Assembly: GCA_014803505.1 (NCBI GenBank)
Contig: JAAVBM010000107.1
Span: 1 to 64,000 of the forward strand
DNA from: a bacterium
Lineage (GTDB): Bacteria > Cyanobacteriota > Vampirovibrionia > Gastranaerophilales > Gastranaerophilaceae
Direction: 5' to 3'
DNA: 64,000 nt
A program made the translations under genes and the position numbers. The notes beneath the pieces are model-generated. The model did not search any database. It saw only the letters and a program-made list of their open reading frames with translations, and was not told the DNA's origin. Positions 1 through 64,000 of the stretch are shown here, piece by piece; position 1 is the first letter of the stretch, and every line of letters starts with the position of its first letter.

Positions 1-191
1 ATAATCTGCTCGACTTCTTTGTTTCGCTAGCTTTCGCTTTGCGTTTATTCTTGTCTTGAATCATTTTCTTTGAAATTAACAAGTTTCTTCGTTTTCAGCT
101 ATTCTGTTTTCAATGTTCATATTTTCTCACCGACGCACCACAACTACATTGCGTTCACTATCGGGGTAATCTTTAAACCGTTCCTTGCGGT
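1..191 (-). other. rRNA-leader-like transcribed spacer, running off the window start
   Basis: This stretch has no ORF. Read on the minus strand from the promoter at 198-225, it carries a hairpin with CCGA/TCGG and ACGCA/TGCGT stems and then a TTGAAAACAGAATAG-like segment. That segment resembles the conserved sequence found before 16S or between 16S and 23S in many bacteria. It is followed by GCAAAGCGAAAGC-type hairpin sequence. The 16S or 23S gene itself would lie beyond base 1, so this is an inference from leader resemblance. It could instead be the leader of another stable RNA. Confidence 0.38.
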
Positions 192-197
192 TCCTTT

Positions 198-225
198 ATC
201 TTACTACTTCAATTTTTATTGTCAA
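198..225 (-). promoter_or_regulatory. Strong sigma-70-type promoter
   Basis: On the minus strand there is a TTGACA -35 (225-220), a 16-nt spacer and a TAAGAT -10 (203-198). The upstream side is A/T-tract rich and could act as an UP element. It points away from secA toward base 1, consistent with a stable RNA operon promoter. Confidence 0.6.
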
Positions 226-427
226 GTAGTTTTTTGAAAAATTTTAAAAATCCTTTTTGCTATTTATATTTTCAAAATTTATCAGTGCCTCTGCACGTCT
301 TTTAGTTTAAAATAAAAAAAAATAAAAATCAAGCACTTTTTTCTATTTTTTTTAAAATATTTTAACAATTATATTTTATAGGCCCCAAAACGCTGTTATA
401 TAAGCATTTTAAAATATTAAAAAGAAA

Positions 428-468
428 AAATTTCATGGAATTATTTATAAAACTCCATGAAATTTCTT
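428..468 (-). terminator. Intrinsic terminator of secA
   Basis: A 12-bp inverted repeat (AAATTTCATGGA / TCCATGAAATTT) lies 25 nt past the secA stop. On the minus strand it is followed by a T-rich run. Both the position and the orientation fit termination of the secA transcript. Confidence 0.75.
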
Positions 469-492
469 ATATTAATTATAAATATTTAAAAT

Positions 493-3141
493 TTAAGTGT
501 TTGGTTCATGCTCATCTTCTTGAGCATTATTTACGATTTGAACACCAAATTTTGTTCTAAATAAGTGTTTAACTGTTTCGCTTTGAATTTCGAACATCAT
601 TTTATTAAATAAATCATATGCTTCTTTTTTATATTCAATTAATGGATCTTTTTGTCCATAAGCTCTAAGTCCAATGCCTTCCCTTAACATATCAATATTA
701 TGAAGGTGATCAATCCATTTGCTATCTACAACTTTTAAAAGAACATCTTTTTCCAGACTTCTAACAATATTATTAGAAGCAAAAGGTTCTTGAAGTTCAT
801 AATTAACACCATACTCTTGAACAACATTATTATAGAAATTTATAATCTCTATTTCATGATTTTTATATGCTTCAATAACAAAATCTTTAATTTTGTTATA
901 CATAGGTTCAAAACGCATGCTCTGAATATCTGAAACTTCAAATGAAGATAGTTGCGGAACTGTAGAATGAAGTTCTTTAATCATAGTTTGCAAGTCTTCA
1001 TATACATATTCTTCGACTTTTTGTTCAGGTGAAATATAACTTCTCATAAGTCTATCAATTTCACGCTCCATCATGTACATAATATCTTCGTATAAACCTT
1101 CACCACCAAGAACTTTTCTTCTTTGACGATAGAATTTTTCACGTTGAATATTCATAACGTCGTCGTATTCCAAAACAGATTTTCTTATATCAAAGTGGAA
1201 AGTTTCAACTTTCTTTTGTGCAGATTGGATTCTCTTTGTAATCAATGGAGAATCAATTGCCATATTTTCAGGAACATTTAATGCTGTCATCAATTGGGTA
1301 ATTTTTTCTCCGCCGAATATTCTCATTAGATTATCTTCTAAAGATAGGAAAAATCTTGTAGAACCAGGGTCACCCTGACGAGCTGCACGACCTCTTAATT
1401 GATTATCAATACGACGTGATTCATGACGTTCAGTACCTATAACGTGAAGCCCTCCTGCTTCAACAACTTTAGCATGCTCTTCTTCAGTTATATGCCTTGC
1501 CATTGCAAGAGCACCTTCTTTTATTTCTTCATAATCCGGAGCATCTTTATCAACACCACGTTCTTCAAGTTCAGCTTTTGCAAGGTACTCAGCATTACCA
1601 CCCAAGAGAATATCTGTACCACGACCTGCCATGTTTGTTGCAATTGTTACCGCTCCCAAACGACCTGCCTGAGCAATAATATATGCCTCTTTTTCGTGAT
1701 GTTTTGCATTCAATACGTTATGCTTAATTCCACGTTGTTTCAATAATTTAGAAACATATTCAGATTTATCAATACTGATAGTTCCAACTAGAACAGGTCT
1801 GCCCAGTTTGTGTTGAACAATAATATCATCAACTACAGCCAAGTATTTTTGAACTTCTGATTTATAAATTACGTCAGCATGATTTACTCTTATATCAGGT
1901 CTGTTAGTTGGTATTGTTGTAACTTCAAGGTTATAAATTTTTCCAAATTCAGCTTCTTCAGTCATTGCAGTACCAGTCATGCCTGAAAGTTTCGGATACA
2001 ATCTGAAAAGATTTTGGAATGTTATACTTGCAAGTGTTTGAGTTTCATCTTGAATTTCTACACCTTCTTTGGCTTCAACTGCTTGATGCAATCCATCTGA
2101 CCAACGTCTGCCTTCCATCAATCTACCGGTGAATTCATCTACAATCATTACTTCACCGTTACGTACAACATAATCCGTATCTTTAACGAACAATTCTTTT
2201 GCTTTCAAAGCTTGTAACAAATGGTGCGCATATTGTGTTTGAATATCAAATAAATCTTTTACACCAATAAGTTCTTGAGCTTTATCTATACCTTCTTCAG
2301 TTAAAATAACATTTTTATTCTTTTCATCTACAGTATAATCAACTTCTTTTTCTAATTGAGGAGCAATTTGAGCCATCATACGATAAGTATCTGCAGACTG
2401 AGCAAGACGACCGCTTATAATTAATGGAGTTCTTGCCTCGTCAATCAAAATACTGTCAACTTCATCGATAATTGCATAATTAAATGGTCTTTGCACTAAC
2501 ATCTCATTATTGTTAGCCATATTATCTCTCAAGTAGTCAAATCCGAATTCGTTATTTGTTCCATATGTAATATCGCAACGATATGCGTCACGTTTAACTT
2601 CAAAATCTCGGGCTCCTTCACCGTTAGATAAAACAACACCAACAGTTAGACCTAGGAATTTATAAATTTTTCCCATCCATTCAGCGTCACGTTTTGCCAA
2701 ATAATCATTTACGGTAATTACGTGGACACCTTTACCAGTCAAAGCATTCAAATATGCAGGTAATGTTGCAACAAGAGTTTTACCTTCCCCTGTTCTCATT
2801 TCTGCAATATGGCCATTGTGCAAAAAGTATCCGCCAATAAGCTGAACATCAAAGTGACGCATGTTCAAAACACGTTTACCGGCTTCTCTTACTGTTGCAA
2901 ATGCTTCAGGTAAAATTTTATCTAAAGTTTCTTTTTCAAGTCTTAAATCTTCTTTAAAATTCTTTGAAGTAGGACGTTTTGCTAAAATCTCTTTAAATTC
3001 TTGGGTTTTAGCTTGTAATTCTTCATCAGTCAATGAGGCAAAATCAGGCTCTAAAGCATTGATATGCTCAACTATACCCATCATTGATTTAACTTTTTTT
3101 TCGTTAGGATCACCAAGAAGTTTTAACAACATTTTTATCAT
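493..3141 (-). CDS. secA: Preprotein translocase ATPase SecA
   Basis: SecA is the ATP-driven motor that pushes unfolded preproteins through SecYEG at the inner membrane. The 882-residue protein has the full DEAD motor. It has a GEGKT Walker A near residue 118, a DEVD box in IIDEVDSILIDEARTPL near 225-240, a preprotein cross-linking domain, and TNMAGRGTDI and QLRGRAARQGD motifs in the second motor domain. The helical scaffold and wing follow. The C-terminus ends with an acidic tail and has no Cys-rich zinc-binding (SEC-C) tail, unlike E. coli SecA. The ATG is preceded by GAGAGGA. It is a single gene with its own terminator. Confidence 0.98.
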   Translation of the reverse strand: MIKMLLKLLGDPNEKKVKSMMGIVEHINALEPDFASLTDEELQAKTQEFKEILAKRPTSKNFKEDLRLEKETLDKILPEAFATVREAGKRVLNMRHFDVQLIGGYFLHNGHIAEMRTGEGKTLVATLPAYLNALTGKGVHVITVNDYLAKRDAEWMGKIYKFLGLTVGVVLSNGEGARDFEVKRDAYRCDITYGTNNEFGFDYLRDNMANNNEMLVQRPFNYAIIDEVDSILIDEARTPLIISGRLAQSADTYRMMAQIAPQLEKEVDYTVDEKNKNVILTEEGIDKAQELIGVKDLFDIQTQYAHHLLQALKAKELFVKDTDYVVRNGEVMIVDEFTGRLMEGRRWSDGLHQAVEAKEGVEIQDETQTLASITFQNLFRLYPKLSGMTGTAMTEEAEFGKIYNLEVTTIPTNRPDIRVNHADVIYKSEVQKYLAVVDDIIVQHKLGRPVLVGTISIDKSEYVSKLLKQRGIKHNVLNAKHHEKEAYIIAQAGRLGAVTIATNMAGRGTDILLGGNAEYLAKAELEERGVDKDAPDYEEIKEGALAMARHITEEEHAKVVEAGGLHVIGTERHESRRIDNQLRGRAARQGDPGSTRFFLSLEDNLMRIFGGEKITQLMTALNVPENMAIDSPLITKRIQSAQKKVETFHFDIRKSVLEYDDVMNIQREKFYRQRRKVLGGEGLYEDIMYMMEREIDRLMRSYISPEQKVEEYVYEDLQTMIKELHSTVPQLSSFEVSDIQSMRFEPMYNKIKDFVIEAYKNHEIEIINFYNNVVQEYGVNYELQEPFASNNIVRSLEKDVLLKVVDSKWIDHLHNIDMLREGIGLRAYGQKDPLIEYKKEAYDLFNKMMFEIQSETVKHLFRTKFGVQIVNNAQEDEHEPNT

Positions 3142-3273
3142 ATATCAATATTCCTCTCCAAGTTCTTCTTACTTTTCAGTGTAACATAAATATATTCATA
3201 TACTAATTTCTTAATAAAAAAATAATGTTTCAAAAAAAGAGACATACTATAAAGCATGCCTCTTTCAAATTTT

Positions 3274-6200
3274 TTACGCTGACAAAGTAAAGATTTCGTA
3301 AATTTCTTCGTCTGACAACTCTGTAATAATTTTTTCTCCTTCGTAAACCGCAAGATCAGCAAGTTCTTTTTTAGACTTAAGCATTTCATCGATTTTTTCT
3401 TCGAAGGTTCCGAGTGTAATCATTCTGTGAACCATTACGTTTTTATCTTGACCGATACGATAGGTTCTATCTGTTGCCTGATCTTCAACTGCAGGGTTCC
3501 ACCATAAATCGTAATGGATTACATTTGTTGCACTTGTCAGGTTCAAACCTGTTCCACCTGCTTTCAATGAAAGAATCATAACCTTTGTATCTTTATCTGT
3601 TTGGAATTTCTCAATCAATTCTTCTCTCTGCTGAACGGTTAAACTTCCATGGAAAAATACAGGTTCAGTATTACATTCTTGAGAAATTACCTTACATAGA
3701 ATATCTCCCATTTCTTTATATTGAGTAAAGATAAGAGTTTTTTCATCTCTATCAATGATATTTTGCACAAGGTCAATACATTTTTCCATTTTACCGGACA
3801 TTTCCTTACTCATTTCACCTGACTTCAAGAATTGGTAAGGATGGTTACAAATCTGTTTAAGCGCAGTAATAAGTTTGAAAATATTTCCACGACGATTGAT
3901 TCCTGTAAAGCCACTGATTTTTGACATCATTTCGTTCAATGTTTTTTCGTAAAGTACAGCTTGAACTTTTGATAAATAACAGTATTCGTTGAGTACCATT
4001 TTTTCCGGCAAATCTGAAATTACGTTCTTATCTGTTTTCAAACGTCTCAAGACAAACGGAGAAATTGACATTCTCAACTTACCTGCTCTTGAATTTTCCT
4101 TAAAGCGTTCAATAGGAATCGCATAACTTTTTTGGAACTCTTTTAAAGATCCAAGATATCCTTTATTAATAAAGTCAAAGATACTCCACAATTCTGTCAA
4201 TCTGTTTTCTACAGGGGTACCTGTCATTGCGATTTTTACATCAGATTTTAACATTTTAATTGCAAGAGTTTGAGCTGTATCAGGATTTTTAATATTTTGA
4301 GCTTCATCAACAATAATCATACTCCATGCATGTTTTTTAAGCTCTTCAACATCAATTCTCATAATTGCGTATGTTGTTAAAATAACATCATGATTAACAT
4401 CTAATTGTCTATCTGCACCGTGATAAATTGTTGCATCAACATTTGGAGCAAACAATTGAAGTTCTTTCATCCAGTTACCCATTAAGGTTGTAGGACAAAT
4501 TACAAGAACCGGCTTTTTCAATTTGCCTTCTTCTTTCATTTTTAGAATCAAACTGATAACCTGAATTGTTTTACCTAACCCCATATCGTCAGCCATACAA
4601 GCACCAAAGCCTTTTGAAACATTTGTCCATAACCATTTCAAACCAACTTCTTGATATGGTCTTAATTCTCCTTTCAAATCTTTTGGAATTGTCATATCCA
4701 CAGGTTTTGTAAAGTCAGAAAGAACTCTTGCAAACGCTGCATCATAGTCAAAATCATACTGTTGAAGCTGACCGGAAAGTGACGCGTGGATAAGTTCCAT
4801 TCTTGACATTGATTTAAGATTAGATTTTGCAATCTGTTCGAAGATTTTTTTACTTTCTTCTTTATCAATAAGAACATATTTATTTTTATATTTAATTAAT
4901 CCATTATTGGATTCTACAAGTTTTTTGAATTCTTCCAATGAAATCTTTTCATTTCCAATAGCGATTTCATATGAAAAATCAAGAATATCATCAAGTGAAA
5001 CTTTTCCTGAACCTGCATTATTATTGATTAAGTCAGCCAAATCGTCAGAGCGTGAAGCTTTTACCTTCGCATTGATTGAAGCTCTCGGAATAACTATATT
5101 AACAAGTTCTTCAGGAAGAATAACCTCTATCTGTGCCTTTTGAAGATAATATGCAGTTTGAGTGATTATTTTATAAACTTCATTCAAATTCAAATCAAGA
5201 TAAAGTTTATCTTCATCTTCAAAAAGTTCTTCAAGTTCAGGCATATAACGAAGCGCATAATTCAATTGTTTTTCAACAATTCTTGAAATATCAGAAGCCT
5301 TAGCACCAAAAACTTCCTCTTCAGTGTAAAGATTATCGATAAGAACGTTTTCATCATTTTTTCTGTCTTTTATATAAACTTTCAAACGGAAAATTTCATC
5401 TTCCTGTTTTTCAATCTTGAAGAATGGAATAACATCATACTTACCAAGATATAATTCATCAAACCATTGAGCAAAGCTTTCGGCAATATCTTTGCCTTTC
5501 AAAACAGCTCGTTGTTCTAAATCTTTTAATAAATATGTACCGGATTTTACATCCTTAAATTGATACATTTTTATTCCTAAGAATTTATAAATAACATAAT
5601 TTAAATAAGTATATATAAATTCATAAACAAAATTCTTAGGCTTTTCACCTTGAATGAACAAATCTTCAGGAATACATTCTTCAAACTGATTAATAATTCT
5701 TGCCATTTTTTGATTATTAATAATAGGTTCATAAACGATTCTGAACATTTGTCCATAACGTTTAACAGTTGGAATAAAGTATAATTTTTCAATCAACTTC
5801 ATTACAAAGTAAGTAAGCTTATTTAAATAAATAAATGTCGGAGTCAAATCCGCAAGATCAACAACATTTCCGAATCCGCCGAAATAATCCATAACTAAAT
5901 CCCAAGCCATAAAATATCCGACCTTATCATCTAAAACTTCTGATTTAAAGCGGAAAAGAGAACCTTTTGATTTCAAATAATACTGAAAATTATTTGTCGG
6001 AGTAACAAAGAATGAAAGCTTATTAGAATTTCCACCCTGAACTGTTTTAGTCGGAGTATTTATTAAATAAAAATGAGTATTACGAGTAGGAGCGTTAGGG
6101 CTTAAAAATATACCCGCAAATTCATCTTCAATGATTTGATAAATCATACTCAAAGTATATCTAAAATCTTTATTTTTAAATCCTTCCGGATTCTCACTAA

Positions 6201-6276
6201 GATTAAAAAATAACTCATCAACATTATTCTTTTTAAACGAAAAATCTATATCTAAATCTTCAATTTTATTACTCAT
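3274..6276 (-). CDS. SNF2/SWI2-family DEAD-like helicase/ATPase
   Basis: This is a 1000-residue Snf2-type ATPase. The N-terminal ~500 residues look like the bacterial SNF2-associated region. The motor follows, with DDMGLGKT (Walker A, ~562), DEAQ (~655), TGTPVENRLTELWSIFDFI, LRRLKTDKNVISDLPEK and the motif VI-like QATDRTYRIGQ near 932. Such proteins translocate on double-stranded DNA and remodel protein-DNA complexes. Bacterial members often act on RNA polymerase recycling or in defence islands. No defence partner lies nearby: the neighbours are secA and gpmI, and it looks like a single transcription unit. The family call is firm; the role is unknown. Confidence 0.93.
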   Translation of the reverse strand: MSNKIEDLDIDFSFKKNNVDELFFNLSENPEGFKNKDFRYTLSMIYQIIEDEFAGIFLSPNAPTRNTHFYLINTPTKTVQGGNSNKLSFFVTPTNNFQYYLKSKGSLFRFKSEVLDDKVGYFMAWDLVMDYFGGFGNVVDLADLTPTFIYLNKLTYFVMKLIEKLYFIPTVKRYGQMFRIVYEPIINNQKMARIINQFEECIPEDLFIQGEKPKNFVYEFIYTYLNYVIYKFLGIKMYQFKDVKSGTYLLKDLEQRAVLKGKDIAESFAQWFDELYLGKYDVIPFFKIEKQEDEIFRLKVYIKDRKNDENVLIDNLYTEEEVFGAKASDISRIVEKQLNYALRYMPELEELFEDEDKLYLDLNLNEVYKIITQTAYYLQKAQIEVILPEELVNIVIPRASINAKVKASRSDDLADLINNNAGSGKVSLDDILDFSYEIAIGNEKISLEEFKKLVESNNGLIKYKNKYVLIDKEESKKIFEQIAKSNLKSMSRMELIHASLSGQLQQYDFDYDAAFARVLSDFTKPVDMTIPKDLKGELRPYQEVGLKWLWTNVSKGFGACMADDMGLGKTIQVISLILKMKEEGKLKKPVLVICPTTLMGNWMKELQLFAPNVDATIYHGADRQLDVNHDVILTTYAIMRIDVEELKKHAWSMIIVDEAQNIKNPDTAQTLAIKMLKSDVKIAMTGTPVENRLTELWSIFDFINKGYLGSLKEFQKSYAIPIERFKENSRAGKLRMSISPFVLRRLKTDKNVISDLPEKMVLNEYCYLSKVQAVLYEKTLNEMMSKISGFTGINRRGNIFKLITALKQICNHPYQFLKSGEMSKEMSGKMEKCIDLVQNIIDRDEKTLIFTQYKEMGDILCKVISQECNTEPVFFHGSLTVQQREELIEKFQTDKDTKVMILSLKAGGTGLNLTSATNVIHYDLWWNPAVEDQATDRTYRIGQDKNVMVHRMITLGTFEEKIDEMLKSKKELADLAVYEGEKIITELSDEEIYEIFTLSA

Positions 6277-6297
6277 ACATTTCCTTACTTTTACAAC

Positions 6298-6425
6298 GTT
6301 ACCCTGAAGTGACTAGAAAATCGGATGAAGTATTGAATCCTGATTTTCTGTTCCTACTTGGTAATTCAGGGCCTATTAATGCAAATAAAATTGATAGACT
6401 CCGGATCAAGGACCGGAGCACTACA
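6298..6425. repeat. Palindromic dispersed element, extended variant
   Basis: The element has an arm CTCCGG-ATCAAGGA-CCGGAG (about 6410-6418 region) and a second arm CCCTGAA...TTCAGGG that encloses an additional AGAAAATC/GATTTTCT stem. It shares the GATCCGGAGTCTAT and CCCTGAA cores with the compact elements at 8965-9043 and 22170-22242. It appears to be a family member with an enlarged second arm. It lies between the SNF2 gene start and the gpmI end. Confidence 0.55.
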
Positions 6426-6438
6426 ATTTTAAACTATA

Positions 6439-7977
6439 TTATTTAATTAATGACTTACCGGTCATTTCTTTTGGCTGCTCAATACCGAATAACTGTAATA
6501 CAGTTGGAGCAACATCACATAGAGCACCTGTTTCTCTTAATTCCATATCAGCCGGAGCATTGATAAGAACAAACGGAACTTCGTTAGTGGTATGAGCTGT
6601 TTGCGGTTTGCCTGTAGATTCATCAACCATAGTTTCTGAGTTACCGTGATCAGCTGTTAAAAGCATCACGATATCATTTTGCTTACAAGCATCAGCAATT
6701 TTACCAACACATTCATCGACAACTTTACAAGCTTTTGTAGCAGCTTCAACAACACCTGTATGACCAACCATATCAGGGTTAGCAAAGTTCACAAGAATAA
6801 ATTGATATTCAGGATTAGAAATTGCTTTCAATACGTTGTCACAAACTTCAGGAGCACTCATTTCAGGCTGCAAGTCATAAGTTGCAACTTTTGGAGAAGC
6901 AACAAGAACACGAGTTTCATGAGGTTGAGGCTCATCAATTCCACCGTTAAAGAAGAATGTAACGTGAGCGTATTTTTCAGTTTCTGCAGTTCTAAACTGA
7001 TTGATACCATTAGCTTCCAACACATCGCCCAAAATATTCACAAGTTTTTCTTTAGGGAATGCTACAGGGAATGTGAAAGTTGCTTCATAACTTGTCATTG
7101 TTGTATATAAGATGTTTTTAAGAACTTTCTTTCTGTTAAAGCCGTCGAAATCCGCAAAATTGATTGCTTTAGTAATTTCACGAGCTCTATCAGGACGGTA
7201 GTTAAAGAAAATAATTGAATCATTATCGTGAATTCTGCTTTCATTTACCTCTTCTTCGCTACCGATAACAGTCGGTAAAACAAACTCATCAGTTTCGCCT
7301 TTGTCGTAAGAAGCTTTAACTCCTTCAATTGCAGAAGCAGCGTGTTCGCCTTCACCTAACAACAATGCGTTATAACCTTTTTCAACTCTATCCCAACGAT
7401 TATCACGATCCATTATATAATAACGTCCGATAACAGTTGCAACCGGAGGCAAGTTGAATTTCTTAAGTTCATCTTCAACGATTTGCAAGTATTCACAAGC
7501 ACTTGCAGGAGGAGTATCTCTACCATCCAAGAATGCGTGAACATAAACTTTAGTTAATCCGTGTTCTGAAGCCATTTTAATTAAAGCAAGCAAGTGATCT
7601 AAAGATGAATGTACACCGCCTGTTGAAACAAGACCATAGATATGCAAAGCTGAATTATTCTTTTTTGCATGTTCGATAGCATTCAAGAATCTTTCATTAG
7701 TATAGAAACTTCCGTCTTTAATAGCGTTGTTTATTTTAGACAAATCTTGATAAACAATACGTCCTGCACCAAGATTCAAGTGACCCACTTCTGAATTACC
7801 CATTTGACCTTCAGGTAAACCAACATTTTCGCCATCAGCTTTAATCTTGATAAATTTTTCTTCTTTTTCTAATCTTGGCACATTAACAGGATGTGCAAGC
7901 TTAGTAGCATCATATTTTTCAGAACCGTTAGAAATTCCCCAACCGTCCATAATACATAGCAAAACTCTTTTAGCCAT
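6439..7977 (-). CDS. gpmI: 2,3-bisphosphoglycerate-independent phosphoglycerate mutase
   Basis: GpmI interconverts 3- and 2-phosphoglycerate in glycolysis and gluconeogenesis, using two Mn2+ and a phosphoserine intermediate. The length (512 residues) is typical. It starts with a metal-binding DGWG at residue ~11, and the nucleophile Ser lies in GNSEVGHLNLGAG near residue 62. LDGRDTPP and the C-terminal metal ligands in ADHGNSE and AHTTNEVPF are present. It is a single gene on the minus strand. Together with fba later in the window it covers lower glycolysis. Confidence 0.97.
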   Translation of the reverse strand: MAKRVLLCIMDGWGISNGSEKYDATKLAHPVNVPRLEKEEKFIKIKADGENVGLPEGQMGNSEVGHLNLGAGRIVYQDLSKINNAIKDGSFYTNERFLNAIEHAKKNNSALHIYGLVSTGGVHSSLDHLLALIKMASEHGLTKVYVHAFLDGRDTPPASACEYLQIVEDELKKFNLPPVATVIGRYYIMDRDNRWDRVEKGYNALLLGEGEHAASAIEGVKASYDKGETDEFVLPTVIGSEEEVNESRIHDNDSIIFFNYRPDRAREITKAINFADFDGFNRKKVLKNILYTTMTSYEATFTFPVAFPKEKLVNILGDVLEANGINQFRTAETEKYAHVTFFFNGGIDEPQPHETRVLVASPKVATYDLQPEMSAPEVCDNVLKAISNPEYQFILVNFANPDMVGHTGVVEAATKACKVVDECVGKIADACKQNDIVMLLTADHGNSETMVDESTGKPQTAHTTNEVPFVLINAPADMELRETGALCDVAPTVLQLFGIEQPKEMTGKSLIK

Positions 7978-8053
7978 ATTTAAATCCCTTCTTTCTGTCT
8001 GCGAGTTAGGAAAATTTTATCAAGAACAGGGGTAAAAGTAAAGAGCTCAATCA

Positions 8054-8206
8054 CTAAGATTCCACATCATTGACATAATCAATAATTATTTTCGATGCCA
8101 AATTGCTTGCTGAACGCTGCTCTTGTTTTGCAATCTCTTTAAACTTTTCAAATGTCTCTTTATCAATGATTACAACAAATCTATGCTTTTCATCTTTTAT
8201 TGTCAT
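8054..8206 (-). CDS. Small ribbon-helix-helix-like protein (50 aa)
   Basis: This short ORF encodes 50 residues: MTIKDEKHRFVVIIDKET, then FEKFKEIAKQEQRSASNLAS, then KIIIDYVNDVES. The pattern is a beta-strand (RFVVII), then a helix, a turn with RSASNL, and a second helix. It matches the Arc/CopG ribbon-helix-helix fold, whose members bind palindromic operators as dimers. It is divergent from the gene at 8321. The shared 114-nt intergenic region holds two TTTATAAA-centred palindromes, which suggests autoregulation. The assignment rests on size and pattern only. Confidence 0.7.
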   Translation of the reverse strand: MTIKDEKHRFVVIIDKETFEKFKEIAKQEQRSASNLASKIIIDYVNDVES

Positions 8207-8225
8207 TGTAAACCTTTTCTTCTAT

Positions 8226-8304
8226 GTTTATAAACTTATGTAAATTATACGCTTTATTATTATTGATTTCAATTGCAATAGGTTTATAATAAGTTTATAA
8301 ACTT
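8226..8304. promoter_or_regulatory. Paired palindromic operator candidates
   Basis: GTTTATAAAC (8226-8235) and AAGTTTATAAACTT (8291-8304) are perfect palindromes that share the GTTTATAAAC core. One lies next to each of the two divergent small genes. The arrangement fits dimer binding by the ribbon-helix-helix protein at 8054-8206. The second palindrome sits just before the AAGGAGG ribosome-binding site of the plus-strand gene. Confidence 0.55.
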
Positions 8305-8320
8305 TTAATAAGGAGGTTGC

Positions 8321-8542
8321 ATGTCACAAAACAAACTTATAGAAGAAAATAAACATATTTTCAATAAGAAAAAAGCTCAAGAATTGATAAGTGAAGCAAG
8401 CAGTATTATTGAAATATTATTAACCTACTGCGAAAACAATATAGATACGGTAGAAACAATCAATATATTCTATATGGTAAAATATATATCTAAATTATCT
8501 GATAAACTTTATTGCGAACTAGAAGGTTGGGAAGTTCTATAA
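8321..8542 (+). CDS. Hypothetical 73-aa helical protein
   Basis: I do not recognise this protein. The 73 residues are predominantly helical and acidic, with KKAQELISEASSIIEILLTY near the N-terminus and a GWEVL end. It has a strong AAGGAGG ribosome-binding site 6 nt before the ATG. It is divergent from a 50-aa ribbon-helix-helix-like gene, and both share palindromic operators. That layout is seen for small autoregulated modules, including toxin-antitoxin pairs, but neither protein shows a recognisable toxin fold. It is followed by a terminator-like hairpin. Confidence 0.7.
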   Translation: MSQNKLIEENKHIFNKKKAQELISEASSIIEILLTYCENNIDTVETINIFYMVKYISKLSDKLYCELEGWEVL

Positions 8543-8580
8543 TTACAAAATAAGGAAAGTTCGGAAACGTAGTTTCTGAT

Positions 8581-8618
8581 AACTCGAATCATTTAATCAA
8601 GCGAGTTTTCTTTTCTTT
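8581..8618 (+). terminator. Terminator after the 73-aa gene
   Basis: A 6-bp stem AACTCG/CGAGTT (8581-8586 / 8602-8607) is followed by TTCTTTTCTTT. It lies about 40 nt past the stop codon. Confidence 0.5.
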
Positions 8619-8619
8619 C

Positions 8620-8950
8620 GTCTATTTCTTTTCTAACTTGGTTGTTCGCATTAAACGGCATTGCAGCTGGGTCTAAACGCCCCACCTTTCAGCCTCTGCT
8701 CACAATCCGCTTTTTCGTCGCGATAAAAAGAAAAGAAATGGACATATAAGATTAAGTATTAGATAAAAATAAAATATATATTCAAAACAAGTTTTTATTT
8801 AACTTCATTTCTTTCTCTTTGTTGCCACGCAAAGAGAAAGAAACATAAGCAAAGAAAGAGAAACTGGCGACCCAAAAAACGAGTCATCAGGGGTCCTTAC
8901 CCCCGAACCCCCAATAAATTAAAAAAAGTTCGAAAAATTTAATTAAAGAA
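8620..8950. repeat. Gene-free repeat region with two long inverted repeats
   Basis: The first inverted repeat pairs GTCTATTTCTTTTC (8620-8633) with GAAAAGAAATGGAC (8730-8743), enclosing about 96 nt of more GC-rich sequence. The second is a perfect 14-bp stem, TTTCTTTCTCTTTG / CAAAGAGAAAGAAA (8808-8821 / 8830-8843), with loop TTGCCACG. A run with GGGGTCCTTACCCCC follows. There is no credible ORF. It looks like a non-coding repeat element. Confidence 0.55.
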
Positions 8951-8964
8951 AAAACCTTTCCTTA

Positions 8965-9043
8965 ACTGTCATTCCGGACTTGATCCGGAATCTATCAATA
9001 CAAATCAAACAGATAGATGCTGAATCAAGTTCAGCATGACAGT
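8965..9043. repeat. Cruciform palindromic repeat (compact form)
   Basis: The outer stem is ACTGTCAT/ATGACAGT. Inside are two arms, TCCGGACTTGATCCGGA and GCTGAATCAAGTTCAGC, plus a TCTATC/GATAGA stem. It belongs to the same family as 22170-22242. Elements with this GATCCGGA / GAATCAAGTTCAG pattern are dispersed in many bacterial genomes (recalled, not checked). Confidence 0.8.
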
Positions 9044-9048
9044 TTAAT

Positions 9049-9078
9049 CAAAAAAAAAGCTTCTAAATAGAAGCTTCC
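9049..9078 (-). terminator. Minus-strand terminator without an obvious gene
   Basis: An AAGCTTCT/AGAAGCTT stem with a 4-nt loop (9057-9064 / 9069-9076) is followed on the minus strand by eight or more Ts. No convincing minus-strand gene precedes it. A transcript from the coaD-divergent side could end here. Confidence 0.5.
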
Positions 9079-9264
9079 TTGGAATTTTTTACAATTCCTC
9101 GTGTAAAAGGTTAGTAGGTAGAAAGTAGAAGGTAGTAGTGAATATATAAAAAGTTTTATATATTCTGTATATACTATTAAAGTATTTTTTATATCCAAAA
9201 TTGCATGATTTGAACATGTTGTTACAAATTTTAATATTATTTTCACTACACAAATCGCGATTTG

Positions 9265-9293
9265 TTGAAAAAAAATGCAAATTACTATATAAT
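9265..9293 (+). promoter_or_regulatory. Promoter of coaD
   Basis: TTGAAA (9265-9270), a 17-nt spacer and TATAAT (9288-9293) lie 20 nt before the coaD start. An AAAGGAG ribosome-binding site lies in between. This promoter rules out the longer in-frame start at 9262. Confidence 0.75.
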
Positions 9294-9312
9294 CATCCCA
9301 AAAGGAGTTCCA

Positions 9313-9795
9313 ATGAAAATCGCTATATATCCCGGAAGTTTTGATCCTATCACAAAAGGACATCTCGATATTTTGAAAAATGCAGCAGGGATTTTTGATA
9401 AAGTTATTATCGCAGTTGCACATAACGGACAGAAAAAAGGATTTCTTTCAGTTGAAGAAAGAGTCAAACTTATAAAAGCAAGCATTCAGCATCTCGATAA
9501 TGTTGAAGTTGATACGTTTGAAGGTTTAACAATCGAATACGCAAAAAGAATTGGAGCAGAAGTTTTAATTAGAGGGTTAAGAGCTGTTTCGGATTTTGAA
9601 TACGAAATGCAGCTTTCACAGACTAACAGTGCTCTTTGCGATGACATAAAAACAGTGTTTCTCACTACAAAACCTAAGTATAACTTTATTTCCTCCAGCA
9701 CTATTAAGGAAATATTGAACAACAACGGCGATATCTCAAAGTTTGTTCCAGAACCGGTTTACGAATATTTAACAAAGAAAAAAGGAAACGTATGA
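9313..9795 (+). CDS. coaD: Phosphopantetheine adenylyltransferase
   Basis: CoaD transfers AMP from ATP to 4'-phosphopantetheine, the penultimate step of coenzyme A synthesis. The 160-residue length is typical. It has the nucleotidyltransferase motif GSFDPITKGHLD near the N-terminus, RGLRAVSDFEYE for substrate binding, and ISSST near the C-terminus. The ATG at 9313 is chosen because AAAGGAG precedes it and a -10 box lies between it and the longer upstream start. The next gene overlaps its stop by 4 nt (ATGA), so the two are translationally coupled. Confidence 0.97.
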   Translation: MKIAIYPGSFDPITKGHLDILKNAAGIFDKVIIAVAHNGQKKGFLSVEERVKLIKASIQHLDNVEVDTFEGLTIEYAKRIGAEVLIRGLRAVSDFEYEMQLSQTNSALCDDIKTVFLTTKPKYNFISSSTIKEILNNNGDISKFVPEPVYEYLTKKKGNV

Positions 9796-10172
9796 AATTT
9801 TTAAGCCGCGAAGCTATAAAAAATATCGAAAAAACTATCCAAAAAAGTTACAATCTTCCGATATTCAAAGGTTACAAAGCCATAAACAAACGTGGCTTGG
9901 AAAAACTTATTGATGAGCTTTATGCACATCTTCCGGAAGATGTAGAAAAAGCCCGCGAATACTTACGTACAAGAAATTACGAAATAAAAACAAATCCCAA
10001 AAAGAACACTCTATACGAAACTATTCAAAAATTAGAAATTAAGCTCAACGAAGGTTTTCCTCTTTTTGCTCAAACAATAATATTAAATATCAAAGATTTA
10101 GAAAACCTTTTAAAAGAAATAGAAAACGATATCCCAGAAGAAATTTTAAAAGCTGAAATCCTAAGCAAGTAA
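9792..10172 (+). CDS. Hypothetical 126-aa protein with a duplicated module
   Basis: The name of this protein is unknown to me. It contains two copies of one module. The first (residues ~6-62) has LEKLIDELYAHLPEDVEKAR. The second (~73-124) has LYETIQKLEIKLNEGFPLF, then LENLLKEIENDIPEEILKAE. Both match the N-terminal part of the coiled-coil protein encoded next (LLKMLEIAL...SLF, then IETLIDRVYAALPVEVQEAR). It overlaps coaD by 4 nt. The shared module suggests it interacts with its neighbour or arose from it by duplication. Confidence 0.75.
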   Translation: MKFLSREAIKNIEKTIQKSYNLPIFKGYKAINKRGLEKLIDELYAHLPEDVEKAREYLRTRNYEIKTNPKKNTLYETIQKLEIKLNEGFPLFAQTIILNIKDLENLLKEIENDIPEEILKAEILSK

Positions 10173-10211
10173 AATCATGTAAACTTATGTAATTTCATGC
10201 CAAAATATTAT

Positions 10212-10240
10212 TTGACATTCAAATTTTGCTTATGTAATAT
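10212..10240 (+). promoter_or_regulatory. Promoter of the DivIVA-like gene
   Basis: TTGACA (10212-10217), a 17-nt spacer and TAATAT (10235-10240) form a near-consensus promoter. The -35 sits inside TTTGA-CAT-TCAAA, a short inverted repeat found again at 27705-27717 before the WYL genes. Confidence 0.65.
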
Positions 10241-10282
10241 ATTATTAATAAATAAAATGTGAAAGGGATAAGGGATAAAAGC

Positions 10283-10849
10283 ATGCCACAAAATGGAGTG
10301 TACGACTTATTAAAGATGTTAGAAATAGCTTTGGATGACAGCTATTCACTCTTTAAATACACTGTAGTAAATAAAAAAGAAATTGAAACATTAATAGATA
10401 GAGTATATGCAGCTTTACCTGTTGAAGTCCAAGAAGCAAGACTTTTCCTAAAGAAAAAAGAAGAATTGCAAAATGAAGCTCAACAAGCAGCTAATAGAAT
10501 TATTCAAGAAGCTCAAGCAGAAGCAGACAGAAAACTTTCAGAATCTGACCAAATAAAAGCTATCGAACGTGAAGGTTCAAGAATCACCCAAGAAGTAAAA
10601 GAAGAATGTCAGAAAATGAAATATTTAGCTTCTCAAGATGCTGAAAACATCAGACTTCAGGCAACAGAAGAAGCTATGAAAATCAGAGAAGGCGCAGAAT
10701 TATACGCAGAACAAGTTCTAACAAGTCTTGAAAACAACTTAACTCAATTACAACAAGTTGTTAAAAATGGACAAATTTATATGGAACAACTTCGCACAGA
10801 TTCTACAAATAAATATTCTGCCCAATCTCAAACTACTTTACATCGTTAA
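10283..10849 (+). CDS. DivIVA-like / cyanobacterial-type coiled-coil protein
   Basis: The protein has 188 residues. The first ~60 form the module YDLLKMLEIAL..SLF..IETLIDRVYAALPVEVQEAR. A long coiled coil rich in Ala, Glu and Gln follows (~65-165, with RIIQEAQAEADRKL), then a polar tail. The architecture resembles a conserved cyanobacterial family annotated as DivIVA or ATP synthase subunit b-like, as I recall it. It is probably a cytoplasmic scaffold, with the role unknown. ATG 10283 (MPQNGV) is preferred over the GTG at 10259. It has its own promoter and a terminator at 10873-10904. Confidence 0.72.
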   Translation: MPQNGVYDLLKMLEIALDDSYSLFKYTVVNKKEIETLIDRVYAALPVEVQEARLFLKKKEELQNEAQQAANRIIQEAQAEADRKLSESDQIKAIEREGSRITQEVKEECQKMKYLASQDAENIRLQATEEAMKIREGAELYAEQVLTSLENNLTQLQQVVKNGQIYMEQLRTDSTNKYSAQSQTTLHR

Positions 10850-10872
10850 TCAATATAAATAATTAAACTTAT

Positions 10873-10904
10873 AAAAAAGATTCACTAACCGTGAGTCTTT
10901 TTTA
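10873..10904 (+). terminator. Terminator
   Basis: An AAAAAGATTCAC / GTGAGTCTTTTTT hairpin with loop TAACC ends in a T run, 25 nt past the coiled-coil gene. Confidence 0.75.
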
Positions 10905-10954
10905 TTGTCAAAAATGTAGTATTTGTTAACAATTAGTTTGCATTTTATTTTTTT

Positions 10955-11014
10955 TGATATAATATTAGTGTATAAGCCGAAAAATAGAATGTGTATCTGG
11001 CACATTCTATTTTT
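10955..11014 (+). promoter_or_regulatory. rpmG promoter with a terminator-like leader hairpin
   Basis: An extended -10 (TGA then TATAAT at 10958-10963) lies upstream of rpmG. Seventeen nt after the -10 there is a perfect 14-bp hairpin, AAAAATAGAATGTG / CACATTCTATTTTT (10980-10993 / 11001-11014), which ends in T5. It has the form of an intrinsic terminator in the 5' leader and could be an attenuator of the translation/secretion operon. Confidence 0.6.
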
Positions 11015-11064
11015 AAAAGCTTAAGAAAACAGATGCTAATTAAATAATATAAAGGATAAAAACA

Positions 11065-11232
11065 ATGGGTATCAAAGGAAAAAATGACAGAATGGTAGTT
11101 CTTGCTTGTGAAGAATGCAAAGAAAGAAACTACACTACAACTAAAAACAAAAAAAACATTAAGGAAAGAATGGAATTAAACAAATACTGTCCTAAATGTC
11201 AAAAACACACTGCACACAAAGAAACTAAGTAA
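11065..11232 (+). CDS. rpmG: 50S ribosomal protein L33
   Basis: The 55-residue L33 has the usual start [20 protein letters not shown] and keeps both CxxC pairs (CEEC near residue 15 and CPKC near residue 43). It is therefore the zinc-binding form. L33 sits near the E site of the large subunit. An AAAGGATAAAAACA ribosome-binding region precedes the ATG. It is the first gene before tRNA-Trp, secE, nusG, rplK and rplA, an order common in bacteria. Confidence 0.96.
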
Positions 11233-11290
11233 TTGGGCTTTGGGTGCAAAATCCATAATGGATTGTAATAACGGGGAATTTCCCCGATAC

Positions 11291-11363
11291 GCGTCCTTAG
11301 TTCAGTTGGTAGAACGTCGGTCTCCAAAACCGGATGTCGAGGGTTCGAGTCCTTCAGGGCGCG
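11291..11363 (+). tRNA. trnW: tRNA-Trp (CCA)
   Basis: A complete 73-nt cloverleaf: acceptor GCGTCCT/AGGGCGC, D stem GTTC/GAAC, anticodon stem TCGGT/ACCGG with loop CTCCAAA (anticodon CCA), T loop TTCGAGT. The discriminator is G. The 3' CCA is not encoded. It lies between rpmG and secE, a classical position for tRNA-Trp. Confidence 0.97.
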
Positions 11364-11393
11364 ATTTTAATTAAAAAAATAAGGAAAATCGAA

Positions 11394-11585
11394 ATGAATC
11401 AAACAGTTGAGTCAATTAAAACATACTTTAAAGGTGTTAAAACCGAATGGGGTAAAGTTAGCTGGCCGGAAAAGAAACAGGTCGTATTTGAAACAATGTC
11501 AGTAGTTGTTATCGTATTTGTTTTTACTGTTGCGATTTATTTAATGGATCTGTTATTTAAAAGTATTCTAGGACTTATCAAGTAA
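11394..11585 (+). CDS. secE: Preprotein translocase subunit SecE
   Basis: SecE clamps SecY in the membrane channel. This is the short single-span form (63 residues): an amphipathic helix with the conserved TEWGKVSWPEKKQV motif (~18-30), then one transmembrane helix. The ATG at 11394 has AAGGAAAAT upstream. The longer in-frame reading would begin inside tRNA-Trp, so it is rejected. nusG follows 29 nt later. Confidence 0.96.
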   Translation: MNQTVESIKTYFKGVKTEWGKVSWPEKKQVVFETMSVVVIVFVFTVAIYLMDLLFKSILGLIK

Positions 11586-11614
11586 GATTTAACCAAAATT
11601 TATAAAGGTGGCTT

Positions 11615-12253
11615 ATGACTAAAAATGAAAAAACAATGGAAGAACAACTTAATGAAGATATCCTAGCTGAACAAGCTGAAGCTGAAGCAGTTGCTGAAGC
11701 TGAATCAGAAGCTAAAGAAGCTAAGAAAAATCAAAAAAGATGGTACATCGTTCACACATATTCAGGATACGAAAACAAAGTTAAAGTTAACTTAGAAAAA
11801 CGTATTGAATATATGAACATGGGTGACAAAATCTTCAGAATTGAAGTTCCGCAAAAAACAGTTGTCCAAATGAAAAGTGGAAAGAAACAAGAAAAAGAAG
11901 AAAAAGTATTTCCAGGCTACGTTTTAGTAGAAATGATTATGGACGAAGATAGCTGGTATGTTGTAAGACACACTTCAGGTGTAACTAAGTTCGTTGGTTC
12001 AGTGAAAAAACCTATTCCGGTTAGAGAAAGTGAAATTAAAAGAATCTTGCACAGAACTACTTCTCAAGTTGAAAAAATTGAACTTGACGTTAAAGCCGGT
12101 GATAAAGTTAGAATTATTTCAGGACCATTCGCAGACTTTGATGCAGATATTATCGAAGTTTACCCTGATAAATCTAAACTTAGAGCAAACGTTTCAATCT
12201 TCGGTCGTGAAACACCTGTTGAATTGGAATACAAACAAATTAACAAATTATAA
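11615..12253 (+). CDS. nusG: Transcription termination/antitermination factor NusG
   Basis: NusG binds RNA polymerase and couples it to ribosomes or to Rho. The 212 residues begin with an unusual ~42-residue Glu/Ala-rich acidic extension. The NGN domain follows (WYIVHTYSGYENKVK, then FPGYVLVEM, then VRHTSGVTKFVG), and a C-terminal KOW domain (GDKVRIISGPFADFDADI). An AAAGGTGGCTT ribosome-binding site precedes the ATG. It lies between secE and rplK. Confidence 0.97.
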   Translation: MTKNEKTMEEQLNEDILAEQAEAEAVAEAESEAKEAKKNQKRWYIVHTYSGYENKVKVNLEKRIEYMNMGDKIFRIEVPQKTVVQMKSGKKQEKEEKVFPGYVLVEMIMDEDSWYVVRHTSGVTKFVGSVKKPIPVRESEIKRILHRTTSQVEKIELDVKAGDKVRIISGPFADFDADIIEVYPDKSKLRANVSIFGRETPVELEYKQINKL

Positions 12254-12280
12254 TAAATAAAACTAGTTAGTACAACAAAA

Positions 12281-12340
12281 TGTGGAAGGATCCTTTCCTG
12301 CCAAATCGGAAAGAACCGCTATTACCACAAAAGGAGAAAA
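12281..12340 (+). promoter_or_regulatory. Structured leader before rplK
   Basis: GTGG (12282-12285) can pair with CCAC (12325-12328). It encloses GGAA..TTCC and CGG..CCG hairpins just ahead of the AAAGGAG ribosome-binding site. The sequence order TGGAAGGA - hairpin - CCGCTA - ACCAC - AAAGGA recurs before rplA. It is a candidate autogenous (L1-type) control site. Confidence 0.5.
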
Positions 12341-12342
12341 AA

Positions 12343-12771
12343 ATGGCAAAAAAAGTAGTAGGAAAAATCAAGCTTCAAATCGAAGCAGGTAAAGCAAATC
12401 CATCACCTCCAGTTGGTCCAGCATTAGGTCAACACGGTGTTAATATCATGGATTTCTGTAAGCAATTCAATGCTAAAACTCAAGATAAAGCAGGATATAT
12501 TATCCCTGTTGTGATTGATGTTTATGAAGACAGAAGTTTTACATTCATCATCAAATCACCTCCAGCTCCTGTATTAATTAAAAAAGCTTTAAACTTATCA
12601 AAAGGTTCATCAGTTCCTAACAAAGATAAAGTTGGCGAAATTACAAGAGCTCAATTAGAAGAAATCGCTAAAATTAAAATGGACGACCTTAATGCTACAA
12701 CTATGGACGCGGCAGTTAAAATGATCGCAGGTTCTTGCAGAGCAATGGGCGTTACAGTAAAAGAAGACTAA
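12343..12771 (+). CDS. rplK: 50S ribosomal protein L11
   Basis: L11 forms the base of the GTPase-associated stalk. It has 142 residues, the usual size. The N-terminal Pro-rich [20 protein letters not shown] is conserved, and the C-terminal domain binds 23S rRNA and ends at GVTVKED. The start at MAKKVVGK is set by AAAGGAGAAAAAA; the longer in-frame start at 12280 would translate the structured leader. rplA follows 51 nt later. Confidence 0.98.
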
Positions 12772-12775
12772 TTAG

Positions 12776-12812
12776 ATGGAAGGACGAAAGTCCGCTAACA
12801 CCACGAAAGGAA
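12776..12812 (+). promoter_or_regulatory. Structured leader before rplA
   Basis: A GGAC-GAAA-GTCC hairpin with a GNRA tetraloop (12782-12793) lies inside TGGAAGGA...CCGCTAACACCACGAAAGGA. It echoes the element before rplK in primary order and position, so the two look like paired copies of one regulatory motif. Confidence 0.5.
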
Positions 12813-12822
12813 AATTAAAAAA

Positions 12823-13545
12823 ATGTCAAAAATAACTAAAAAACAAAGAAAAATGCAAGAAATGCTGGAAGGTTTTGTACAACCATCTACAGCTGTTGAT
12901 GCAATTAAAAAATTACAAGAAATTTCAAAAGAAGTTTCTAAATTTAACGAAACAGTTGAATGCCATATGCGTTTAGGTATCGATGTTCGTCAAGCTGACC
13001 AACAAATCAGATCTACAGTAGTTTTACCTGCTGGTTTGGGTAAAGAAGTTAGAGTTTGCGTTATTGCTAAAGGTGCTAAAGCTACTGAAGCTACTGAAGC
13101 TGGTGCAGATTTCGCTGGAGCTGAAGAAATTATTGATAAAATTTCTGATGGCTGGTTTGAATTTGATACATTGATTGCTACACCTGATTGTATGGGTATG
13201 TTAGGTAAATTAGGTCGTGTATTAGGACCTAAAGGCTTAATGCCAAACCCTAAAACTGGTACAGTTACAATGGATATCGCTAAAGCAGTTAAAGATGCTA
13301 AAGCTGGTAAAGTTGAATATAGAGCAGATAAACAAGGTATGATTCACTGCCCTATCGGAAAAATCCAATTCTCTGAAGAAGATTTAGTTAAAAACTATGC
13401 AACTTTAGCAGATGCTGTTCTAAAAGCTAAACCTGCTTCAGCAAAAGGTACTTTTGTTAAATCAGTTTACTTATCAACTACAATGGGTCCTGGTATCAAA
13501 TTAGATCCAAAAACTTTTGCAGCTGAAGTAAAAGAATTGGTTTAA
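12823..13545 (+). CDS. rplA: 50S ribosomal protein L1
   Basis: L1 binds the mobile L1 stalk that moves E-site tRNA. In E. coli it represses its own operon. The 240-residue protein has the family signature in [19 protein letters not shown] near 125-145 and the standard ends. It follows rplK. A strong terminator comes 18 nt after the stop, so rplJ-rplL-rpoBC, which often continue this operon, must lie elsewhere. Confidence 0.98.
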
Positions 13546-13562
13546 TAATATAAACTTAAACT

Positions 13563-13601
13563 AAAATACGGAATTGAAAATATTTCAATTCCGTATTTTT
13601 T
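13563..13601 (+). terminator. Terminator of the rplK-rplA operon
   Basis: A perfect 17-bp stem, AAAATACGGAATTGAAA / TTTCAATTCCGTATTTT, with a 3-nt loop is followed by TTTTTT. Confidence 0.9.
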
Positions 13602-13605
13602 CGTA

Positions 13606-13642
13606 AAAAAAGAGACTTCGGAAAATCAAAAGTCTCTTTTTT
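13606..13642. terminator. Bidirectional terminator between rplA and the TM2 gene
   Basis: The AAAAAAGAGACTT / AAGTCTCTTTTTT stem can act in both directions. It lies 17 nt past the minus-strand TM2 gene stop. Confidence 0.8.
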
Positions 13643-13658
13643 AAAATTATTATCAATA

Positions 13659-13970
13659 TTATCTAACAAGATCTTTACCATCAGCAGTTTTAAAGTTGCC
13701 AAGAATAATTTGAACTAAATCAACTAATACCCAAACTGAAGCAGCAATACTTGTTAAACCGAAAGTAATAATTCCACCAAGAGAAAGTGCTAAAATACCA
13801 ATAGCACTATTTTTCTTGCCAACATAGAATCTATGAGCACCAAACCCGCCCAAGAATAAACATAATAAAATTGCAACAACAAAAGTTTTTTCAGTTTCAG
13901 CTGGCGCAGTTTTAACTTCTGCTTGAGCTTGAGTTTGAGTTTCTGCTTGGTTTTGAACTTCTGTTTCCAT
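13659..13970 (-). CDS. TM2-domain membrane protein
   Basis: The 103-residue protein starts with a Gln/Ala/Glu-rich cytoplasmic segment (~1-36). A TM2 domain follows, with two transmembrane helices and the signature FLGGFGAHRFYVGKK between them. A short tail ends the protein. The function of TM2 proteins in bacteria is poorly defined. The ATG at 13970 follows AAGGAGAAAAGATT, which settles the start against a longer reading. It is monocistronic. Confidence 0.88.
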   Translation of the reverse strand: METEVQNQAETQTQAQAEVKTAPAETEKTFVVAILLCLFLGGFGAHRFYVGKKNSAIGILALSLGGIITFGLTSIAASVWVLVDLVQIILGNFKTADGKDLVR

Positions 13971-14042
13971 AATCTTTTCTCCTTTTATATAAATATTCAA
14001 CTATTCGAATAAATATTAACATACATTTGAAAGCAAATCAAC

Positions 14043-14070
14043 TTTACAGAAAAAATTTCTTTGTTATAAT
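14043..14070 (+). promoter_or_regulatory. Promoter of tRNA-Val
   Basis: TTTACA (14043-14048), a 16-nt spacer and TATAAT (14065-14070) lie 22 nt before the tRNA. Confidence 0.65.
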
Positions 14071-14092
14071 GAGGAAAAATATTTAATATTAG

Positions 14093-14165
14093 GGGCGATT
14101 GGCGCAGTTGGTAGCGCATCACATCGACATTGTGGGGGTCACGTGTTCGAGTCACGTATCGCCCA
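14093..14165 (+). tRNA. trnV: tRNA-Val (GAC), with C at position 33
   Basis: Acceptor GGGCGAT/ATCGCCC, D stem GCGC/GCGC, anticodon stem TCACA/TGTGG, T arm ACGTG-TTCGAGT-CACGT, discriminator A, no encoded CCA. The anticodon loop reads TCGACAT, which places GAC at 34-36 and C at position 33 where nearly all tRNAs have U. All stems pair, so it is otherwise intact. It is followed by a strong terminator and a partial copy of its own 3' end. Confidence 0.9.
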
Positions 14166-14167
14166 AA

Positions 14168-14196
14168 TAAAGAGGGGAACCCCCCCTCTTTTTTTA
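14168..14196 (+). terminator. Terminator of tRNA-Val
   Basis: An AGAGGGG / CCCCTCT stem is followed by a run of T, starting six nt after the tRNA end. Confidence 0.85.
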
Positions 14197-14198
14197 TG

Positions 14199-14348
14199 CG
14201 TGACGAGAACACACAAAGCGGAGCTTTGTCAGTGTTCGAACGCGAACAAGCTGAGGGCGAAGGCTTGATGACAATATGGCAAAGCCATAGCCGTCGTCAA
14301 ACGAAGACTCGTTAAACGCGAGTGAGCAAGACAGTCACGTATCTCCCA
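14199..14348 (+). repeat. Multi-hairpin element ending in a partial tRNA-Val copy
   Basis: An outer stem CGTGAC/GTCACG (14199-14204 / 14334-14339) encloses successive hairpins. These are CAAAGC/GCTTTG (14214-14228), TGTTCG/CGAACA (14233-14248), TATGGC/GCCATA (14275-14289) and ACTCG/CGAGT (14307-14323). The last 15 nt (14334-14348) match the 3' end of the tRNA at 14151-14165 in 14 of 15 positions. It could be a structured RNA or the remnant of something inserted at the tRNA 3' end. Confidence 0.6.
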
Positions 14349-14352
14349 TATA

Positions 14353-14383
14353 AAAAAGAGAAGGATAAATTCCTTCTCTTTTT
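14353..14383. terminator. Bidirectional terminator
   Basis: An AAAAAGAGAAGGA / TCCTTCTCTTTTT stem with a 5-nt loop. It can serve both the plus-strand element above and the minus-strand ACT-domain gene. Confidence 0.85.
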
Positions 14384-14404
14384 AAGTCGTTTATATTTTT
14401 AAAA

Positions 14405-14680
14405 TTAAATCTTGTGCATGTTATCAACTATCTCTTTTTTTTGAACCCAAACTTCCATTCCCATTTCCTCACCGCGACGTGTTAAAGCTTCTTTAATTTC
14501 TTTAAATGAAAATTCAGATTTAGAAATATCACACAACATAAACATTACAAAATGTCCTTGCATCAATGTTTGTTTAATATCTTCAATATTGACAGTATAT
14601 TCTGCAAGAGTTGCTGTAACTTTCGCAACAATACCAACATTATCTACACCATAAACAGTAACAATAATTTGATCAGACAT
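14405..14680 (-). CDS. ACT-domain protein (UPF0237-like)
   Basis: This 91-residue protein is a single ACT domain. It opens QIIVTVYGVDNVGIVAKVTATLAEY, broken here at V-D-N-V-G-I-V, the Gly-rich ligand loop of ACT folds. ACT domains bind amino acids or other small ligands. Its ATG overlaps the stop of the upstream symporter gene (TAATG), so the two are coupled. It may sense the symporter's substrate, but that is an inference from adjacency. The terminator follows directly. Confidence 0.87.
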   Translation of the reverse strand: MSDQIIVTVYGVDNVGIVAKVTATLAEYTVNIEDIKQTLMQGHFVMFMLCDISKSEFSFKEIKEALTRRGEEMGMEVWVQKKEIVDNMHKI

Positions 14681-16269
14681 TACTTGGTTTCCTCCGCTTC
14701 TTCAACCACACTTTCTGAAACAACAGGAACAGGTTGAGCTTCAATTTCTTGATTAAACCATTTTTTATTTACAAATTTACCGATACCATATTTAACACAG
14801 TATGTTCTCAAATCCTTTTTAATTTCCGGAGCCAAAATATACAATACGATAATATTTGGTACACACATTGCAATCATCATAGCATCAGTAATGTTAATAA
14901 CTGATTCAACGTTCATAACAGAGCCGATTACAATAAATAAACAGTATAAAATATTGAAAGTTAAAACCCTTTTCTTACCTTCACCTAAAAGGAAAGTCCA
15001 AGCTTTTTGTCCATAATAAGCCCAAGAAATAAGAGTTGATAAAGCAAACAATATTGCAATCAAAGATAAAATAATCGGGAAGAACGGAATTACAGACTGA
15101 AATGCATTAGATGCAAGTTCGATACCTGAAATTTTACCAATTTGAGTGTTATTAAGAACACCAGAGAATATAATTGCAAAAGAAGTGAACAAACATAAAA
15201 TACCTGTTAAAAAAGTTTCCAACAAAGCAACAAAACCTTGAGAAACAGCTTCTTTAGTTTGAGCTGTAGCATAAACAATTGCAGCAGCACCGGTACCAGC
15301 TTCGTTAGACTGAACTGAACGTCTTAGACCAATGATAATTGTTCCAAAAACGCCACCAGCCACAGCAGTAGGATGGAATGCTTCTTTTAAAATTAAAACA
15401 AGCGCACTAGGAATATTAGTAATATTGGCACAAATTACAATCAAACCTGAAACAATATACATAATACACATAGTAGGAACAAGAACAGTTGTAACTTTAG
15501 CTATACTTTTAATACCGCCAACAACAACCATACCGATTAAAATTGCAACAACTAAACCAAATACCCAAGTATAACCATGCATAAAACTATGTTCGCCACC
15601 TGTAATAAATACTAACTGATGAGCAGATTGGTTAATTTGAATCATATTACCACCTGTAATACCACCACCTATACATAAAATAGCAAAAATTACAGATAAA
15701 GGTTGACCTAACCAACGCATATTCTTTCTGGTTAAACCATGTGCAATATAATGCATCGGACCACCTGAAATAGATCCGTCTGTATTGAATCTTCTATATT
15801 TAACAGCCAAAGTAGCTTCTACAAACTTAATAGACATACCTAAAAGTGCACCGGCAAAAATCCAGAATGCTGCCCCAGGTCCACCTATTGAAATAGAAAT
15901 AGCAACACCTGCAATACTACCAATACCGATTGTACCGGAAAGCGCAGTCGCTAAAGCTTGGAATGATGAAACTTCACCACAATTATCTCCACTTTTTTCC
16001 GCAGGTTTTGCAATAATATCAATTGCGTGTTTGAATCCCCAAACAGCTACACCCTTTAAATATATTGTAAAGAATATGCCTGCAATGAGAATCCAGAAAA
16101 TAATTAAAGGAACTTTTGACCCTGCTATCGAAATCGGGGAAAATATAAGATTGGCGACAGCATCAGACACAGGTGCTATATGTTTATCCATGAAAGCATC
16201 CACATTCACGGCATTAGCTGCTTGCATCCCGCTCAAAAGTAACATCAAAAAAGTCATAAATTTCTTCAT
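14680..16269 (-). CDS. Sodium:alanine symporter (AGCS family)
   Basis: This is a 529-residue inner-membrane transporter of the alanine/glycine:cation symporter family, which imports small amino acids with Na+ or H+. It has about ten hydrophobic spans. The family signatures include GTIGIGSIAGVAISI near residue 95-110, GGPMHYIA, and SNEAGTGAAAI near 320. A C-terminal Glu/Val-rich tail precedes the stop. The first ~20 residues are hydrophobic and could be a signal or first span. It is coupled to an ACT-domain gene. The exact substrate is not deducible. Confidence 0.94.
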   Translation of the reverse strand: MKKFMTFLMLLLSGMQAANAVNVDAFMDKHIAPVSDAVANLIFSPISIAGSKVPLIIFWILIAGIFFTIYLKGVAVWGFKHAIDIIAKPAEKSGDNCGEVSSFQALATALSGTIGIGSIAGVAISISIGGPGAAFWIFAGALLGMSIKFVEATLAVKYRRFNTDGSISGGPMHYIAHGLTRKNMRWLGQPLSVIFAILCIGGGITGGNMIQINQSAHQLVFITGGEHSFMHGYTWVFGLVVAILIGMVVVGGIKSIAKVTTVLVPTMCIMYIVSGLIVICANITNIPSALVLILKEAFHPTAVAGGVFGTIIIGLRRSVQSNEAGTGAAAIVYATAQTKEAVSQGFVALLETFLTGILCLFTSFAIIFSGVLNNTQIGKISGIELASNAFQSVIPFFPIILSLIAILFALSTLISWAYYGQKAWTFLLGEGKKRVLTFNILYCLFIVIGSVMNVESVINITDAMMIAMCVPNIIVLYILAPEIKKDLRTYCVKYGIGKFVNKKWFNQEIEAQPVPVVSESVVEEAEETK

Positions 16270-16428
16270 ATTTTACTATCCTTTCAGCTGTTTAAAAGAG
16301 GTTAAGTTCCAAATAATTAAATCCCAACCAATTACTAATATTATAGCAAAAACAAAATGAATCTATTTATAGAGTTTAAATCTTGTTACCATCTGTAACA
16401 CTTTGATTTTTTACCACCTGATTCCTAC

Positions 16429-16456
16429 TTGTTTATAAATTTTTAAATGATATAAT
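16429..16456 (+). promoter_or_regulatory. Promoter of the GH57 gene
   Basis: TTGTTT (16429-16434), a 16-nt spacer and TATAAT (16451-16456). The transcription start should fall near 16463, which excludes the GTG at 16457 as translation start. Confidence 0.65.
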
Positions 16457-16480
16457 GTGAAAAAAGGGTTAAGTCTAGTA

Positions 16481-18748
16481 ATGATGAGTCAAACGAAAAA
16501 GTTATCCATAGCCTTTTACTGGCATATGCATCAGCCGGTTTATCAATTAACACAAAATGGAGACTATATAATGCCATGGGTCAGACTCCATGCGGTTAAA
16601 GATTATCTTGATATGGCTCTTTGGGTTGAAAAATTTAAAGATTTAAAACTGAACTTTAATTTCGTTCCTGTATTATTAGATTCAATTATTGAATATGCAG
16701 AAGAAAATGCTCATGATATTCATTCTAGACTGACTGTTACTCCGGAAAATAAACTTACTGATAAAGATAAAATATTTATTCTAAATAACTTTTTTGATGC
16801 AAATTATCAAACAATGATTTTGACTAATGATGAATATCATAGGCTTTATCAGATGGTGCAGGCTCATGGTACCGATGATACAAATATATTCACTAACCAA
16901 GAGTATGCTGATATTATGGCATTATTCAATCTTGCTTGGATTGATCCATCTTACAGAACATCCAATCAAACTCTAAAAAAACTTATACGTAAAGGGAAAA
17001 ATTATACTCTGGAAGATAGAATTTCAATAATTGAAGTTCAAAGAAATATTATCAAAAAAATTATTCCTACATTAAAAAAATTAGTAAATAAAAATCAAAT
17101 AGAAATCACTACAAGCCCTTACTATCATCCAATTTTACCAATTTTATTGGACTACAAAAATATAAAAAAACATACTCTACAAGATGACGAAATCTTAGGA
17201 CTTAAAACAGAATTAGATGCAAAAGTTCAAACTAAAATGGCACTGGATCGTATTGAAGAGCTTTTTGGAAAACGTCCACGAGGAATTTGGCCTTCTGAAC
17301 AATGCGTTAACGGTAAAACTCTTGATATGCTTAGCAGTCTTGGAGTTGAATGGACAATTTCGGATGAAGGAATACTCGCCAATTCTATAAATTTTGAATT
17401 CGTTCATGACTTTAAAGGTTACTTAAAAGAGCCTTATCATCTGTTAAAATCATATCAATATCAAACAAAAAATTCTGATATAAAAATGGTGTTTAGAGAT
17501 TCTACTATTCACAATTTGATAAGTTTTGAATACCCGCACCACAATCCTATTGCAACGGCAAATGATTTATATGACAGAATTAAAGTAATGCAAAGTAAAA
17601 TCTTATCATCTCCAGATAAAAATCATTTATTAACTATTGCATTAGACGGCGAAAATTGTTGGGAAAACTACATGGAAGATGGTGCATCTTTCTTGAAAAC
17701 TCTTTATACATTGATTTCAGAAGATAGCACATTAGAAACAGTTTTAATAAGTGATTATTTGGAACAATCTGATGAACATAAATTATTAAATAAAATTGCT
17801 TCAGGTTCTTGGTTTAACAGAAATTTCAAATTATGGATTGATGAGCCTGTAAAAGACTTGGCTTGGGCATATTTAAAACGTGTTAGACAAGATTTTTCAG
17901 AATTTGTGAAAAGAGAACCGCTTAACCCAAATATTGAACTTGCAAGAAGAGAACTCTTTATTTGCGAAGGCAGTGATTGGTTCTGGTGGTATGGAGAACC
18001 TAACGACTCCGGAAGAGATAACATTTTTGATTTTATATTCAGAACTCACCTGAAAAATATTTACAGATACCTTGATCTTGATACTCCAAGTTATTTGGAT
18101 GAACCAATTACAGGAATTTCTCCTGCAAAACCATCAAGATATCCTCAATCATTAATTACACCAAAAATCGATGGTAAAGATGTAACTTCAGAAGATGACA
18201 TCTGGAATAATGCAGGATGCATTGAAACTCCTGATGGTCCAGTTTTAAGAGATTCAAAACTATTTGAAACAATAAGATTTGGGCACGATGAAAATAATTT
18301 CTATCTTAAATTCCATCTTAATAAATACATTAAAGCAAATGAAAATTTAACTCAAAAAACTTATCAAATGTATATTTATTTAAGAAAAGCAGGTAGAAAA
18401 CACGCGCTTGCACCCGTAAGATTGATAAACAAAACAAATAATATACCTCCAATATCAATGGAAAAATTCCACAATGAAATCCAACTTGCAGTAAAACAAA
18501 ATGACCTGCAATTTATGCGTATAGTAAAAGCTATTCCTGGAGATATGTGGATTTTAGAAAACGCTAAAGCAATTGAAGCTACATATGATGAAGTACTTGA
18601 TTTAAAAATTCCGTTTGATATTCTTGATATCCAAAACGGAGAAACGTTGGAATTTGTATTCGTTAACGCAAATTTAGGTATAAAAGATTTTTATATTCCA
18701 AACGAAATGGTATTATCAGTTACTCGTCCCGCATTGGTTCTAAAATAG
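16481..18748 (+). CDS. Glycoside hydrolase family 57 (alpha-amylase/glucanotransferase type)
   Basis: GH57 enzymes cleave or transfer alpha-glucans by a retaining mechanism. The 755-residue protein begins with the family hallmark HMHQPVYQ near residue 17. It has the nucleophile region GIWPSEQCV (~270) and the acid/base region LDGENCWENY (~390). It then continues through WFWWYGEPNDSG into a C-terminal beta-rich domain. No signal peptide is seen, so it probably acts on cytoplasmic glycogen or maltodextrin. AAAAGGG precedes the ATG at 16481. It is a single gene with its own promoter. Confidence 0.92.
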   Translation: MMSQTKKLSIAFYWHMHQPVYQLTQNGDYIMPWVRLHAVKDYLDMALWVEKFKDLKLNFNFVPVLLDSIIEYAEENAHDIHSRLTVTPENKLTDKDKIFILNNFFDANYQTMILTNDEYHRLYQMVQAHGTDDTNIFTNQEYADIMALFNLAWIDPSYRTSNQTLKKLIRKGKNYTLEDRISIIEVQRNIIKKIIPTLKKLVNKNQIEITTSPYYHPILPILLDYKNIKKHTLQDDEILGLKTELDAKVQTKMALDRIEELFGKRPRGIWPSEQCVNGKTLDMLSSLGVEWTISDEGILANSINFEFVHDFKGYLKEPYHLLKSYQYQTKNSDIKMVFRDSTIHNLISFEYPHHNPIATANDLYDRIKVMQSKILSSPDKNHLLTIALDGENCWENYMEDGASFLKTLYTLISEDSTLETVLISDYLEQSDEHKLLNKIASGSWFNRNFKLWIDEPVKDLAWAYLKRVRQDFSEFVKREPLNPNIELARRELFICEGSDWFWWYGEPNDSGRDNIFDFIFRTHLKNIYRYLDLDTPSYLDEPITGISPAKPSRYPQSLITPKIDGKDVTSEDDIWNNAGCIETPDGPVLRDSKLFETIRFGHDENNFYLKFHLNKYIKANENLTQKTYQMYIYLRKAGRKHALAPVRLINKTNNIPPISMEKFHNEIQLAVKQNDLQFMRIVKAIPGDMWILENAKAIEATYDEVLDLKIPFDILDIQNGETLEFVFVNANLGIKDFYIPNEMVLSVTRPALVLK

Positions 18749-18811
18749 TTTTACTGATAAAAATCCTAGTACCCAATACGGCTGAGTACCTTTGCGGGGC
18801 TGAATTATATA

Positions 18812-18873
18812 GCTTACTTTAGGATATAACTAGTAGCGAAGTACCCCGTCCGGCGAGGACTACATGTCTAAAG
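18812..18873 (-). repeat. Stop-codon-bearing structured repeat, copy 1 (nadC end)
   Basis: On the minus strand it begins exactly with the nadC stop codon: TAGTCCTCGCCGGACGGGG. About 21 variable bases follow, then CTAAAGTAAGC. It contains a GTCC-TCGCC-GGAC hairpin and a TAC/GTA hairpin. An outer CTTTAG/CTAAAG stem (18817-18822 / 18868-18873) reaches into the last nadC codons. The other copy lies at 59290-59343 at the fba end. Confidence 0.75.
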
Positions 18874-19690
18874 CTATATCAAGAGTCGGAGCTTTAGCTA
18901 CAATTGCACTTGAAGAAATTATATCAACTCCACATTTTGCAATATCTCTAACTGTTTCAAGTTTAACATTTCCACTAGCTTCAACAATAGCTTTTCCGTC
19001 GATAAGCTTAACAGCTTCTTTCATAGTATCAAAAGACATATTATCAAGCATTATAATATCAACACCAAGTGGAAGAGCTTCTTTTACTTGATCTAAAGTA
19101 TCACATTCCAACTCAATCTTATGAGCATGAGAAAGATTTTCTTTAACAAGTTTAACTGCATTTGTAACAGAACCTGCAACCTGAATATGGTTATCTTTAA
19201 TCATCGCACAATCAGATAAGTTAAATCTATGCAAAGCTCCACCGCCGACTTTTACTGAATATTTTTCGAATGCTCTGAAACCAGGTGTAGTTTTTCTGGT
19301 ATCAACAATTTTTGCTGAAAATTCACTAATAGCTTCTGCATATTTATTAGTTTCTGTTGCAATACCACTCATTCTCTGTATATAGTTTAGAGAAACTCTT
19401 TCTCCTAAAAGTAAATATTTTCCCGGTCCTGTAAGTGTTGCAAGAACATCACCTTTTTTTATTTTGTCACCATCTTTAAATAAAAGCTCAACTTTAACTT
19501 TATCAGATAAAACTTTGAATACCATTTTAAAAACTTCCAAACCACAAATTACACCTTCACATCTGGAAACAAGCTTTGCATTAAAAATTTTATCTTCACC
19601 AACAATACTTTCTGTTGTCACATCACCAAATCCGATATCTTCCATCAATGCTGATTTTACATGATCTTCTACAAAAAAATTACTTAACAA
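18860..19690 (-). CDS. nadC: Nicotinate-nucleotide pyrophosphorylase (carboxylating)
   Basis: NadC joins quinolinate and PRPP to give nicotinate mononucleotide, CO2 and PPi in de novo NAD synthesis. It has 276 residues, typical of the family. Signatures are DIGFGDVTTE near residue 18, VDTRKTTPGFR (~130) and RFNLSDCAMIKDNH (~155). ELECDTLDQV and MLDNMS follow. The start lies 11 nt inside nadB, so the pair is a coupled operon. The stop TAG is the first codon of a conserved structured repeat. nadA is not in the window. Confidence 0.97.
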   Translation of the reverse strand: MLSNFFVEDHVKSALMEDIGFGDVTTESIVGEDKIFNAKLVSRCEGVICGLEVFKMVFKVLSDKVKVELLFKDGDKIKKGDVLATLTGPGKYLLLGERVSLNYIQRMSGIATETNKYAEAISEFSAKIVDTRKTTPGFRAFEKYSVKVGGGALHRFNLSDCAMIKDNHIQVAGSVTNAVKLVKENLSHAHKIELECDTLDQVKEALPLGVDIIMLDNMSFDTMKEAVKLIDGKAIVEASGNVKLETVRDIAKCGVDIISSSAIVAKAPTLDIALDM

Positions 19691-21293
19691 AATTCAATTC
19701 TCCTTCTATTTTATTTAGCATACTATGTTCGCAAACCTCGTTTGTATTTAAATAATCAACTCTATAATGAGCACCACGAGACTCTTGGCGTCTAAGTGCA
19801 GACAATACAATAAGTTTTGCAGTTATAAGCATATTTCTTAATTCATATTCATCTTTTGATAAACAAACATTAACTCTACCAAACTGTTTTTCAAGTTTTT
19901 CTATTATATTCAGCGCAGAATTAAGAGTTGATTCATTTCTAAAAATTCCCACGCAATTCCACATTACGTCTTGGAGTTCTGTTTTTAAATCCTTAACATC
20001 ATACTCAAGTTCATCAACTTTATGCGAATATTCTTCAACAATATTATTAAATTTATCATCCTGAGATAATTCAAAGGATAAATCGGAATTTTTTAAGAAC
20101 AACGCAACTTCATAAGCGCAAACAACACATTCCAAAAGCGAATTACTTGCCAATCTGTTTCCACCATGAAGCCCTGTGGAAGAAACTTCACCAATTGCAT
20201 AAAGTCCTTTAATTGAAGTTTCACCCTTCAAATTAGTTTTCACACCACCCATAAAATAATGTGCAGCAGGAGCAACAGGAATTAAATCTGTTGTAATATC
20301 AATGCCATATTCCTTACATTTTTTTGCAATAGTAGGGAATCTTTTCAAAAGCTTTTCTTCGCCAATACCTGTAGCATCAAGGAAAACACAAGGATCTCCA
20401 TTATTATTCATCTCACAATAAATAGAACGGGCTACAATATCTCTAGGTGCAAGTTCACGTTTTTCATGGTATTTCGCCATAAATTGCATACCAAATTCAT
20501 CGCATAACTTAGCACCTTCACCACGAACAGCTTCGCTTATCAAAAATCTGTTTTCAGCACCATCAAAAGCCAAAGCAGTCGGATGGAATTGTACAAATTC
20601 CATATCCTGCAAAGTTGTTCCAGCATTGTAACACAAGGCAAAACCATCACCTGTTGCACCTATAGGATTTGTTGTATATTTATATAACTGTCCCAAGCCG
20701 CCGGTTGCCATAATTAAAGTTTTAGAATAAACAGTTTCGTATTCTTTAGTTTCATCATTATAAACAATTACTCCGCCGCAAACAGAATCTTTAACCAAAA
20801 GTTCAACAGCAATAGTATTTTCATAAACATCTATATTTTTGTTATTTTGCAAAGTATGACATAATGCTATTTCCATCTCTCTGCCGGTAGCATCACCGCC
20901 TGAATGCAAAATTCTATTTACACTGTGAGCAGCTTCCTTTGTTAATGTAAAATTACCATTTTCATCACGGTCAAATTCTACACCAAATGTCAGCAAGTCT
21001 TTAACAACTTTATCTGAATTTTCACTTATAAATTTTATAGTATTCAATTCACTCAGACCGGCACCGGCTTTAATAGTATCAGTAACATGAGATTCAACCG
21101 AATCATTTTCATTTTCTTTCAATACTGCAACCATACCACCTTGAGCATAATAGGAATTACTTTCACCTAATTTTGATTTTGTAATCAACAGAATTCCGTC
21201 AGGTAAATCTAATTGTTGTTCAATTTTCAATGCTGCATATAATCCGGCAATACCGCTGCCTACTATAACTGCTGAGTATTTGGAGTATTTCAT
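19680..21293 (-). CDS. nadB: L-aspartate oxidase
   Basis: NadB oxidises L-aspartate to iminoaspartate with FAD, the first step of NAD synthesis. The 537 residues show the N-terminal dinucleotide fold AVIVGSGIAGLYAAL (~9-22). SYYAQGGMVAVL follows, then TGGLGQLY, and then the catalytic EFVQFHPTAL, GEGA and SSTGLHGGNRLASNSLLE stretches. It is first in a two-gene operon with nadC (11-nt overlap). Fumarate rather than O2 may be the acceptor in an anaerobe; this is an inference. Confidence 0.96.
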   Translation of the reverse strand: MKYSKYSAVIVGSGIAGLYAALKIEQQLDLPDGILLITKSKLGESNSYYAQGGMVAVLKENENDSVESHVTDTIKAGAGLSELNTIKFISENSDKVVKDLLTFGVEFDRDENGNFTLTKEAAHSVNRILHSGGDATGREMEIALCHTLQNNKNIDVYENTIAVELLVKDSVCGGVIVYNDETKEYETVYSKTLIMATGGLGQLYKYTTNPIGATGDGFALCYNAGTTLQDMEFVQFHPTALAFDGAENRFLISEAVRGEGAKLCDEFGMQFMAKYHEKRELAPRDIVARSIYCEMNNNGDPCVFLDATGIGEEKLLKRFPTIAKKCKEYGIDITTDLIPVAPAAHYFMGGVKTNLKGETSIKGLYAIGEVSSTGLHGGNRLASNSLLECVVCAYEVALFLKNSDLSFELSQDDKFNNIVEEYSHKVDELEYDVKDLKTELQDVMWNCVGIFRNESTLNSALNIIEKLEKQFGRVNVCLSKDEYELRNMLITAKLIVLSALRRQESRGAHYRVDYLNTNEVCEHSMLNKIEGELNFVK

Positions 21294-21490
21294 TATTTTA
21301 GCCCTGTGTTTTATATCTCAATAATTTTATAACAAACACGTTATTTTAGCTACTTAAGTTTTATAAAAAATTATAAAATTAAAACTCAAAATAAAACAAT
21401 TAAAATAATAGCCTGAATGTATGAACACTATCTGGTTTATAGAAAATAATCAAAACTCCTATAATTAGAAAAAATAATAAAGGAGCAGTT

Positions 21491-22159
21491 ATGATAAATT
21501 CCTCAATAAAAATCCTATTAGTAGAAGATCATAAATTAATGAGAGTCGGGCTGAAATCTTTATTTGAAGAACAAGAAGGACTAGAAGTTACATCAGAAGC
21601 ACAGTCCGGAAAAGATGCTATTGAAAAATTCAAAACTACGCATCCTGATGTAACATTGATGGATATTGGTTTACCAGACATTTCGGGTATAGAAGCGACA
21701 AAAAAAATTCTTGAACTAAACACCAATGCCAAAATTATTATGCTTACATCACATTTAAGTGAACAAGAAGTTATTGAAGCATTAGAATGTGGAGCTTGTG
21801 CTTATGTAATGAAAGATATCAACACCGATATATTAAAAATGATTATACAAACAATCAAAGAAGGAGCAATGTGGATAGATCCGCTTGCAGTACCGATATT
21901 ACGAGATAAAAACCGAGGTATAGTACCTCAACGTCAAATGTCGAGAGCAATGTTTCGAGAGCAACATTCAAATCTTACACAGCGAGAATACGAGGTATTA
22001 AAGCTTGTTGTAGACGGCAAATCCAACAACGAGATAGCAGAAGAATTAACAATATCATCACATACAGCGAAAGCACATGTATGTAATATAATTCAGAAGC
22101 TTCTGGTTGATGACCGAACACAAGCTGCCGTCAAAGCCTTAAAAGAAGGATTGGTGTAA
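21491..22159 (+). CDS. NarL/FixJ-family response regulator
   Basis: This 222-residue DNA-binding response regulator has a receiver domain (~1-125) with acidic VEDHKL, the phospho-acceptor Asp in DVTLMDIGLPD and a conserved Lys in MKDIN. A GerE/LuxR helix-turn-helix (~155-222) follows, with LTQREYEVLKLVVDGKSNNE and TAKAHVCNI. AAAGGAGCAGTT precedes the ATG. A TATAAT lies at 21460. No histidine kinase is nearby, so it is an orphan here and its target is unknown. Confidence 0.95.
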   Translation: MINSSIKILLVEDHKLMRVGLKSLFEEQEGLEVTSEAQSGKDAIEKFKTTHPDVTLMDIGLPDISGIEATKKILELNTNAKIIMLTSHLSEQEVIEALECGACAYVMKDINTDILKMIIQTIKEGAMWIDPLAVPILRDKNRGIVPQRQMSRAMFREQHSNLTQREYEVLKLVVDGKSNNEIAEELTISSHTAKAHVCNIIQKLLVDDRTQAAVKALKEGLV

Positions 22160-22169
22160 AACTTTTTTA

Positions 22170-22242
22170 GTCATTCCAGACTTGATCCGGAGTCTATTAC
22201 TCAGGAACAATAGACTAGACCCTGAATCAAGTTCAGGGTGAC
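22170..22242. repeat. Cruciform palindromic repeat (compact form)
   Basis: GTCATTCC...GGTGAC ends enclose an arm with GACTTGATCCGGAGTC and an arm CCCTGAATCAAGTTCAGGG, joined by AATAGACT/AGTCTATT. It is the same family as 8965-9043. It lies between the response regulator and nusA in the convergent gap. Confidence 0.8.
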
Positions 22243-22310
22243 GGAAGTTAAACTACGTTTTCAAACCTTCCTTCGATTTGCTGGTGCAAATGATATAGTT
22301 TATGTAATAA

Positions 22311-22342
22311 AAAAATGAAGCCATGTTTATGGCTTCATTTTT
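22311..22342. terminator. Bidirectional terminator between the response regulator and nusA
   Basis: A perfect 14-bp stem, AAAAATGAAGCCAT / ATGGCTTCATTTTT, with loop GTTT has T runs on both strands. Confidence 0.9.
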
Positions 22343-22360
22343 CTATTTCCTTGAAATGAT

Positions 22361-23608
22361 TTATTCTTCAATTTCTGATTCTTCAGAAATTCCACCATCT
22401 TCGATATCGTCAGCGTCGATTTCTTGTTGGTTCATTTCTTCTTCGATTTCAGCTTGAAGTTCTTCTGCATCAACTATGTCCTCTACAGATTCTTCTTGAA
22501 CTTCTTCTTCATACTCATAATTGCTTACATTCTGAGTTTCGGCTTGTTCCATTTGTGAAACAGATTTAATATCAATCTTCCAATTTGTCAACTTGTGAGC
22601 AAGTCTTACGTTTTGACCTTCACGACCGATAGCAAGACTCAATTGATCATCCGGAACAACAACCAAAGCTTCGTGCGCAAACTCGTCATCTGCCATAATA
22701 TCAACAGATACAACTCTTGCAGGTGATAAAGCATTAACAATATATTCAACAGGATCTTCTGAATATCTTACGATATCAATTTTTTCATTCTTTAATTCAC
22801 CAACAATAGTTTGAATTCTGCTTCCTCTAGGTCCGATACATGCTCCAACTGAATCTACTTCAGGGTCATTTGACCAAACAGCAATTTTTGTTCTGTAGCC
22901 TGCTTCACGGGAAATTGATTTGATTTCAACAATTCCGTCTTCAATTTCAGGAACTTCAAGTTCAAATAATTCTCTAACAATTTCAGAATGCGCATGAGAA
23001 ACAATTACTTGAGGTAATCTTGTTGTTTCTTTTACATTCAATACAAATACTCTGATTCTGTTTCCAGGTTTGTAATATTCTCCAGGTATTTGTTCTTTTC
23101 TAGGCATAACTGCATCAGTCTTACCAATGTTAACAATAACATTTCTGCGATCATCAACTTTTTGAATAATACCTGTAATAAGAGTGCCTTTTTTATCCAA
23201 AAATTCATTTAATACAAGATTTCTTTCAGCTTCTCTGATTCTTTGAGTAAGAACTTGGTTTGCAGCTTGTGCAGCAATACGTCCGAATTGTTCAGGAGTA
23301 ACTTCTAATTTTACTTCGTCACCCAATTCAACATCTTCATCAATTTCTTTTGCTTCAGCTAAAGAAATTTCGTTATCTTCATCTTCAACAGATTCAACAA
23401 CAGTTTTACCTCTGAAAATACCGATTTCACCTGATTGTTCATCCAAAAATGCTTCAACATTAGCAAGCTCTTTGATTCTCAAATGTTTTTTATAAGCGGC
23501 AACCATAGCATCGCATAAAGAAGAAATAACAACTTCTTTTGAAATACCTTTTTCCTTTTCTAACTCTTCGAAAACTTCATTTAAGTTTCCTGCTCCGATT
23601 TTAATCAT
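22361..23608 (-). CDS. nusA: Transcription termination/antitermination factor NusA
   Basis: NusA binds the RNA exit channel and modulates pausing, termination and antitermination. The 415 residues contain the N-terminal polymerase-binding domain, an S1 domain (GTLITGIIQKVDDRRNVIVNIG, here interrupted), then two KH domains. The first KH has SVGACIGPRGSRIQTI and the second LAIGREGQNVRLA. A ~70-residue Glu-rich acidic tail follows. It lies 21 nt downstream of rimP, the conserved rimP-nusA pairing. Confidence 0.97.
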   Translation of the reverse strand: MIKIGAGNLNEVFEELEKEKGISKEVVISSLCDAMVAAYKKHLRIKELANVEAFLDEQSGEIGIFRGKTVVESVEDEDNEISLAEAKEIDEDVELGDEVKLEVTPEQFGRIAAQAANQVLTQRIREAERNLVLNEFLDKKGTLITGIIQKVDDRRNVIVNIGKTDAVMPRKEQIPGEYYKPGNRIRVFVLNVKETTRLPQVIVSHAHSEIVRELFELEVPEIEDGIVEIKSISREAGYRTKIAVWSNDPEVDSVGACIGPRGSRIQTIVGELKNEKIDIVRYSEDPVEYIVNALSPARVVSVDIMADDEFAHEALVVVPDDQLSLAIGREGQNVRLAHKLTNWKIDIKSVSQMEQAETQNVSNYEYEEEVQEESVEDIVDAEELQAEIEEEMNQQEIDADDIEDGGISEESEIEE

Positions 23609-23629
23609 CTGATTTTCCTTTCACTTATA

Positions 23630-24112
23630 TTAATCTATATATAATTTTGCAGATTGTATATTACTTTTAGGTATTTGAAGCTCTGAACCATCTTCAAATC
23701 TAAAGAATGTCAACCCTTCATTTAAATCATAATCAATGATTTCACCTTTAAATATTTTTTCAGTTTCACCAAGTAAAGGTTCTTTTAATTTCAAACTAAT
23801 ACGTTTACCTTTAAATATGATAAATTCTTTTTCAGATTTAAACTTACGTTCCAGACCAGGAGATGAAACCTCAAGATAGTATTTAACAGGAATAAGTTCT
23901 TCCAAAAAACCTTCCAGACTGCGAGTAACATTTTCACAATCATCAAGAGTAATACCGTGATCGTTTGAGTATAAGAAAATTCTTAAATACCAACGGTGAT
24001 TTTCTTTTGAAAAATCAATTTCAATCGGAATAAGGTTAAAACGCATAGCCGTATTTTCGATTAACGGCGTAATAGCTTCCAACACTTCTAACCTGTTTAC
24101 ATCTTGTTTCAT
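23630..24112 (-). CDS. rimP: Ribosome maturation factor RimP
   Basis: RimP assists 30S subunit maturation. The 160-residue protein has the family pattern LEVLEAITPLIENTAMRF at its start, then YLRIFLYSNDHGITLDDCENV, then YYLEVSSPGLER near residue 85. The ATG at 24112 follows GGAAAGG. The longer TTG-initiated reading would run upstream of that site. It is first in the rimP-nusA unit. Confidence 0.93.
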   Translation of the reverse strand: MKQDVNRLEVLEAITPLIENTAMRFNLIPIEIDFSKENHRWYLRIFLYSNDHGITLDDCENVTRSLEGFLEELIPVKYYLEVSSPGLERKFKSEKEFIIFKGKRISLKLKEPLLGETEKIFKGEIIDYDLNEGLTFFRFEDGSELQIPKSNIQSAKLYID

Positions 24113-24184
24113 ATACCGACCTTTCCGAGAGTCAAATATTGTCAGCAAAAAATATTTAACAATATATTTCTACCCTACTTAGTG

Positions 24185-24216
24185 AAAAAAAGAACGGGGC
24201 TTCCCGTTCTTTTTTG
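24185..24216 (-). terminator. Terminator of the coiled-coil gene
   Basis: An AAAAAAGAACGGG / CCCGTTCTTTTTT stem with a GCTT loop lies between the upstream coiled-coil gene and rimP. It separates the two units. Confidence 0.85.
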
Positions 24217-24286
24217 TGCAATACTGCTTTGTTGATTTAATATTACTATATTTTTTTCAAAAAGTAAAGGTTTTGTAAATGTTTGA

Positions 24287-25975
24287 TTAAGCTGTTACTC
24301 CTGTTGCATTGTTAAATGTTTCCTCATCAATAATTTGAGTACCTCTCATATAAACAGTATTACCTGTTATAGGGTTTGTACCTTTACGGAATTCTTCTCC
24401 ATTAATTGTTACGGTTGGAGCTTGTTTTTTTTTTTTTTTTGCTGCGAAAGTTTCATCAACATTAGCGGTTAAAGAATTTCTATTATTTAATGCTTCTCTA
24501 GCTTTTCCATTAGCACCATCAATACCTTTTGATGCACGACGTTCTGAACGAGTATCAACAACTCCGTTACCATTTTGATCAACTTTTCCAGCAAGTTCAT
24601 TTGCTTTGTTTAAAGTATCCTGAGCTTTACCGTCATATTTTTGGTAGTTTTTAATTTCTTCATTTTCAAGTTTTGTTAAACGTTCTTTTTGTTTCGCAAT
24701 TTTATTTGTTAAACCTTTAACATCTTGTTCGTGTTGTTTAAAGGTTTCTATTGCACCTTTTGCATCAGTAACATCTTGTTTAGCTTTTTTGAGTTCGCCT
24801 TCTACTTTTTTAAGATTTTCTTCTGCTACTTTTTGTTCGTCTTCAGCGTCTTTCACACCTTTTTCTGCGGCTTCAAGTTCGCCTTCTGCTTTTTCAAGTT
24901 GTTCTTTAGCTACATTTGATTGTTCTTTAGCTTCTGCTTTTGCTTTTTCTGCTGCTTGTTCAGCTTCTTTCGCCTGATTTAATTTTGCTTGAGCATCTGC
25001 TACTGCTTTTTGTTTTGCTTCGTTAGGTTTCATTCCTCCATTACCATCCGGAACTTGATCAGGCATAGCTTTTGCCTCATTAAGAGCTGATTGAGCAGCT
25101 TCAGTATTTGCTTTAGCTTGAGTAAGAGCTTCTGATTTTGCTGCAAAATTTGCATCTGCTTTTTCAAGTTCAAGTTTCTTTGTATCTCTCATGTTTGTTT
25201 TAGCTGTTACTGTGTTCTTAGCATTAGTCAAACCTTGTTTTGCTTCAGACACTCCTTTTTCTTTTTGTTTTGCTGTAGTTTCTAAGTCTTTTAAATTTTT
25301 ATTAGCAGTATCCGCTGCAGATTTTAGACTTTCTGTTTGACCATTCAATTCAGATAACTGTGATTCTGCAGAACCTATAGCACCTCTTAATGACGCAGAA
25401 TCTTGACAATTTTCCATATTAGAAATAGCATTTGCAACAGATCCAGAACTAATATTTGATAATGATGAAGGTCCATTGCCCAATGAATTCATTGCAGTAT
25501 TCAAATTACCAGAATTATTAGAAACTGCAGGAGTTGATGAAACTCCTTTATTACCACCTAGAACTCCTATTTGGTTTAACATTTCTATGCCGCCAAACAA
25601 TGTTTGACCAACCATATTTGCCATTGTTAAACCGTTTATAAAGCTATTACCATTGCTATATCCACCGGTAAATATGCCAGAATTGAATGATAAGCCAGAA
25701 GTTCCAAATCCACCGCGACTTGCAGTTACACCGCTGTTTAAACTTGCTCTTATACCTTGATAATTATTTTTATAACGTTCTTTTGCTTCATTAACACCTG
25801 TTCCAGCTGTAAAATTATATCTTTTCTTTGATGATAATGAAAATGAAGTTGTTCTTGTTGCAGCAGAAGAGTTTGTCAGGTTACTCGCAACTTTTGTGCG
25901 AGAAGAACCATTACGGGATGCCCCAAATGAGCCGCCTAAGCCGGGTCTATTCAATTTTGGCAAATCCATTGACAT
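24287..25975 (-). CDS. Long coiled-coil protein with a 16-A homopolymer
   Basis: I do not recognise this 562-residue protein. The N-terminal ~200 residues are Ser/Gly/Asn-rich and low in complexity. A long Ala/Lys/Glu coiled coil with heptad-like repeats covers ~215-455. The tail holds a DQNGNGVVDTRS segment that resembles an EF-hand-like Ca loop, and ends with a compact domain (VTINGEEFRKGTNPITGNTVYM). No signal peptide is seen. Near its 3' end a run of 16 As encodes five lysines, a potential slippage site. ATG 25975 is preferred over the longer TTG reading. Confidence 0.8.
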   Translation of the reverse strand: MSMDLPKLNRPGLGGSFGASRNGSSRTKVASNLTNSSAATRTTSFSLSSKKRYNFTAGTGVNEAKERYKNNYQGIRASLNSGVTASRGGFGTSGLSFNSGIFTGGYSNGNSFINGLTMANMVGQTLFGGIEMLNQIGVLGGNKGVSSTPAVSNNSGNLNTAMNSLGNGPSSLSNISSGSVANAISNMENCQDSASLRGAIGSAESQLSELNGQTESLKSAADTANKNLKDLETTAKQKEKGVSEAKQGLTNAKNTVTAKTNMRDTKKLELEKADANFAAKSEALTQAKANTEAAQSALNEAKAMPDQVPDGNGGMKPNEAKQKAVADAQAKLNQAKEAEQAAEKAKAEAKEQSNVAKEQLEKAEGELEAAEKGVKDAEDEQKVAEENLKKVEGELKKAKQDVTDAKGAIETFKQHEQDVKGLTNKIAKQKERLTKLENEEIKNYQKYDGKAQDTLNKANELAGKVDQNGNGVVDTRSERRASKGIDGANGKAREALNNRNSLTANVDETFAAKKKKKQAPTVTINGEEFRKGTNPITGNTVYMRGTQIIDEETFNNATGVTA

Positions 25976-26054
25976 AATTACTCTCTCATTTTTTGCTCTC
26001 AAATATATAAAAACTTCCTGAAATGCTTGATTTCACATGCTCTCAGGATTGTTA

Positions 26055-26070
26055 CATTTGTTAACAAATG
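26055..26070. promoter_or_regulatory. 16-bp perfect palindrome
   Basis: CATTTGTTAACAAATG lies between anmK (ending at 26087) and the start of the coiled-coil gene. It could be an operator for that gene. The region also holds a CCTGA/TCAGG hairpin that may end the anmK transcript. Confidence 0.4.
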
Positions 26071-26086
26071 AGATTTAATATAATTA

Positions 26087-27214
26087 TTAGTATGTCAATT
26101 TGCCCATTACGACTCGTTTTCTTGCTCCTGTACAGCAAGGTAAATTGTTCGGAATTCCGTAATAAGTACAATAACCCAGCAACGCAAATGCCATAATTTC
26201 TTTAAAATTATTTGAAATTCCATAATCTTCACAGGTCGTAAGGTCTATATAGGAAGGTAAAAATGTTCGTAAAAATTTCATTAATGTAGGATTGTAGGCT
26301 CCACCGCCACAAATTACAGCTTCATGAATACCTACATTAGGGTAAATAAACCTTTCATATGACATAGCAATTGTTTTCGCTGTTAATGCTGTTACGGTTG
26401 CTATTATATCTTCTGGTTCAGAAGGAGCAAATTTTAATGCATTTTCAATATAAATTGGTGAAAAATATTCTCTACCTGTAGATTTTGGAGGCTCCAAAAA
26501 GTAATATTCATCCTGTAACAAACAATCTAACCATGAATCTGAAACTACACCGCTTTTTGCAACTTCGCCATCTTTATCATAAGGTTTTGAGAAAAACTTA
26601 TTCATACAATAATCTATCATTATATTTCCCAATCCTGTATCAAATCCAAAAGTTTCAAAATCTTGAGAAACAACTGTTACATTCGAAATTCCACCAATAT
26701 TTTGAATTGCAAAATTTTTCTTTCTATGTTTAAACCATTTTTCATCAGCAAAACAAACTAAAGGTGCACCTTGTCCATTTTGTGCAATATCAGCTTCTCT
26801 AAAATTTGAAATGGTTAAGCACCCTGTTTCTTGTGCTATGACAGAACTTTCACCAATTTGAAGTGTACTTTTTAAACTAACATTGTCAATTTTCTCATCA
26901 AATGGATAATGATAAACCGTTTGCCCATGACTGGAGATAAAATCAGGTTTTCCAAATTCTTCTATCAAAACCTTACAAGCATCTGCAAAACATTTTCCTA
27001 TTGCAAAATTCATTTGGCATATATCTTTAACTGAAGCATCACCTCTAAAAATTTGGAAAATTTTAGCTCGAATATGTTCAGGGTATTTATAATTTATACC
27101 TTGAATTAATTTAACTGTCATATCAGGATAAACTTCACATAATCCTGCATCAATACTATCACATGAAGTCCCTGACATTAAAGATATTACTCTTTTTGTT
27201 TCTAATTCTCCCAT
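26087..27214 (-). CDS. anmK: Anhydro-N-acetylmuramic acid kinase
   Basis: AnmK phosphorylates and opens 1,6-anhydro-MurNAc recovered from peptidoglycan, giving MurNAc-6-phosphate. The 375-residue protein has the signature LMSGTSCDSIDAGL near the N-terminus, SSHGQTVYHYP (~93-103), and FDTGLGNIMID around 190. It is a lone gene. It may recycle wall fragments produced by the muramidase and amidase encoded later, though it is not linked to them. murQ is absent from the window. Confidence 0.95.
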   Translation of the reverse strand: MGELETKRVISLMSGTSCDSIDAGLCEVYPDMTVKLIQGINYKYPEHIRAKIFQIFRGDASVKDICQMNFAIGKCFADACKVLIEEFGKPDFISSHGQTVYHYPFDEKIDNVSLKSTLQIGESSVIAQETGCLTISNFREADIAQNGQGAPLVCFADEKWFKHRKKNFAIQNIGGISNVTVVSQDFETFGFDTGLGNIMIDYCMNKFFSKPYDKDGEVAKSGVVSDSWLDCLLQDEYYFLEPPKSTGREYFSPIYIENALKFAPSEPEDIIATVTALTAKTIAMSYERFIYPNVGIHEAVICGGGAYNPTLMKFLRTFLPSYIDLTTCEDYGISNNFKEIMAFALLGYCTYYGIPNNLPCCTGARKRVVMGKLTY

Positions 27215-27231
27215 ATATTTCTATATAGTAT

Positions 27232-27547
27232 AAAAAAGCCTGTACTTATGCAAGTACAAGCTGATTAAAAAGTTTACAACTATCCATATACTCTCTTCTA
27301 AAGCTTTTTCTTTAACTCCCTAAACATACTACTAGATATAAAAATTAACTAAAATGTAAACTCCTAAAAATATATCCCTAATCTCACAGTTTATAATTTA
27401 CCTCAATAATCTCTTTTTCTTCCCTTCAGACTAACTTCGCCATCACCTCTATTTCTACTGTCCGATATTCTTAACTTCTTATTACCTTTCGGTAATTCCC
27501 TTCCTTCTGTCTGGTAGCCTTATGATTTTAATTCGGCTTTCTATGTT
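27232..27547 (-). ncRNA. Candidate structured RNA upstream of the WYL pair
   Basis: The 596-nt gap between anmK and the WYL genes has no ORF. On the minus strand, TTGTAA (27580-27575), 15 nt and TATAAA (27559-27554) could start a transcript. It would end at the terminator at 27232-27262, a TGTACTT/AAGTACA stem then TTTTTT. Inside are an AGCC/GGCT stem and a CAGAC/GTCTG stem (27427-27431 / 27509-27513). The latter encloses TTACC-GAAA-GGTAA, a GNRA-capped hairpin. It is not 6S, tmRNA or SRP RNA as far as I can tell. Confidence 0.4.
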
Positions 27548-27810
27548 TATAACTTTATACTTAAGTTAGCATTATTACAAGTAACAAAAAAATATATTTT
27601 TTTTACATTTGACCATGCCCCTTGAATACGTAAGAAAAATTCGTGTTATAAAATCTTAATGAAGATAACTTAATGAAATCTTGTAAAAATTTTAGCAAAA
27701 TTTATTTGACATTCAAAAATTATTCTCAAAAATTTAAGCATGGAATATTAAGTATTAGATATTCCTGAAAGTTTGTGATAGAGTGAATTTTAGGAGAGAG
27801 AAATATAATT

Positions 27811-28758
27811 ATGAAACAGTTTATGAAAACTAACAAAATTACATATAATCTCATGTCTTTTACAGGTTTTAAATCAATGCTGATATTTTCTCTTCTTGTA
27901 GAAAGTCCAAAATCTTATGATGAATTAAAATATTATTTAGAAAATCATGAATATTTACATGAGTCTGTTTCTACTGATACACTTAGGATTTACCTTAATT
28001 CACTTAGACATATCGGTTGTAAAATACGCAGAATTTCTAAAGGCGGAATTTCAAAATATACAATAGATTCACACCCTTTTGAATTAAAAATCAATGATGA
28101 ACAAACTAAAAGTATTTTAAAAATATTTAAAACGATTTCTAAATCTATAGAAATTTCAGATTTACTCTCATTACAAGAATTTTTTGATAAATTTTCAAAT
28201 TATATAACGAATGAAGATTTGAAACTCAAATTGAAAAATATTTCACCACTAAATAATATTGACCCTCAAATTATAAAAGACTTAAAATCATATGCGCACA
28301 ATAATACAGAGATTATAATCCTTTATAACTCTCTTAATTCGGGTAAGAAAAATATTAATATTATTGTTGACAAACTTGAAATTAACAATGGTAAATTATA
28401 TGTCTATGGAATGAATTCAGAACATAAACATTATTCAAGTTTATTAGTCTCAAGAATTATTAAAATTATTGGTATAAATTTTCAGCAATCTGAATTAACT
28501 GCTCCCGAGATTACCGTAACATATGAATTGAAAAATAATAATGGCAATCAAGATTTCGAATTACTAAACTGTGAAACTATTATCGAAAATCATAAAAATA
28601 AAACTATTATTCAAATAAACTCACGAAATAAATTTGATATTATGCAAAGAATTATGTCATTATCTCCAAATTGCAAGGTTCTTACTCCTGAAAGTTTTAG
28701 AACGGACATTATCGATTTTCTGAAACAAATGAAAGAAGGTTATCTTGAAAAAATCTAA
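27811..28758 (+). CDS. WYL-domain transcriptional regulator, first of a pair
   Basis: A 315-residue regulator. The N-terminus is a winged helix (~20-85, SYDELKYYL through TLRIYLNSLRHIGCKIRRISKG). A linker and a WYL-like sheet (~165-215, with IIILYNSLNSGKKNI then LEINNGKLYVYGMN) follow, and a C-terminal WCX-like domain. WYL proteins sense nucleic acid or nucleotide ligands. The next gene is a paralogue of the same architecture, reminiscent of PafB-PafC. A TTTGA-CAT-TCAAA inverted repeat lies about 100 nt upstream. Confidence 0.78.
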   Translation: MKQFMKTNKITYNLMSFTGFKSMLIFSLLVESPKSYDELKYYLENHEYLHESVSTDTLRIYLNSLRHIGCKIRRISKGGISKYTIDSHPFELKINDEQTKSILKIFKTISKSIEISDLLSLQEFFDKFSNYITNEDLKLKLKNISPLNNIDPQIIKDLKSYAHNNTEIIILYNSLNSGKKNINIIVDKLEINNGKLYVYGMNSEHKHYSSLLVSRIIKIIGINFQQSELTAPEITVTYELKNNNGNQDFELLNCETIIENHKNKTIIQINSRNKFDIMQRIMSLSPNCKVLTPESFRTDIIDFLKQMKEGYLEKI

Positions 28759-29674
28759 TACAAAACTAAATGACGGATGTTTGAAAATATTCGAACTTCT
28801 TAACCTTCTTTATGAAGATAAAGCCGATTATCATAAAGTTATCTCCATTTTTAAAGACGATGTTAATGAACAATCCACAAATAATGTTCAAGTTATCTTA
28901 AATAAATACATAAATACTCTGAAAGTTTTTGGAATAAAAGTTGAAAAAGAAAATAACAAATTCAAACTCAAAAGCAGTTTATATTCAATGCCGTTTTCAA
29001 CTAATGATTTAAAATCTATCAGCATTTTGCAAAAATCAATAAAAGACTTTCCTGATAATGATATCTCTGAAATTTTGGAAAACTTTATTGAAACACTAAT
29101 GCTCAGAATGGATAATCACGATAAAAATAAGTTGAATAATCTTACTCAAAACTATGATTTTTCATTTTATTACTCTAACTTACGTGAACAAATTGATCAT
29201 TGCATACAGATTTGCAAAGAAAATTTTATTATTGAAGTTCTATACCTAAAAAATAATAACGAAATCAAAATAAAATGTACTCCGAAAGAAGTTTTATATG
29301 ACTTAAAAACAGCATATCTGCAGGTATATGATATTCAAAAGAAAGAAAATATTGATATTCCGATTGCAAATATTCGCTCAATAGCAAGACAACCTCAAAT
29401 TGCGAATCCAACAGAATTAACAACAACAGTCGTTTATATACTGAAAAACAGGTTAGCAAAAACTTACAAAGTTAAAGAAAATGAATATGCACAAGGCTAT
29501 GATTCTAACGGATACTTAACTATTATCAATAAAAATGAACCATTTGATAAATTATTAAGCAGACTAATGAGGTACAACTACAACTGCGAAATAATATCAC
29601 CTAAACCACTTAGAGACAAAATGATAAATTTAATCAATGAAACTTTGGCTCAATATGAAGATATTATATCGTAA
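28745..29674 (+). CDS. WYL-domain transcriptional regulator, second of a pair
   Basis: A 309-residue paralogue of the preceding regulator, with the same order: N-terminal helical DNA-binding region (~8-75), a WYL-like core (~160-210, IIEVLYLKNNNEIKIKCTP then YDLKTAYLQVYD) and a C-terminal domain. It begins at a TTG within the previous gene (14-nt overlap). GAAGG lies 5 nt before the TTG, which supports that start. Coupled translation suggests equal stoichiometry and a heterodimer. It converges on der with 7 nt between stops. Confidence 0.77.
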   Translation: MKKSNTKLNDGCLKIFELLNLLYEDKADYHKVISIFKDDVNEQSTNNVQVILNKYINTLKVFGIKVEKENNKFKLKSSLYSMPFSTNDLKSISILQKSIKDFPDNDISEILENFIETLMLRMDNHDKNKLNNLTQNYDFSFYYSNLREQIDHCIQICKENFIIEVLYLKNNNEIKIKCTPKEVLYDLKTAYLQVYDIQKKENIDIPIANIRSIARQPQIANPTELTTTVVYILKNRLAKTYKVKENEYAQGYDSNGYLTIINKNEPFDKLLSRLMRYNYNCEIISPKPLRDKMINLINETLAQYEDIIS

Positions 29675-29681
29675 AGTTATA

Positions 29682-31007
29682 TTATTTACCGCCACGTTCA
29701 CGAACAGAAATTCTTATTGGAGTTCCAAAAAATCCAAAAGCTTCTCTAAGTTTATTTTCAAGATATCTTTTATAACTATCTCTCAATAGTTCTTCATTAT
29801 TTACAAAAAGAACAAATGTTGGAGGCTGAACTGCAGCTTGAGTCATATAATATATTTTTAATCTCTTACCTTTGAAACTTGTTGGAGGATTCAATGCATA
29901 AGCTTCGTTAATTACTTTATTTAAAAGACCTGTAGAAACACGCTTAGTACATTGTGCATAAACTTTTTCGCTTTCTTCAAAGATGTTTCCTAAACGTTGT
30001 TTAGTCACTGCGCTAATGAAAATTTTAGGTGCATAACTCAAAAACGGAATCTGCATTGATAATTCTTTTTCAAACTGATTGATTGTATTAGCTTTTTTAT
30101 CCTCAATCAAATCCCATTTATTTATAGCAACAATAATACCTTTTCCGGCTTCAGTTATAATTGATGAAATCTTTTTATCTTGATCTGAAATACCTTCTTT
30201 AGCATCAATTACCAACAAAGCAACATCACATTCTCTAATTGAACGAATTGCTCTATCTACTGCAAATTTTTCAACTCCGTAATCAACTTTTGATTTTTTA
30301 CGAATTCCTGCAGTATCAACAATAATGAATTCTTTTTCTTTATATGTTATATAACTGTCAATACTGTCACGTGTAGTACCCGATACATCAGAAACTATTA
30401 CTCTGTCAGTATTTAAAAGAGCATTAACAATAGAAGATTTTCCTGCATTCGGACGTCCGACAATTGCAATTCTGATTCGGTTATCTTTTTCTTCTTCCTC
30501 AGTGATTTCAAAATCTTCCGTAACGATTTCCAACAAATCTCCGACACCACCTGAACCGTGAAGAGCTGAAATTCCAACAGGATCACCCAATGATAAAGCA
30601 TAAAAATCACTTGTCATCATTAAAGATTCAGGATTATCACATTTATTAACCGTTAAAAATATTGGTTTTCCTGACTGACGTAAAATATTTGCAATGTCAT
30701 AATCTACAGGATTAACACCTGCTTGACCGTCTACAAGAAATATGATTTTATCAGCCTCCTCACAAGCCAATCTTGCCTGATCGAAAATTGAAACCATTAT
30801 ATCGTCATCATCACCCGGAATAATACCACCTGTATCAATAACAGTAAAACCTTTATTTTGCCATTCAACATCAAAATAAATACGGTCACGAGTAACCCCC
30901 GGTAAATCGTCAACAATTGAATGTCTTGCACCTACAAGACGATTAACAAATGTTGATTTACCTACATTAGGTCTTCCTACTATTGCTACTATCGGTTTTC
31001 TTTTCAT
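29682..31007 (-). CDS. der: Ribosome-associated double GTPase Der (EngA)
   Basis: Der assists 50S subunit assembly with two G domains in tandem. The 441-residue protein has the first domain with GRPNVGKST and DTGG, and NKCDN. The second has GRPNAGKSS, DTAG and NKWD. It has a C-terminal KH-like domain of ~110 residues (FVNNEELLRDSYKRYLENKL). The order of motifs and length are typical. It sits 53 nt after a TPR gene on the same strand. Confidence 0.98.
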   Translation of the reverse strand: MKRKPIVAIVGRPNVGKSTFVNRLVGARHSIVDDLPGVTRDRIYFDVEWQNKGFTVIDTGGIIPGDDDDIMVSIFDQARLACEEADKIIFLVDGQAGVNPVDYDIANILRQSGKPIFLTVNKCDNPESLMMTSDFYALSLGDPVGISALHGSGGVGDLLEIVTEDFEITEEEEKDNRIRIAIVGRPNAGKSSIVNALLNTDRVIVSDVSGTTRDSIDSYITYKEKEFIIVDTAGIRKKSKVDYGVEKFAVDRAIRSIRECDVALLVIDAKEGISDQDKKISSIITEAGKGIIVAINKWDLIEDKKANTINQFEKELSMQIPFLSYAPKIFISAVTKQRLGNIFEESEKVYAQCTKRVSTGLLNKVINEAYALNPPTSFKGKRLKIYYMTQAAVQPPTFVLFVNNEELLRDSYKRYLENKLREAFGFFGTPIRISVRERGGK

Positions 31008-31060
31008 ATTTCAATGCTAGCATGGACAGAAAAAAATGTAAAATAACATCATATATAAAT

Positions 31061-31663
31061 CTACAAAGTTAAAATCTTATCAAATAATTTAACTGCAGGT
31101 GCATAATTCGGAAGAATTTCCAAGCAAGTACTTAATGCTCTTTGACATTTCTCTATATCATTATCGTTATAATAATAAATATATGCCAACAAATAATGAA
31201 GCTCCGGATCATTATACAGTTTATCTTTTGCTTTTCTTAAGAAAAACATCGCAGCAGGCATTAAATTATTTGCCCAGAATACTCGACCAATAAATTTGTA
31301 ACATTCGGGATTATAGAAAGCCAAGTAATCAGCATAACGAATAATTTTTTCTACAAAATCTCCTCTACAATAAAGTATAAAAATATTCAAATCAATTTCT
31401 AAAAAATTTCTAACTTCAAAATATGTTGGAGGTCTGGAAATTTCTCCCGTCAACATTTGCAAAAGCAATAAACCCCAATGAGCACGAATATTTTCACCGG
31501 CAACTTTTGTAAATAATTCCTTAGCTTCTTCAAATTGGTCTAATATAATACAGCAATAAGCCGCCTCCAAAACATAATTATTATGTTTGAAGAACGACTT
31601 ACAACCTTTAATTCTTCCTGATAAAAAATCTTTCTTTACCTGTTCATATGTCATAGAACTCAA
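31061..31663 (-). CDS. TPR-like protein, 200 aa
   Basis: A soluble helical-repeat protein with tetratricopeptide-like pairs (LEAAYCCIILDQFEEAKELF, then PELHYLLAYIYYYNDNDIEK). It lies between a secreted TPR protein and der, in a three-gene run. Its role is unknown. Translation could start at TTG 31663, which has AAGGA 10 nt upstream, or at ATG 31654. The first is kept because of the spacing to the ribosome-binding site. Confidence 0.75.
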   Translation of the reverse strand: MSSMTYEQVKKDFLSGRIKGCKSFFKHNNYVLEAAYCCIILDQFEEAKELFTKVAGENIRAHWGLLLLQMLTGEISRPPTYFEVRNFLEIDLNIFILYCRGDFVEKIIRYADYLAFYNPECYKFIGRVFWANNLMPAAMFFLRKAKDKLYNDPELHYLLAYIYYYNDNDIEKCQRALSTCLEILPNYAPAVKLFDKILTL

Positions 31664-31682
31664 TTACAATAAATCCTTACTA

Positions 31683-32960
31683 TTATAAAGAAATATCAGG
31701 CATCATTGATCTCATCATAATTGATTGAACTACTTCAGGTGATAACTTTTGACCTTTTTCAGTAAGATATGGAACTAAATCTTCAAAATCGCCATTTGAT
31801 CTTTTGTCATTGTTACTTCCTAAAAGCATTCTCATTTCTTCTAATTCTCTTGAAGAACGAACATATTCAGGATCTTTAGATAAATCAGCCATCTCTGCAG
31901 GTGCTGCATAAGCAAGTTTATTTGTATCTAACTCAGATTTTTGATCATCAAAATTCTTGATATTTTTCAAATTATTAATATTTTTATCCGGATCTTCTGT
32001 TCCGTTAGTATTAATTGTTTGTTGGATTTTCTTCAATTGAAGTTGTTTATATTCCTTGTTCAAGTCAGGAGATAAACCGTTTCCATATGGTGCATTGATG
32101 AACTGATCAAGTTTATCATCTTGAGTACCAAACGGTAGATTGATTTTAGGTTTCTTATCATTATCACCATTATTGTTATTATCTTTATCATCCTCAACAA
32201 CTTTTGGAGAAAGTTTATCTTGAAGCATAATAAGATTTCTATGAATAAGAGTTTCAGGATCAACCGGAGTCAAATCAACAGTTCCTGCAACATTAGCATA
32301 CGGATAAAGAAGTTCAGGCTCATTAACATTTGGATAACAAGTTTCTTCATCTGAATCTAAAACGCAATTTCTTCCATTTGTTGCATATTTTACAATCATA
32401 GGATTATCATTTAAAGAGATTACTTGTTCATAAGCTTTAATAGCGTTTTCTTTATCACTGCATTTTGAATAACACATAGCCAAATAATAGAAGCCTAATG
32501 TGTCAGTTGGATGTAATCTTACATAAGAAATACATTCTTGAAGACATCCAGCAAAATCACTCTTTTTATATTTTGCAACAATACTATCGAAAGAAGGATT
32601 AGAATAATAAGAAGGACCTTCTAACCAACCTGGAACTGATGCAGGATCACCATAAACTTTTCTTGAAGATTCTCTCAAATCATCATTACGACGTTTTGGA
32701 ATATCTACAGAAGGCACACTACCAATAGATCCTTCATCTGAACGGCTATAACTTCCACGATTACCTGAAGATGATCTCAATGAATTAGCATTGAACTCAT
32801 CCATAACTTTTTCTCTCTCGTAATTATCATCAGAAACAGTCGGGTGTGTATCATCATACAAATTGTATTCTTTCAATGGATTTTTGAATTCAAATGCCAT
32901 TGCAGACATTGTGTTCAATACCATCACTGTAGCCAATAATAATCCAAATTTCTTCTTCAT
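31683..32960 (-). CDS. Secreted TPR protein
   Basis: A 425-residue exported protein. It has a signal peptide, MKKKFGLLLATVMVLNTMSAMA, shown here only as the N-terminal ~22 residues ending in AMA. A Ser/Arg-rich linker follows, then a TPR pair (~135-190, CLQECISYVRLHPTDTLGF, KCSDKENAIKAYEQVI). An Asn/Asp-rich region (DKDNNNNGDNDKK) follows, then a C-terminal helical segment. It probably lies in the periplasm or envelope. AGAGGATAAGATA precedes the ATG. It is first of three genes ending with der. Confidence 0.78.
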   Translation of the reverse strand: MKKKFGLLLATVMVLNTMSAMAFEFKNPLKEYNLYDDTHPTVSDDNYEREKVMDEFNANSLRSSSGNRGSYSRSDEGSIGSVPSVDIPKRRNDDLRESSRKVYGDPASVPGWLEGPSYYSNPSFDSIVAKYKKSDFAGCLQECISYVRLHPTDTLGFYYLAMCYSKCSDKENAIKAYEQVISLNDNPMIVKYATNGRNCVLDSDEETCYPNVNEPELLYPYANVAGTVDLTPVDPETLIHRNLIMLQDKLSPKVVEDDKDNNNNGDNDKKPKINLPFGTQDDKLDQFINAPYGNGLSPDLNKEYKQLQLKKIQQTINTNGTEDPDKNINNLKNIKNFDDQKSELDTNKLAYAAPAEMADLSKDPEYVRSSRELEEMRMLLGSNNDKRSNGDFEDLVPYLTEKGQKLSPEVVQSIMMRSMMPDISL

Positions 32961-33060
32961 TATCTTATCCTCTTTTAGAATTCCTTTTTCATAAAATATC
33001 TTTTACGCATTGCCATTATATGATATTAAAATATATTCGTCATAATCCAAACGTATGATA

Positions 33061-33630
33061 TTATAAAATTTGCTTAGCAAATTTACATCCACAATAATTT
33101 TGTCGATACAAATTCAGCGAAGCTGATATTTTATTTGTTTTTAGAAAACCATCTTGTTTTCGAAAATTCGTTGATAAATATTTTAAACCTAAATTATTTG
33201 CAATTTTTTCTCCAATACCTGTAAGTTTTTCATAATTTTTATGCGGACTTATAACTATTGATGTGGTAAATTCCTCGATATTAAGAGTTTTTGCTAACTC
33301 AGCAGCCTTAGTTAATCTCAATTCAAAACATTTATCACATCTTGCACCTTTTTCAGGTTCATTTTCTAACCCTTTAACATAATCATAATAAATATCTGAT
33401 TCGTACTCTCCAACAATGAGCCTACATCCATAGTGTTCGCACAAAATTTTCTCGGCTTCTAACCTTTTATAATACTCTGATTCAGGATAGATATTAGGGT
33501 TATAAAAATAAACAACAACACAATATCCCATATCTTGTAATAAAGATATGGGATAAGCAGAACATATACCACAACAAGCGTGTAGTAAAATAGTTTTATT
33601 AGAATAGTTTATTTTTAGGTTTTCCACCAT
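33061..33630 (-). CDS. queH: Epoxyqueuosine reductase QueH
   Basis: QueH reduces epoxyqueuosine to queuosine in tRNA and is the non-cobalamin alternative to QueG. The 189-residue protein keeps the paired cysteines HACCGICS (~17-24) and the later ARCDKCFELRL (~98-108) and YCGCKFA near the end. SPHKNYEKL is also conserved. It starts 32 nt inside the VKOR-thioredoxin gene, so expression is coupled. No other queuosine gene is in the window. Confidence 0.93.
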   Translation of the reverse strand: MVENLKINYSNKTILLHACCGICSAYPISLLQDMGYCVVVYFYNPNIYPESEYYKRLEAEKILCEHYGCRLIVGEYESDIYYDYVKGLENEPEKGARCDKCFELRLTKAAELAKTLNIEEFTTSIVISPHKNYEKLTGIGEKIANNLGLKYLSTNFRKQDGFLKTNKISASLNLYRQNYCGCKFAKQIL

Positions 33631-34825
33631 GTGCTTCTACCCACTTTTTCAAATCATGATAGCCTTTTACACCCATCTCAAAATCTTTACCCATTTTAAG
33701 AGCCGGAGTTCCGATTTGTTTATGAGAAACTGCAAAATCAATATCTTTTTGGATAATTTTATTAACAGCATCACTATGAGCATCTTTTCTAAGTTTATCT
33801 ATATCAAGATCAAAACCTGAATTTTCAAGAACTTCGATAATTTCATCTTCTGTAGATGGGCGAAGTTCAAAGAATAAAGAATTCACTTCCCAGAATTTAC
33901 CTTGCATTTGAGCGGCTTCGGCATACTGAGCCATGATACAAGAACCTTGATGAAACTCTTGCTGCAAATACTTGTTACATTTAGTATCTAAAGGCATTGC
34001 GTGATGTTCAACCCTTACATTTTTGAATTCAGTAACAACTTTATGAATCATAACATTACAAGCCTTACACATTGGACATTTATAGTCTGAAAAAACTTGT
34101 AAAACAACAGCATCTTTGGCATCTGAGCCCAAAATATTACCTTGAACAGCATAAGGATTAGGACCTTCTTTAGTAAATTCGCCATATTCTCTACTAAATT
34201 TCAACGCAGGAGAGAATTTTGCACTTGTAAAAGTCCAACCTAAAAATCCAACTGCACAAATCATAACCACAACAAATGCTATTTTGTATGGTAGAGGTTT
34301 TAAAGCATCAAGAAAGTCTTTTGCACTTTGTTTTATCGCTCCGATAAAGCCGCCTTCGATACCTTTAACTGCAGTTAACCCAATTGCTAAATTCAATAAA
34401 TATGTAATCATACACATTACACAGATTTTATGAATTTCAAATAAGCTGACACACAACAATATCATAGATATTGCGAAAGATATCAAACCTAACGATGCGA
34501 TATAATGAAATTTGTTTTTAAATACTTCTAAGAATTTTAAAAATGGAACTTTCTTTAACTTATCAACACCAAGAAGCATTACAATAAATGAATACAAGAA
34601 TAAGCCCCAATAAGCTAAAGGTACACCTAAAAATTGTGATTCTGTAGTTCTTGCTACACCATCACAATCTACAAAATCGCTTATCGAACAAAAACTCGGT
34701 AATGCGTATTGGTTAAAATTTGCTTCATAATAAATATAAGCAAGGTCAATCGTAATAAGAACACCTAACAATACCAATATAGATATTATTATGTATTTTT
34801 TTAAATCATTGTTTACATTTTCCAT
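33599..34825 (-). CDS. VKOR - thioredoxin-like (DsbA-type) fusion
   Basis: This 408-residue membrane protein would re-oxidise or form disulfides in the envelope. Five hydrophobic spans form a vitamin K epoxide reductase domain. It has the loop FCSISDFVDCDGVA with its Cys pair, a Ser near STESQF-like TTESQFLGVP, and the active CVMC pair (~133-136). A C-terminal thioredoxin-fold domain (~215-400) contains CPMCKAC. VKOR-Trx fusions are well known in Cyanobacteria and other bacteria. The Pro in IGTPALKMG is the cis-Pro loop. Confidence 0.93.
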   Translation of the reverse strand: MENVNNDLKKYIIISILVLLGVLITIDLAYIYYEANFNQYALPSFCSISDFVDCDGVARTTESQFLGVPLAYWGLFLYSFIVMLLGVDKLKKVPFLKFLEVFKNKFHYIASLGLISFAISMILLCVSLFEIHKICVMCMITYLLNLAIGLTAVKGIEGGFIGAIKQSAKDFLDALKPLPYKIAFVVVMICAVGFLGWTFTSAKFSPALKFSREYGEFTKEGPNPYAVQGNILGSDAKDAVVLQVFSDYKCPMCKACNVMIHKVVTEFKNVRVEHHAMPLDTKCNKYLQQEFHQGSCIMAQYAEAAQMQGKFWEVNSLFFELRPSTEDEIIEVLENSGFDLDIDKLRKDAHSDAVNKIIQKDIDFAVSHKQIGTPALKMGKDFEMGVKGYHDLKKWVEAHGGKPKNKLF

Positions 34826-34983
34826 CTAAATATTTCTCCCTAATCTTTAAGTATATATTACATATTTTATCAAAATTAATCAACCGACTTAATATCAATT
34901 TATAAATATTGAACAAAAGACAAAACATCTTGAACTATTCGGCTTTTAATGATAAAATACAGAATGAAATAAGGTTTATAAAA

Positions 34984-35706
34984 GTGCAAAGAAATTTTTT
35001 AGAACAATTCCTGACCAAAATATCACAATTTCCACAATGGGTTAAAGAAATTATATACGTCAAATTATCAGAAGATATTAACAAAGATAGTGATTTGGCA
35101 TATGTTTTTGCAACTTACAAGCCTGTTTTAACATATAAAGGAAGATGTGAGCTTGATTATAAAAAATCAAATTTTGATTCAAATATCTATAATATGTTAA
35201 ATTATTGTGATCAAAATTCAAGTATATCTGAAATAACCTTAAACACTTATATGTCAATGGAAGAAATTGCTAACCATTTTTTATTTTGTGTGGATGAAGG
35301 TTACATGGAAATTCCTGATAATTCGCAAATATTAAATATTGCAGGATTCCTCGCAGGAAAATATCGTACTGGCGAATATTTTGTTCAAGACGGCTCTATT
35401 TCTGAAGAACAATTGAATTCTGCAGTCGATAATTACAATAATAATAAATCTGAAAACAAAAAGTTCGGACAAATACTTATAGACTTAGGATTGATTACTC
35501 AAAATCAATTGAATATAATTTTATCAATTAAAGAAGAAGCAAAAAAAAGATTCGTGCTCGATCATAATGAAATTCCAAAAATCAATCAAGAGTACGTAAA
35601 AACTTCTGATGAATACGAAAAACAAATTGAAGACTTAAAAGAAGAAAACAGACAATTAAAAAAGAAATTAGATCAGTTATTAGCGATGGTGAAAAATAAT
35701 GAATAA
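34984..35706 (+). CDS. MshEN-like domain protein, hypothetical
   Basis: Unassigned 240-residue protein. A C-terminal segment (FGQILIDLGLITQNQLNIIL) resembles the MshEN/GspE N-terminal fold that binds c-di-GMP in type II/IV pilus ATPases, but no ATPase domain follows. A charged coiled coil ends the protein. The start is uncertain: GTG 34984 is preferred with ATAAGG upstream; a TTG at 34909 gives 25 more residues but has no ribosome-binding site. The stop overlaps the asparaginase gene by 8 nt. Confidence 0.6.
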   Translation: MQRNFLEQFLTKISQFPQWVKEIIYVKLSEDINKDSDLAYVFATYKPVLTYKGRCELDYKKSNFDSNIYNMLNYCDQNSSISEITLNTYMSMEEIANHFLFCVDEGYMEIPDNSQILNIAGFLAGKYRTGEYFVQDGSISEEQLNSAVDNYNNNKSENKKFGQILIDLGLITQNQLNIILSIKEEAKKRFVLDHNEIPKINQEYVKTSDEYEKQIEDLKEENRQLKKKLDQLLAMVKNNE

Positions 35707-36655
35707 TATAAATACAGAACCTGCAAAATTAGTTACATACATTAGAGACGGACTAATAGAACAAGAACATTTTGGCTATGTTGTAAGAACAAATAAAGAC
35801 CGAGTATTAGAAAAAGTTGGAGATGATAAAAACTATCCGTTCTTCCTTCGTTCCTGCGCTAAACCTCTTCAGGCAGCACTTTTAATTGATTGTGGCTTGG
35901 ACGAAAAATTCAATCTTACAGAAGAAGAAATAGCAATTTGTTCAGCATCTCATGCCGGTGAACAGATTCATGTTGACCTTGTAAAAGGAATTTTGAATAA
36001 ATTAGGAATTGACGAAAATAAATTAAAATGCGGAAATCATAATCCAATTTCCAAAACTGCACAAGAGAATTTACTAATCAATGGCGAAAAAGCAACCGTA
36101 TTACATAACAATTGCTCAGGTAAACACGCTATGATGCTTGGATTATGTAAAATTAACGACTGGGATATGGATAATTATGACAATATCAACCATCCACTTC
36201 AACAAGCAATCAAAAAAAGAATATATGAACTTTGCGATATAAAAACAGAATATCCAATAACAAAAGACGGATGCGGAGTACCTATTCATTCAATGCCGCT
36301 TGCCAATATCGTAAAAGGATATCTAAATTTATTCTGTGATCCAAAATATGAAAAAATAAAAAATGCATTTTTAAAACATTCATATACGATAGGTGGAGAA
36401 AACAGAACTGATACAAAAATTATATCAGCAACAGGTACTCTGATTGCAAAAGTTGGTGCAAGCGGATTATGTGTTGTTCTTAACCCGGAAATTGAAGAAG
36501 GATTTATTGTTAAAGTTTGTGATTCCAACATGGAAGCACGTGAAATAGTTACTGTTGATATAATAAATAATCTTCACTGGGGTAATATTGAAATCTCACA
36601 TGATATAAAAACAGTTCATGATGAAAAAATTGGTGAAATAATTACTTTGTTATAA
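35699..36655 (+). CDS. L-asparaginase II family protein
   Basis: This 318-residue protein belongs to the Rhizobium-type asparaginase II family, unrelated to E. coli AnsB. It hydrolyses L-asparagine to aspartate and ammonia. The pattern includes RSCAKPLQAALLI (~52-64), the SASHAGEQIH stretch (~80-90), HNNCSGKHAMMLG (~134-146) and TKDGCGVPIHSMPL. No signal peptide is present, so it is cytoplasmic. It overlaps the upstream gene by 8 nt, and its 3' end overlaps the convergent lysozyme gene by 14 nt. Confidence 0.93.
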   Translation: MNNINTEPAKLVTYIRDGLIEQEHFGYVVRTNKDRVLEKVGDDKNYPFFLRSCAKPLQAALLIDCGLDEKFNLTEEEIAICSASHAGEQIHVDLVKGILNKLGIDENKLKCGNHNPISKTAQENLLINGEKATVLHNNCSGKHAMMLGLCKINDWDMDNYDNINHPLQQAIKKRIYELCDIKTEYPITKDGCGVPIHSMPLANIVKGYLNLFCDPKYEKIKNAFLKHSYTIGGENRTDTKIISATGTLIAKVGASGLCVVLNPEIEEGFIVKVCDSNMEAREIVTVDIINNLHWGNIEISHDIKTVHDEKIGEIITLL

Positions 36656-37715
36656 GTTTAATTTTATTATTACCAAAATAACTTTGTACATCTTGGTTAT
36701 ATCCGGCAAGAACATTTGCAAATGTTTGAGGATTTGGATTTTCTTTTCGCAGAAGTTCAATGCCACGGTTATACACCTGTTGCATTGTATTCAAAATACT
36801 AGAAGGAATATTTCCTTTATACATGCCTGTAGCTAAAGAAATATCAAACAATCTGCGTTTTGATAATCCGCTCATTTCTTTACCTGTAGCCATAGATTTG
36901 TTATGCGTAAATTTATTAATTGCAGCCTCATATTTACCTGCTTTCAAACAGTATAAAAGCCCCGGAGTATCCTCCAAAATTGCAGAACCTTTATTAAACA
37001 TCATATCCAGCAAAGCTTCTTTCATACTTTGCGGAAGCTTATCATAATTCTTCTTACCTCCAAGAAGAACACATAAATTATCTTCCATCTTTAATAAATC
37101 TTTTGCAAAAAGCTCACAAACTTGTTCATTTGTTAATTTACGAGGTTCACCATCTTTTAAAACATGTCCTATACCAATTGTCAAAACACCTGCCTTATCT
37201 TTATAAGGGGTATTGTGAAATTCATTTGCTTTTAATTTTGCAGAATCTTCAACTGACTTCAATTTTTTGATAAAATCCACACTTACACCCATAGATTTAG
37301 CCACATCATTCAAATTTTTCACATTTTTAACAGTGCGAGTTGGTGGTATTTTTAGAGTCTGACCAACTCGAATAGCTTTTGATAAATCGGTATCTGCCTT
37401 ATCCAATCCATTCAAAGCAAGCAATGTTCTCAATTCAACTCCAAATTTTCTTGCAATACTTGCAGGACTATCTTTTTGTTTAATTTTATAATCAGGATTT
37501 TTTGTTTCAATTATATATTTTGAACGTTCTTGATTGATCTGAATTTGATTATCAGAAATATCAGTCATCATTCTTATCTCATTAGGTTTAACAGAATTTG
37601 GATTACCTTTAACTATCGGTGCTGTAGATTTTTTTGCAGCAGTAGACGCAGGCTTTGTTTTTTTCGATGTTGATTCTGAAACAAAATATGATTTTAATTT
37701 AGTTAGCCAATCCAT
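36642..37715 (-). CDS. LysM-GH24-like lysozyme
   Basis: A 357-residue cell-wall hydrolase. A Lys/Ala/Pro-rich N-terminus is followed by a LysM domain (~65-112) and a second, degenerate LysM (~118-140). The catalytic part (~145-330) resembles T4-type lysozyme: a Glu in KANEFHNTPYKD, then the LTIGIGH motif. GH24 enzymes cleave the MurNAc-GlcNAc bond. No N-terminal signal peptide is visible. It is followed upstream by the LysM-amidase, with the same orientation and 10 nt between them, so the two form one operon. Confidence 0.88.
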   Translation of the reverse strand: MDWLTKLKSYFVSESTSKKTKPASTAAKKSTAPIVKGNPNSVKPNEIRMMTDISDNQIQINQERSKYIIETKNPDYKIKQKDSPASIARKFGVELRTLLALNGLDKADTDLSKAIRVGQTLKIPPTRTVKNVKNLNDVAKSMGVSVDFIKKLKSVEDSAKLKANEFHNTPYKDKAGVLTIGIGHVLKDGEPRKLTNEQVCELFAKDLLKMEDNLCVLLGGKKNYDKLPQSMKEALLDMMFNKGSAILEDTPGLLYCLKAGKYEAAINKFTHNKSMATGKEMSGLSKRRLFDISLATGMYKGNIPSSILNTMQQVYNRGIELLRKENPNPQTFANVLAGYNQDVQSYFGNNKIKLITK

Positions 37716-37725
37716 TTCAATTACC

Positions 37726-39948
37726 TTACTTTATATCAAAATATTCGTTCAAACCTTCAAGAACTTTAGCTTCAAATCTATTTCTAAAATCTGAAGACTG
37801 AAGCTTATGACTTTCTGAACCATTTAAAAACTCAACTTCCAACAATACAGAAGGAATATTTTGTGTTTGATTCAAAACAAGAAGTCCATTCTTACCTGGA
37901 ACTCTTTCTGATAACTTTGCATTAACCATTTGTTCTTCATTCAAACTATCCACTAAAAATTTAGCAAATGTTGTGTTGTCAATGCCGTTAGAATCATAAC
38001 ATACACTGGAACCTGATTTACCAGGCATAGAATCTGCATGTAATGAAATAAAGGCTATATCTTTCGTTGAATATTTAGTACCATTCTTATGACCGTTATT
38101 TAACCTTGAAACAAGATCCGTAAAAGTATTCTGATCACGCATTGTATTAGCATGTCCACCTGCAATTACAACAGTATAACCTTGTTTACGTAGTTTTGTT
38201 GAAAAATCATTTGCATATTCTTTCATTTTTTCATACTCAAAGAAAGGAACATATTTTCCATCTTTTCTTTTAACAAAAGTATATACACCAGGATCAAAAA
38301 ATCCGCTGCTGGAACTATACGAACCATGACCAGGATTTAATATTATAACTTTACCATTAGATTTAGTTAAAGGAGGCAGAGCTTTGGACTCTATAGTCGT
38401 AATCGTTGCGCCTTTTACTGTAGGCTCTGGGAAATTATCAATCGGTGACAAATCCAGATTTTTTTCATTATATGGAATTTTATTATCTCTACAAAATTCT
38501 TTGAATTTTTTAGAAATATCAGTTTTAGCTCCGCTTATAGTACCTCTATATAACTCAGCAACAGTCATTGTTTTATTATTGCCAGTAAATGTAACTTTAG
38601 TATTAGGATCAGCTTTTGGATTTTCATACGTAATATTAGTATTAACTTTAACATTACTTCTGATATTTCCAGATATAATATTATCTAAAACTTGATCTAA
38701 ATTTTCAGTATTAACCATACCAATAAGTTTATTAAATTCTTTGTCTAATTCTTGCTTAAACTCGCTACGAACTTTTGGATTATCTATGTTATGTTGTTTG
38801 GCAAGATTATCGTAGATATGCATAACAGCAGCTTTTCTGACATCTTTTTTGCTGCCGACTTCACTTGTTATAGCATTTAACAAAGATTCTTTTGGGCTTA
38901 TTTTTTTATACGATTTAATAACTTCAGCTGCGTTTTTCGAATTTATTAAAAGTAATAATTCGTCAAAATCATGCTTACCAACTGCAGAAGACTGTTTATC
39001 AACAACATTTCTAATATCTTTTGCAATTTCCATAGGAGAAGCATTCATTCTTCTTAATGTAGTATCTAATCTTTTTGTATTAACCATACCCATAGAATTG
39101 AATTGATCATTCAATTCTTTTTCAAACTTCTTACGAATTTCAGGAGAAGTACCTTTTCGTGCCGCCATTGCATCATATATATGCATAACAGCAGCTTTTC
39201 TGGAATCCTTTTTACTGCCGACTTCACTTGTTATGGCATCCAAAAGAGTTTCTCCCGTTTTTAAAGCCTTATAAGCCTCAATAACTTCCACAACATTCTT
39301 CGGATTAATTTCATTTAAATAGTTATCAAATACAGGTTTACCAACAGCTCCACTATTATTATCAACTGCATCTTTTATCTGCTGTGCAATTTCTTGAGGT
39401 GTAAACGATGATCCCCAAGTCTTTTTATTAGCTATAGTAGGATTACTTGTAGGAGTAGAAGTAATTTCTTTTTCAACCTTAGAAGAATCTGATTTTTGTT
39501 TTGTATCAACAGTATCAGTCTTAGTTGAAGATGATTGTTCGGTTTTTACAGAATCTTGCTTCTGCGTTGTTCCAGAAGAACTTTTTGTTGTAGAAACTTG
39601 TTTAACATAGAATTTTTCATTCACATCCGGCTTATAGTTATTATATGGTTTTGGAATACTATTTAAATTACAAAATTCGTCCAAAGTCATACCATACTTT
39701 TTTGCAAGTGCCAAAAGCCCTTTGCCTTTTGGAATTACGTCGGTCGGTAAAGTGATTTTTTGTCCGGTCTTTAAAGTTCCGCTTTTGAGACCTGACCATT
39801 CTTTAAATTCATCAACAGACATCCCAAAATTCTTTGCAATTTTAGCAATAGTATCATTTGGCTTTACTTGATATACTTCTGGTCTTTGATTATTAATTTT
39901 ATTAGTAGAAGCAGCTTGACTACCTACTTTATTTACAGGGCCGGACAT
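37726..39948 (-). CDS. LysM - tandem-repeat - N-acetylmuramoyl-L-alanine amidase
   Basis: A 740-residue wall hydrolase: LysM at ~25-68 and ~72-118, a Ser/Thr/Lys linker, then two ~120-residue repeats (183-303 and 304-426) sharing SEVGSKKD.RKAAVMHIYD. A zinc amidase domain (~535-740) follows, with NPGHGSYSS, FEYEK and ISLHADS metal-binding motifs and an EVEFL near the end. Amidase_3 cuts the amide between MurNAc and L-Ala. No signal peptide is seen, unusual for a wall enzyme. It is the first gene of an operon with the lysozyme. Confidence 0.9.
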   Translation of the reverse strand: MSGPVNKVGSQAASTNKINNQRPEVYQVKPNDTIAKIAKNFGMSVDEFKEWSGLKSGTLKTGQKITLPTDVIPKGKGLLALAKKYGMTLDEFCNLNSIPKPYNNYKPDVNEKFYVKQVSTTKSSSGTTQKQDSVKTEQSSSTKTDTVDTKQKSDSSKVEKEITSTPTSNPTIANKKTWGSSFTPQEIAQQIKDAVDNNSGAVGKPVFDNYLNEINPKNVVEVIEAYKALKTGETLLDAITSEVGSKKDSRKAAVMHIYDAMAARKGTSPEIRKKFEKELNDQFNSMGMVNTKRLDTTLRRMNASPMEIAKDIRNVVDKQSSAVGKHDFDELLLLINSKNAAEVIKSYKKISPKESLLNAITSEVGSKKDVRKAAVMHIYDNLAKQHNIDNPKVRSEFKQELDKEFNKLIGMVNTENLDQVLDNIISGNIRSNVKVNTNITYENPKADPNTKVTFTGNNKTMTVAELYRGTISGAKTDISKKFKEFCRDNKIPYNEKNLDLSPIDNFPEPTVKGATITTIESKALPPLTKSNGKVIILNPGHGSYSSSSGFFDPGVYTFVKRKDGKYVPFFEYEKMKEYANDFSTKLRKQGYTVVIAGGHANTMRDQNTFTDLVSRLNNGHKNGTKYSTKDIAFISLHADSMPGKSGSSVCYDSNGIDNTTFAKFLVDSLNEEQMVNAKLSERVPGKNGLLVLNQTQNIPSVLLEVEFLNGSESHKLQSSDFRNRFEAKVLEGLNEYFDIK

Positions 39949-39976
39949 CGACTTTCTCCTTAAATTCTTTTACACT

Positions 39977-40027
39977 AAAAAAGTAACGGCATAAATTAAA
40001 ATAAACTTTAATCATGACCGTTACTTT
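39977..40027 (-). terminator. Terminator after upp
   Basis: On the minus strand, AAAGTAACGGTCAT pairs with ATGCCGTTACTTT across a ~20-nt A/T-rich loop and is followed by T4-6. It lies 25 nt past the upp stop. Confidence 0.7.
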
Positions 40028-40051
40028 AGTTAAGAAAAGTTAACATCAAAC

Positions 40052-40702
40052 TTATGTATTAAATATTCTATCCCCCGCATCACCCATACCAGGAACGATA
40101 TAGCCTTTTTCGTTAAGGCATTCGTCAACAGCTGCTGTAATAATTTCAATATCAGGATAGTGATTTTGAATATTCTCTATTCCTTGAGGAGCTGCAATTA
40201 TACAAATACACTTAATATTTTCAACAGGAATACCTTTTTCTACATACAAATCAATAGCAGCAAGCAAAGAATTACCTGTTGCAAGCATTGGATCAGTTAT
40301 GTAAACATAAAATTTTTCAGGATTAGGAGCATCCATCGGAACCTTATTATAATACCAAACAGGTTTCAAAGTTTCTTCATCACGATACATTCCGATATGA
40401 CGAATAGTTGCCTGAGGAAGAATATCTATAGCTTCATCAGTAAAAATCAGCCCTGCACGTAATATTGGAGAAATAATTAAATTAATATCAGGATCAACAG
40501 TTTTTGCTTTGAATGTTGTTAAAGGTGTTGTAACATCACGCTCGACAAGCGGAAGATTTTTGGCAGCTTCATAAAGAAGACAACGTGTAATTTTTCTGGT
40601 AGCAATTCTAACTCCCTGACTGTCAGTATTTTTATCTCTCATTGTACATAAATTTAACAGTACAACAGGATTATTTATTATTCTCACTTTGTTCAAATTC
40701 AT
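40052..40702 (-). CDS. upp: Uracil phosphoribosyltransferase
   Basis: Upp makes UMP from uracil and PRPP in pyrimidine salvage. The 216 residues have the family fold: LIISPILRAGLIFTDEA (~75-90), then the PRPP loop YVYITDPMLATGNSLLAAI near 125-145. A GMGDAGDRIFNT end is also typical. The ATG at 40702 follows AGGAG. It begins 32 nt inside the upstream mlaD-like gene, so the two are cotranscribed, without an obvious functional link. Confidence 0.96.
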   Translation of the reverse strand: MNLNKVRIINNPVVLLNLCTMRDKNTDSQGVRIATRKITRCLLYEAAKNLPLVERDVTTPLTTFKAKTVDPDINLIISPILRAGLIFTDEAIDILPQATIRHIGMYRDEETLKPVWYYNKVPMDAPNPEKFYVYITDPMLATGNSLLAAIDLYVEKGIPVENIKCICIIAAPQGIENIQNHYPDIEIITAAVDECLNEKGYIVPGMGDAGDRIFNT

Positions 40703-41345
40703 CTTCAACACTCCTGTTTTGTTCTTTTTTATTTTTAACACTATCCATAAGACGCTTATCTGCATCAATCAACTTATCAACAGATTTTTCAAATTTTATC
40801 AGACCATTATATGCATCAACAGGTTCAACAACATTTTTTGGAACACCGTGTTCTAAATCAAACTGATGAGAAGCATGATCTAAAGTTCCAAATATCGCAT
40901 TCAATTCTCTGAATATATCATCAAACAAACTCATAACTTTACCCAATCTGGTAGGATCTTTTGTATTTATAAATTTGTCTGACAACATACCTTCCTGCGG
41001 AGGATAAATTTCCAAAGCCTTTGAACCACCAAGCCCTGATGCTTCAACAGTTGCAATTGAACCAGCAGGCAGCACTAAACCTTTTTGAGTAATAACAAAC
41101 TTTATATATACACTTGATGAAATCAATTGAATATTTTTCACATGTCCGATTTGCACACCAAGAAATTTAACAGGTGAACCAACAATTAAACCGTCAACAT
41201 CTTCCATAAAAATTTGATAACTTTTATACTGCTTTTGGTTTTGATAATGATAATATCTAAACCCAAAAACAGCAACAGCAACAATAATTAACCAAATTAC
41301 AAATTCTAACCACGCATAGACACGCATATTATCAAATTTCTTCAT
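40671..41345 (-). CDS. Mce/MlaD-family lipid-binding protein
   Basis: This 224-residue envelope protein has one N-terminal transmembrane helix (~13-30) and an MCE domain (~38-115: VDGLIVGSPVKFLGVQIGHV). A helical C-terminal tail follows, rich in charged residues. MCE domains form hexameric rings that shuttle lipids between membranes; partner permease and ATPase genes (MlaE, MlaF) are not adjacent. ATG 41345 lies 7 nt after a TATAAT, so the transcript may be leaderless. It implies a diderm envelope. Confidence 0.85.
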   Translation of the reverse strand: MKKFDNMRVYAWLEFVIWLIIVAVAVFGFRYYHYQNQKQYKSYQIFMEDVDGLIVGSPVKFLGVQIGHVKNIQLISSSVYIKFVITQKGLVLPAGSIATVEASGLGGSKALEIYPPQEGMLSDKFINTKDPTRLGKVMSLFDDIFRELNAIFGTLDHASHQFDLEHGVPKNVVEPVDAYNGLIKFEKSVDKLIDADKRLMDSVKNKKEQNRSVEDEFEQSENNK

Positions 41346-41424
41346 ACCAAACATTATACACAAAAGAGAATCTTTAATAAATTATGTTATTTAACTTTAC
41401 GTATTTTTGTAATACCGTTTAGGA

Positions 41425-41823
41425 ATGTTAGATTTTATCAAATCAATAATTTATGAATTTTTATCATATTTTGTTCCTGAAAAAATAACTTATGAAATAA
41501 CCGGACAATGTAAAAAATGTGGAAAATGTTGCAACTATATGTACAGCGTTGATACTTACACGGAAAAAGAATTCAAAATTATGCAATTTTTATTTCCAAC
41601 CTATAAAAGATTTTACATCAAAGGGAAAGATGAATTCGGTAACTTAATATTTGCCTGCAAACTTGTTACTCCGGAAGGATTATGTTCCGACTATAAGCAC
41701 CGTCCTCGAATGTGTAGAAAATACCCTGCAAAACGAATTAATTATCCCGGAAAGCTACATGAAGGCTGCGGATATACTGTTAACATAAAAACTTTTGAAG
41801 ATTATCTTGATAAAGAAGAATAA
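41425..41823 (+). CDS. YkgJ-type Cys-cluster (zinc/iron-chelating) protein
   Basis: The 132-residue protein has the CxxCGKCCNY pattern (C at ~30-35), then CKLVTPEGLC and RPRMCRKYPA, and a final GCGY. This eight-cysteine arrangement matches the UPF0153/YkgJ family, which is thought to coordinate Zn or Fe and whose members are linked to protein modification in some lineages. Its function here is unknown. It sits divergent from mlaD. TAGGA lies just before the ATG. The neighbouring gene follows 56 nt later. Confidence 0.85.
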   Translation: MLDFIKSIIYEFLSYFVPEKITYEITGQCKKCGKCCNYMYSVDTYTEKEFKIMQFLFPTYKRFYIKGKDEFGNLIFACKLVTPEGLCSDYKHRPRMCRKYPAKRINYPGKLHEGCGYTVNIKTFEDYLDKEE

Positions 41824-41879
41824 TTTTCTCATACATTCAGATGTATAAAAAATACTATCAATAGCATATAATGCAGTCT

Positions 41880-42587
41880 ATGAAAAATATTTTTAAAAAT
41901 ATCAAGTACTTTTTTCTCTCAATAAGAGAAAAAGATCTTCAAAAAAAATTAAAAAATACAACCAAAAGAAGTTTTACTAACAAAACTTCCAAAACAATTT
42001 TGAGTACAGGTGCAAACGTAACTTTGAATACTCAAACTCAAAAATTAATTGAACTTGTAAAAAATAATGTTTCTGCAATAGTAAAAAAAACAAATGGAAA
42101 TCCTGATGAAATTCTAAATTATATAAAAGCTGCAAACACACCTGTTTACAGGATTCAAAATGCAGATAAATTACTCAATTTTCTAAAAGAAGAAGAAGGA
42201 TTTATTTGTGAGCAAAGAGGATTTGATGCGATTTACTTATCCATAATCACAGGACACGGTTTTGCTCTAAAAACACCGCCAATGTTTGTATTAAGAGAGG
42301 GCGAAATCGAAAAATTTTATATGCTTCATCATTTTTATCGATGGTTTTCAATGAAATCAGACCTACCAGGTTTTGAATACGAAGTTCAAAAGAAATTTAA
42401 ATCTTTTCTAAATGATAATTCTGAACAAGTTATGAAAACCCTCACAATGGAAGATATTATATCAATCCAAGAAGCTATAAACAGAGATCAGGAAGCCACA
42501 ACTTTTGTTCTGGAATACGTAAACCAAGTTGAAGGTTCACAAAATGTTCTGGATAAAATAAAAAATAATGGTGGAGCAGATATTTAA
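41880..42587 (+). CDS. Hypothetical 235-aa protein
   Basis: I do not recognise this protein. It begins with a basic, aromatic-rich segment (KNIFKNIKYFFLSIREKDL). A helical central part follows, with ILNYIKAANTPVYRIQNADK, then an LNFLKEEEGFICEQRGFDAIY stretch, here broken at EEG, and a charged C-terminus. The ATG at 41880 lies 7 nt after TATAAT (41867-41872), so transcript and start could coincide. The upstream ATG at 41871 overlaps that -10 box and is not used. It has no strong ribosome-binding site. Confidence 0.65.
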   Translation: MKNIFKNIKYFFLSIREKDLQKKLKNTTKRSFTNKTSKTILSTGANVTLNTQTQKLIELVKNNVSAIVKKTNGNPDEILNYIKAANTPVYRIQNADKLLNFLKEEEGFICEQRGFDAIYLSIITGHGFALKTPPMFVLREGEIEKFYMLHHFYRWFSMKSDLPGFEYEVQKKFKSFLNDNSEQVMKTLTMEDIISIQEAINRDQEATTFVLEYVNQVEGSQNVLDKIKNNGGADI

Positions 42588-42616
42588 CAATAATTTCAAT
42601 ATTTTAACCACTAAAA

Positions 42617-42661
42617 TGAAAATCATTTTCACTTTACAAAATAAATCTTGTTTGTTATAAT
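42617..42661 (+). promoter_or_regulatory. Fur/PerR-like box with rubrerythrin promoter
   Basis: TGAAAAT-C-ATTTTCA (42617-42631) is a perfect 7-1-7 inverted repeat of Fur-family type. It directly precedes TTTACA (42633-42638), 17 nt and TATAAT (42656-42661). The operator abuts the -35, so a Fur/PerR-like repressor would block the promoter in response to metal or peroxide. Confidence 0.7.
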
Positions 42662-42711
42662 CGGCATGTAAAAATAATATAACAGTTTTGGAAATGAAAG
42701 GTGGTTATACG

Positions 42712-43248
42712 ATGAAATACGTATGTACAGTTTGCGGATGGTCTACTGAAGCTGATTCAGCTCCTGAAAAATGTCCTTTGTGCGGAGCTACAACATTTAA
42801 AGAAATCAATGGCAGTGAAAAAACTTATGCTTGTGAACATAATGTAGGTGACGGTAAAGTTGAAGATGCTGAAATTATGGAAGGTTTAAGAGCTAACTTT
42901 AACGGCGAATGTACTGAAGTAGGTATGTACCTTGCAATGGCAAGAGTTGCTGAAAGAGAAGGTTATCCTGAAATCGCTGAAGCATACAAAAGATATGCTT
43001 TTGAAGAAGCTGAACACGCTGCAAAATTTGCTGAACTATTAGGCGAAGTTGTTACAAATTCAACTAAGAAAAATCTTGAATTAAGAGCTGCCGCTGAACA
43101 CGGCGCTTGTGAAGGTAAACTTGCTATCGCTAAAAAAGCTAAAGAATTAGGTTATGATGCAATTCATGACACAGTTCACGAAATGGCTAAAGATGAAGCT
43201 CGTCATGGTAAAGGTTTTGACGGTTTATTAAAAAGATATTTTGCTTAA
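42712..43248 (+). CDS. Reverse rubrerythrin
   Basis: This 178-residue protein has an N-terminal rubredoxin Fe(SCys)4 domain (CTVCGWS ... CPLCGA, residues ~4-25) followed by a ferritin-like diiron four-helix bundle ([33 protein letters not shown]). The domain order is the reverse of classical rubrerythrin. Members reduce H2O2 and O2 in anaerobes with NAD(P)H-linked partners. ATG 42712 follows AAAGGTGG, and the longer ORF start at 42688 is disfavoured. A Fur/PerR-like box controls it. Confidence 0.93.
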
Positions 43249-43276
43249 TCAGTAAAATAAATTATATATATTTCTA

Positions 43277-43312
43277 AAATGCTCGATTTCTATATGAAAA
43301 TCGAGCATTTTT
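43277..43312 (+). terminator. Terminator of the rubrerythrin gene
   Basis: An AAATGCTCGATTT / AAATCGAGCATTT stem is followed by TTCT and a T tract, about 30 nt past the stop codon. Confidence 0.8.
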
Positions 43313-43372
43313 CTATATGAGTCAACCATATATATGATGTCGATTTCTATATTTTCATGATATTTTTATAAT

Positions 43373-44038
43373 ATGAGCAATACATTGAAAATTATACTAT
43401 TTGGAATATTTGCACTATGTTTTATATGTGCAGCAATCTTCGGATTATCAAAAATTAAAGTTGATGAATTTCATAAAGCATCCATCATAATGATTGTGGA
43501 TTCTTCCGCTTCAAATCAAAAAACTCTTCCTGCCCAAAAAAGAGCTATTCAACAATTATGCTCAATGCTTGATCCGGAAGATAATATCAAAATACTTAGA
43601 GTTTCAGAAGATTCATACATCATCTACGAAGGATCTCCTCAAGCAGGCTCTAAAATAAGAAAATCAATGGAAGAATATACCAAATTTAGTGCAAAAGAAT
43701 ACGGTACAGCTTATGGTTTATCATTAAAAAAAGCTTTTAATCACTCATTAACAATGAAAACTGAAGGCTATATACCTGCAGTTGTTGTTCTTGGAGACTT
43801 GGAAAACGAAGGTGATATTAGCAAGCAAATCAATTGGGAAACTTTACCTGATGATGTTGCTCAAATCAAAAACGAAATAGGAGATTTCACTATGATGTTC
43901 CTATTCGCTGCACCTGATAAATTGGATATGGTTAAAGAAAAATTATCGCCTGTACTTGGTGAAAATCACTTAATTATTGGAACCGAAATTACTGCTGATA
44001 AAGCATTAAGAAGATTCCTATCTGCTATTGGAAGATAA
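43373..44038 (+). CDS. Membrane-anchored VWA-like protein
   Basis: The 221-residue protein has an N-terminal transmembrane helix (~6-26) and then a von Willebrand A-like fold. The MIDAS-like metal motif DSSAS (~43-47), in IIMIVDSSASNQKTL, and an AVVVLGDLENE strand near 140 support it. VWA domains bind protein partners through a divalent cation. It is the first gene of a three-gene run with an FHA-like membrane protein and a TonB-C-like protein, 23 and 1 nt apart. It has no clear ribosome-binding site. Confidence 0.7.
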   Translation: MSNTLKIILFGIFALCFICAAIFGLSKIKVDEFHKASIIMIVDSSASNQKTLPAQKRAIQQLCSMLDPEDNIKILRVSEDSYIIYEGSPQAGSKIRKSMEEYTKFSAKEYGTAYGLSLKKAFNHSLTMKTEGYIPAVVVLGDLENEGDISKQINWETLPDDVAQIKNEIGDFTMMFLFAAPDKLDMVKEKLSPVLGENHLIIGTEITADKALRRFLSAIGR

Positions 44039-44061
44039 TATAAATATGAGGAAGTAATTAT

Positions 44062-45639
44062 ATGAAAATTACTATTAAGTACTTAGATAAAGTGCAAAAT
44101 TTTGAAAACAAACAAACTATTACTATTGGTAAGATCAATTGTGATTTTTGTATAGATGATCTTCCGGAAAATACACTTATTAAAATGGTTTATTCTGATA
44201 AATATAAAAACTATGTCCTTGTCAATTCTACAAATAACAATGATATTTTATTGAACAATAAACCATTCTCAAAAATTTTAGTTCCAAGTAATTTTGCATT
44301 AAACATGAAAGACTTGCATGACTCAATATCAATTACTTCCGTAACTGCAGTTACCGCAAGTAAAACATCACCTCAGCAAGTTCAAACATCTGTAAATACG
44401 CAAAATAATACATTACAAACAACAAATCAAGATGATCTTTTCAACAATGATATTGAAACTAACAGAGTTGCTATCATTAAAGAAATAGGATATAAAATTA
44501 CAGAATTGAAAAATAATATTCGTTCTATGAATATTACATCACTAATCCTGCATGCTGCAATGTTTGTTTTATCAATAGTTTGCGCATTTGGTATGACAAA
44601 TTTCCTATTAGGATTAAAAATTGATAATTCTCAATCTGTATTAAATCTCACAACAAATGCAGGATTCCTTGTAGGACTCTCTATAATTGTACTTGCAATA
44701 GCAATAATTCTAAAATTAGGGGTTTATTCTCTTATGGAATTTAAACAATCAAAGAAATACGGAGATACTGATTTTATCCAAAAATCTATGATAGGTATTT
44801 CTATGATATCTATGTTTATTTTCTACATAATAAATCTATTTTATTACAAAGATGTTCCGGGCTTTGCCGCAGCAGCATTTTTCATAGCACTTTTATTTGT
44901 TGGTGCTTTAACAATTGTATCTGTTGCAAGCGGATATTTTCAATTTCAAATAAAAACATACAATAGCCAACTAACAAATTGCGAATATAGAGAAGATTTT
45001 GAATCAGTAATGAAAAGTTACAGAGGATTAATCAATACTTTTGTAAATAAATTAAGCCAAAATCGTATAAATACAATAAAAGGAAACTTATTAAATAATC
45101 AATTAAAAATGATTGTTGAAATGTTCATTGGATTGTTAACTGCACCATTTTTGGCATACGGTGTTTCTAATACTCTTGCAAGCTGCTTCCCAGAAGCTGC
45201 AAACTGGGTACGCATTTCAGGATTAAGATTCAGTCCTATATTCCTTGTTCTTGCATCATTTTTGATTATATTTGCATTTTTCTCTTTCGTAAGAGCATTT
45301 ACAATTTCAAAGCAAATCAAAGGTTCTGAAATCATAAAATTTGACGGCTTTCATGACTACAACAATCATGGTGTAACAGTTTTAGGCTTAGATTCAATGC
45401 GCAGCCTCAATAAAGAAAAAAATATAGTTATGTTTATTGCATGTTTTATTATATTGATTGAATTTACAATGAACGTTTCATACTTCATAACAGAAATTGG
45501 TGGAGATCTTCAAGGTATGTTTTTGAGTTTCGTGACTGCATTGGTGCCAACAGCTTTATTGATTGCTGAAACTCATTTATTAAGCTCTACTATGTATAAA
45601 ATTAATAATTACAATGAACTATTAGCAATGTTGGATTAA
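44062..45639 (+). CDS. FHA-like - polytopic membrane protein
   Basis: A 525-residue protein with an N-terminal beta-rich segment of ~95 residues. QTITIGKINCDFCIDDLPE there resembles the start of a forkhead-associated (phospho-Thr-binding) domain, but I give this low certainty. A linker with many Gln/Thr residues follows. Then come about seven hydrophobic helices (from ~165 on) with large loops. GAGG lies upstream of the ATG. The neighbours are the VWA-like gene upstream and the TonB-C-like gene 1 nt downstream. I know no such named family. Confidence 0.65.
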   Translation: MKITIKYLDKVQNFENKQTITIGKINCDFCIDDLPENTLIKMVYSDKYKNYVLVNSTNNNDILLNNKPFSKILVPSNFALNMKDLHDSISITSVTAVTASKTSPQQVQTSVNTQNNTLQTTNQDDLFNNDIETNRVAIIKEIGYKITELKNNIRSMNITSLILHAAMFVLSIVCAFGMTNFLLGLKIDNSQSVLNLTTNAGFLVGLSIIVLAIAIILKLGVYSLMEFKQSKKYGDTDFIQKSMIGISMISMFIFYIINLFYYKDVPGFAAAAFFIALLFVGALTIVSVASGYFQFQIKTYNSQLTNCEYREDFESVMKSYRGLINTFVNKLSQNRINTIKGNLLNNQLKMIVEMFIGLLTAPFLAYGVSNTLASCFPEAANWVRISGLRFSPIFLVLASFLIIFAFFSFVRAFTISKQIKGSEIIKFDGFHDYNNHGVTVLGLDSMRSLNKEKNIVMFIACFIILIEFTMNVSYFITEIGGDLQGMFLSFVTALVPTALLIAETHLLSSTMYKINNYNELLAMLD

Positions 45640-45640
45640 T

Positions 45641-46429
45641 ATGAAAAACATATACTTCACAATCGGAATATTAGTTTTTGTACTTACAACAATTTTTGTA
45701 ATGGCTTCAGATACTCATGGAATTAAAAAAGTTCAGTTCACCAATCAAAATTTTATTGTAAGCCATGAAAACACTGACATTAAAACTGAGAATGTGAATG
45801 TTAATTTCAACAAATCCAATATTCAAAATAAAGAATTACAAACAGATAATCAAAATTTAAATATTAAAAACAATGATACTGAATTGAATTATGAACCATT
45901 CCATAGTCAGGAAAATAATTTCAGTAACAATTCGTCATTTGACAACCAAGAAAACAAGTATAATGACAAACTTACAAATTACAAAAATCAACAAGACAAA
46001 TTAAGAAAAGCAAAAAATCAACTATCCACACAAAAAACTCAACCAAAAACAAATAATAGATATCTAGTAAGGAATATAGACTGGAGTGTATGGAAAAGTG
46101 ATTTTATAAATAAAATTACCGATGATAGCGAACAAATACATTCTTTAGACGATTATGGACTAGGAACTTGGTTCTATTATTCATTTACTGTAACTAATAC
46201 AGGGGAAATAAAAAATATCACAATCCGCTCAATGTATCTTGAGCCACAAGATAGAGTAGCTATTGAAAAACTGATAAAAAGTTACGAATACCAAGATATA
46301 ACAGTATTTCCTGCAAATTCAAAAAGAGCAACAGCAAAAATTGAAGCTGTAATGGTAATCGGTTCTGAAGAAAAAAGAGCAAAACCATCCGATTTTAACG
46401 ATAAAGAACAAATAAGAATAAAATTATAA
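45641..46429 (+). CDS. TonB C-terminal-like envelope protein
   Basis: A 262-residue protein with an N-terminal hydrophobic segment (~4-25). A long Asn/Gln/Lys-rich, disordered linker (~45-140) follows. The C-terminal ~110 residues resemble the TonB-C fold: YSFTVTNTGEIKNITIRSMY, then DRVAIEKLIKSYEYQDITVFP. TonB-C domains pass energy to outer-membrane receptors in cooperation with ExbB-ExbD, which are not here. It ends a three-gene operon, with only one base between it and the membrane protein. It may contact peptidoglycan or an outer-membrane partner. Confidence 0.7.
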   Translation: MKNIYFTIGILVFVLTTIFVMASDTHGIKKVQFTNQNFIVSHENTDIKTENVNVNFNKSNIQNKELQTDNQNLNIKNNDTELNYEPFHSQENNFSNNSSFDNQENKYNDKLTNYKNQQDKLRKAKNQLSTQKTQPKTNNRYLVRNIDWSVWKSDFINKITDDSEQIHSLDDYGLGTWFYYSFTVTNTGEIKNITIRSMYLEPQDRVAIEKLIKSYEYQDITVFPANSKRATAKIEAVMVIGSEEKRAKPSDFNDKEQIRIKL

Positions 46430-46435
46430 ATTATT

Positions 46436-46759
46436 TTATTTAATTAAAAAAGTTCTAATATATTTATAAACTAGTACAAGCTCTTCTTGAGTTAATTTTT
46501 GAAGCATTATTTCCATATCAGCAATCAAATCATCAGGATTTTGCAAATGATAAAATTCAAACAAATCCTTAGGTTCAACATGAAAAGCAGAAGCAAATCT
46601 TTCTAACAACTCAGGAGATGGAAAATTCTTCCCGCTTTCAAGACAACTGATATGTTTGTCATCAACACTAACAATCTCAGCAAGTTGAGCCTGAGTTAAA
46701 TCGCGTTTCTTCCTCAGCTCTCTTAATTTTCTTCCAAATAATATCTTAATACTACACAT
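46436..46759 (-). CDS. XRE-family helix-turn-helix regulator
   Basis: A 107-residue protein with an N-terminal HTH_3 domain (~10-62; LRKKRDLTQAQLAEIVSVDD and HISCLESGKNFPS). A C-terminal helical segment follows. Such proteins act as small repressors. Its stop lies 7 nt from the TonB-C-like gene stop, so they converge. The start is uncertain: ATG 46759 is used, since the upstream TTG extension has no ribosome-binding site. The target genes are not evident. Confidence 0.85.
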   Translation of the reverse strand: MCSIKILFGRKLRELRKKRDLTQAQLAEIVSVDDKHISCLESGKNFPSPELLERFASAFHVEPKDLFEFYHLQNPDDLIADMEIMLQKLTQEELVLVYKYIRTFLIK

Positions 46760-46894
46760 AATTTGACTTGATATTGGCAACTAATCTCCGTATTGTAATT
46801 TAAATTATAGTTATAATAAAAAAATACAAGAATGGAGTGACACGTAAATAAAAACAAAAAAGTTACCCGACGCACAGAAATCAAAAAATATAAC

Positions 46895-47743
46895 CTAAAG
46901 GATAATTAGACAACTGCCTATAACCATTATGACAGATCCCAAAATTTTCTTCAGAATATGTTTTTCCTTAAACACTATATAACCAAAAAATACGGAAACA
47001 ATTCCGGATAACTGAAATAACGCCAACGATAACCCAACATTTAGCCTCTGAAAAACAATATTTGTGGAAAATTGCATAATCCCCAAACACAAAGCTATCA
47101 TAAAAACTTTTAACCAATCATATCCACAAAATCTCTCAAATTTCTTCCTCAAGCCAAATATCATTATTAAAGAAAATAAGCAACCTGAAAAACACCATAA
47201 AATAAAGGATTCCATTGGTGAGGATAATAAAATTATCTTTTTTAACACTACAGCTTCGCACCCTGTGAAAATTAATGCACAAATTCTTAAAATAATATCC
47301 AAACGCTTTAATAGCTTGAAACTAAACCCTTCTTTTACAGTATCAAAAATATACCTACTTCCAAAAATTATTAATATTACCCCTAAAACCCCTGAAACAT
47401 CGGGGATTTCACCTAAAAATAAAAAACCGGCTATCAATCCGACAACACATTTATATGAATTTATTGGAGCAAGCACTGACATTTCACCTAATTGTAATGC
47501 CTTTATCAAGCAAATAGAACCTAATGTGCATAACAATCCTGAAAGAGCAACATACATCCAAAATTCTATATCATAATGCCACTGAAAGCTAAGTGCCAAA
47601 GGTAGACAAAATATACTTAGAATCAAATATGAATAAAAATTAGTCCATACCGCAGAATGACTTTGTGCCAATTTCTTTTGAAACAAGTTAGCAACAGGAT
47701 TAGAAAAAATCCTGCAAATAAGAGCAACAATTGTTCCAAACAT
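46895..47743 (-). CDS. EamA/DMT-family transporter
   Basis: A 282-residue inner-membrane protein with about ten transmembrane helices in two EamA halves. The first half contains FNSYKCVVGLI-like INSYKCVVGLIAGFLFLGEIPD near residue 95-120 (typical 'GE.P' pattern), and the second ends in YIVFKEKHILKK. The drug/metabolite transporter superfamily exports amino acids, sugars or other metabolites. The substrate is not deducible. It lies 4 nt after corA on the same strand, so it may be cotranscribed. Confidence 0.88.
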   Translation of the reverse strand: MFGTIVALICRIFSNPVANLFQKKLAQSHSAVWTNFYSYLILSIFCLPLALSFQWHYDIEFWMYVALSGLLCTLGSICLIKALQLGEMSVLAPINSYKCVVGLIAGFLFLGEIPDVSGVLGVILIIFGSRYIFDTVKEGFSFKLLKRLDIILRICALIFTGCEAVVLKKIILLSSPMESFILWCFSGCLFSLIMIFGLRKKFERFCGYDWLKVFMIALCLGIMQFSTNIVFQRLNVGLSLALFQLSGIVSVFFGYIVFKEKHILKKILGSVIMVIGSCLIIL

Positions 47744-47747
47744 AGAA

Positions 47748-48701
47748 CTACATCATACCTTTTCGATTAAAGAAGAATGCCGCAATACAAGTTGCAACAA
47801 CAGAAATTGTAATAACAATTAAAAATCCAAAATGATTTTCTCCAAACGGCATAGGAACATTCATACCCCAGAAGCTACCTATCATTGTAGGAATAGACAT
47901 AATAATTGTAATCGCCGCAAGGAATTTCATAACAAGGTTAAGATTATTATTGATGATAGATGCCATACAATCCATCATGCTTTCCAAAATAGTTCTATGC
48001 ATTTCAACCATCTCAGAAGCCTGTTTATTTTCGATGATAACATCTTCCAACATATCAATATCATCTTCCGTAAATTTTAGAATCCTTTGTAAACTTTCAG
48101 CATTAACCATTCTCAAAAGTTTTTGCAACACCAATTGGTTATCTTTCAAAGCAGTTGTAAAGTAAACTAAAGATTTTTGGATTTCCATCAACTGGAACAA
48201 TGCTTTATTATTAGTCGTTTTTCTCAAAGAATCTTCAATATTTTCAGTTTGTTTATTAATAATATTCAAATATCTCAAATAAAACTTAGCTGCACGGAAC
48301 AAAATACTTAACATAAAGTTTGCTTTATGTCTTGTATCGAAAAATTTAGCCGTATCTGTATTGAATGAATTTATAATTTTATTTTCGTGAGAACAAACAG
48401 TAATAACACTTTCCGGAGTAAATATTAAACCAAGAGGCAAAGTATCAAAATTACCCTCTTCATCCATAACAGGAACATTGGTAATTATTAACAAATTACC
48501 GTCCTCAAAATCCATACGAGACAATTCATCTGCGTCTAATGAGTTATTAAGAAAACTTTCATCCAATCCTAAAACAAGCGAAACTTGTTGAATTTCTTCG
48601 TGTGTAGGATTAATAAGATTAAACCAGGAACCTGAAACAGCTTCGTTTAAATTTAAACTTTTTAGTGATCCGTCATCTTGAGTCTTTGAAATTTCTAACA
48701 T
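47748..48701 (-). CDS. corA: CorA-type divalent cation transporter
   Basis: CorA forms pentameric Mg2+/Co2+ channels. The 317-residue protein has the soluble alpha/beta N-terminal domain and a long helix, and two C-terminal transmembrane helices. The pore signature GMN is present in SFWGMNVPMPFGE near the end of the first helix. The ATG at 48701 with AGGA upstream is preferred over the longer reading starting at 48761, which would add about 20 hydrophobic residues. It heads a unit with the EamA gene. Confidence 0.92.
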   Translation of the reverse strand: MLEISKTQDDGSLKSLNLNEAVSGSWFNLINPTHEEIQQVSLVLGLDESFLNNSLDADELSRMDFEDGNLLIITNVPVMDEEGNFDTLPLGLIFTPESVITVCSHENKIINSFNTDTAKFFDTRHKANFMLSILFRAAKFYLRYLNIINKQTENIEDSLRKTTNNKALFQLMEIQKSLVYFTTALKDNQLVLQKLLRMVNAESLQRILKFTEDDIDMLEDVIIENKQASEMVEMHRTILESMMDCMASIINNNLNLVMKFLAAITIIMSIPTMIGSFWGMNVPMPFGENHFGFLIVITISVVATCIAAFFFNRKGMM

Positions 48702-48798
48702 AGCAACTATTCCTGATTGTCTGACCACAATCATTAAACTACACATTAAACCAAAAAACAATAGTCCAAAAAATGGAATTTACAAACAACAATCGATA

Positions 48799-49176
48799 TT
48801 ATTCTTCAAGATCATCATTATTATTATGATTTTGATAATGATTTTGCATCTTTTTAACACGCAAAATTTCTTTTAAATCTTCAGTAATTTTATCTTCTTC
48901 ATCCAAAACACGTTTACGTTTTTTAGCATTCAGAACATTAGCAACATTCATCATAGCAAGAGAGTTCAAAGTAGCACGTAAAACAGCACTCTGGTCCATA
49001 TATTGGTTAGGCTGTTGGGTCATTTCTCCTTCTTCGCCACCGCGTTGAGAAAAATATTCACCGCCTTGTCCCATTTTATCATCTGATAATTTTGCAGCCG
49101 TTCCGGAAATATCACCACTTTTAAAATTAAAAGCTCCGCCTATTCCGAAAAATCCGGCAGATCTGTTATCGACCAT
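48799..49176 (-). CDS. Hypothetical 125-aa protein
   Basis: Unrecognised. The N-terminal half is Gly-rich (AGFFGIGGAFNFKSGDISG), and the C-terminal half is charged, with KKRKR and a DDLEE end. It has no signal peptide or membrane span. AAGGTGAGAAACT precedes the ATG. Because it lies near the pilin-like gene with no shared operator visible, its function stays open. Confidence 0.7.
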   Translation of the reverse strand: MVDNRSAGFFGIGGAFNFKSGDISGTAAKLSDDKMGQGGEYFSQRGGEEGEMTQQPNQYMDQSAVLRATLNSLAMMNVANVLNAKKRKRVLDEEDKITEDLKEILRVKKMQNHYQNHNNNDDLEE

Positions 49177-49449
49177 AGTTTCTCACCTTTTACTCGTACC
49201 TGAGAATATCTAATCTCAAATCTTTCGTGTTCTTCAGTACCCTACACATTATAAGGTACGTGATATGATATTAACTCGTCTGAATGTATTATTTTGCTAC
49301 TATGTAAACAAAAGTTTACATTCTAAAACAAATTATTCCTCTTACTTAAACATCCTTACTACTACTATTATAACATATTATATTGAAAAAAACAATAACA
49401 CATGGTATAATAGAGTATAAGTTATAATAAATTATTGAGGAATTTGAGG
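49177..49449. other. Intergenic region between the 125-aa gene and the pilin gene
   Basis: Contains TGTAAAC-AAAA-GTTTACA (49303-49320), a perfect 7-4-7 inverted repeat of operator type. A promoter with TTGAAA (49383-49388), 17 nt and TATAAT (49406-49411) comes next, followed by a GAGG ribosome-binding site. A GTACC inverted repeat lies nearer the minus-strand gene. No ORF was found. Confidence 0.6.
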
Positions 49450-50133
49450 ATGAAAAGATTTAATAAAGCATTTACATTGACAGAACTTTTAATTGCACTT
49501 GGTGTAATCGGCATTTTATGTGCAATTCTGTTACCTGTAATATTTAACTTGCTTCCTAACCAAAATACATTGATGGCAAAAAGAGCCTACTATATGGTTC
49601 AAACTGTTGTTGCAGAAATGATCAACGATGAAGCTTGCTATCCTGATTTAACAAACGCTGTTGATAAAAGAATCGGATTTGATGATGGATACGGTTATGC
49701 AAACTGCCTATTATGGGGTGGAGAATCTGCAACTGCATCTTACATTGAAACAGAACAAAATCCTAGTACAAAATTTGCAACTTTATTCACAGACAAGGTT
49801 GAAACTAGTGATGCCTCAGTTTCAGGTACTGAAACAACTTTTACAACTAAAGGTATGAACTGGAAAATAAACACTAACGCAATAAACACTAAAGGTTACA
49901 AACCTAATGCAAATATATACATTACAGTCGATGTTAACGGTACAGGAGATAAGAATAGACCAAACTGTGGTCAATCAACATATTCTACAGCACTTGGTAC
50001 AGTTTGTACAGAAGCTCAAAAGAACCCTGATATCTTTACTATGGTTGTTCGTACTGACGGTAAAATTACTATAGCAGATGATTGGGCTAAAGATGCAGTT
50101 TCAGTTAATAAAGACATTACAGAAGAAGATTAG
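49450..50133 (+). CDS. Type IV pilin-like (prepilin) protein
   Basis: The 227-residue protein has a short basic leader (MKRFNKA) and the N-methylation motif FTLTELLIALGVIG. The hydrophobic helix from residue ~8 to 30 is the pilin spine. A C-terminal globular part contains two Cys pairs. It is probably a pilin or pseudopilin of a type IV pilus or type II secretion system. No pilus assembly genes are near. Three other ORF starts were set aside because this ATG follows a GAGG site. Confidence 0.88.
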   Translation: MKRFNKAFTLTELLIALGVIGILCAILLPVIFNLLPNQNTLMAKRAYYMVQTVVAEMINDEACYPDLTNAVDKRIGFDDGYGYANCLLWGGESATASYIETEQNPSTKFATLFTDKVETSDASVSGTETTFTTKGMNWKINTNAINTKGYKPNANIYITVDVNGTGDKNRPNCGQSTYSTALGTVCTEAQKNPDIFTMVVRTDGKITIADDWAKDAVSVNKDITEED

Positions 50134-50139
50134 AAAAAT

Positions 50140-50480
50140 AAAGCAGTCGGATAATCGCGCTTGTTTATACAAGTGAGGAAAGTCCGTGCATCCCAGAACA
50201 GGCCGCCGGAGAAACTCCGGGCGTCGTGAGGCGGCGGATAGTGCCACAGAAATGTAGACTGCCGATGGACATTTTGTCACAGGCGATGGTGCAACGGTGA
50301 GTTAAGAGCTTCACCAGTGATATCGGAAGGTATCAGCTAGGTAAACCCCGGTCGGATGCAAGATTGACTCGAAGGCTAAGGTTGTTCGCCATCTTCGGAA
50401 AAATCGCTAGAGATTAGAAGCAATTCTAATACCAGACAGATGATTATCTAAAACAGAACACGGCTTACGGACTGCTTTAT
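50140..50480 (+). ncRNA. rnpB: RNase P RNA (class A)
   Basis: The catalytic RNA that trims the 5' leader of pre-tRNA. It begins AAGCAGTCGGATAATCGCG, with the conserved GAGGAAAGTCCG near 50194. It continues to AAACCCCGGTCGGATGCAAG around 50342-50362. The 3' part ACAGAACACGGCTTACGGACTGCTTT pairs with the 5' end. All core conserved stretches expected for bacterial A-type RNA are present. A T run follows, marking termination ahead of convergent tmk. Confidence 0.96.
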
Positions 50481-50487
50481 TTTTTTA

Positions 50488-51102
50488 CTATTTTAATTTT
50501 TCTTCAATTACGCGAATTACATCTGATTGAACATCTTCGATTGATTTTGTAGAATCAATCAACTTAATTCTTTCAGGTTCTTGTTTCGCAATCTCAAGAT
50601 AACCATTTCTTACTCGATGGAAAAACTCATTTCCTGCATTTTCCATACGATCTCTTTCATTTCCTACACGTTGCATTGAAGTTTCAATATCAACATCGAA
50701 AACCAAAGTTAAATCAGGTTTTTTACCACCTGTTGCAAGATTATTAAGCATATTTATCTCATTCAAATCTAAACCTCTGCCATAACCTTGATATGCAACA
50801 GTACTATCTGTATGTCTGTCACATAAAACAATTTTACCCTCTTCAATTGCAGGATTAACTATAACATCAATATTTTGAGCTCTATCTGCAAGAAATAAAA
50901 ATGACTCACATCTATCAGAAACTTCTCCTTCATAATTAAGCAAAATTTTTCTAATATGTTCACCAAGTCCCTTTGCTCCTGGTTCACGAGTTACTAAAAC
51001 TTCATACCCCTTATTTGTAAGATAGTCTTTTAACAAATTAAGCTGAGTTGTCTTACCGCAACCATCTGCCCCTTCAAATGTTATAAATAAACCTTTTTTC
51101 AT
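50488..51102 (-). CDS. tmk: Thymidylate kinase
   Basis: Tmk phosphorylates dTMP to dTDP. The 204-residue length is usual. The P-loop FEGADGCGKTTQ is near residue 8. REPGAKGLGEHIRK and DRHTDSTVAYQGYGRGL follow, as expected of the DRx and LID elements. It is last of a minus-strand run (map, an RNase H-like gene, a TPR gene, tmk), with gaps of only 10-30 nt. Confidence 0.96.
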   Translation of the reverse strand: MKKGLFITFEGADGCGKTTQLNLLKDYLTNKGYEVLVTREPGAKGLGEHIRKILLNYEGEVSDRCESFLFLADRAQNIDVIVNPAIEEGKIVLCDRHTDSTVAYQGYGRGLDLNEINMLNNLATGGKKPDLTLVFDVDIETSMQRVGNERDRMENAGNEFFHRVRNGYLEIAKQEPERIKLIDSTKSIEDVQSDVIRVIEEKLK

Positions 51103-51123
51103 AATTCCTCTTAATTATTTGAA

Positions 51124-52332
51124 CTAATAACCAATTACAAATTCCTGTGCTGCGTAATGAGGTTCATATTTATCTATTTCCATAAAATCAATTCCTGATG
51201 CAACAAAATCAGCTTCGGCACCAAGTTCATCACCGGATTGTTTTTTAGCATATCCACGTTCAACATACAAAGCTTTTAAATCATTACCAAATTGTTTTGC
51301 ATTAGCTTCTGCATATGCAATAGCCAAATTATACATATCAATTGCCAATTCGTATTCTCTCATAAGATAAAGTACATAGGCTTTATCACAAGTGATATAA
51401 AACTGATTTCTTGTATCTTTTTTATTCAATGATGCCAATAAATCATTATAATCTTGAATAATCATTTCAGGCATATTATTTTCAACACTGAATATAGATT
51501 TTACCCAAACCATTTGTGACTCTTGAAGAACCGACATTTTCTTTCTTGTCACATAGTCATTAAAAACTTCTACAGCAATTTCCGGACTATTTAGTTTCTT
51601 TTCTAAATAAAGTAAATTTGCAAATCTTGTATAATCTTTTTTACTAAATTTTCTTCCCGACATACTAAGAACTGTCTTATAATCCTGCAAAGAAGCTTCA
51701 TAATCTCTATTTGCATATTGAGCATATGCTCTCATATCATAAAAGCTTTCATTCTTTGGATAGAAGAAACTGTAAACTTTAGATATTTTAAGCATATTGT
51801 TAAAGTTCGGTTTTTTAGCAGAAAGACACAATTTCATAGAATATTCAAGCAAAAATGCAGGAATAAAAAATATAGCCAAAATAATAACAACAAGAATCAA
51901 TTTAGAATAAAAATTTGTTCTAAACTGAGCTTTTTGTTTTTTAGAAACAGGCGGCTTGAATCTTGTAATCTCATATTTTCCAAAATTTTTAACTAAATGA
52001 TCAGAATACAATTTTGCACAATAAAAACGACAAGCCATTATAAGAACAATCCATAAAAAACCAAATCCTAAAAAATTAAAAAAAGTTGGTTTTAAATGAA
52101 CAAGTATCAAATAAAGAAATATTGGAACAGCAAAATAAGCTATTCTCAAATATTTATCCAAATCGAAACGATATTCCAAAGTCTTTCCGACTTCAATCTT
52201 CGACAAACCTAAATCTCGGTATAAATACCCTGTATTCTCAAATAAATTATAATTTTTAAATACATCATTGCCTTCTTTATCGGCATAAAATAAAATTGTA
52301 TTTCCAAGTAAACTGATTATATTCTTTAACAT
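51124..52332 (-). CDS. Membrane TPR protein, 402 aa
   Basis: Two hydrophobic regions (~70-120) and a third helix (~150-170) form a membrane anchor. The C-terminal ~200 residues contain tetratricopeptide-like helix pairs (FYDMRAYAQYANRDYEASLQDYK and VLYLMREYELAIDMYNLAIAYAEA, here broken at each Y-A). It may be a membrane scaffold. Its function is unknown. It sits 21 nt upstream of tmk in a four-gene run. Confidence 0.72.
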   Translation of the reverse strand: MLKNIISLLGNTILFYADKEGNDVFKNYNLFENTGYLYRDLGLSKIEVGKTLEYRFDLDKYLRIAYFAVPIFLYLILVHLKPTFFNFLGFGFLWIVLIMACRFYCAKLYSDHLVKNFGKYEITRFKPPVSKKQKAQFRTNFYSKLILVVIILAIFFIPAFLLEYSMKLCLSAKKPNFNNMLKISKVYSFFYPKNESFYDMRAYAQYANRDYEASLQDYKTVLSMSGRKFSKKDYTRFANLLYLEKKLNSPEIAVEVFNDYVTRKKMSVLQESQMVWVKSIFSVENNMPEMIIQDYNDLLASLNKKDTRNQFYITCDKAYVLYLMREYELAIDMYNLAIAYAEANAKQFGNDLKALYVERGYAKKQSGDELGAEADFVASGIDFMEIDKYEPHYAAQEFVIGY

Positions 52333-52359
52333 AACAATAAATTAGCAGAAAAAGTTCAA

Positions 52360-53031
52360 TTAGTCTAAACAAACTTTTCCGGTAAGCTCCCTTTCAAATT
52401 CATAAACATCTGTAGAAATATTTAAAATATCTTTAATATTAATAACATCTAAACCTTTAAATTTATATAAAACTTTGATTTTATCAGGATTATTTTCTTT
52501 TTCTTTAGCAAGAATTGCGCCAATAATAGCTTCAAGATGAGACATCGGCATCATATTTGACGGCAAATCACTAAATCCCCATTCATACTTCAAAGCTTGT
52601 TGCAAAAACTTACAATCTGAAGGTGAACGGTCTTTATAACAAGAGTTCAAATGAAGATTTTGTCTTGCCATATAAATATCAAAACGATCAACCGTAATTC
52701 CACGTTGCACTAATTCTCTAAAATACTCAGACCCTCGATTGGAATGTCTTTGAGTCCAATTATCGCGATTAGGAATATTTTTATTTGTAGCAACTAACTG
52801 ATATGGTTTTGATAAAATTCTCCATTTACCATCCAACATAGTTCTATCAAAAGGAACAGATGCACAAATTTTTGAAAATTTTAATGATGAAAAATTTTCA
52901 AAAAAGTGAATTACGTCGCTCATTTTATATAATTTGTCAAGAAGAATAATCTTATTATCTTCGTCAATAACAGCAACACCCGAATCCATACTGGAACTTG
53001 AAGCTAAAGACAATCCTACATAATAATTCAT
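52360..53031 (-). CDS. RNase H-like-fold protein (DUF429-like)
   Basis: A 223-residue protein. Its N-terminus YYVGLSLASSSSMDSGVAVID resembles the opening strand-loop of RNase H-like predicted nucleases of the DUF429 type. ICASVPFDRTM and HLEAIIGAILAKEKENN further on support the fold. The catalytic Asp/Glu residues are not certain, so I call it only by fold. It lies between map and a TPR gene in the same operon. Confidence 0.5.
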   Translation of the reverse strand: MNYYVGLSLASSSSMDSGVAVIDEDNKIILLDKLYKMSDVIHFFENFSSLKFSKICASVPFDRTMLDGKWRILSKPYQLVATNKNIPNRDNWTQRHSNRGSEYFRELVQRGITVDRFDIYMARQNLHLNSCYKDRSPSDCKFLQQALKYEWGFSDLPSNMMPMSHLEAIIGAILAKEKENNPDKIKVLYKFKGLDVINIKDILNISTDVYEFERELTGKVCLD

Positions 53032-53042
53032 GCAATATTCTC

Positions 53043-53795
53043 CTAATTCATCAATTTTGTTGTAATCAACGGACCATCATCCGTTGCAATTACCGTATGT
53101 TCAAAGTGTGCAGAAGCCTTACCATCTTTTGTACTTACAGTCCAGTTATCATCAGCAACCACAACTTCATCACAACCCAAGTTTAACATTGGCTCAATCG
53201 CAATTGCGGTATTAGCTTTAATCAGAGTATTATCACCTACACTATAATTAAACAAAAATGGATCTTCATGCATTTCATGCCCAACACCATGACCACCATA
53301 TTGGCGAACAATACCATACCCTTCACGAACAGCGACGGCTTCAATTGCTTTAGAAATATCATCCAAAACATTACCTGGTTTCATTTGTGCAATACCGGCA
53401 TATAAAGATTCTTCAGTAACTCTCATAAGTTTATCAACTTCATCAGAAACTTTACCAACTCTATATGACCAAGCACTATCACCAACCATACCACCGTAAG
53501 TTGCACCAACATCGATTGCAATAATATCACCTTCTTTCAAGATAACATTATCAGAAGGAATTCCGTGTACAACCTGCTCGTTTATTGAGGTACAAATACA
53601 TGCAGGAAAACCGTTATAGCCCAAGAATGTAGGAATTGCACGATTTTCTTTTATAATTTGCATTGCTATATTATCTAATTCTTTTGTCGAAATTCCGGGT
53701 TCAACAACAGTTTTCATTTTTTCATGAACAAGAGCCACAATATGCCCTGCATGACGCATTCTTTTTATTTCATCTCTTGATTTTTTATTTATCAT
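53043..53795 (-). CDS. map: Methionine aminopeptidase, type I
   Basis: Map removes the N-terminal Met from nascent proteins. The 250-residue length is typical of type Ia. The five metal ligands are in the expected places: Asp in IDVGATYGGMVGDSAWSY (two), His in GHGVGHEMHEDP (one), and Glu residues in AIEPMLNLG and the C-terminal ...HFEHTVI. It heads a four-gene minus run ending in tmk. Confidence 0.96.
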   Translation of the reverse strand: MINKKSRDEIKRMRHAGHIVALVHEKMKTVVEPGISTKELDNIAMQIIKENRAIPTFLGYNGFPACICTSINEQVVHGIPSDNVILKEGDIIAIDVGATYGGMVGDSAWSYRVGKVSDEVDKLMRVTEESLYAGIAQMKPGNVLDDISKAIEAVAVREGYGIVRQYGGHGVGHEMHEDPFLFNYSVGDNTLIKANTAIAIEPMLNLGCDEVVVADDNWTVSTKDGKASAHFEHTVIATDDGPLITTKLMN

Positions 53796-53929
53796 TTTTA
53801 CCCTACCCTCAATTGAATGTTATCATAAATAATGACCTGAAATCAAATTTGTTAACCTTTAAATAAATATCTAAATAATTAGTCTATATATATGACAAAT
53901 TCTTAGAACTTATTACCTATAATAATAAA

Positions 53930-54604
53930 ATGGATGGAAAAGTACTTGAACAAAAATACACCGATTTTATAGAAAGTCTAATCGAACAGATAGCGCCTTT
54001 GCTACCTGCAGATGTAAATAAACTTCAGCAAGATTATCTTGTCAGCAACATTCGAAAATCTGCAACTTTGTTGGCTGAATCAATGGTTGAAGAAGAAGAA
54101 TTCAGCAGATTAGATTTTGAAGAACATTGTTTCTATATCCAGGTAATGGCAGAATGGTCTTTCCATAAAGAAATTGATCTATTCCGTTCTGGTATTCCCG
54201 CAAAGTATTGGAAAGTTGTAATGAATAAAATCTGGTATACTATGTGGGAAGTAATGTATGCTTGCGTAAAAAACGATGCACCACAAAGTGCTGTTCTTTC
54301 TCTTGTCGAACGCTTTGTTAACAGAACTTATAAAGATGCAGTCGAAGAACTAAAAGAAAACGAAATAATTGACGAAGAAACAGAAGAAAAAGCCAAAGAA
54401 CAATCTAATATTGATATTATGGCAAGACAAATGAAAGCTGCAAAAAATATAAATTTAGGTATAAAAAAAGTATTATTTTTCATATTATTCTTATTCATTG
54501 CAAGCGTAATAACCTTTGTTATATTAAAATTTAAATCCTATGGAGTTATAACAATCTTAGTACTTTTATTGTTATATAATATTTTCCCGCGCCCAAAAGA
54601 ATAA
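53930..54604 (+). CDS. Hypothetical 224-aa C-terminally anchored protein
   Basis: I do not recognise this. The first ~170 residues are soluble, helical and acidic. The last ~40 hold two hydrophobic helices that would anchor the tail. A conserved patch EEHCFYIQVMAEWSFHKEID lies near residue 65. A TATAAT (53918-53923) lies 6 nt before the ATG, with no ribosome-binding site, so the mRNA may be leaderless. It precedes holA on the same strand. Confidence 0.65.
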   Translation: MDGKVLEQKYTDFIESLIEQIAPLLPADVNKLQQDYLVSNIRKSATLLAESMVEEEEFSRLDFEEHCFYIQVMAEWSFHKEIDLFRSGIPAKYWKVVMNKIWYTMWEVMYACVKNDAPQSAVLSLVERFVNRTYKDAVEELKENEIIDEETEEKAKEQSNIDIMARQMKAAKNINLGIKKVLFFILFLFIASVITFVILKFKSYGVITILVLLLLYNIFPRPKE

Positions 54605-54665
54605 TTTTTGACATATTTATTTATAATAATTTTACTTTAGTCTGATTTTTCTATAAAATAATACT

Positions 54666-55634
54666 ATGATTTATTTTTTCTACGGGGATGAAGAATTTAA
54701 TATTTCTAATGAAATCAAAAAGTTCAAATCTAAACTTGATAAGAACTTTATTGAAATGAGCTACAAATATTTCAATAATCCAAAATTTCCTGATTTGATT
54801 GCCGCAGTCAGAACTCAACCTATGATGTTTGGTAAAATGCTTTTAGAAATAAATTGCTTATCATACCTCAGCGGAAAATCCGAGGATAAAGCTTTTGATG
54901 ATAATCAAATAAAACAGATAACAGAAGCTCTCGACAATGTCAGCGAAAATCTTGATATAATTTTTGTTGCTCAACTAGAACCTGATAGTCAGAAAAAAAT
55001 CGACAAACGTAGAAAACTTTTCAAAACTTTATCAAAATATAATGCAAAAGAATTTGCTCAAATTCCATCATACAAAACAGCAGAACTTGAAGCTTGGATT
55101 AAACAACAAGCAAAAACAAAAGATTTAAAACTAAATGACGAAATCGCATCTACAATACTACTCCAAGTAGGTTCAAATCTGCGAATGATAGACTCCGAAT
55201 TAGAAAAATTAAAAATCTTTGCCGGAAATAACGCTGTTACAAAAGAAATGGTGAAAGAAATTTGTGTCACAAACGAAGATTTATTTATTTTTGCAGATTA
55301 TCTAATTACTGAAAATAAATCTAAAGCTCTCGCAGAATATCAAAAATTATTATCAAAAAAACATCCGTTGGAAATTTTGTCAGTATTACACACTTTACTA
55401 CACGGAAAAATTCAAATAAAAGCAAATTCTTCAAAATATTCGGCAGATGAAATTGCAAAAATTATAAACATGCATCCATACCGTGTAAAATTAGAACTAC
55501 AAAAATTAAAAAATGTTTCATTGAAAAATCTTGTAAAATTGAAACAAAATCTTACAAATGCAGAATACAAAATCAAGTCAGGACAAGCCTCATTGGATAT
55601 TGATAAGGAGATAGAATATGCAATATTACAATAA
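54666..55634 (+). CDS. holA: DNA polymerase III subunit delta
   Basis: HolA is the clamp-loader subunit that opens the beta clamp. The 322-residue protein has the N-terminal fold (MIYFFYGDEEFNISNEIKKF), then a helical lid (LEAWIKQQAKTKDLKLND), and a C-terminal collar of helices (ILSVLHTLLHGKIQIKANSS). It has no ATP site, as expected. ATG 54666 is 8 nt after a TATAAA, so it may be leaderless. It overlaps holB by 17 nt. Confidence 0.9.
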   Translation: MIYFFYGDEEFNISNEIKKFKSKLDKNFIEMSYKYFNNPKFPDLIAAVRTQPMMFGKMLLEINCLSYLSGKSEDKAFDDNQIKQITEALDNVSENLDIIFVAQLEPDSQKKIDKRRKLFKTLSKYNAKEFAQIPSYKTAELEAWIKQQAKTKDLKLNDEIASTILLQVGSNLRMIDSELEKLKIFAGNNAVTKEMVKEICVTNEDLFIFADYLITENKSKALAEYQKLLSKKHPLEILSVLHTLLHGKIQIKANSSKYSADEIAKIINMHPYRVKLELQKLKNVSLKNLVKLKQNLTNAEYKIKSGQASLDIDKEIEYAILQ

Positions 55635-56520
55635 TGAAATTTCTCAAAAATATCCAAAATTATTAGAATATTTTGAAAACGGAATAAAAAGTGAAGACAA
55701 AAATATTAGTCATTGCTTATTATTTTGGGGACCTGACATAACCTCGCAATGTGAATTGGCATTAGAAGTTGCAAGAATTTTAAACTGTTCCGAAGATGGT
55801 TCCTCTGATTGCAATTGTCTTAACTGTAGATGGATAAAAGAACAATCTCATCCCGAAGTAAAAATATATACCCGTCTTGATTTTAAAGAAAGCCAAAAAA
55901 CTTCTGAAGACAGTGAAACAAAAGGTAAAAAAAATATCAATATTGAACAGGCAAAAGCAATTATAAACGAACTTTCAATATCAAGTGAATACCATAGAGT
56001 TTATATTTTCTGTGACAGGGATGAAGACGGAAATCTTTTACCGCTTAATCAGATAAATTTCCCTGAAGCAACATCAAATGCTCTTTTAAAAACATTTGAA
56101 GAACCACCTAAAAATACAACTTTCATATTTTTGACAAAAGATCGTTCGGATATAATTTCTACTGTTGTATCTCGAGCTCAATCATTTTTTATTCCTGCAT
56201 CAGTAAAAGAAAGTGAAAGTTATGAATTAGTTGAGAATTTCATTTCAAATTACTGGACAACCGAAAAAAATCAAGTACTTGAGTTTGAAACCAATATGAT
56301 AAATTTAATAGCTTCTAATGACGCAAAAACAATATTTACACAAATGCAAAATTACATATCCGCAGTGCTCAAATCCAATCTTCAAAATAAACATCTATTT
56401 TACAAACTTATGCAAGATATAAAACATATCGAAGATGCAAAACGTCAAATTTCACTGACTCCGGCAATGAATATTCAAACTGTAGTTGAAAATCTTAGTT
56501 TTAATTTAATTTTGAATTAA
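55618..56520 (+). CDS. holB: DNA polymerase III subunit delta'
   Basis: HolB is the stator of the clamp loader. The 300 residues show an ATPase-like fold with a degraded P-loop (LLFWGPDITSQCELAL) and no functional Walker A, as in delta'. A zinc-binding cluster (CSEDGSSDCNCLNC) lies at ~59-73. SNALLKTFEEPPKNTTFIFLT is conserved. It overlaps holA by 17 nt, so they are coupled. Confidence 0.9.
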   Translation: MQYYNNEISQKYPKLLEYFENGIKSEDKNISHCLLFWGPDITSQCELALEVARILNCSEDGSSDCNCLNCRWIKEQSHPEVKIYTRLDFKESQKTSEDSETKGKKNINIEQAKAIINELSISSEYHRVYIFCDRDEDGNLLPLNQINFPEATSNALLKTFEEPPKNTTFIFLTKDRSDIISTVVSRAQSFFIPASVKESESYELVENFISNYWTTEKNQVLEFETNMINLIASNDAKTIFTQMQNYISAVLKSNLQNKHLFYKLMQDIKHIEDAKRQISLTPAMNIQTVVENLSFNLILN

Positions 56521-56588
56521 ATTATTATTTGCAATCTTTAATAAAAACATGCTATAATCCTTTTGAATAAGATATTTGGAGAGATAAA

Positions 56589-57212
56589 ATGGTAATAGAA
56601 TATAGTGAAATACTAAGAGAATTTGCTCTTGTAATTGCGGTATCGTACCTAATTGGTTCAATACCTACCGGTTATATCATTGTAAAATTATTTACAGGAC
56701 AAGATATCAGAACTATCGGCTCAGGTTCAACCGGAGCAACAAATGTTAAACGTGTTATGGGTAAAAAATGGTTCTTTATAGTAATGCTTCTAGATGCATT
56801 GAAAGGAGCTTTACCTGTTGCATTAACCGCTTATTACATGTCATCATTTGATGATTATGGAATTCTACCTGTAGTCGCTGCTGTTTGTGTGCTTCTCGGA
56901 CACAGCAAGTCTGTTTTCTTAAACTTTACCGGAGGCAAATCAGTAGCTTCAGGAGTTGGAACACTTTTTGCCTTAAACTGGCAAGTTGGATTAATTGTTG
57001 CAGCAATCTGGAGTATTGTAACTTGGATTTCTAAATACGTATCACTAGGTTCAATTGTTGCATTAGCAATAGCTCCGATTATTATGTTGGTTTTGAAAGC
57101 TCCTGCAGCATATATTATTTACGCATTAGTTGCAGCAATCTATGTAATCTATCTCCACAGAGAGAACATAAAACGACTAAAAGAAGGTAATGAAAACAAA
57201 GTTAGAAAATAA
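56589..57212 (+). CDS. plsY: Acyl-phosphate:glycerol-3-phosphate acyltransferase
   Basis: PlsY adds the first acyl chain to glycerol-3-phosphate in phospholipid synthesis. The 207-residue protein has about five membrane helices. Its signatures SIPTGYIIVK, GSGSTGATNVKR and NFTGGKSVASGVG match the three conserved loops. The ATG follows GGAGAGATAAA. It is last of the plus-strand run with holA and holB, and a bidirectional terminator follows. Confidence 0.96.
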   Translation: MVIEYSEILREFALVIAVSYLIGSIPTGYIIVKLFTGQDIRTIGSGSTGATNVKRVMGKKWFFIVMLLDALKGALPVALTAYYMSSFDDYGILPVVAAVCVLLGHSKSVFLNFTGGKSVASGVGTLFALNWQVGLIVAAIWSIVTWISKYVSLGSIVALAIAPIIMLVLKAPAAYIIYALVAAIYVIYLHRENIKRLKEGNENKVRK

Positions 57213-57221
57213 TTTAGGAGT

Positions 57222-57248
57222 TAAAAAGCGGGATTAAATCCCGCTTTT
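57222..57248. terminator. Bidirectional terminator between plsY and ffh
   Basis: An AAAAAGCGGGATT / AATCCCGCTTTT stem is flanked by A and T tracts. It serves both convergent genes. Confidence 0.85.
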
Positions 57249-57251
57249 ATA

Positions 57252-58628
57252 TTATTTAAATTTTCTCATCATCTTCATAGCTTGGACCATAGCTTTTTTC
57301 TCATTTTTCTTACCAAATCCGCCAAACATTTTCTGCATTTTATTCATTCCGCCCATCATTTGACGCATTTGCTCAAACTGTTTTACATAAACATTAACAG
57401 TATGCATATCCATACCACAACCTTTTGCAATACGTTTTTTACGGCTGGTATTCATCAATTGCGGGTTATCACGTTCTTCAGGTGTCATACTTTGAATAAA
57501 TACTTCAATCTTTTTAAATTCTGTGTCAGTTGCATGAGAAATTTTCTCACGGTCAGCCTGTTTAAGATTAACTCCGGGAAGCATACCCAAAATTTGATCC
57601 ATAGAACCAAACATTTTCATTTGTTTTTGCATACTTAAGAAATCATTGTAACTAAATTCAGCTTTTTGCATTTTTTCTTGCATTCTCAAAGCTTCTTTTT
57701 CATCAAAAACTTCCTGAGCACGTTCAACTAACGAAACGATATCACCCATTCCCAGAATTCTTGTAGCCATTCTTTCAGGGTAAAAATCTTCCAAAGCGTT
57801 AAGTTTTTCGCCAGTACCTGTTAATTTTATAGGTTTTCCGGTGCAGTGAACAACTGATAACGCAGAACCACCACGAGAATCACCGTCCAGTTTTGTCAAA
57901 ACTAAACCTGTTAAACCAATTTGCGCATCAAAGTTTTCAGCAACGTGAACAGCTTCCTGACCTGTCATTGCATCGATTACAAGAAGCTTTTCGTGAGGAC
58001 GGAAAACTCTATCAATAATCAACAATTCTGCCATCATTTCAGTATCAATCTGCAAACGACCTGCTGTATCTAAGATTAAAACATTAAAACCTTTTTCTTT
58101 TGCATAGCTCAAAGCACTTTGAACAATATTTTGAACATCAGTTGAACCATCGATAGAAAAGACTTCACAACCGATTTCGGAACCTAGAGTTTTTAATTGT
58201 GTAATTGCCGCAGGTCTATAAACGTCACAAGCAACCAAAAGCGGATTTTTACCTTCTTTTTTAAGTTTTACAGCAAGCTTAGCAGAAGAAGTTGTTTTCC
58301 CGGAACCTTGCAGACCTAACATCATAATTAAAGATGGATGACCTGATAAATCAAGCGGTTTCAACTCATTTCCCAAAAGTTCAACCAATTCGTCATGAAC
58401 AATTTTAACCAATTGTTGAGAAGGATTCACACCCTGCAAAACATTTTCACCTTCAGCTTTATCTTTTATAGAAGAAATAAAAGATTTTACAACACGTAAA
58501 TTAACATCAGCTTCTAAAAGAGCACGTCTAATTTCGCGTAAAGCGTCTTGCATATTGTCTTGAGTTAATTCTTGAGAGTGCGTTTTAGAAATTATATTCT
58601 GTAACTTTTCACTTAAATTATCAAACAT
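57252..58628 (-). CDS. ffh: Signal recognition particle protein (SRP54 homologue)
   Basis: Ffh binds signal sequences and SRP RNA and delivers ribosomes to the membrane. The 458 residues hold the N and G domains with GLQGSGKTTSSAKLA (~100-115), DTAGRLQ, TKLDGD and the C-terminal Met-rich M domain (MQKQMKMFGSMDQILGMLPG through RIAKGCGMDMHTV). No matching SRP RNA was found in the window. It converges on plsY. Confidence 0.97.
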   Translation of the reverse strand: MFDNLSEKLQNIISKTHSQELTQDNMQDALREIRRALLEADVNLRVVKSFISSIKDKAEGENVLQGVNPSQQLVKIVHDELVELLGNELKPLDLSGHPSLIMMLGLQGSGKTTSSAKLAVKLKKEGKNPLLVACDVYRPAAITQLKTLGSEIGCEVFSIDGSTDVQNIVQSALSYAKEKGFNVLILDTAGRLQIDTEMMAELLIIDRVFRPHEKLLVIDAMTGQEAVHVAENFDAQIGLTGLVLTKLDGDSRGGSALSVVHCTGKPIKLTGTGEKLNALEDFYPERMATRILGMGDIVSLVERAQEVFDEKEALRMQEKMQKAEFSYNDFLSMQKQMKMFGSMDQILGMLPGVNLKQADREKISHATDTEFKKIEVFIQSMTPEERDNPQLMNTSRKKRIAKGCGMDMHTVNVYVKQFEQMRQMMGGMNKMQKMFGGFGKKNEKKAMVQAMKMMRKFK

Positions 58629-58734
58629 TTCATATCCCTTTAAATATAGTATAGAGCAATATTACCATGAACAAACGATATACAATACCTCTAAAATATG
58701 ATAGAATAAAAAAGCAGTAATAATAGGAGGTTAT

Positions 58735-59217
58735 ATGAAAAAGGTTATTATTTTAGCAGGATTGATTCTTGCAGGAAGCATCACATATGCAGAAATTTCA
58801 ATGCCGTCAGGTCCAAGTTTTAATACACAATCAAGAGCAACAAGTTCAGCACCATCTAACAGTTATAAAAAAACAACTTCAACAAATACAAATTATCAGA
58901 ACACAAATTATAATCTAAATACAATTCAGCAGAATTTAAGTAAAGAAAGTTCATTAAAAATGGAATTAGATTCACTAGCAACATCTATATTAAAAGCTGC
59001 AGAGCAACATGATCAACAAAAACAGCAGCAATATATGATGAAAATGATGGAAAAAGGAGTAGATAAAATGTGTCCTCCGCAAATAATATCAAAAAGAACC
59101 CCACAATGTCCGCCAATAAGAATTCAAGTTAATAATAGAGAATTAAGAGGTAGTACTTGCGCTTTAACCTGTTATGAACTTGACGGAAGAAAATACGAAG
59201 TAGGTTACTGTAAATAA
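58735..59217 (+). CDS. Secreted Ser/Thr/Gln-rich small protein
   Basis: A 160-residue exported protein. A signal peptide (~1-19, cleavage after SITYA) is followed by a low-complexity segment rich in Ser, Thr and Asn (~22-70). A helical, Gln/Met-rich part (~80-115) follows, then a Cys-containing C-terminal segment (CPPQ, QCPP, TCALTCYELDG, GYCK; six Cys). The Cys pattern suggests disulfides formed in the envelope. AGGAGG precedes the ATG. The function is unknown. Confidence 0.78.
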   Translation: MKKVIILAGLILAGSITYAEISMPSGPSFNTQSRATSSAPSNSYKKTTSTNTNYQNTNYNLNTIQQNLSKESSLKMELDSLATSILKAAEQHDQQKQQQYMMKMMEKGVDKMCPPQIISKRTPQCPPIRIQVNNRELRGSTCALTCYELDGRKYEVGYCK

Positions 59218-59240
59218 GATCTAAATAGAATAATAAGTAA

Positions 59241-59276
59241 AGGGCGCAGAATTCGTTTGAATTCTGCGCCCTAGTT
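59241..59276. terminator. Terminator (perfect 14-bp stem)
   Basis: AGGGCGCAGAATTC-GTTT-GAATTCTGCGCCCT is followed by AGTTTT, ending the secreted-protein gene. It lies 14-15 nt before the repeat at the fba end. Confidence 0.9.
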
Positions 59277-59289
59277 TTAATAATAATTT

Positions 59290-59343
59290 GCTTACTTTAG
59301 ACTAATTCGGTGGCAAAATGCCCCGTCCGGCGAGGACTAGTCT
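59290..59343 (-). repeat. Stop-codon-bearing structured repeat, copy 2 (fba end)
   Basis: On the minus strand it begins with the fba stop codon, TAGTCCTCGCCGGACGGGG. About 20 variable bases follow, then CTAAAGTAAGC. It can fold into a GTCC-TCGCC-GGAC hairpin and a GGCA/TGCC hairpin, closed by AGACTA/TAGTCT (59299-59304 / 59338-59343). The other copy is at 18812-18873. Conserved ends with a variable centre suggest a common origin. Confidence 0.78.
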
Positions 59344-60296
59344 TGAGCGTGACCAGCTGTACCAAGAACGTCACGCATTTTGTGCATAACCATTTCTTTA
59401 ACAGCAGTTCTACCAGGTCCCATGTATTCACGTGGGTCGAATTTTTCAGGATGTTCAACGAAAAATTCTCTGATAGTAGAAGTCATTGCAAGTCTCAAAT
59501 CTGTATCGATATTGATTTTAGCAACACCGTGTTGAGAAGCATATTTAAGCATATCTTCAGGAACACCTTGAGCGTTAGGCAATTTACCACCAAATTCATT
59601 ACATTTAGCAACGAATTCAGCAGGAACAGAAGATGAACCGTGAAGAACGATTGGGTAATCACCAAAACCAGCTTCTTTTAATGCATCTTTAATTTCTTTC
59701 AATCTGTCGAAGTCTAATTTAGCTTCACCAGCGAATTTGTAAGCACCGTGAGAAGTACCGATAGCGATAGCTAATGAATCACAACCGGTTTGTTTAACAA
59801 ATTCAACAGCTTCTTGAACGTTAGTATATTTAGCATCTTTAGCGTCAACATTAACGTCGTCTTCGATACCAGCTAATTTACCTAATTCAGCTTCAACTGA
59901 AACTCCTCTTTCGTGAGCGTATTCAACAACTTTTTTAGTTAAAGCAACGTTTTCTTCGAATGAGAATCTTGAACCGTCGATCATAACAGAAGAGAAACCA
60001 CCGTCGATACAAGCTTTACAAATTTCGAAGTCAGCACCGTGGTCTAAGTGAAGAGCGATAGGCACTGTAGTAGTAGCCAAAGCAGCTTCAACTAATTTGA
60101 TAAGATAAGTTTGGTTAGCATATTTTCTAGCACCAGCAGAAACTTGTAAGATAATAGGTGATTGAGTTTCTTCAGCAGCTTCTGCAATACCTTGTAAAAT
60201 TTCCATGTTGTTAACGTTGTAAGCACCGATAGCATAACCGCCAGCTAATGCTTTTTTGAACATTTCGTTTGTTCCAACTAATTTTCTTTCACTCAT
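59337..60296 (-). CDS. fba: Class II fructose-1,6-bisphosphate aldolase
   Basis: Fba splits FBP to DHAP and glyceraldehyde-3-phosphate using Zn2+. The 319-residue enzyme has the zinc-binding His residues in LHLDHGADF (~82-90) and the family signature around MIDGSRFSFEEN. A C-terminal LHGSSSVPAEF is also conserved. ATG 60296 follows AAGAAGGAGAACTCAA, which sets the start. The stop TAG is the first codon of a repeat shared with nadC. Confidence 0.97.
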   Translation of the reverse strand: MSERKLVGTNEMFKKALAGGYAIGAYNVNNMEILQGIAEAAEETQSPIILQVSAGARKYANQTYLIKLVEAALATTTVPIALHLDHGADFEICKACIDGGFSSVMIDGSRFSFEENVALTKKVVEYAHERGVSVEAELGKLAGIEDDVNVDAKDAKYTNVQEAVEFVKQTGCDSLAIAIGTSHGAYKFAGEAKLDFDRLKEIKDALKEAGFGDYPIVLHGSSSVPAEFVAKCNEFGGKLPNAQGVPEDMLKYASQHGVAKINIDTDLRLAMTSTIREFFVEHPEKFDPREYMGPGRTAVKEMVMHKMRDVLGTAGHAQD

Positions 60297-60392
60297 TTGA
60301 GTTCTCCTTCTTTTTGTATAATATATTACACACATTCAATTTATAACAAACAAAACTTTTATTCAATATATATAGAGCATGCCCAAAAATTT

Positions 60393-60472
60393 AGCCCACT
60401 CCGACTCCTCTCCAAAAGAAAAACAAAAACGGAGAGGAGTTTAACAATCTCAAACCAAAATAAGGAGTGGCT
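60393..60472. repeat. Nested inverted-repeat element
   Basis: A perfect 10-bp inner stem, ACTCCTCTCC / GGAGAGGAGT (60404-60413 / 60431-60440), lies inside an outer pair AGCC(C)ACTCC / GGAGTGGCT (60393-60402 / 60464-60472). On the minus strand it is followed by AAATTTTT, so it may terminate the 77-aa gene. It might also be a small structured RNA or a mobile repeat. Confidence 0.6.
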
Positions 60473-60498
60473 TCCAGACTGCCTCAGCAGTAAATATA

Positions 60499-60732
60499 TT
60501 AATCATCAGCGTCGATTTGTTCTTCAAATTCGATATGATGATTCAACTCAATAATTTTATCTTTAAGTTGGTTCAAGTGTTTTAGTAGAATCGCAATATC
60601 TTTGGCAGGATTGCCGGTATTAACTTCTTCGTAAAGTAACGAAACTTCGAGTCTTGAGGCAAGATAATGAACATCGCATACCTCACTTGCAATTTCTCTT
60701 ACTTCCTTTGCAATTTTTTCAATATCTTTCAA
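60499..60732 (-). CDS. Hypothetical 77-aa helical protein
   Basis: Unrecognised. The 77 residues are mainly helical and acidic (IEKIAKEVREIASEV and LLKHLNQLKDKIIEL), with a DADD end. It is divergent from the AbrB-like gene at 60834. The shared intergenic region contains three copies of a TAGTATGAC sequence, so the two units may share a regulator. A nested inverted repeat follows the stop. Confidence 0.7.
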   Translation of the reverse strand: MKDIEKIAKEVREIASEVCDVHYLASRLEVSLLYEEVNTGNPAKDIAILLKHLNQLKDKIIELNHHIEFEEQIDADD

Positions 60733-60744
60733 CTTATAGCTCCT

Positions 60745-60840
60745 TAGTATGACATATAACCATACATAGTCATACTATAAAAATAACAATATAGATACTA
60801 TGATATTGTCAGATACATTGATGAGCGAATAGTATGACAT
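60745..60840. promoter_or_regulatory. Repeated TAGTATGAC operator candidates
   Basis: TAGTATGACAT occurs at 60745-60755 and 60830-60840, and the inverted GTCATACTA at 60769-60777. They lie between divergent units. The last copy overlaps the ATG of the AbrB-like gene. The arrangement suggests cooperative binding by one of the two small DNA-binding proteins encoded next. Confidence 0.6.
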
Positions 60841-61022
60841 TAGATAGAAAATTAATGAGAAACGGCAATGGATGGGCTTTTTTTATCAATTCAACAATAT
60901 TAGGATTTTTGGATGTTAACCCAGAAACAGATATGATTCGCTATTCTATAGAAAATGACAAACTTATTATTACAAAAAGCGATAAAAAAATAGAGAAAAA
61001 AGTACCAAAAAACAATCAATAA
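60834..61022 (+). CDS. AbrB/MazE-like DNA-binding protein
   Basis: A 62-residue protein with the swapped-hairpin AbrB pattern: KLMRNGNGWAFFINSTILGFLDVNPETDMI, here split at INS, then ENDKLIITK. AbrB-fold antitoxins bind a toxin and autoregulate. No classical toxin (MazF, VapC) is adjacent; a 69-aa HTH protein follows after 1 nt. The ATG lies within an operator-like repeat. Confidence 0.8.
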   Translation: MTLDRKLMRNGNGWAFFINSTILGFLDVNPETDMIRYSIENDKLIITKSDKKIEKKVPKNNQ

Positions 61023-61023
61023 A

Positions 61024-61233
61024 ATGGATGTACGTAGTGAAATTAAAAGTATTATAGCCAAAAAAGCAAGCACTCTCAAAAAAGTTTGTGCTGCTATTGA
61101 GCAGAAAAATAACGAAAAAATTTCTCCAAATAACTTAACTAATAAATTTCGACGTAAAACAATAAAATTTGATGAAGTACAAGAAATACTCGAAGTCTTA
61201 GGATATCACATTGAATTTATTGAAAATGACTAA
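61024..61233 (+). CDS. Small helix-turn-helix protein
   Basis: A 69-residue protein with a compact HTH pattern (TLKKVCAAIEQKNNEKISPNN, then TIKFDEVQEILEVLGYHIEF). Related small proteins appear in phages and Clostridia as I recall them. It starts 1 nt after the AbrB-like stop, so they form an operon. It may be the regulator of the TAGTATGAC sites or a co-regulator. Confidence 0.72.
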   Translation: MDVRSEIKSIIAKKASTLKKVCAAIEQKNNEKISPNNLTNKFRRKTIKFDEVQEILEVLGYHIEFIEND

Positions 61234-61324
61234 AATTTACCCCCACTCAACTTTTGTAAACCAAAAAGATGAAATTTTTAACCAAAACGTACAAATTCCT
61301 TTTTGTTGATGTTACAATTTTAGT

Positions 61325-63214
61325 ATGGCAGGCACGTGGGATGAATTAGTACAACAAATAAAAGAACGCTTGGATATTGTAGATATAGTATCCGAACAAG
61401 TTGTGCTGAAAAAAAGAGGTAACAATTATTGGGGACTTTGTCCGTTTCACAAAGACAAAAACCCTTCATTCTGTGTTACTCCGCATTTAGGCATTTACAA
61501 ATGTTTCAGCTGTGGCGAAGCAGGAGATGCTTTGAAATTCCTGATGAAAACCCGTAATATTGAATTCAAAGATTTAATTGTTGAACTTGCCGACAAATTC
61601 GGACTCGAAATCCCTGCAACTCATCAAAAATCAGACGGTTCATCTAAAGAAATTAAACAACAAATGCTTAAAGCTACTGAAATCGCCGCTGAATTTTACC
61701 ATGATTTGCTTCTGAGAAACAAAGATACCAACGCTGAACCCGCTCTTGATTATTTGACTAAACGCGGTATCGGAACAGATATTATTAAAAAATTCCACAT
61801 CGGCGTTGCTTCCAAATCTTTTACAACCCTCTACGATGAGTTAAGAAAAGATTTCTCTAACGAGGTTTTAGAAAAAGCAGGATTGATTTTAAAAAGCGAA
61901 AAAGGCGGATACATCGACCGCTTCAGAAATCGTGTAATTATTCCGATTCAAAATGAAAACGGCGAATTCGTTGCTTTCGGTGCTCGCGCTTTGGAAAAAG
62001 ATCAGAATCCAAAATATTTAAATTCTTCTGATTCATTAATATATAATAAGAGTCGTTTACTCTACGGATTATACACCGCAAAAGACGCTATCAAAGAAAA
62101 TGATTCCGTAATTCTTATGGAAGGATATTTTGATGTTATATCTTCACAGGCTCATGGCATTGAAAACTGTGTTGCATCTTGCGGAACTTCACTAACTCCG
62201 GATCACGTTAAACTGCTTTCCCGTTATACTAAATCCAGAAGAATCTATCTGTCCTTTGATACAGATTCTGCAGGACAAAAAGCTACTGCAAGAGGTGCAG
62301 AAATTATTAAAGAAGTTTTTGCAGGATTAGGTAATATTAAGCAATTCGATGAAAGCTATCTTTCTGCTGACAAAGACAAATATGCATGCGAAATTCGTGT
62401 AATCGCGCCACCTGAAGGTAAAGACCCTGACGAATTCGTTCGCTCGGTCGGTGCTGATGCTTACAAAATGTACATGGAAAACGCTCCGCTATTTATTGAT
62501 TTTCAATTGAACAGTATTCTGAAAAACAAAGACAAGTTCTCTTCACCACAAGAGAAAGCTCAATTTGTAAGATCAGTTATTCCAATTCTTGTCGAAATTC
62601 AGAACAAAATTATTCGTGCAGAATATATCGAAATGGTTGCGCAAGCGCTTTCCATCAATAGCGACGCTCTTAGAACCGAAATAAGCTCCTTCGAACGCGC
62701 TAATCTGCCAAAAGTTGAAAGAATTGTTAAGAATGTAACAAAAAGTGACTCCGTTCTAAAAAAAGCGCAAAAAAATTTGTTGAGTGTTTTTTTAGTACCC
62801 GACAGTCATTTTACATTTACCCAGATCAATGAAATGATTGGTGACGTTGCATTTGATGACGAAATATTAATAATTGTAAAATCTACAATTGACAAATTAA
62901 TATATAGCGTAAATAATGTGAAAGAATTAATCGAACATTTATATACTGAATTTGTTGAAAACCCTGATGCACAAAGCGTTTTACCAGAGTTAATATCAAC
63001 ATCGGAAGCATATAGAGGTCTGACAGCAGAAGATTTTGAATGTGTAATTAAAGAAACTATTGCAAAAATCAATCAATGCAGACACATTAAGGAAATTGAA
63101 CATATTAAAAAGATGTACAAAGGAATCGACGACGACGATCCTGAAGCCCTTAAAATTCAAATACAACTAAGAGATAAAATAAAGAAAAAAAGACAAAAAT
63201 CGGAGAAGAATTAG
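61325..63214 (+). CDS. dnaG: DNA primase
   Basis: DnaG makes RNA primers for replication. The 629-residue protein has the CHC2 zinc finger (CPFHKDKNPSF, YKCFSCGEAGD, ~40-65) and the RNA polymerase core with TOPRIM (MEGYFDVI and LSFDTDSAGQ). A helicase-binding C-terminal domain follows. The ATG lies 6 nt after TACAAT, so it may be leaderless. It is adjacent to rpoD, and dnaG-rpoD is a common macromolecular synthesis arrangement. Confidence 0.97.
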   Translation: MAGTWDELVQQIKERLDIVDIVSEQVVLKKRGNNYWGLCPFHKDKNPSFCVTPHLGIYKCFSCGEAGDALKFLMKTRNIEFKDLIVELADKFGLEIPATHQKSDGSSKEIKQQMLKATEIAAEFYHDLLLRNKDTNAEPALDYLTKRGIGTDIIKKFHIGVASKSFTTLYDELRKDFSNEVLEKAGLILKSEKGGYIDRFRNRVIIPIQNENGEFVAFGARALEKDQNPKYLNSSDSLIYNKSRLLYGLYTAKDAIKENDSVILMEGYFDVISSQAHGIENCVASCGTSLTPDHVKLLSRYTKSRRIYLSFDTDSAGQKATARGAEIIKEVFAGLGNIKQFDESYLSADKDKYACEIRVIAPPEGKDPDEFVRSVGADAYKMYMENAPLFIDFQLNSILKNKDKFSSPQEKAQFVRSVIPILVEIQNKIIRAEYIEMVAQALSINSDALRTEISSFERANLPKVERIVKNVTKSDSVLKKAQKNLLSVFLVPDSHFTFTQINEMIGDVAFDDEILIIVKSTIDKLIYSVNNVKELIEHLYTEFVENPDAQSVLPELISTSEAYRGLTAEDFECVIKETIAKINQCRHIKEIEHIKKMYKGIDDDDPEALKIQIQLRDKIKKKRQKSEKN

Positions 63215-64000
63215 ATGACAAAGAAAAGACAATCAGGCTCCTCAGTAATAAGTGTAATGGAAGATGATGCACTTGATTTACAAGATATTAGCGAGGATGC
63301 GGTTTTAGACGCTGAGAATGATGCTATTAATTATATGAACGTTGATATCTCTACTGATAATATTGAAGATATTGTTACTTCAAAAATGGGTGACAAAATC
63401 TCTCAAGAAGATATCTATATGTTACATTCAACTGATGAACCGGATCCGAATGATTTAGAATTACCTAAAAATGTTGCTATCGATGACCCTGTAAGATTAT
63501 ACTTACGTGAAATCGGTAGAATTAAATTGTTATCTGCTAATGAAGAAATTGAATTAGCAAGAAAAATTCTTGAAGGCGGTACTCCGGGCGCTATTGCAAA
63601 AAGAAAACTTGTTCAAGCTAACTTACGTTTGGTTGTAAGTATCGCTAAAAAATACGTTGGACGCGGAATGCTTTTCTTAGACCTTATCCAAGAAGGTAAC
63701 TTAGGTCTTATTAGAGCAGCTGAAAAGTTCGACCACGAAAGAGGTTTCAAATTCTCAACTTATGCAACTTGGTGGATTAGACAAGCTATCACTCGTGCTA
63801 TCGCTGACCAAGCAAGAACTATCAGAATCCCTGTTCACATGGTTGAAACTATCAACAAGTTGAAAAAAGTTACCAGAAAACTTGCTCAAGATCTTTCCAG
63901 AAAACCAACCGAAGATGAATTGGCTGCTGAAATGAATGTTTCTATTCCAAAACTTCGTGAAATAATTAAAATCGCTCAAGAACCTCTATCTTTAGAAACT
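63215..64000 (+). CDS. rpoD: RNA polymerase primary sigma factor RpoD (partial)
   Basis: Only the first 262 codons lie in the window; the gene continues past base 64000. The N-terminus is a short acidic tail of ~85 residues, shorter than E. coli region 1.1. Region 1.2 ([14 protein letters not shown]) follows, then region 2 ([39 protein letters not shown]), which binds the -10 box, then the start of region 3. It starts 1 nt past the dnaG stop, so they are one operon. Confidence 0.95.

Follow-up and report, generated by a model that had tools for sequence, protein, structure and literature searches.

TonB/Tol-like arms are thought to need a motor of the ExbB/TolQ type, with specific receptors in addition for Ton systems. 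GltJ, of the Glt machinery of Myxococcus, carries a zinc ribbon. Both GltG and GltJ are TolA/TonB-like (PMC5349195), and GltG of Myxococcus xanthus combines a cytosolic FHA domain, a transmembrane segment and a TonB_C domain and interacts with AglR, which is TolQ-like (PMC3169522). CglB is a VWA surface adhesin at the outer end of the Agl-Glt gliding machinery (PMC13104615), and VWA proteins of the inner membrane have been proposed to act as force transducers or as TolR substitutes (PMC12204202).

We analyzed a stretch of 64,000 nucleotides (the window), in which three plus-strand open reading frames at 43373-46429 encode proteins of 221, 525 and 262 amino acids, separated by gaps of 23 and 1 nt. 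These are the same three frames, with the same coordinates and spacing, that an earlier note on this DNA had described. The closest parts list is that of the Myxococcus Glt machinery, alongside the TonB/Tol systems. The earlier note had given no named system for this set of proteins, and we likewise found none that matches; a search of the literature for a paper on a VWA-FHA-TonB cluster returned none. The trio was not filed as a member of the Glt machinery or of the VWA transducers, because defining traits of each are lacking here despite the common logic. We propose that the trio forms the core of a trans-envelope coupling module, as yet unnamed, in gut bacteria of the Gastranaerophilaceae type, a reading that, taken in full, we give an even chance of being right.

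The trio is conserved in abundant, mostly uncultured gut bacteria, non-photosynthetic relatives of the Cyanobacteria, in which the arm is kept while receptors and a linked motor are absent. It puts an FHA domain to use where phospho-signaling is nearly absent and, as a delimited set of genes, allows one to ask how Gastranaerophilaceae-type bacteria join their two membranes.

The three genes likely form an operon

A hairpin followed by a T-run (AAAATGCTCGATTT..AAATCGAGCATTTTT, about 43276..43316, plus strand) lies in the interval between the rubrerythrin gene and the trio, with an RNAfold energy of -16.5 kcal/mol for 43269-43330. This hairpin is likely the terminator of rubrerythrin, the gene upstream of the trio, and it is absent from the list produced by a consensus terminator scan. 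A good Shine-Dalgarno sequence (GAGGAAG) was found 5′ of the gene 2 ATG, and a convergent open reading frame lies downstream of gene 3. Judged from these flanking sequence features, the hairpin and T-run before gene 1 and the convergent frame past gene 3, a three-gene operon is likely. PADLOC returned no defense-system match. Elsewhere in the window, a minus-strand open reading frame of 740 amino acids (37726-39948) has, by eye, a LysM-like N terminus and an amidase-like C terminus.

Gene 1 encodes a membrane-anchored VWA protein

Gene 1 (43373..44038, plus strand; 221 amino acids) has one hydrophobic segment at its N terminus, followed by a VWA domain. By itself, gene 1 matched Pfam VWA_2 with an E-value of 6.5e-5, which is under the Pfam cut-off, and 28 of 30 relatives matched the same profile (best, 1.6e-8). 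The MIDAS is complete (D43-x-S45-x-S47...T112...D142), and each of its residues is 95-98% conserved among 121 sequences. The VWA assignment, which had first been made from a DSSAS motif, is upheld by the VWA_2 profile and by MIDAS conservation, that is, on a profile basis rather than from a structure. A PDB sequence search gave no match for either gene 1 or gene 2.

The N-terminal flank of the gene 1 anchor was the more positive one in 116 of 120 homologues, and this charge bias predicts that the VWA domain is periplasmic. With a single N-terminal membrane helix and a VWA domain, tied to an envelope system, gene 1 resembles the tethered vWA force transducers (PMC12204202). Those proteins are marked by an SHLS motif or by a transpore Asp and have TolQ as a neighbor. 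In contrast, the membrane helix of gene 1 is free of acidic residues (positions 5-25; Asp or Glu in 0% of 121 VWA proteins), there is no TolQ, and the locus encodes a TonB-like protein as a separate product.

The anchored VWA gene was missing at four loci (L047, L049, L119 and L140, the latter two in the set of named genomes), so it is not strictly required. At L047 (3172-6939), four tandem secreted-VWA genes are divergent to the cluster without an anchored VWA gene, and the other three loci have one or two secreted-VWA genes each.

Gene 2 joins a noncanonical FHA domain to a polytopic membrane domain

Gene 2 (44062..45639, plus strand) encodes 525 amino acids. In its AlphaFold model (mean pLDDT, 81.6), residues 1-98 (44062..44355, plus strand) have an FHA fold and are followed by about 8 membrane helices. 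Foldseek ranks 1-13 were all FHA-domain chains with a probability of 1.00, yet with E-values only from 5e-3 upward. VIA-align aligned 92 residues with FHA-1 of Rv1747 (6ccd) at Z 11.0 and an rmsd of 2.4; the VIA-align list for gene 2 was filled by the FHA domain and covers that domain only. Thus, an FHA assignment that the earlier note had marked as weak is upheld by AlphaFold, Foldseek and VIA-align. Neither gene 2 nor gene 3 fell into an accepted family when the individual proteins were searched against Pfam and NCBIfam. One relative matched Pfam Yop-YscD_cpl weakly (E 0.019), and weak matches to Arif-1, Tetraspanin, DUF2207_C and Presenilin were put down to membrane composition or low complexity.

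The canonical phosphothreonine residues are missing from this domain. Across the 121-sequence alignment of the gene 2 family, Arg was never present at the GR position (0/121), and S-x-x-H was missing. In contrast, two FHA domains encoded on another contig (C76) of the window's genome keep both GR and S-x-x-H. A 3441-codon open frame bears these two canonical FHA domains (L214 and L226; G000:C76, about 33700-35260). The earlier note had suggested a search of nearby genomes for linked Ser/Thr kinases or phosphatases; Pkinase was found in only 2 of 46 genomes of the window's genus. The window genome's one Pkinase match is likely a contaminant, because the contig that bears it has a GC content of 48%, versus 32% for the window. 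By eye, that contig (L225; G000:C13:4000-11149) carries Bacteroidota-like genes.

If the trio were a phosphothreonine signaling complex, its FHA domain would read a Ser/Thr kinase signal and control the envelope proteins. The FHA fold itself is what such a complex would need, but the residues for binding phosphothreonine, which the earlier note had given as the role of FHA domains, are absent from all relatives examined although they are retained in the other FHA domains encoded by the window's genome, and Ser/Thr kinases are nearly absent from the genus. A signaling complex is already largely refuted by these data, and we consider it extremely improbable. As part of a coupling module, the FHA domain of gene 2 would instead be a cytosolic structural docking domain. 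EssC and YscD similarly have a degenerate FHA-type domain at the end of the membrane system that faces the cytosol; the FHA domain of EssC (5fwh) was matched at Z 9.4. Unlike those secretion systems, the trio has no linked ATPase or secretin-type partner.

In the membrane domain of gene 2, E353, E467 and N471 were each present in 121 of 121 sequences and E503 in 120 of 121, while position 218 was Lys in 119 and Arg in 2 of 121. All five residues sit within or bordering hydrophobic helices. Their near invariance is consistent with a gene 2 product that conducts ions via intramembrane Lys, Glu and Asn residues and drives the TonB-like arm, with the VWA protein in the role of ExbD/TolR; there is published precedent for a VWA protein replacing TolR (PMC12204202). 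However, gene 2 has no similarity to ExbB; an APFL/APFLGL likeness seen by eye was rejected as a sign of ExbB homology after hhalign gave Prob 0.1 and E 0.41 over 9 columns. In addition, the VWA membrane helix has no acidic residue, unlike those of the published TolR-replacing VWA proteins. We regard a new ion-driven inner-membrane energizer of this kind as unlikely. Quite unlikely, in our judgment, is the form of this idea in which gene 2 would be a previously undescribed energizer, unrelated to ExbB, TolQ or MotA, that is partnered by the MIDAS VWA protein and powers TonB-like arms to act on an outer-membrane component that is VirB10-like.

The invariant charged residues buried in gene 2 would also suit a transporter, in which regulatory VWA, FHA and TonB-like subunits attend the polytopic domain and envelope coupling plays no part. 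Foldseek did pair the polytopic domain with the membrane domains of ABC exporters and of MATE, but this weak likeness is one of long helices, with TM-scores of 0.2 or less that are not significant, and the matches were rejected. Moreover, the two TonB-like arms and the VirB10-like protein of the longer gene cluster (described below) better suit an outer-membrane role. A transporter thus seems very unlikely.

Gene 3 carries a TonB/TolA-type C-terminal domain

Gene 3 (45641..46429, plus strand; 262 amino acids) has one N-terminal hydrophobic segment and an Asn-rich linker that was modeled as disordered (pLDDT < 50, residues 32-115). AlphaFold gave the C-terminal domain (residues about 141-247; 46061..46381, plus strand) a TonB/TolA fold with a pLDDT of > 90. 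Foldseek ranks 1-7 were all TonB-family C-terminal domains, and VIA-align matched the TolA and TonB C-terminal domains at Z 5.5-6.4. These results agree with the TonB-C call made earlier for gene 3. A gene 3 profile searched against the PDB matched TonB chains exclusively, with weak matches, and its match to the profile of the zinc-ribbon TonBs had an E-value of 7e-4 with a probability of just 27%. Charges flanking the anchor favored a periplasmic C-terminal domain 77 times and the opposite orientation 7 times, a bias that suggests that the TonB-like domain is periplasmic.

An anchored arm, a flexible linker, a TonB/TolA C-terminal fold and a multi-helix membrane protein alongside are all found in the ExbB-ExbD-TonB and TolQ-TolR-TolA systems. 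Unlike those systems, the trio has no ExbB similarity in gene 2, no ExbD/TolR in the locus and no S-x3-H, and its genus has no TonB-dependent receptors. The S-x3-H motif (SHLS type, ExbB docking) was found in none of 122 anchors of gene 3 homologues and in 4 of 119 zinc-ribbon TonBs, versus 8 of 8 canonical TonBs adjoining ExbB, as read off the listed segments. TonB-dependent receptors, searched by their Plug domain, were found in 0 of 25 genomes of the genus, with controls working. Contact of gene 3 with such receptors, one form of the outer-membrane contact ascribed to TonB-C domains by the earlier note, is therefore unlikely.

ExbB is present in the genus. The ExbB profile had no match on the window's contig (C107); the genome's ExbB is on contig C77, in an ExbB-ExbD-ExbD-TonB operon with VirB10-like neighbors. 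This operon (L216:3622-7936; G000:C77:11621-15935) encodes two periplasmic proteins, one of them ComB10/VirB10-like, as well as TonB, ExbB and two ExbD proteins. Given these VirB10-like neighbors, the pairing of a TonB-like with a VirB10-like protein is a recurrent arrangement here. A standalone VirB10-like relative matched NCBIfam ComB10 at 3.1e-5, far under the cut-off.

With ExbB, two ExbD proteins and a canonical TonB beside VirB10-like neighbors on C77, the TonB-like proteins could be accessories powered by the genome's own ExbB/ExbD complex. That the canonical TonBs keep S-x3-H while gene 3 and its relatives lack it argues against this, as do the separate locations of the trio and the ExbB operons and the missing receptors; we find the accessory role distinctly improbable. 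The absent docking motif and the unlinked ExbB/ExbD genes would, on the other hand, fit a gene 2 product that itself supplies an ion-driven force.

The trio is conserved and also occurs within a five-gene form

Named genomes provided 80 loci, at 77 of which the VWA, FHA and TonB genes were consecutive; because order and linkage are kept to this extent, the trio is not a chance cluster. Of the other three loci, one is truncated by a contig edge and two are without the anchored VWA gene. Conserved linkage had been put forward in the earlier note as a check on its reading, and relatives with unlinked genes, or proteins without the VWA, FHA or TonB-C folds, as what would overturn it. The genes are linked in relatives and all three folds were found, that of gene 1 by profile.

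Many members of the genus have a second copy, 38-47% identical, while the window's genome has a single copy. At the loci of this second copy, as well as in other genera, the order is VirB10/TrbI-like, VWA, FHA-polytopic, TonB-like and second TonB. Scored by the second TonB, this five-gene form was present at 38 of the 80 named-genome loci. Its upstream protein has a signal peptide, a putative similarity to VirB10/TrbI and, in about half or more of cases, a glycine zipper; Pfam TrbI was matched by only 4 of 17 members (best, 7.6e-6). The second TonB, gene 5, matched Pfam TonB_2 in 19 of 20 members, and C4, C7, C18 and C20 are invariant in its N terminus, a zinc-ribbon-like Cys4 arrangement. The charges flanking gene 5 are ambiguous and do not favor the expected orientation. 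A secreted VWA neighbor was rejected as a general sixth part, since it adjoined 8 of 17 clusters with the VirB10-like gene in a first set but just 2 of the 38 five-gene loci from named genomes.

In the tree, the three-gene form groups as a single clade with good support, and it was probably derived from a five-gene ancestor through duplication and loss. A zinc-ribbon TonB was not found in the window's genome, and VirB10-like relatives are present elsewhere in it. Since the locus in the window is without both extra genes, the trio must either work alone or rely on gene products encoded elsewhere.

The five-gene form resembles Agl-Glt in having an FHA domain, two TonB-like proteins and a VWA protein, and in the Cys4 ribbon-like N terminus of the second TonB. 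It differs in that the FHA domain is part of a polytopic protein whose gene is separate from the TonB-like gene at all loci seen, in that the VWA protein is predicted to be anchored in the inner membrane, and in that no AglRQS-type motor genes are linked. The likeness is drawn at the level of the parts list and carries no motility claim.

The earlier suggestion that the proteins form one trans-envelope machine can reasonably be drawn from the linkage, from the anchor topology and from the VirB10-like and second TonB genes of the longer form. A physical complex, its topology (from charge), the identity of its partners and any energy coupling are inferences. The loci that have no anchored VWA gene, the lack of both extra genes in the window and the flank charges of gene 5 speak against this reading. 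In the proposed coupling module, the polytopic FHA protein (gene 2) would serve as the inner-membrane hub, and the VWA domain of gene 1 would offer a metal-dependent (MIDAS) ligand-binding face to the periplasm. Gene 3 would be an arm on a flexible Asn-rich linker, and its C-terminal domain may hold a partner on the outer-membrane side by strand addition, in the manner of TonB and TolA. In the longer form, the VirB10/TrbI-like glycine-zipper protein and the second, zinc-ribbon TonB may complete the bridge. The module as a whole would tether or move an outer-membrane or surface component.

Distribution of the FHA protein family

Samples at the genus, family, order and class levels were covered. 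All 46 genomes sampled from the window's genus had the FHA protein family, as did 10 of 13 further genomes of the Gastranaerophilaceae. Outside this family but within its order, 1 of 22 genomes had it, with a second match being doubtful. In the order sample, it was found in 194 of 286 genomes. In the class sample, FHA-family matches were confined to the family among the matches listed. Absences are approximate because most of the genomes are metagenome assembled. Most of the named genomes with the FHA family belong to Candidatus Gastranaerophilales or come from uncultured gut bacteria, and Zag_111 is among them; this search relied on conserved peptides of the FHA family, which distant relatives elsewhere could escape. 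A genome that is 66% complete and belongs to a different family of the order has the full five-gene cluster (L057; G074:C152), through horizontal transfer or misbinning. A lone FHA gene of about 100 codons is all that some genomes of one genus retain. In a genus of the family other than the window's, a standalone gene of 99 amino acids (L227:6798-7097 and L228:6539-6838) encodes the same FHA domain without the membrane part and adjoins a TolC-like gene.
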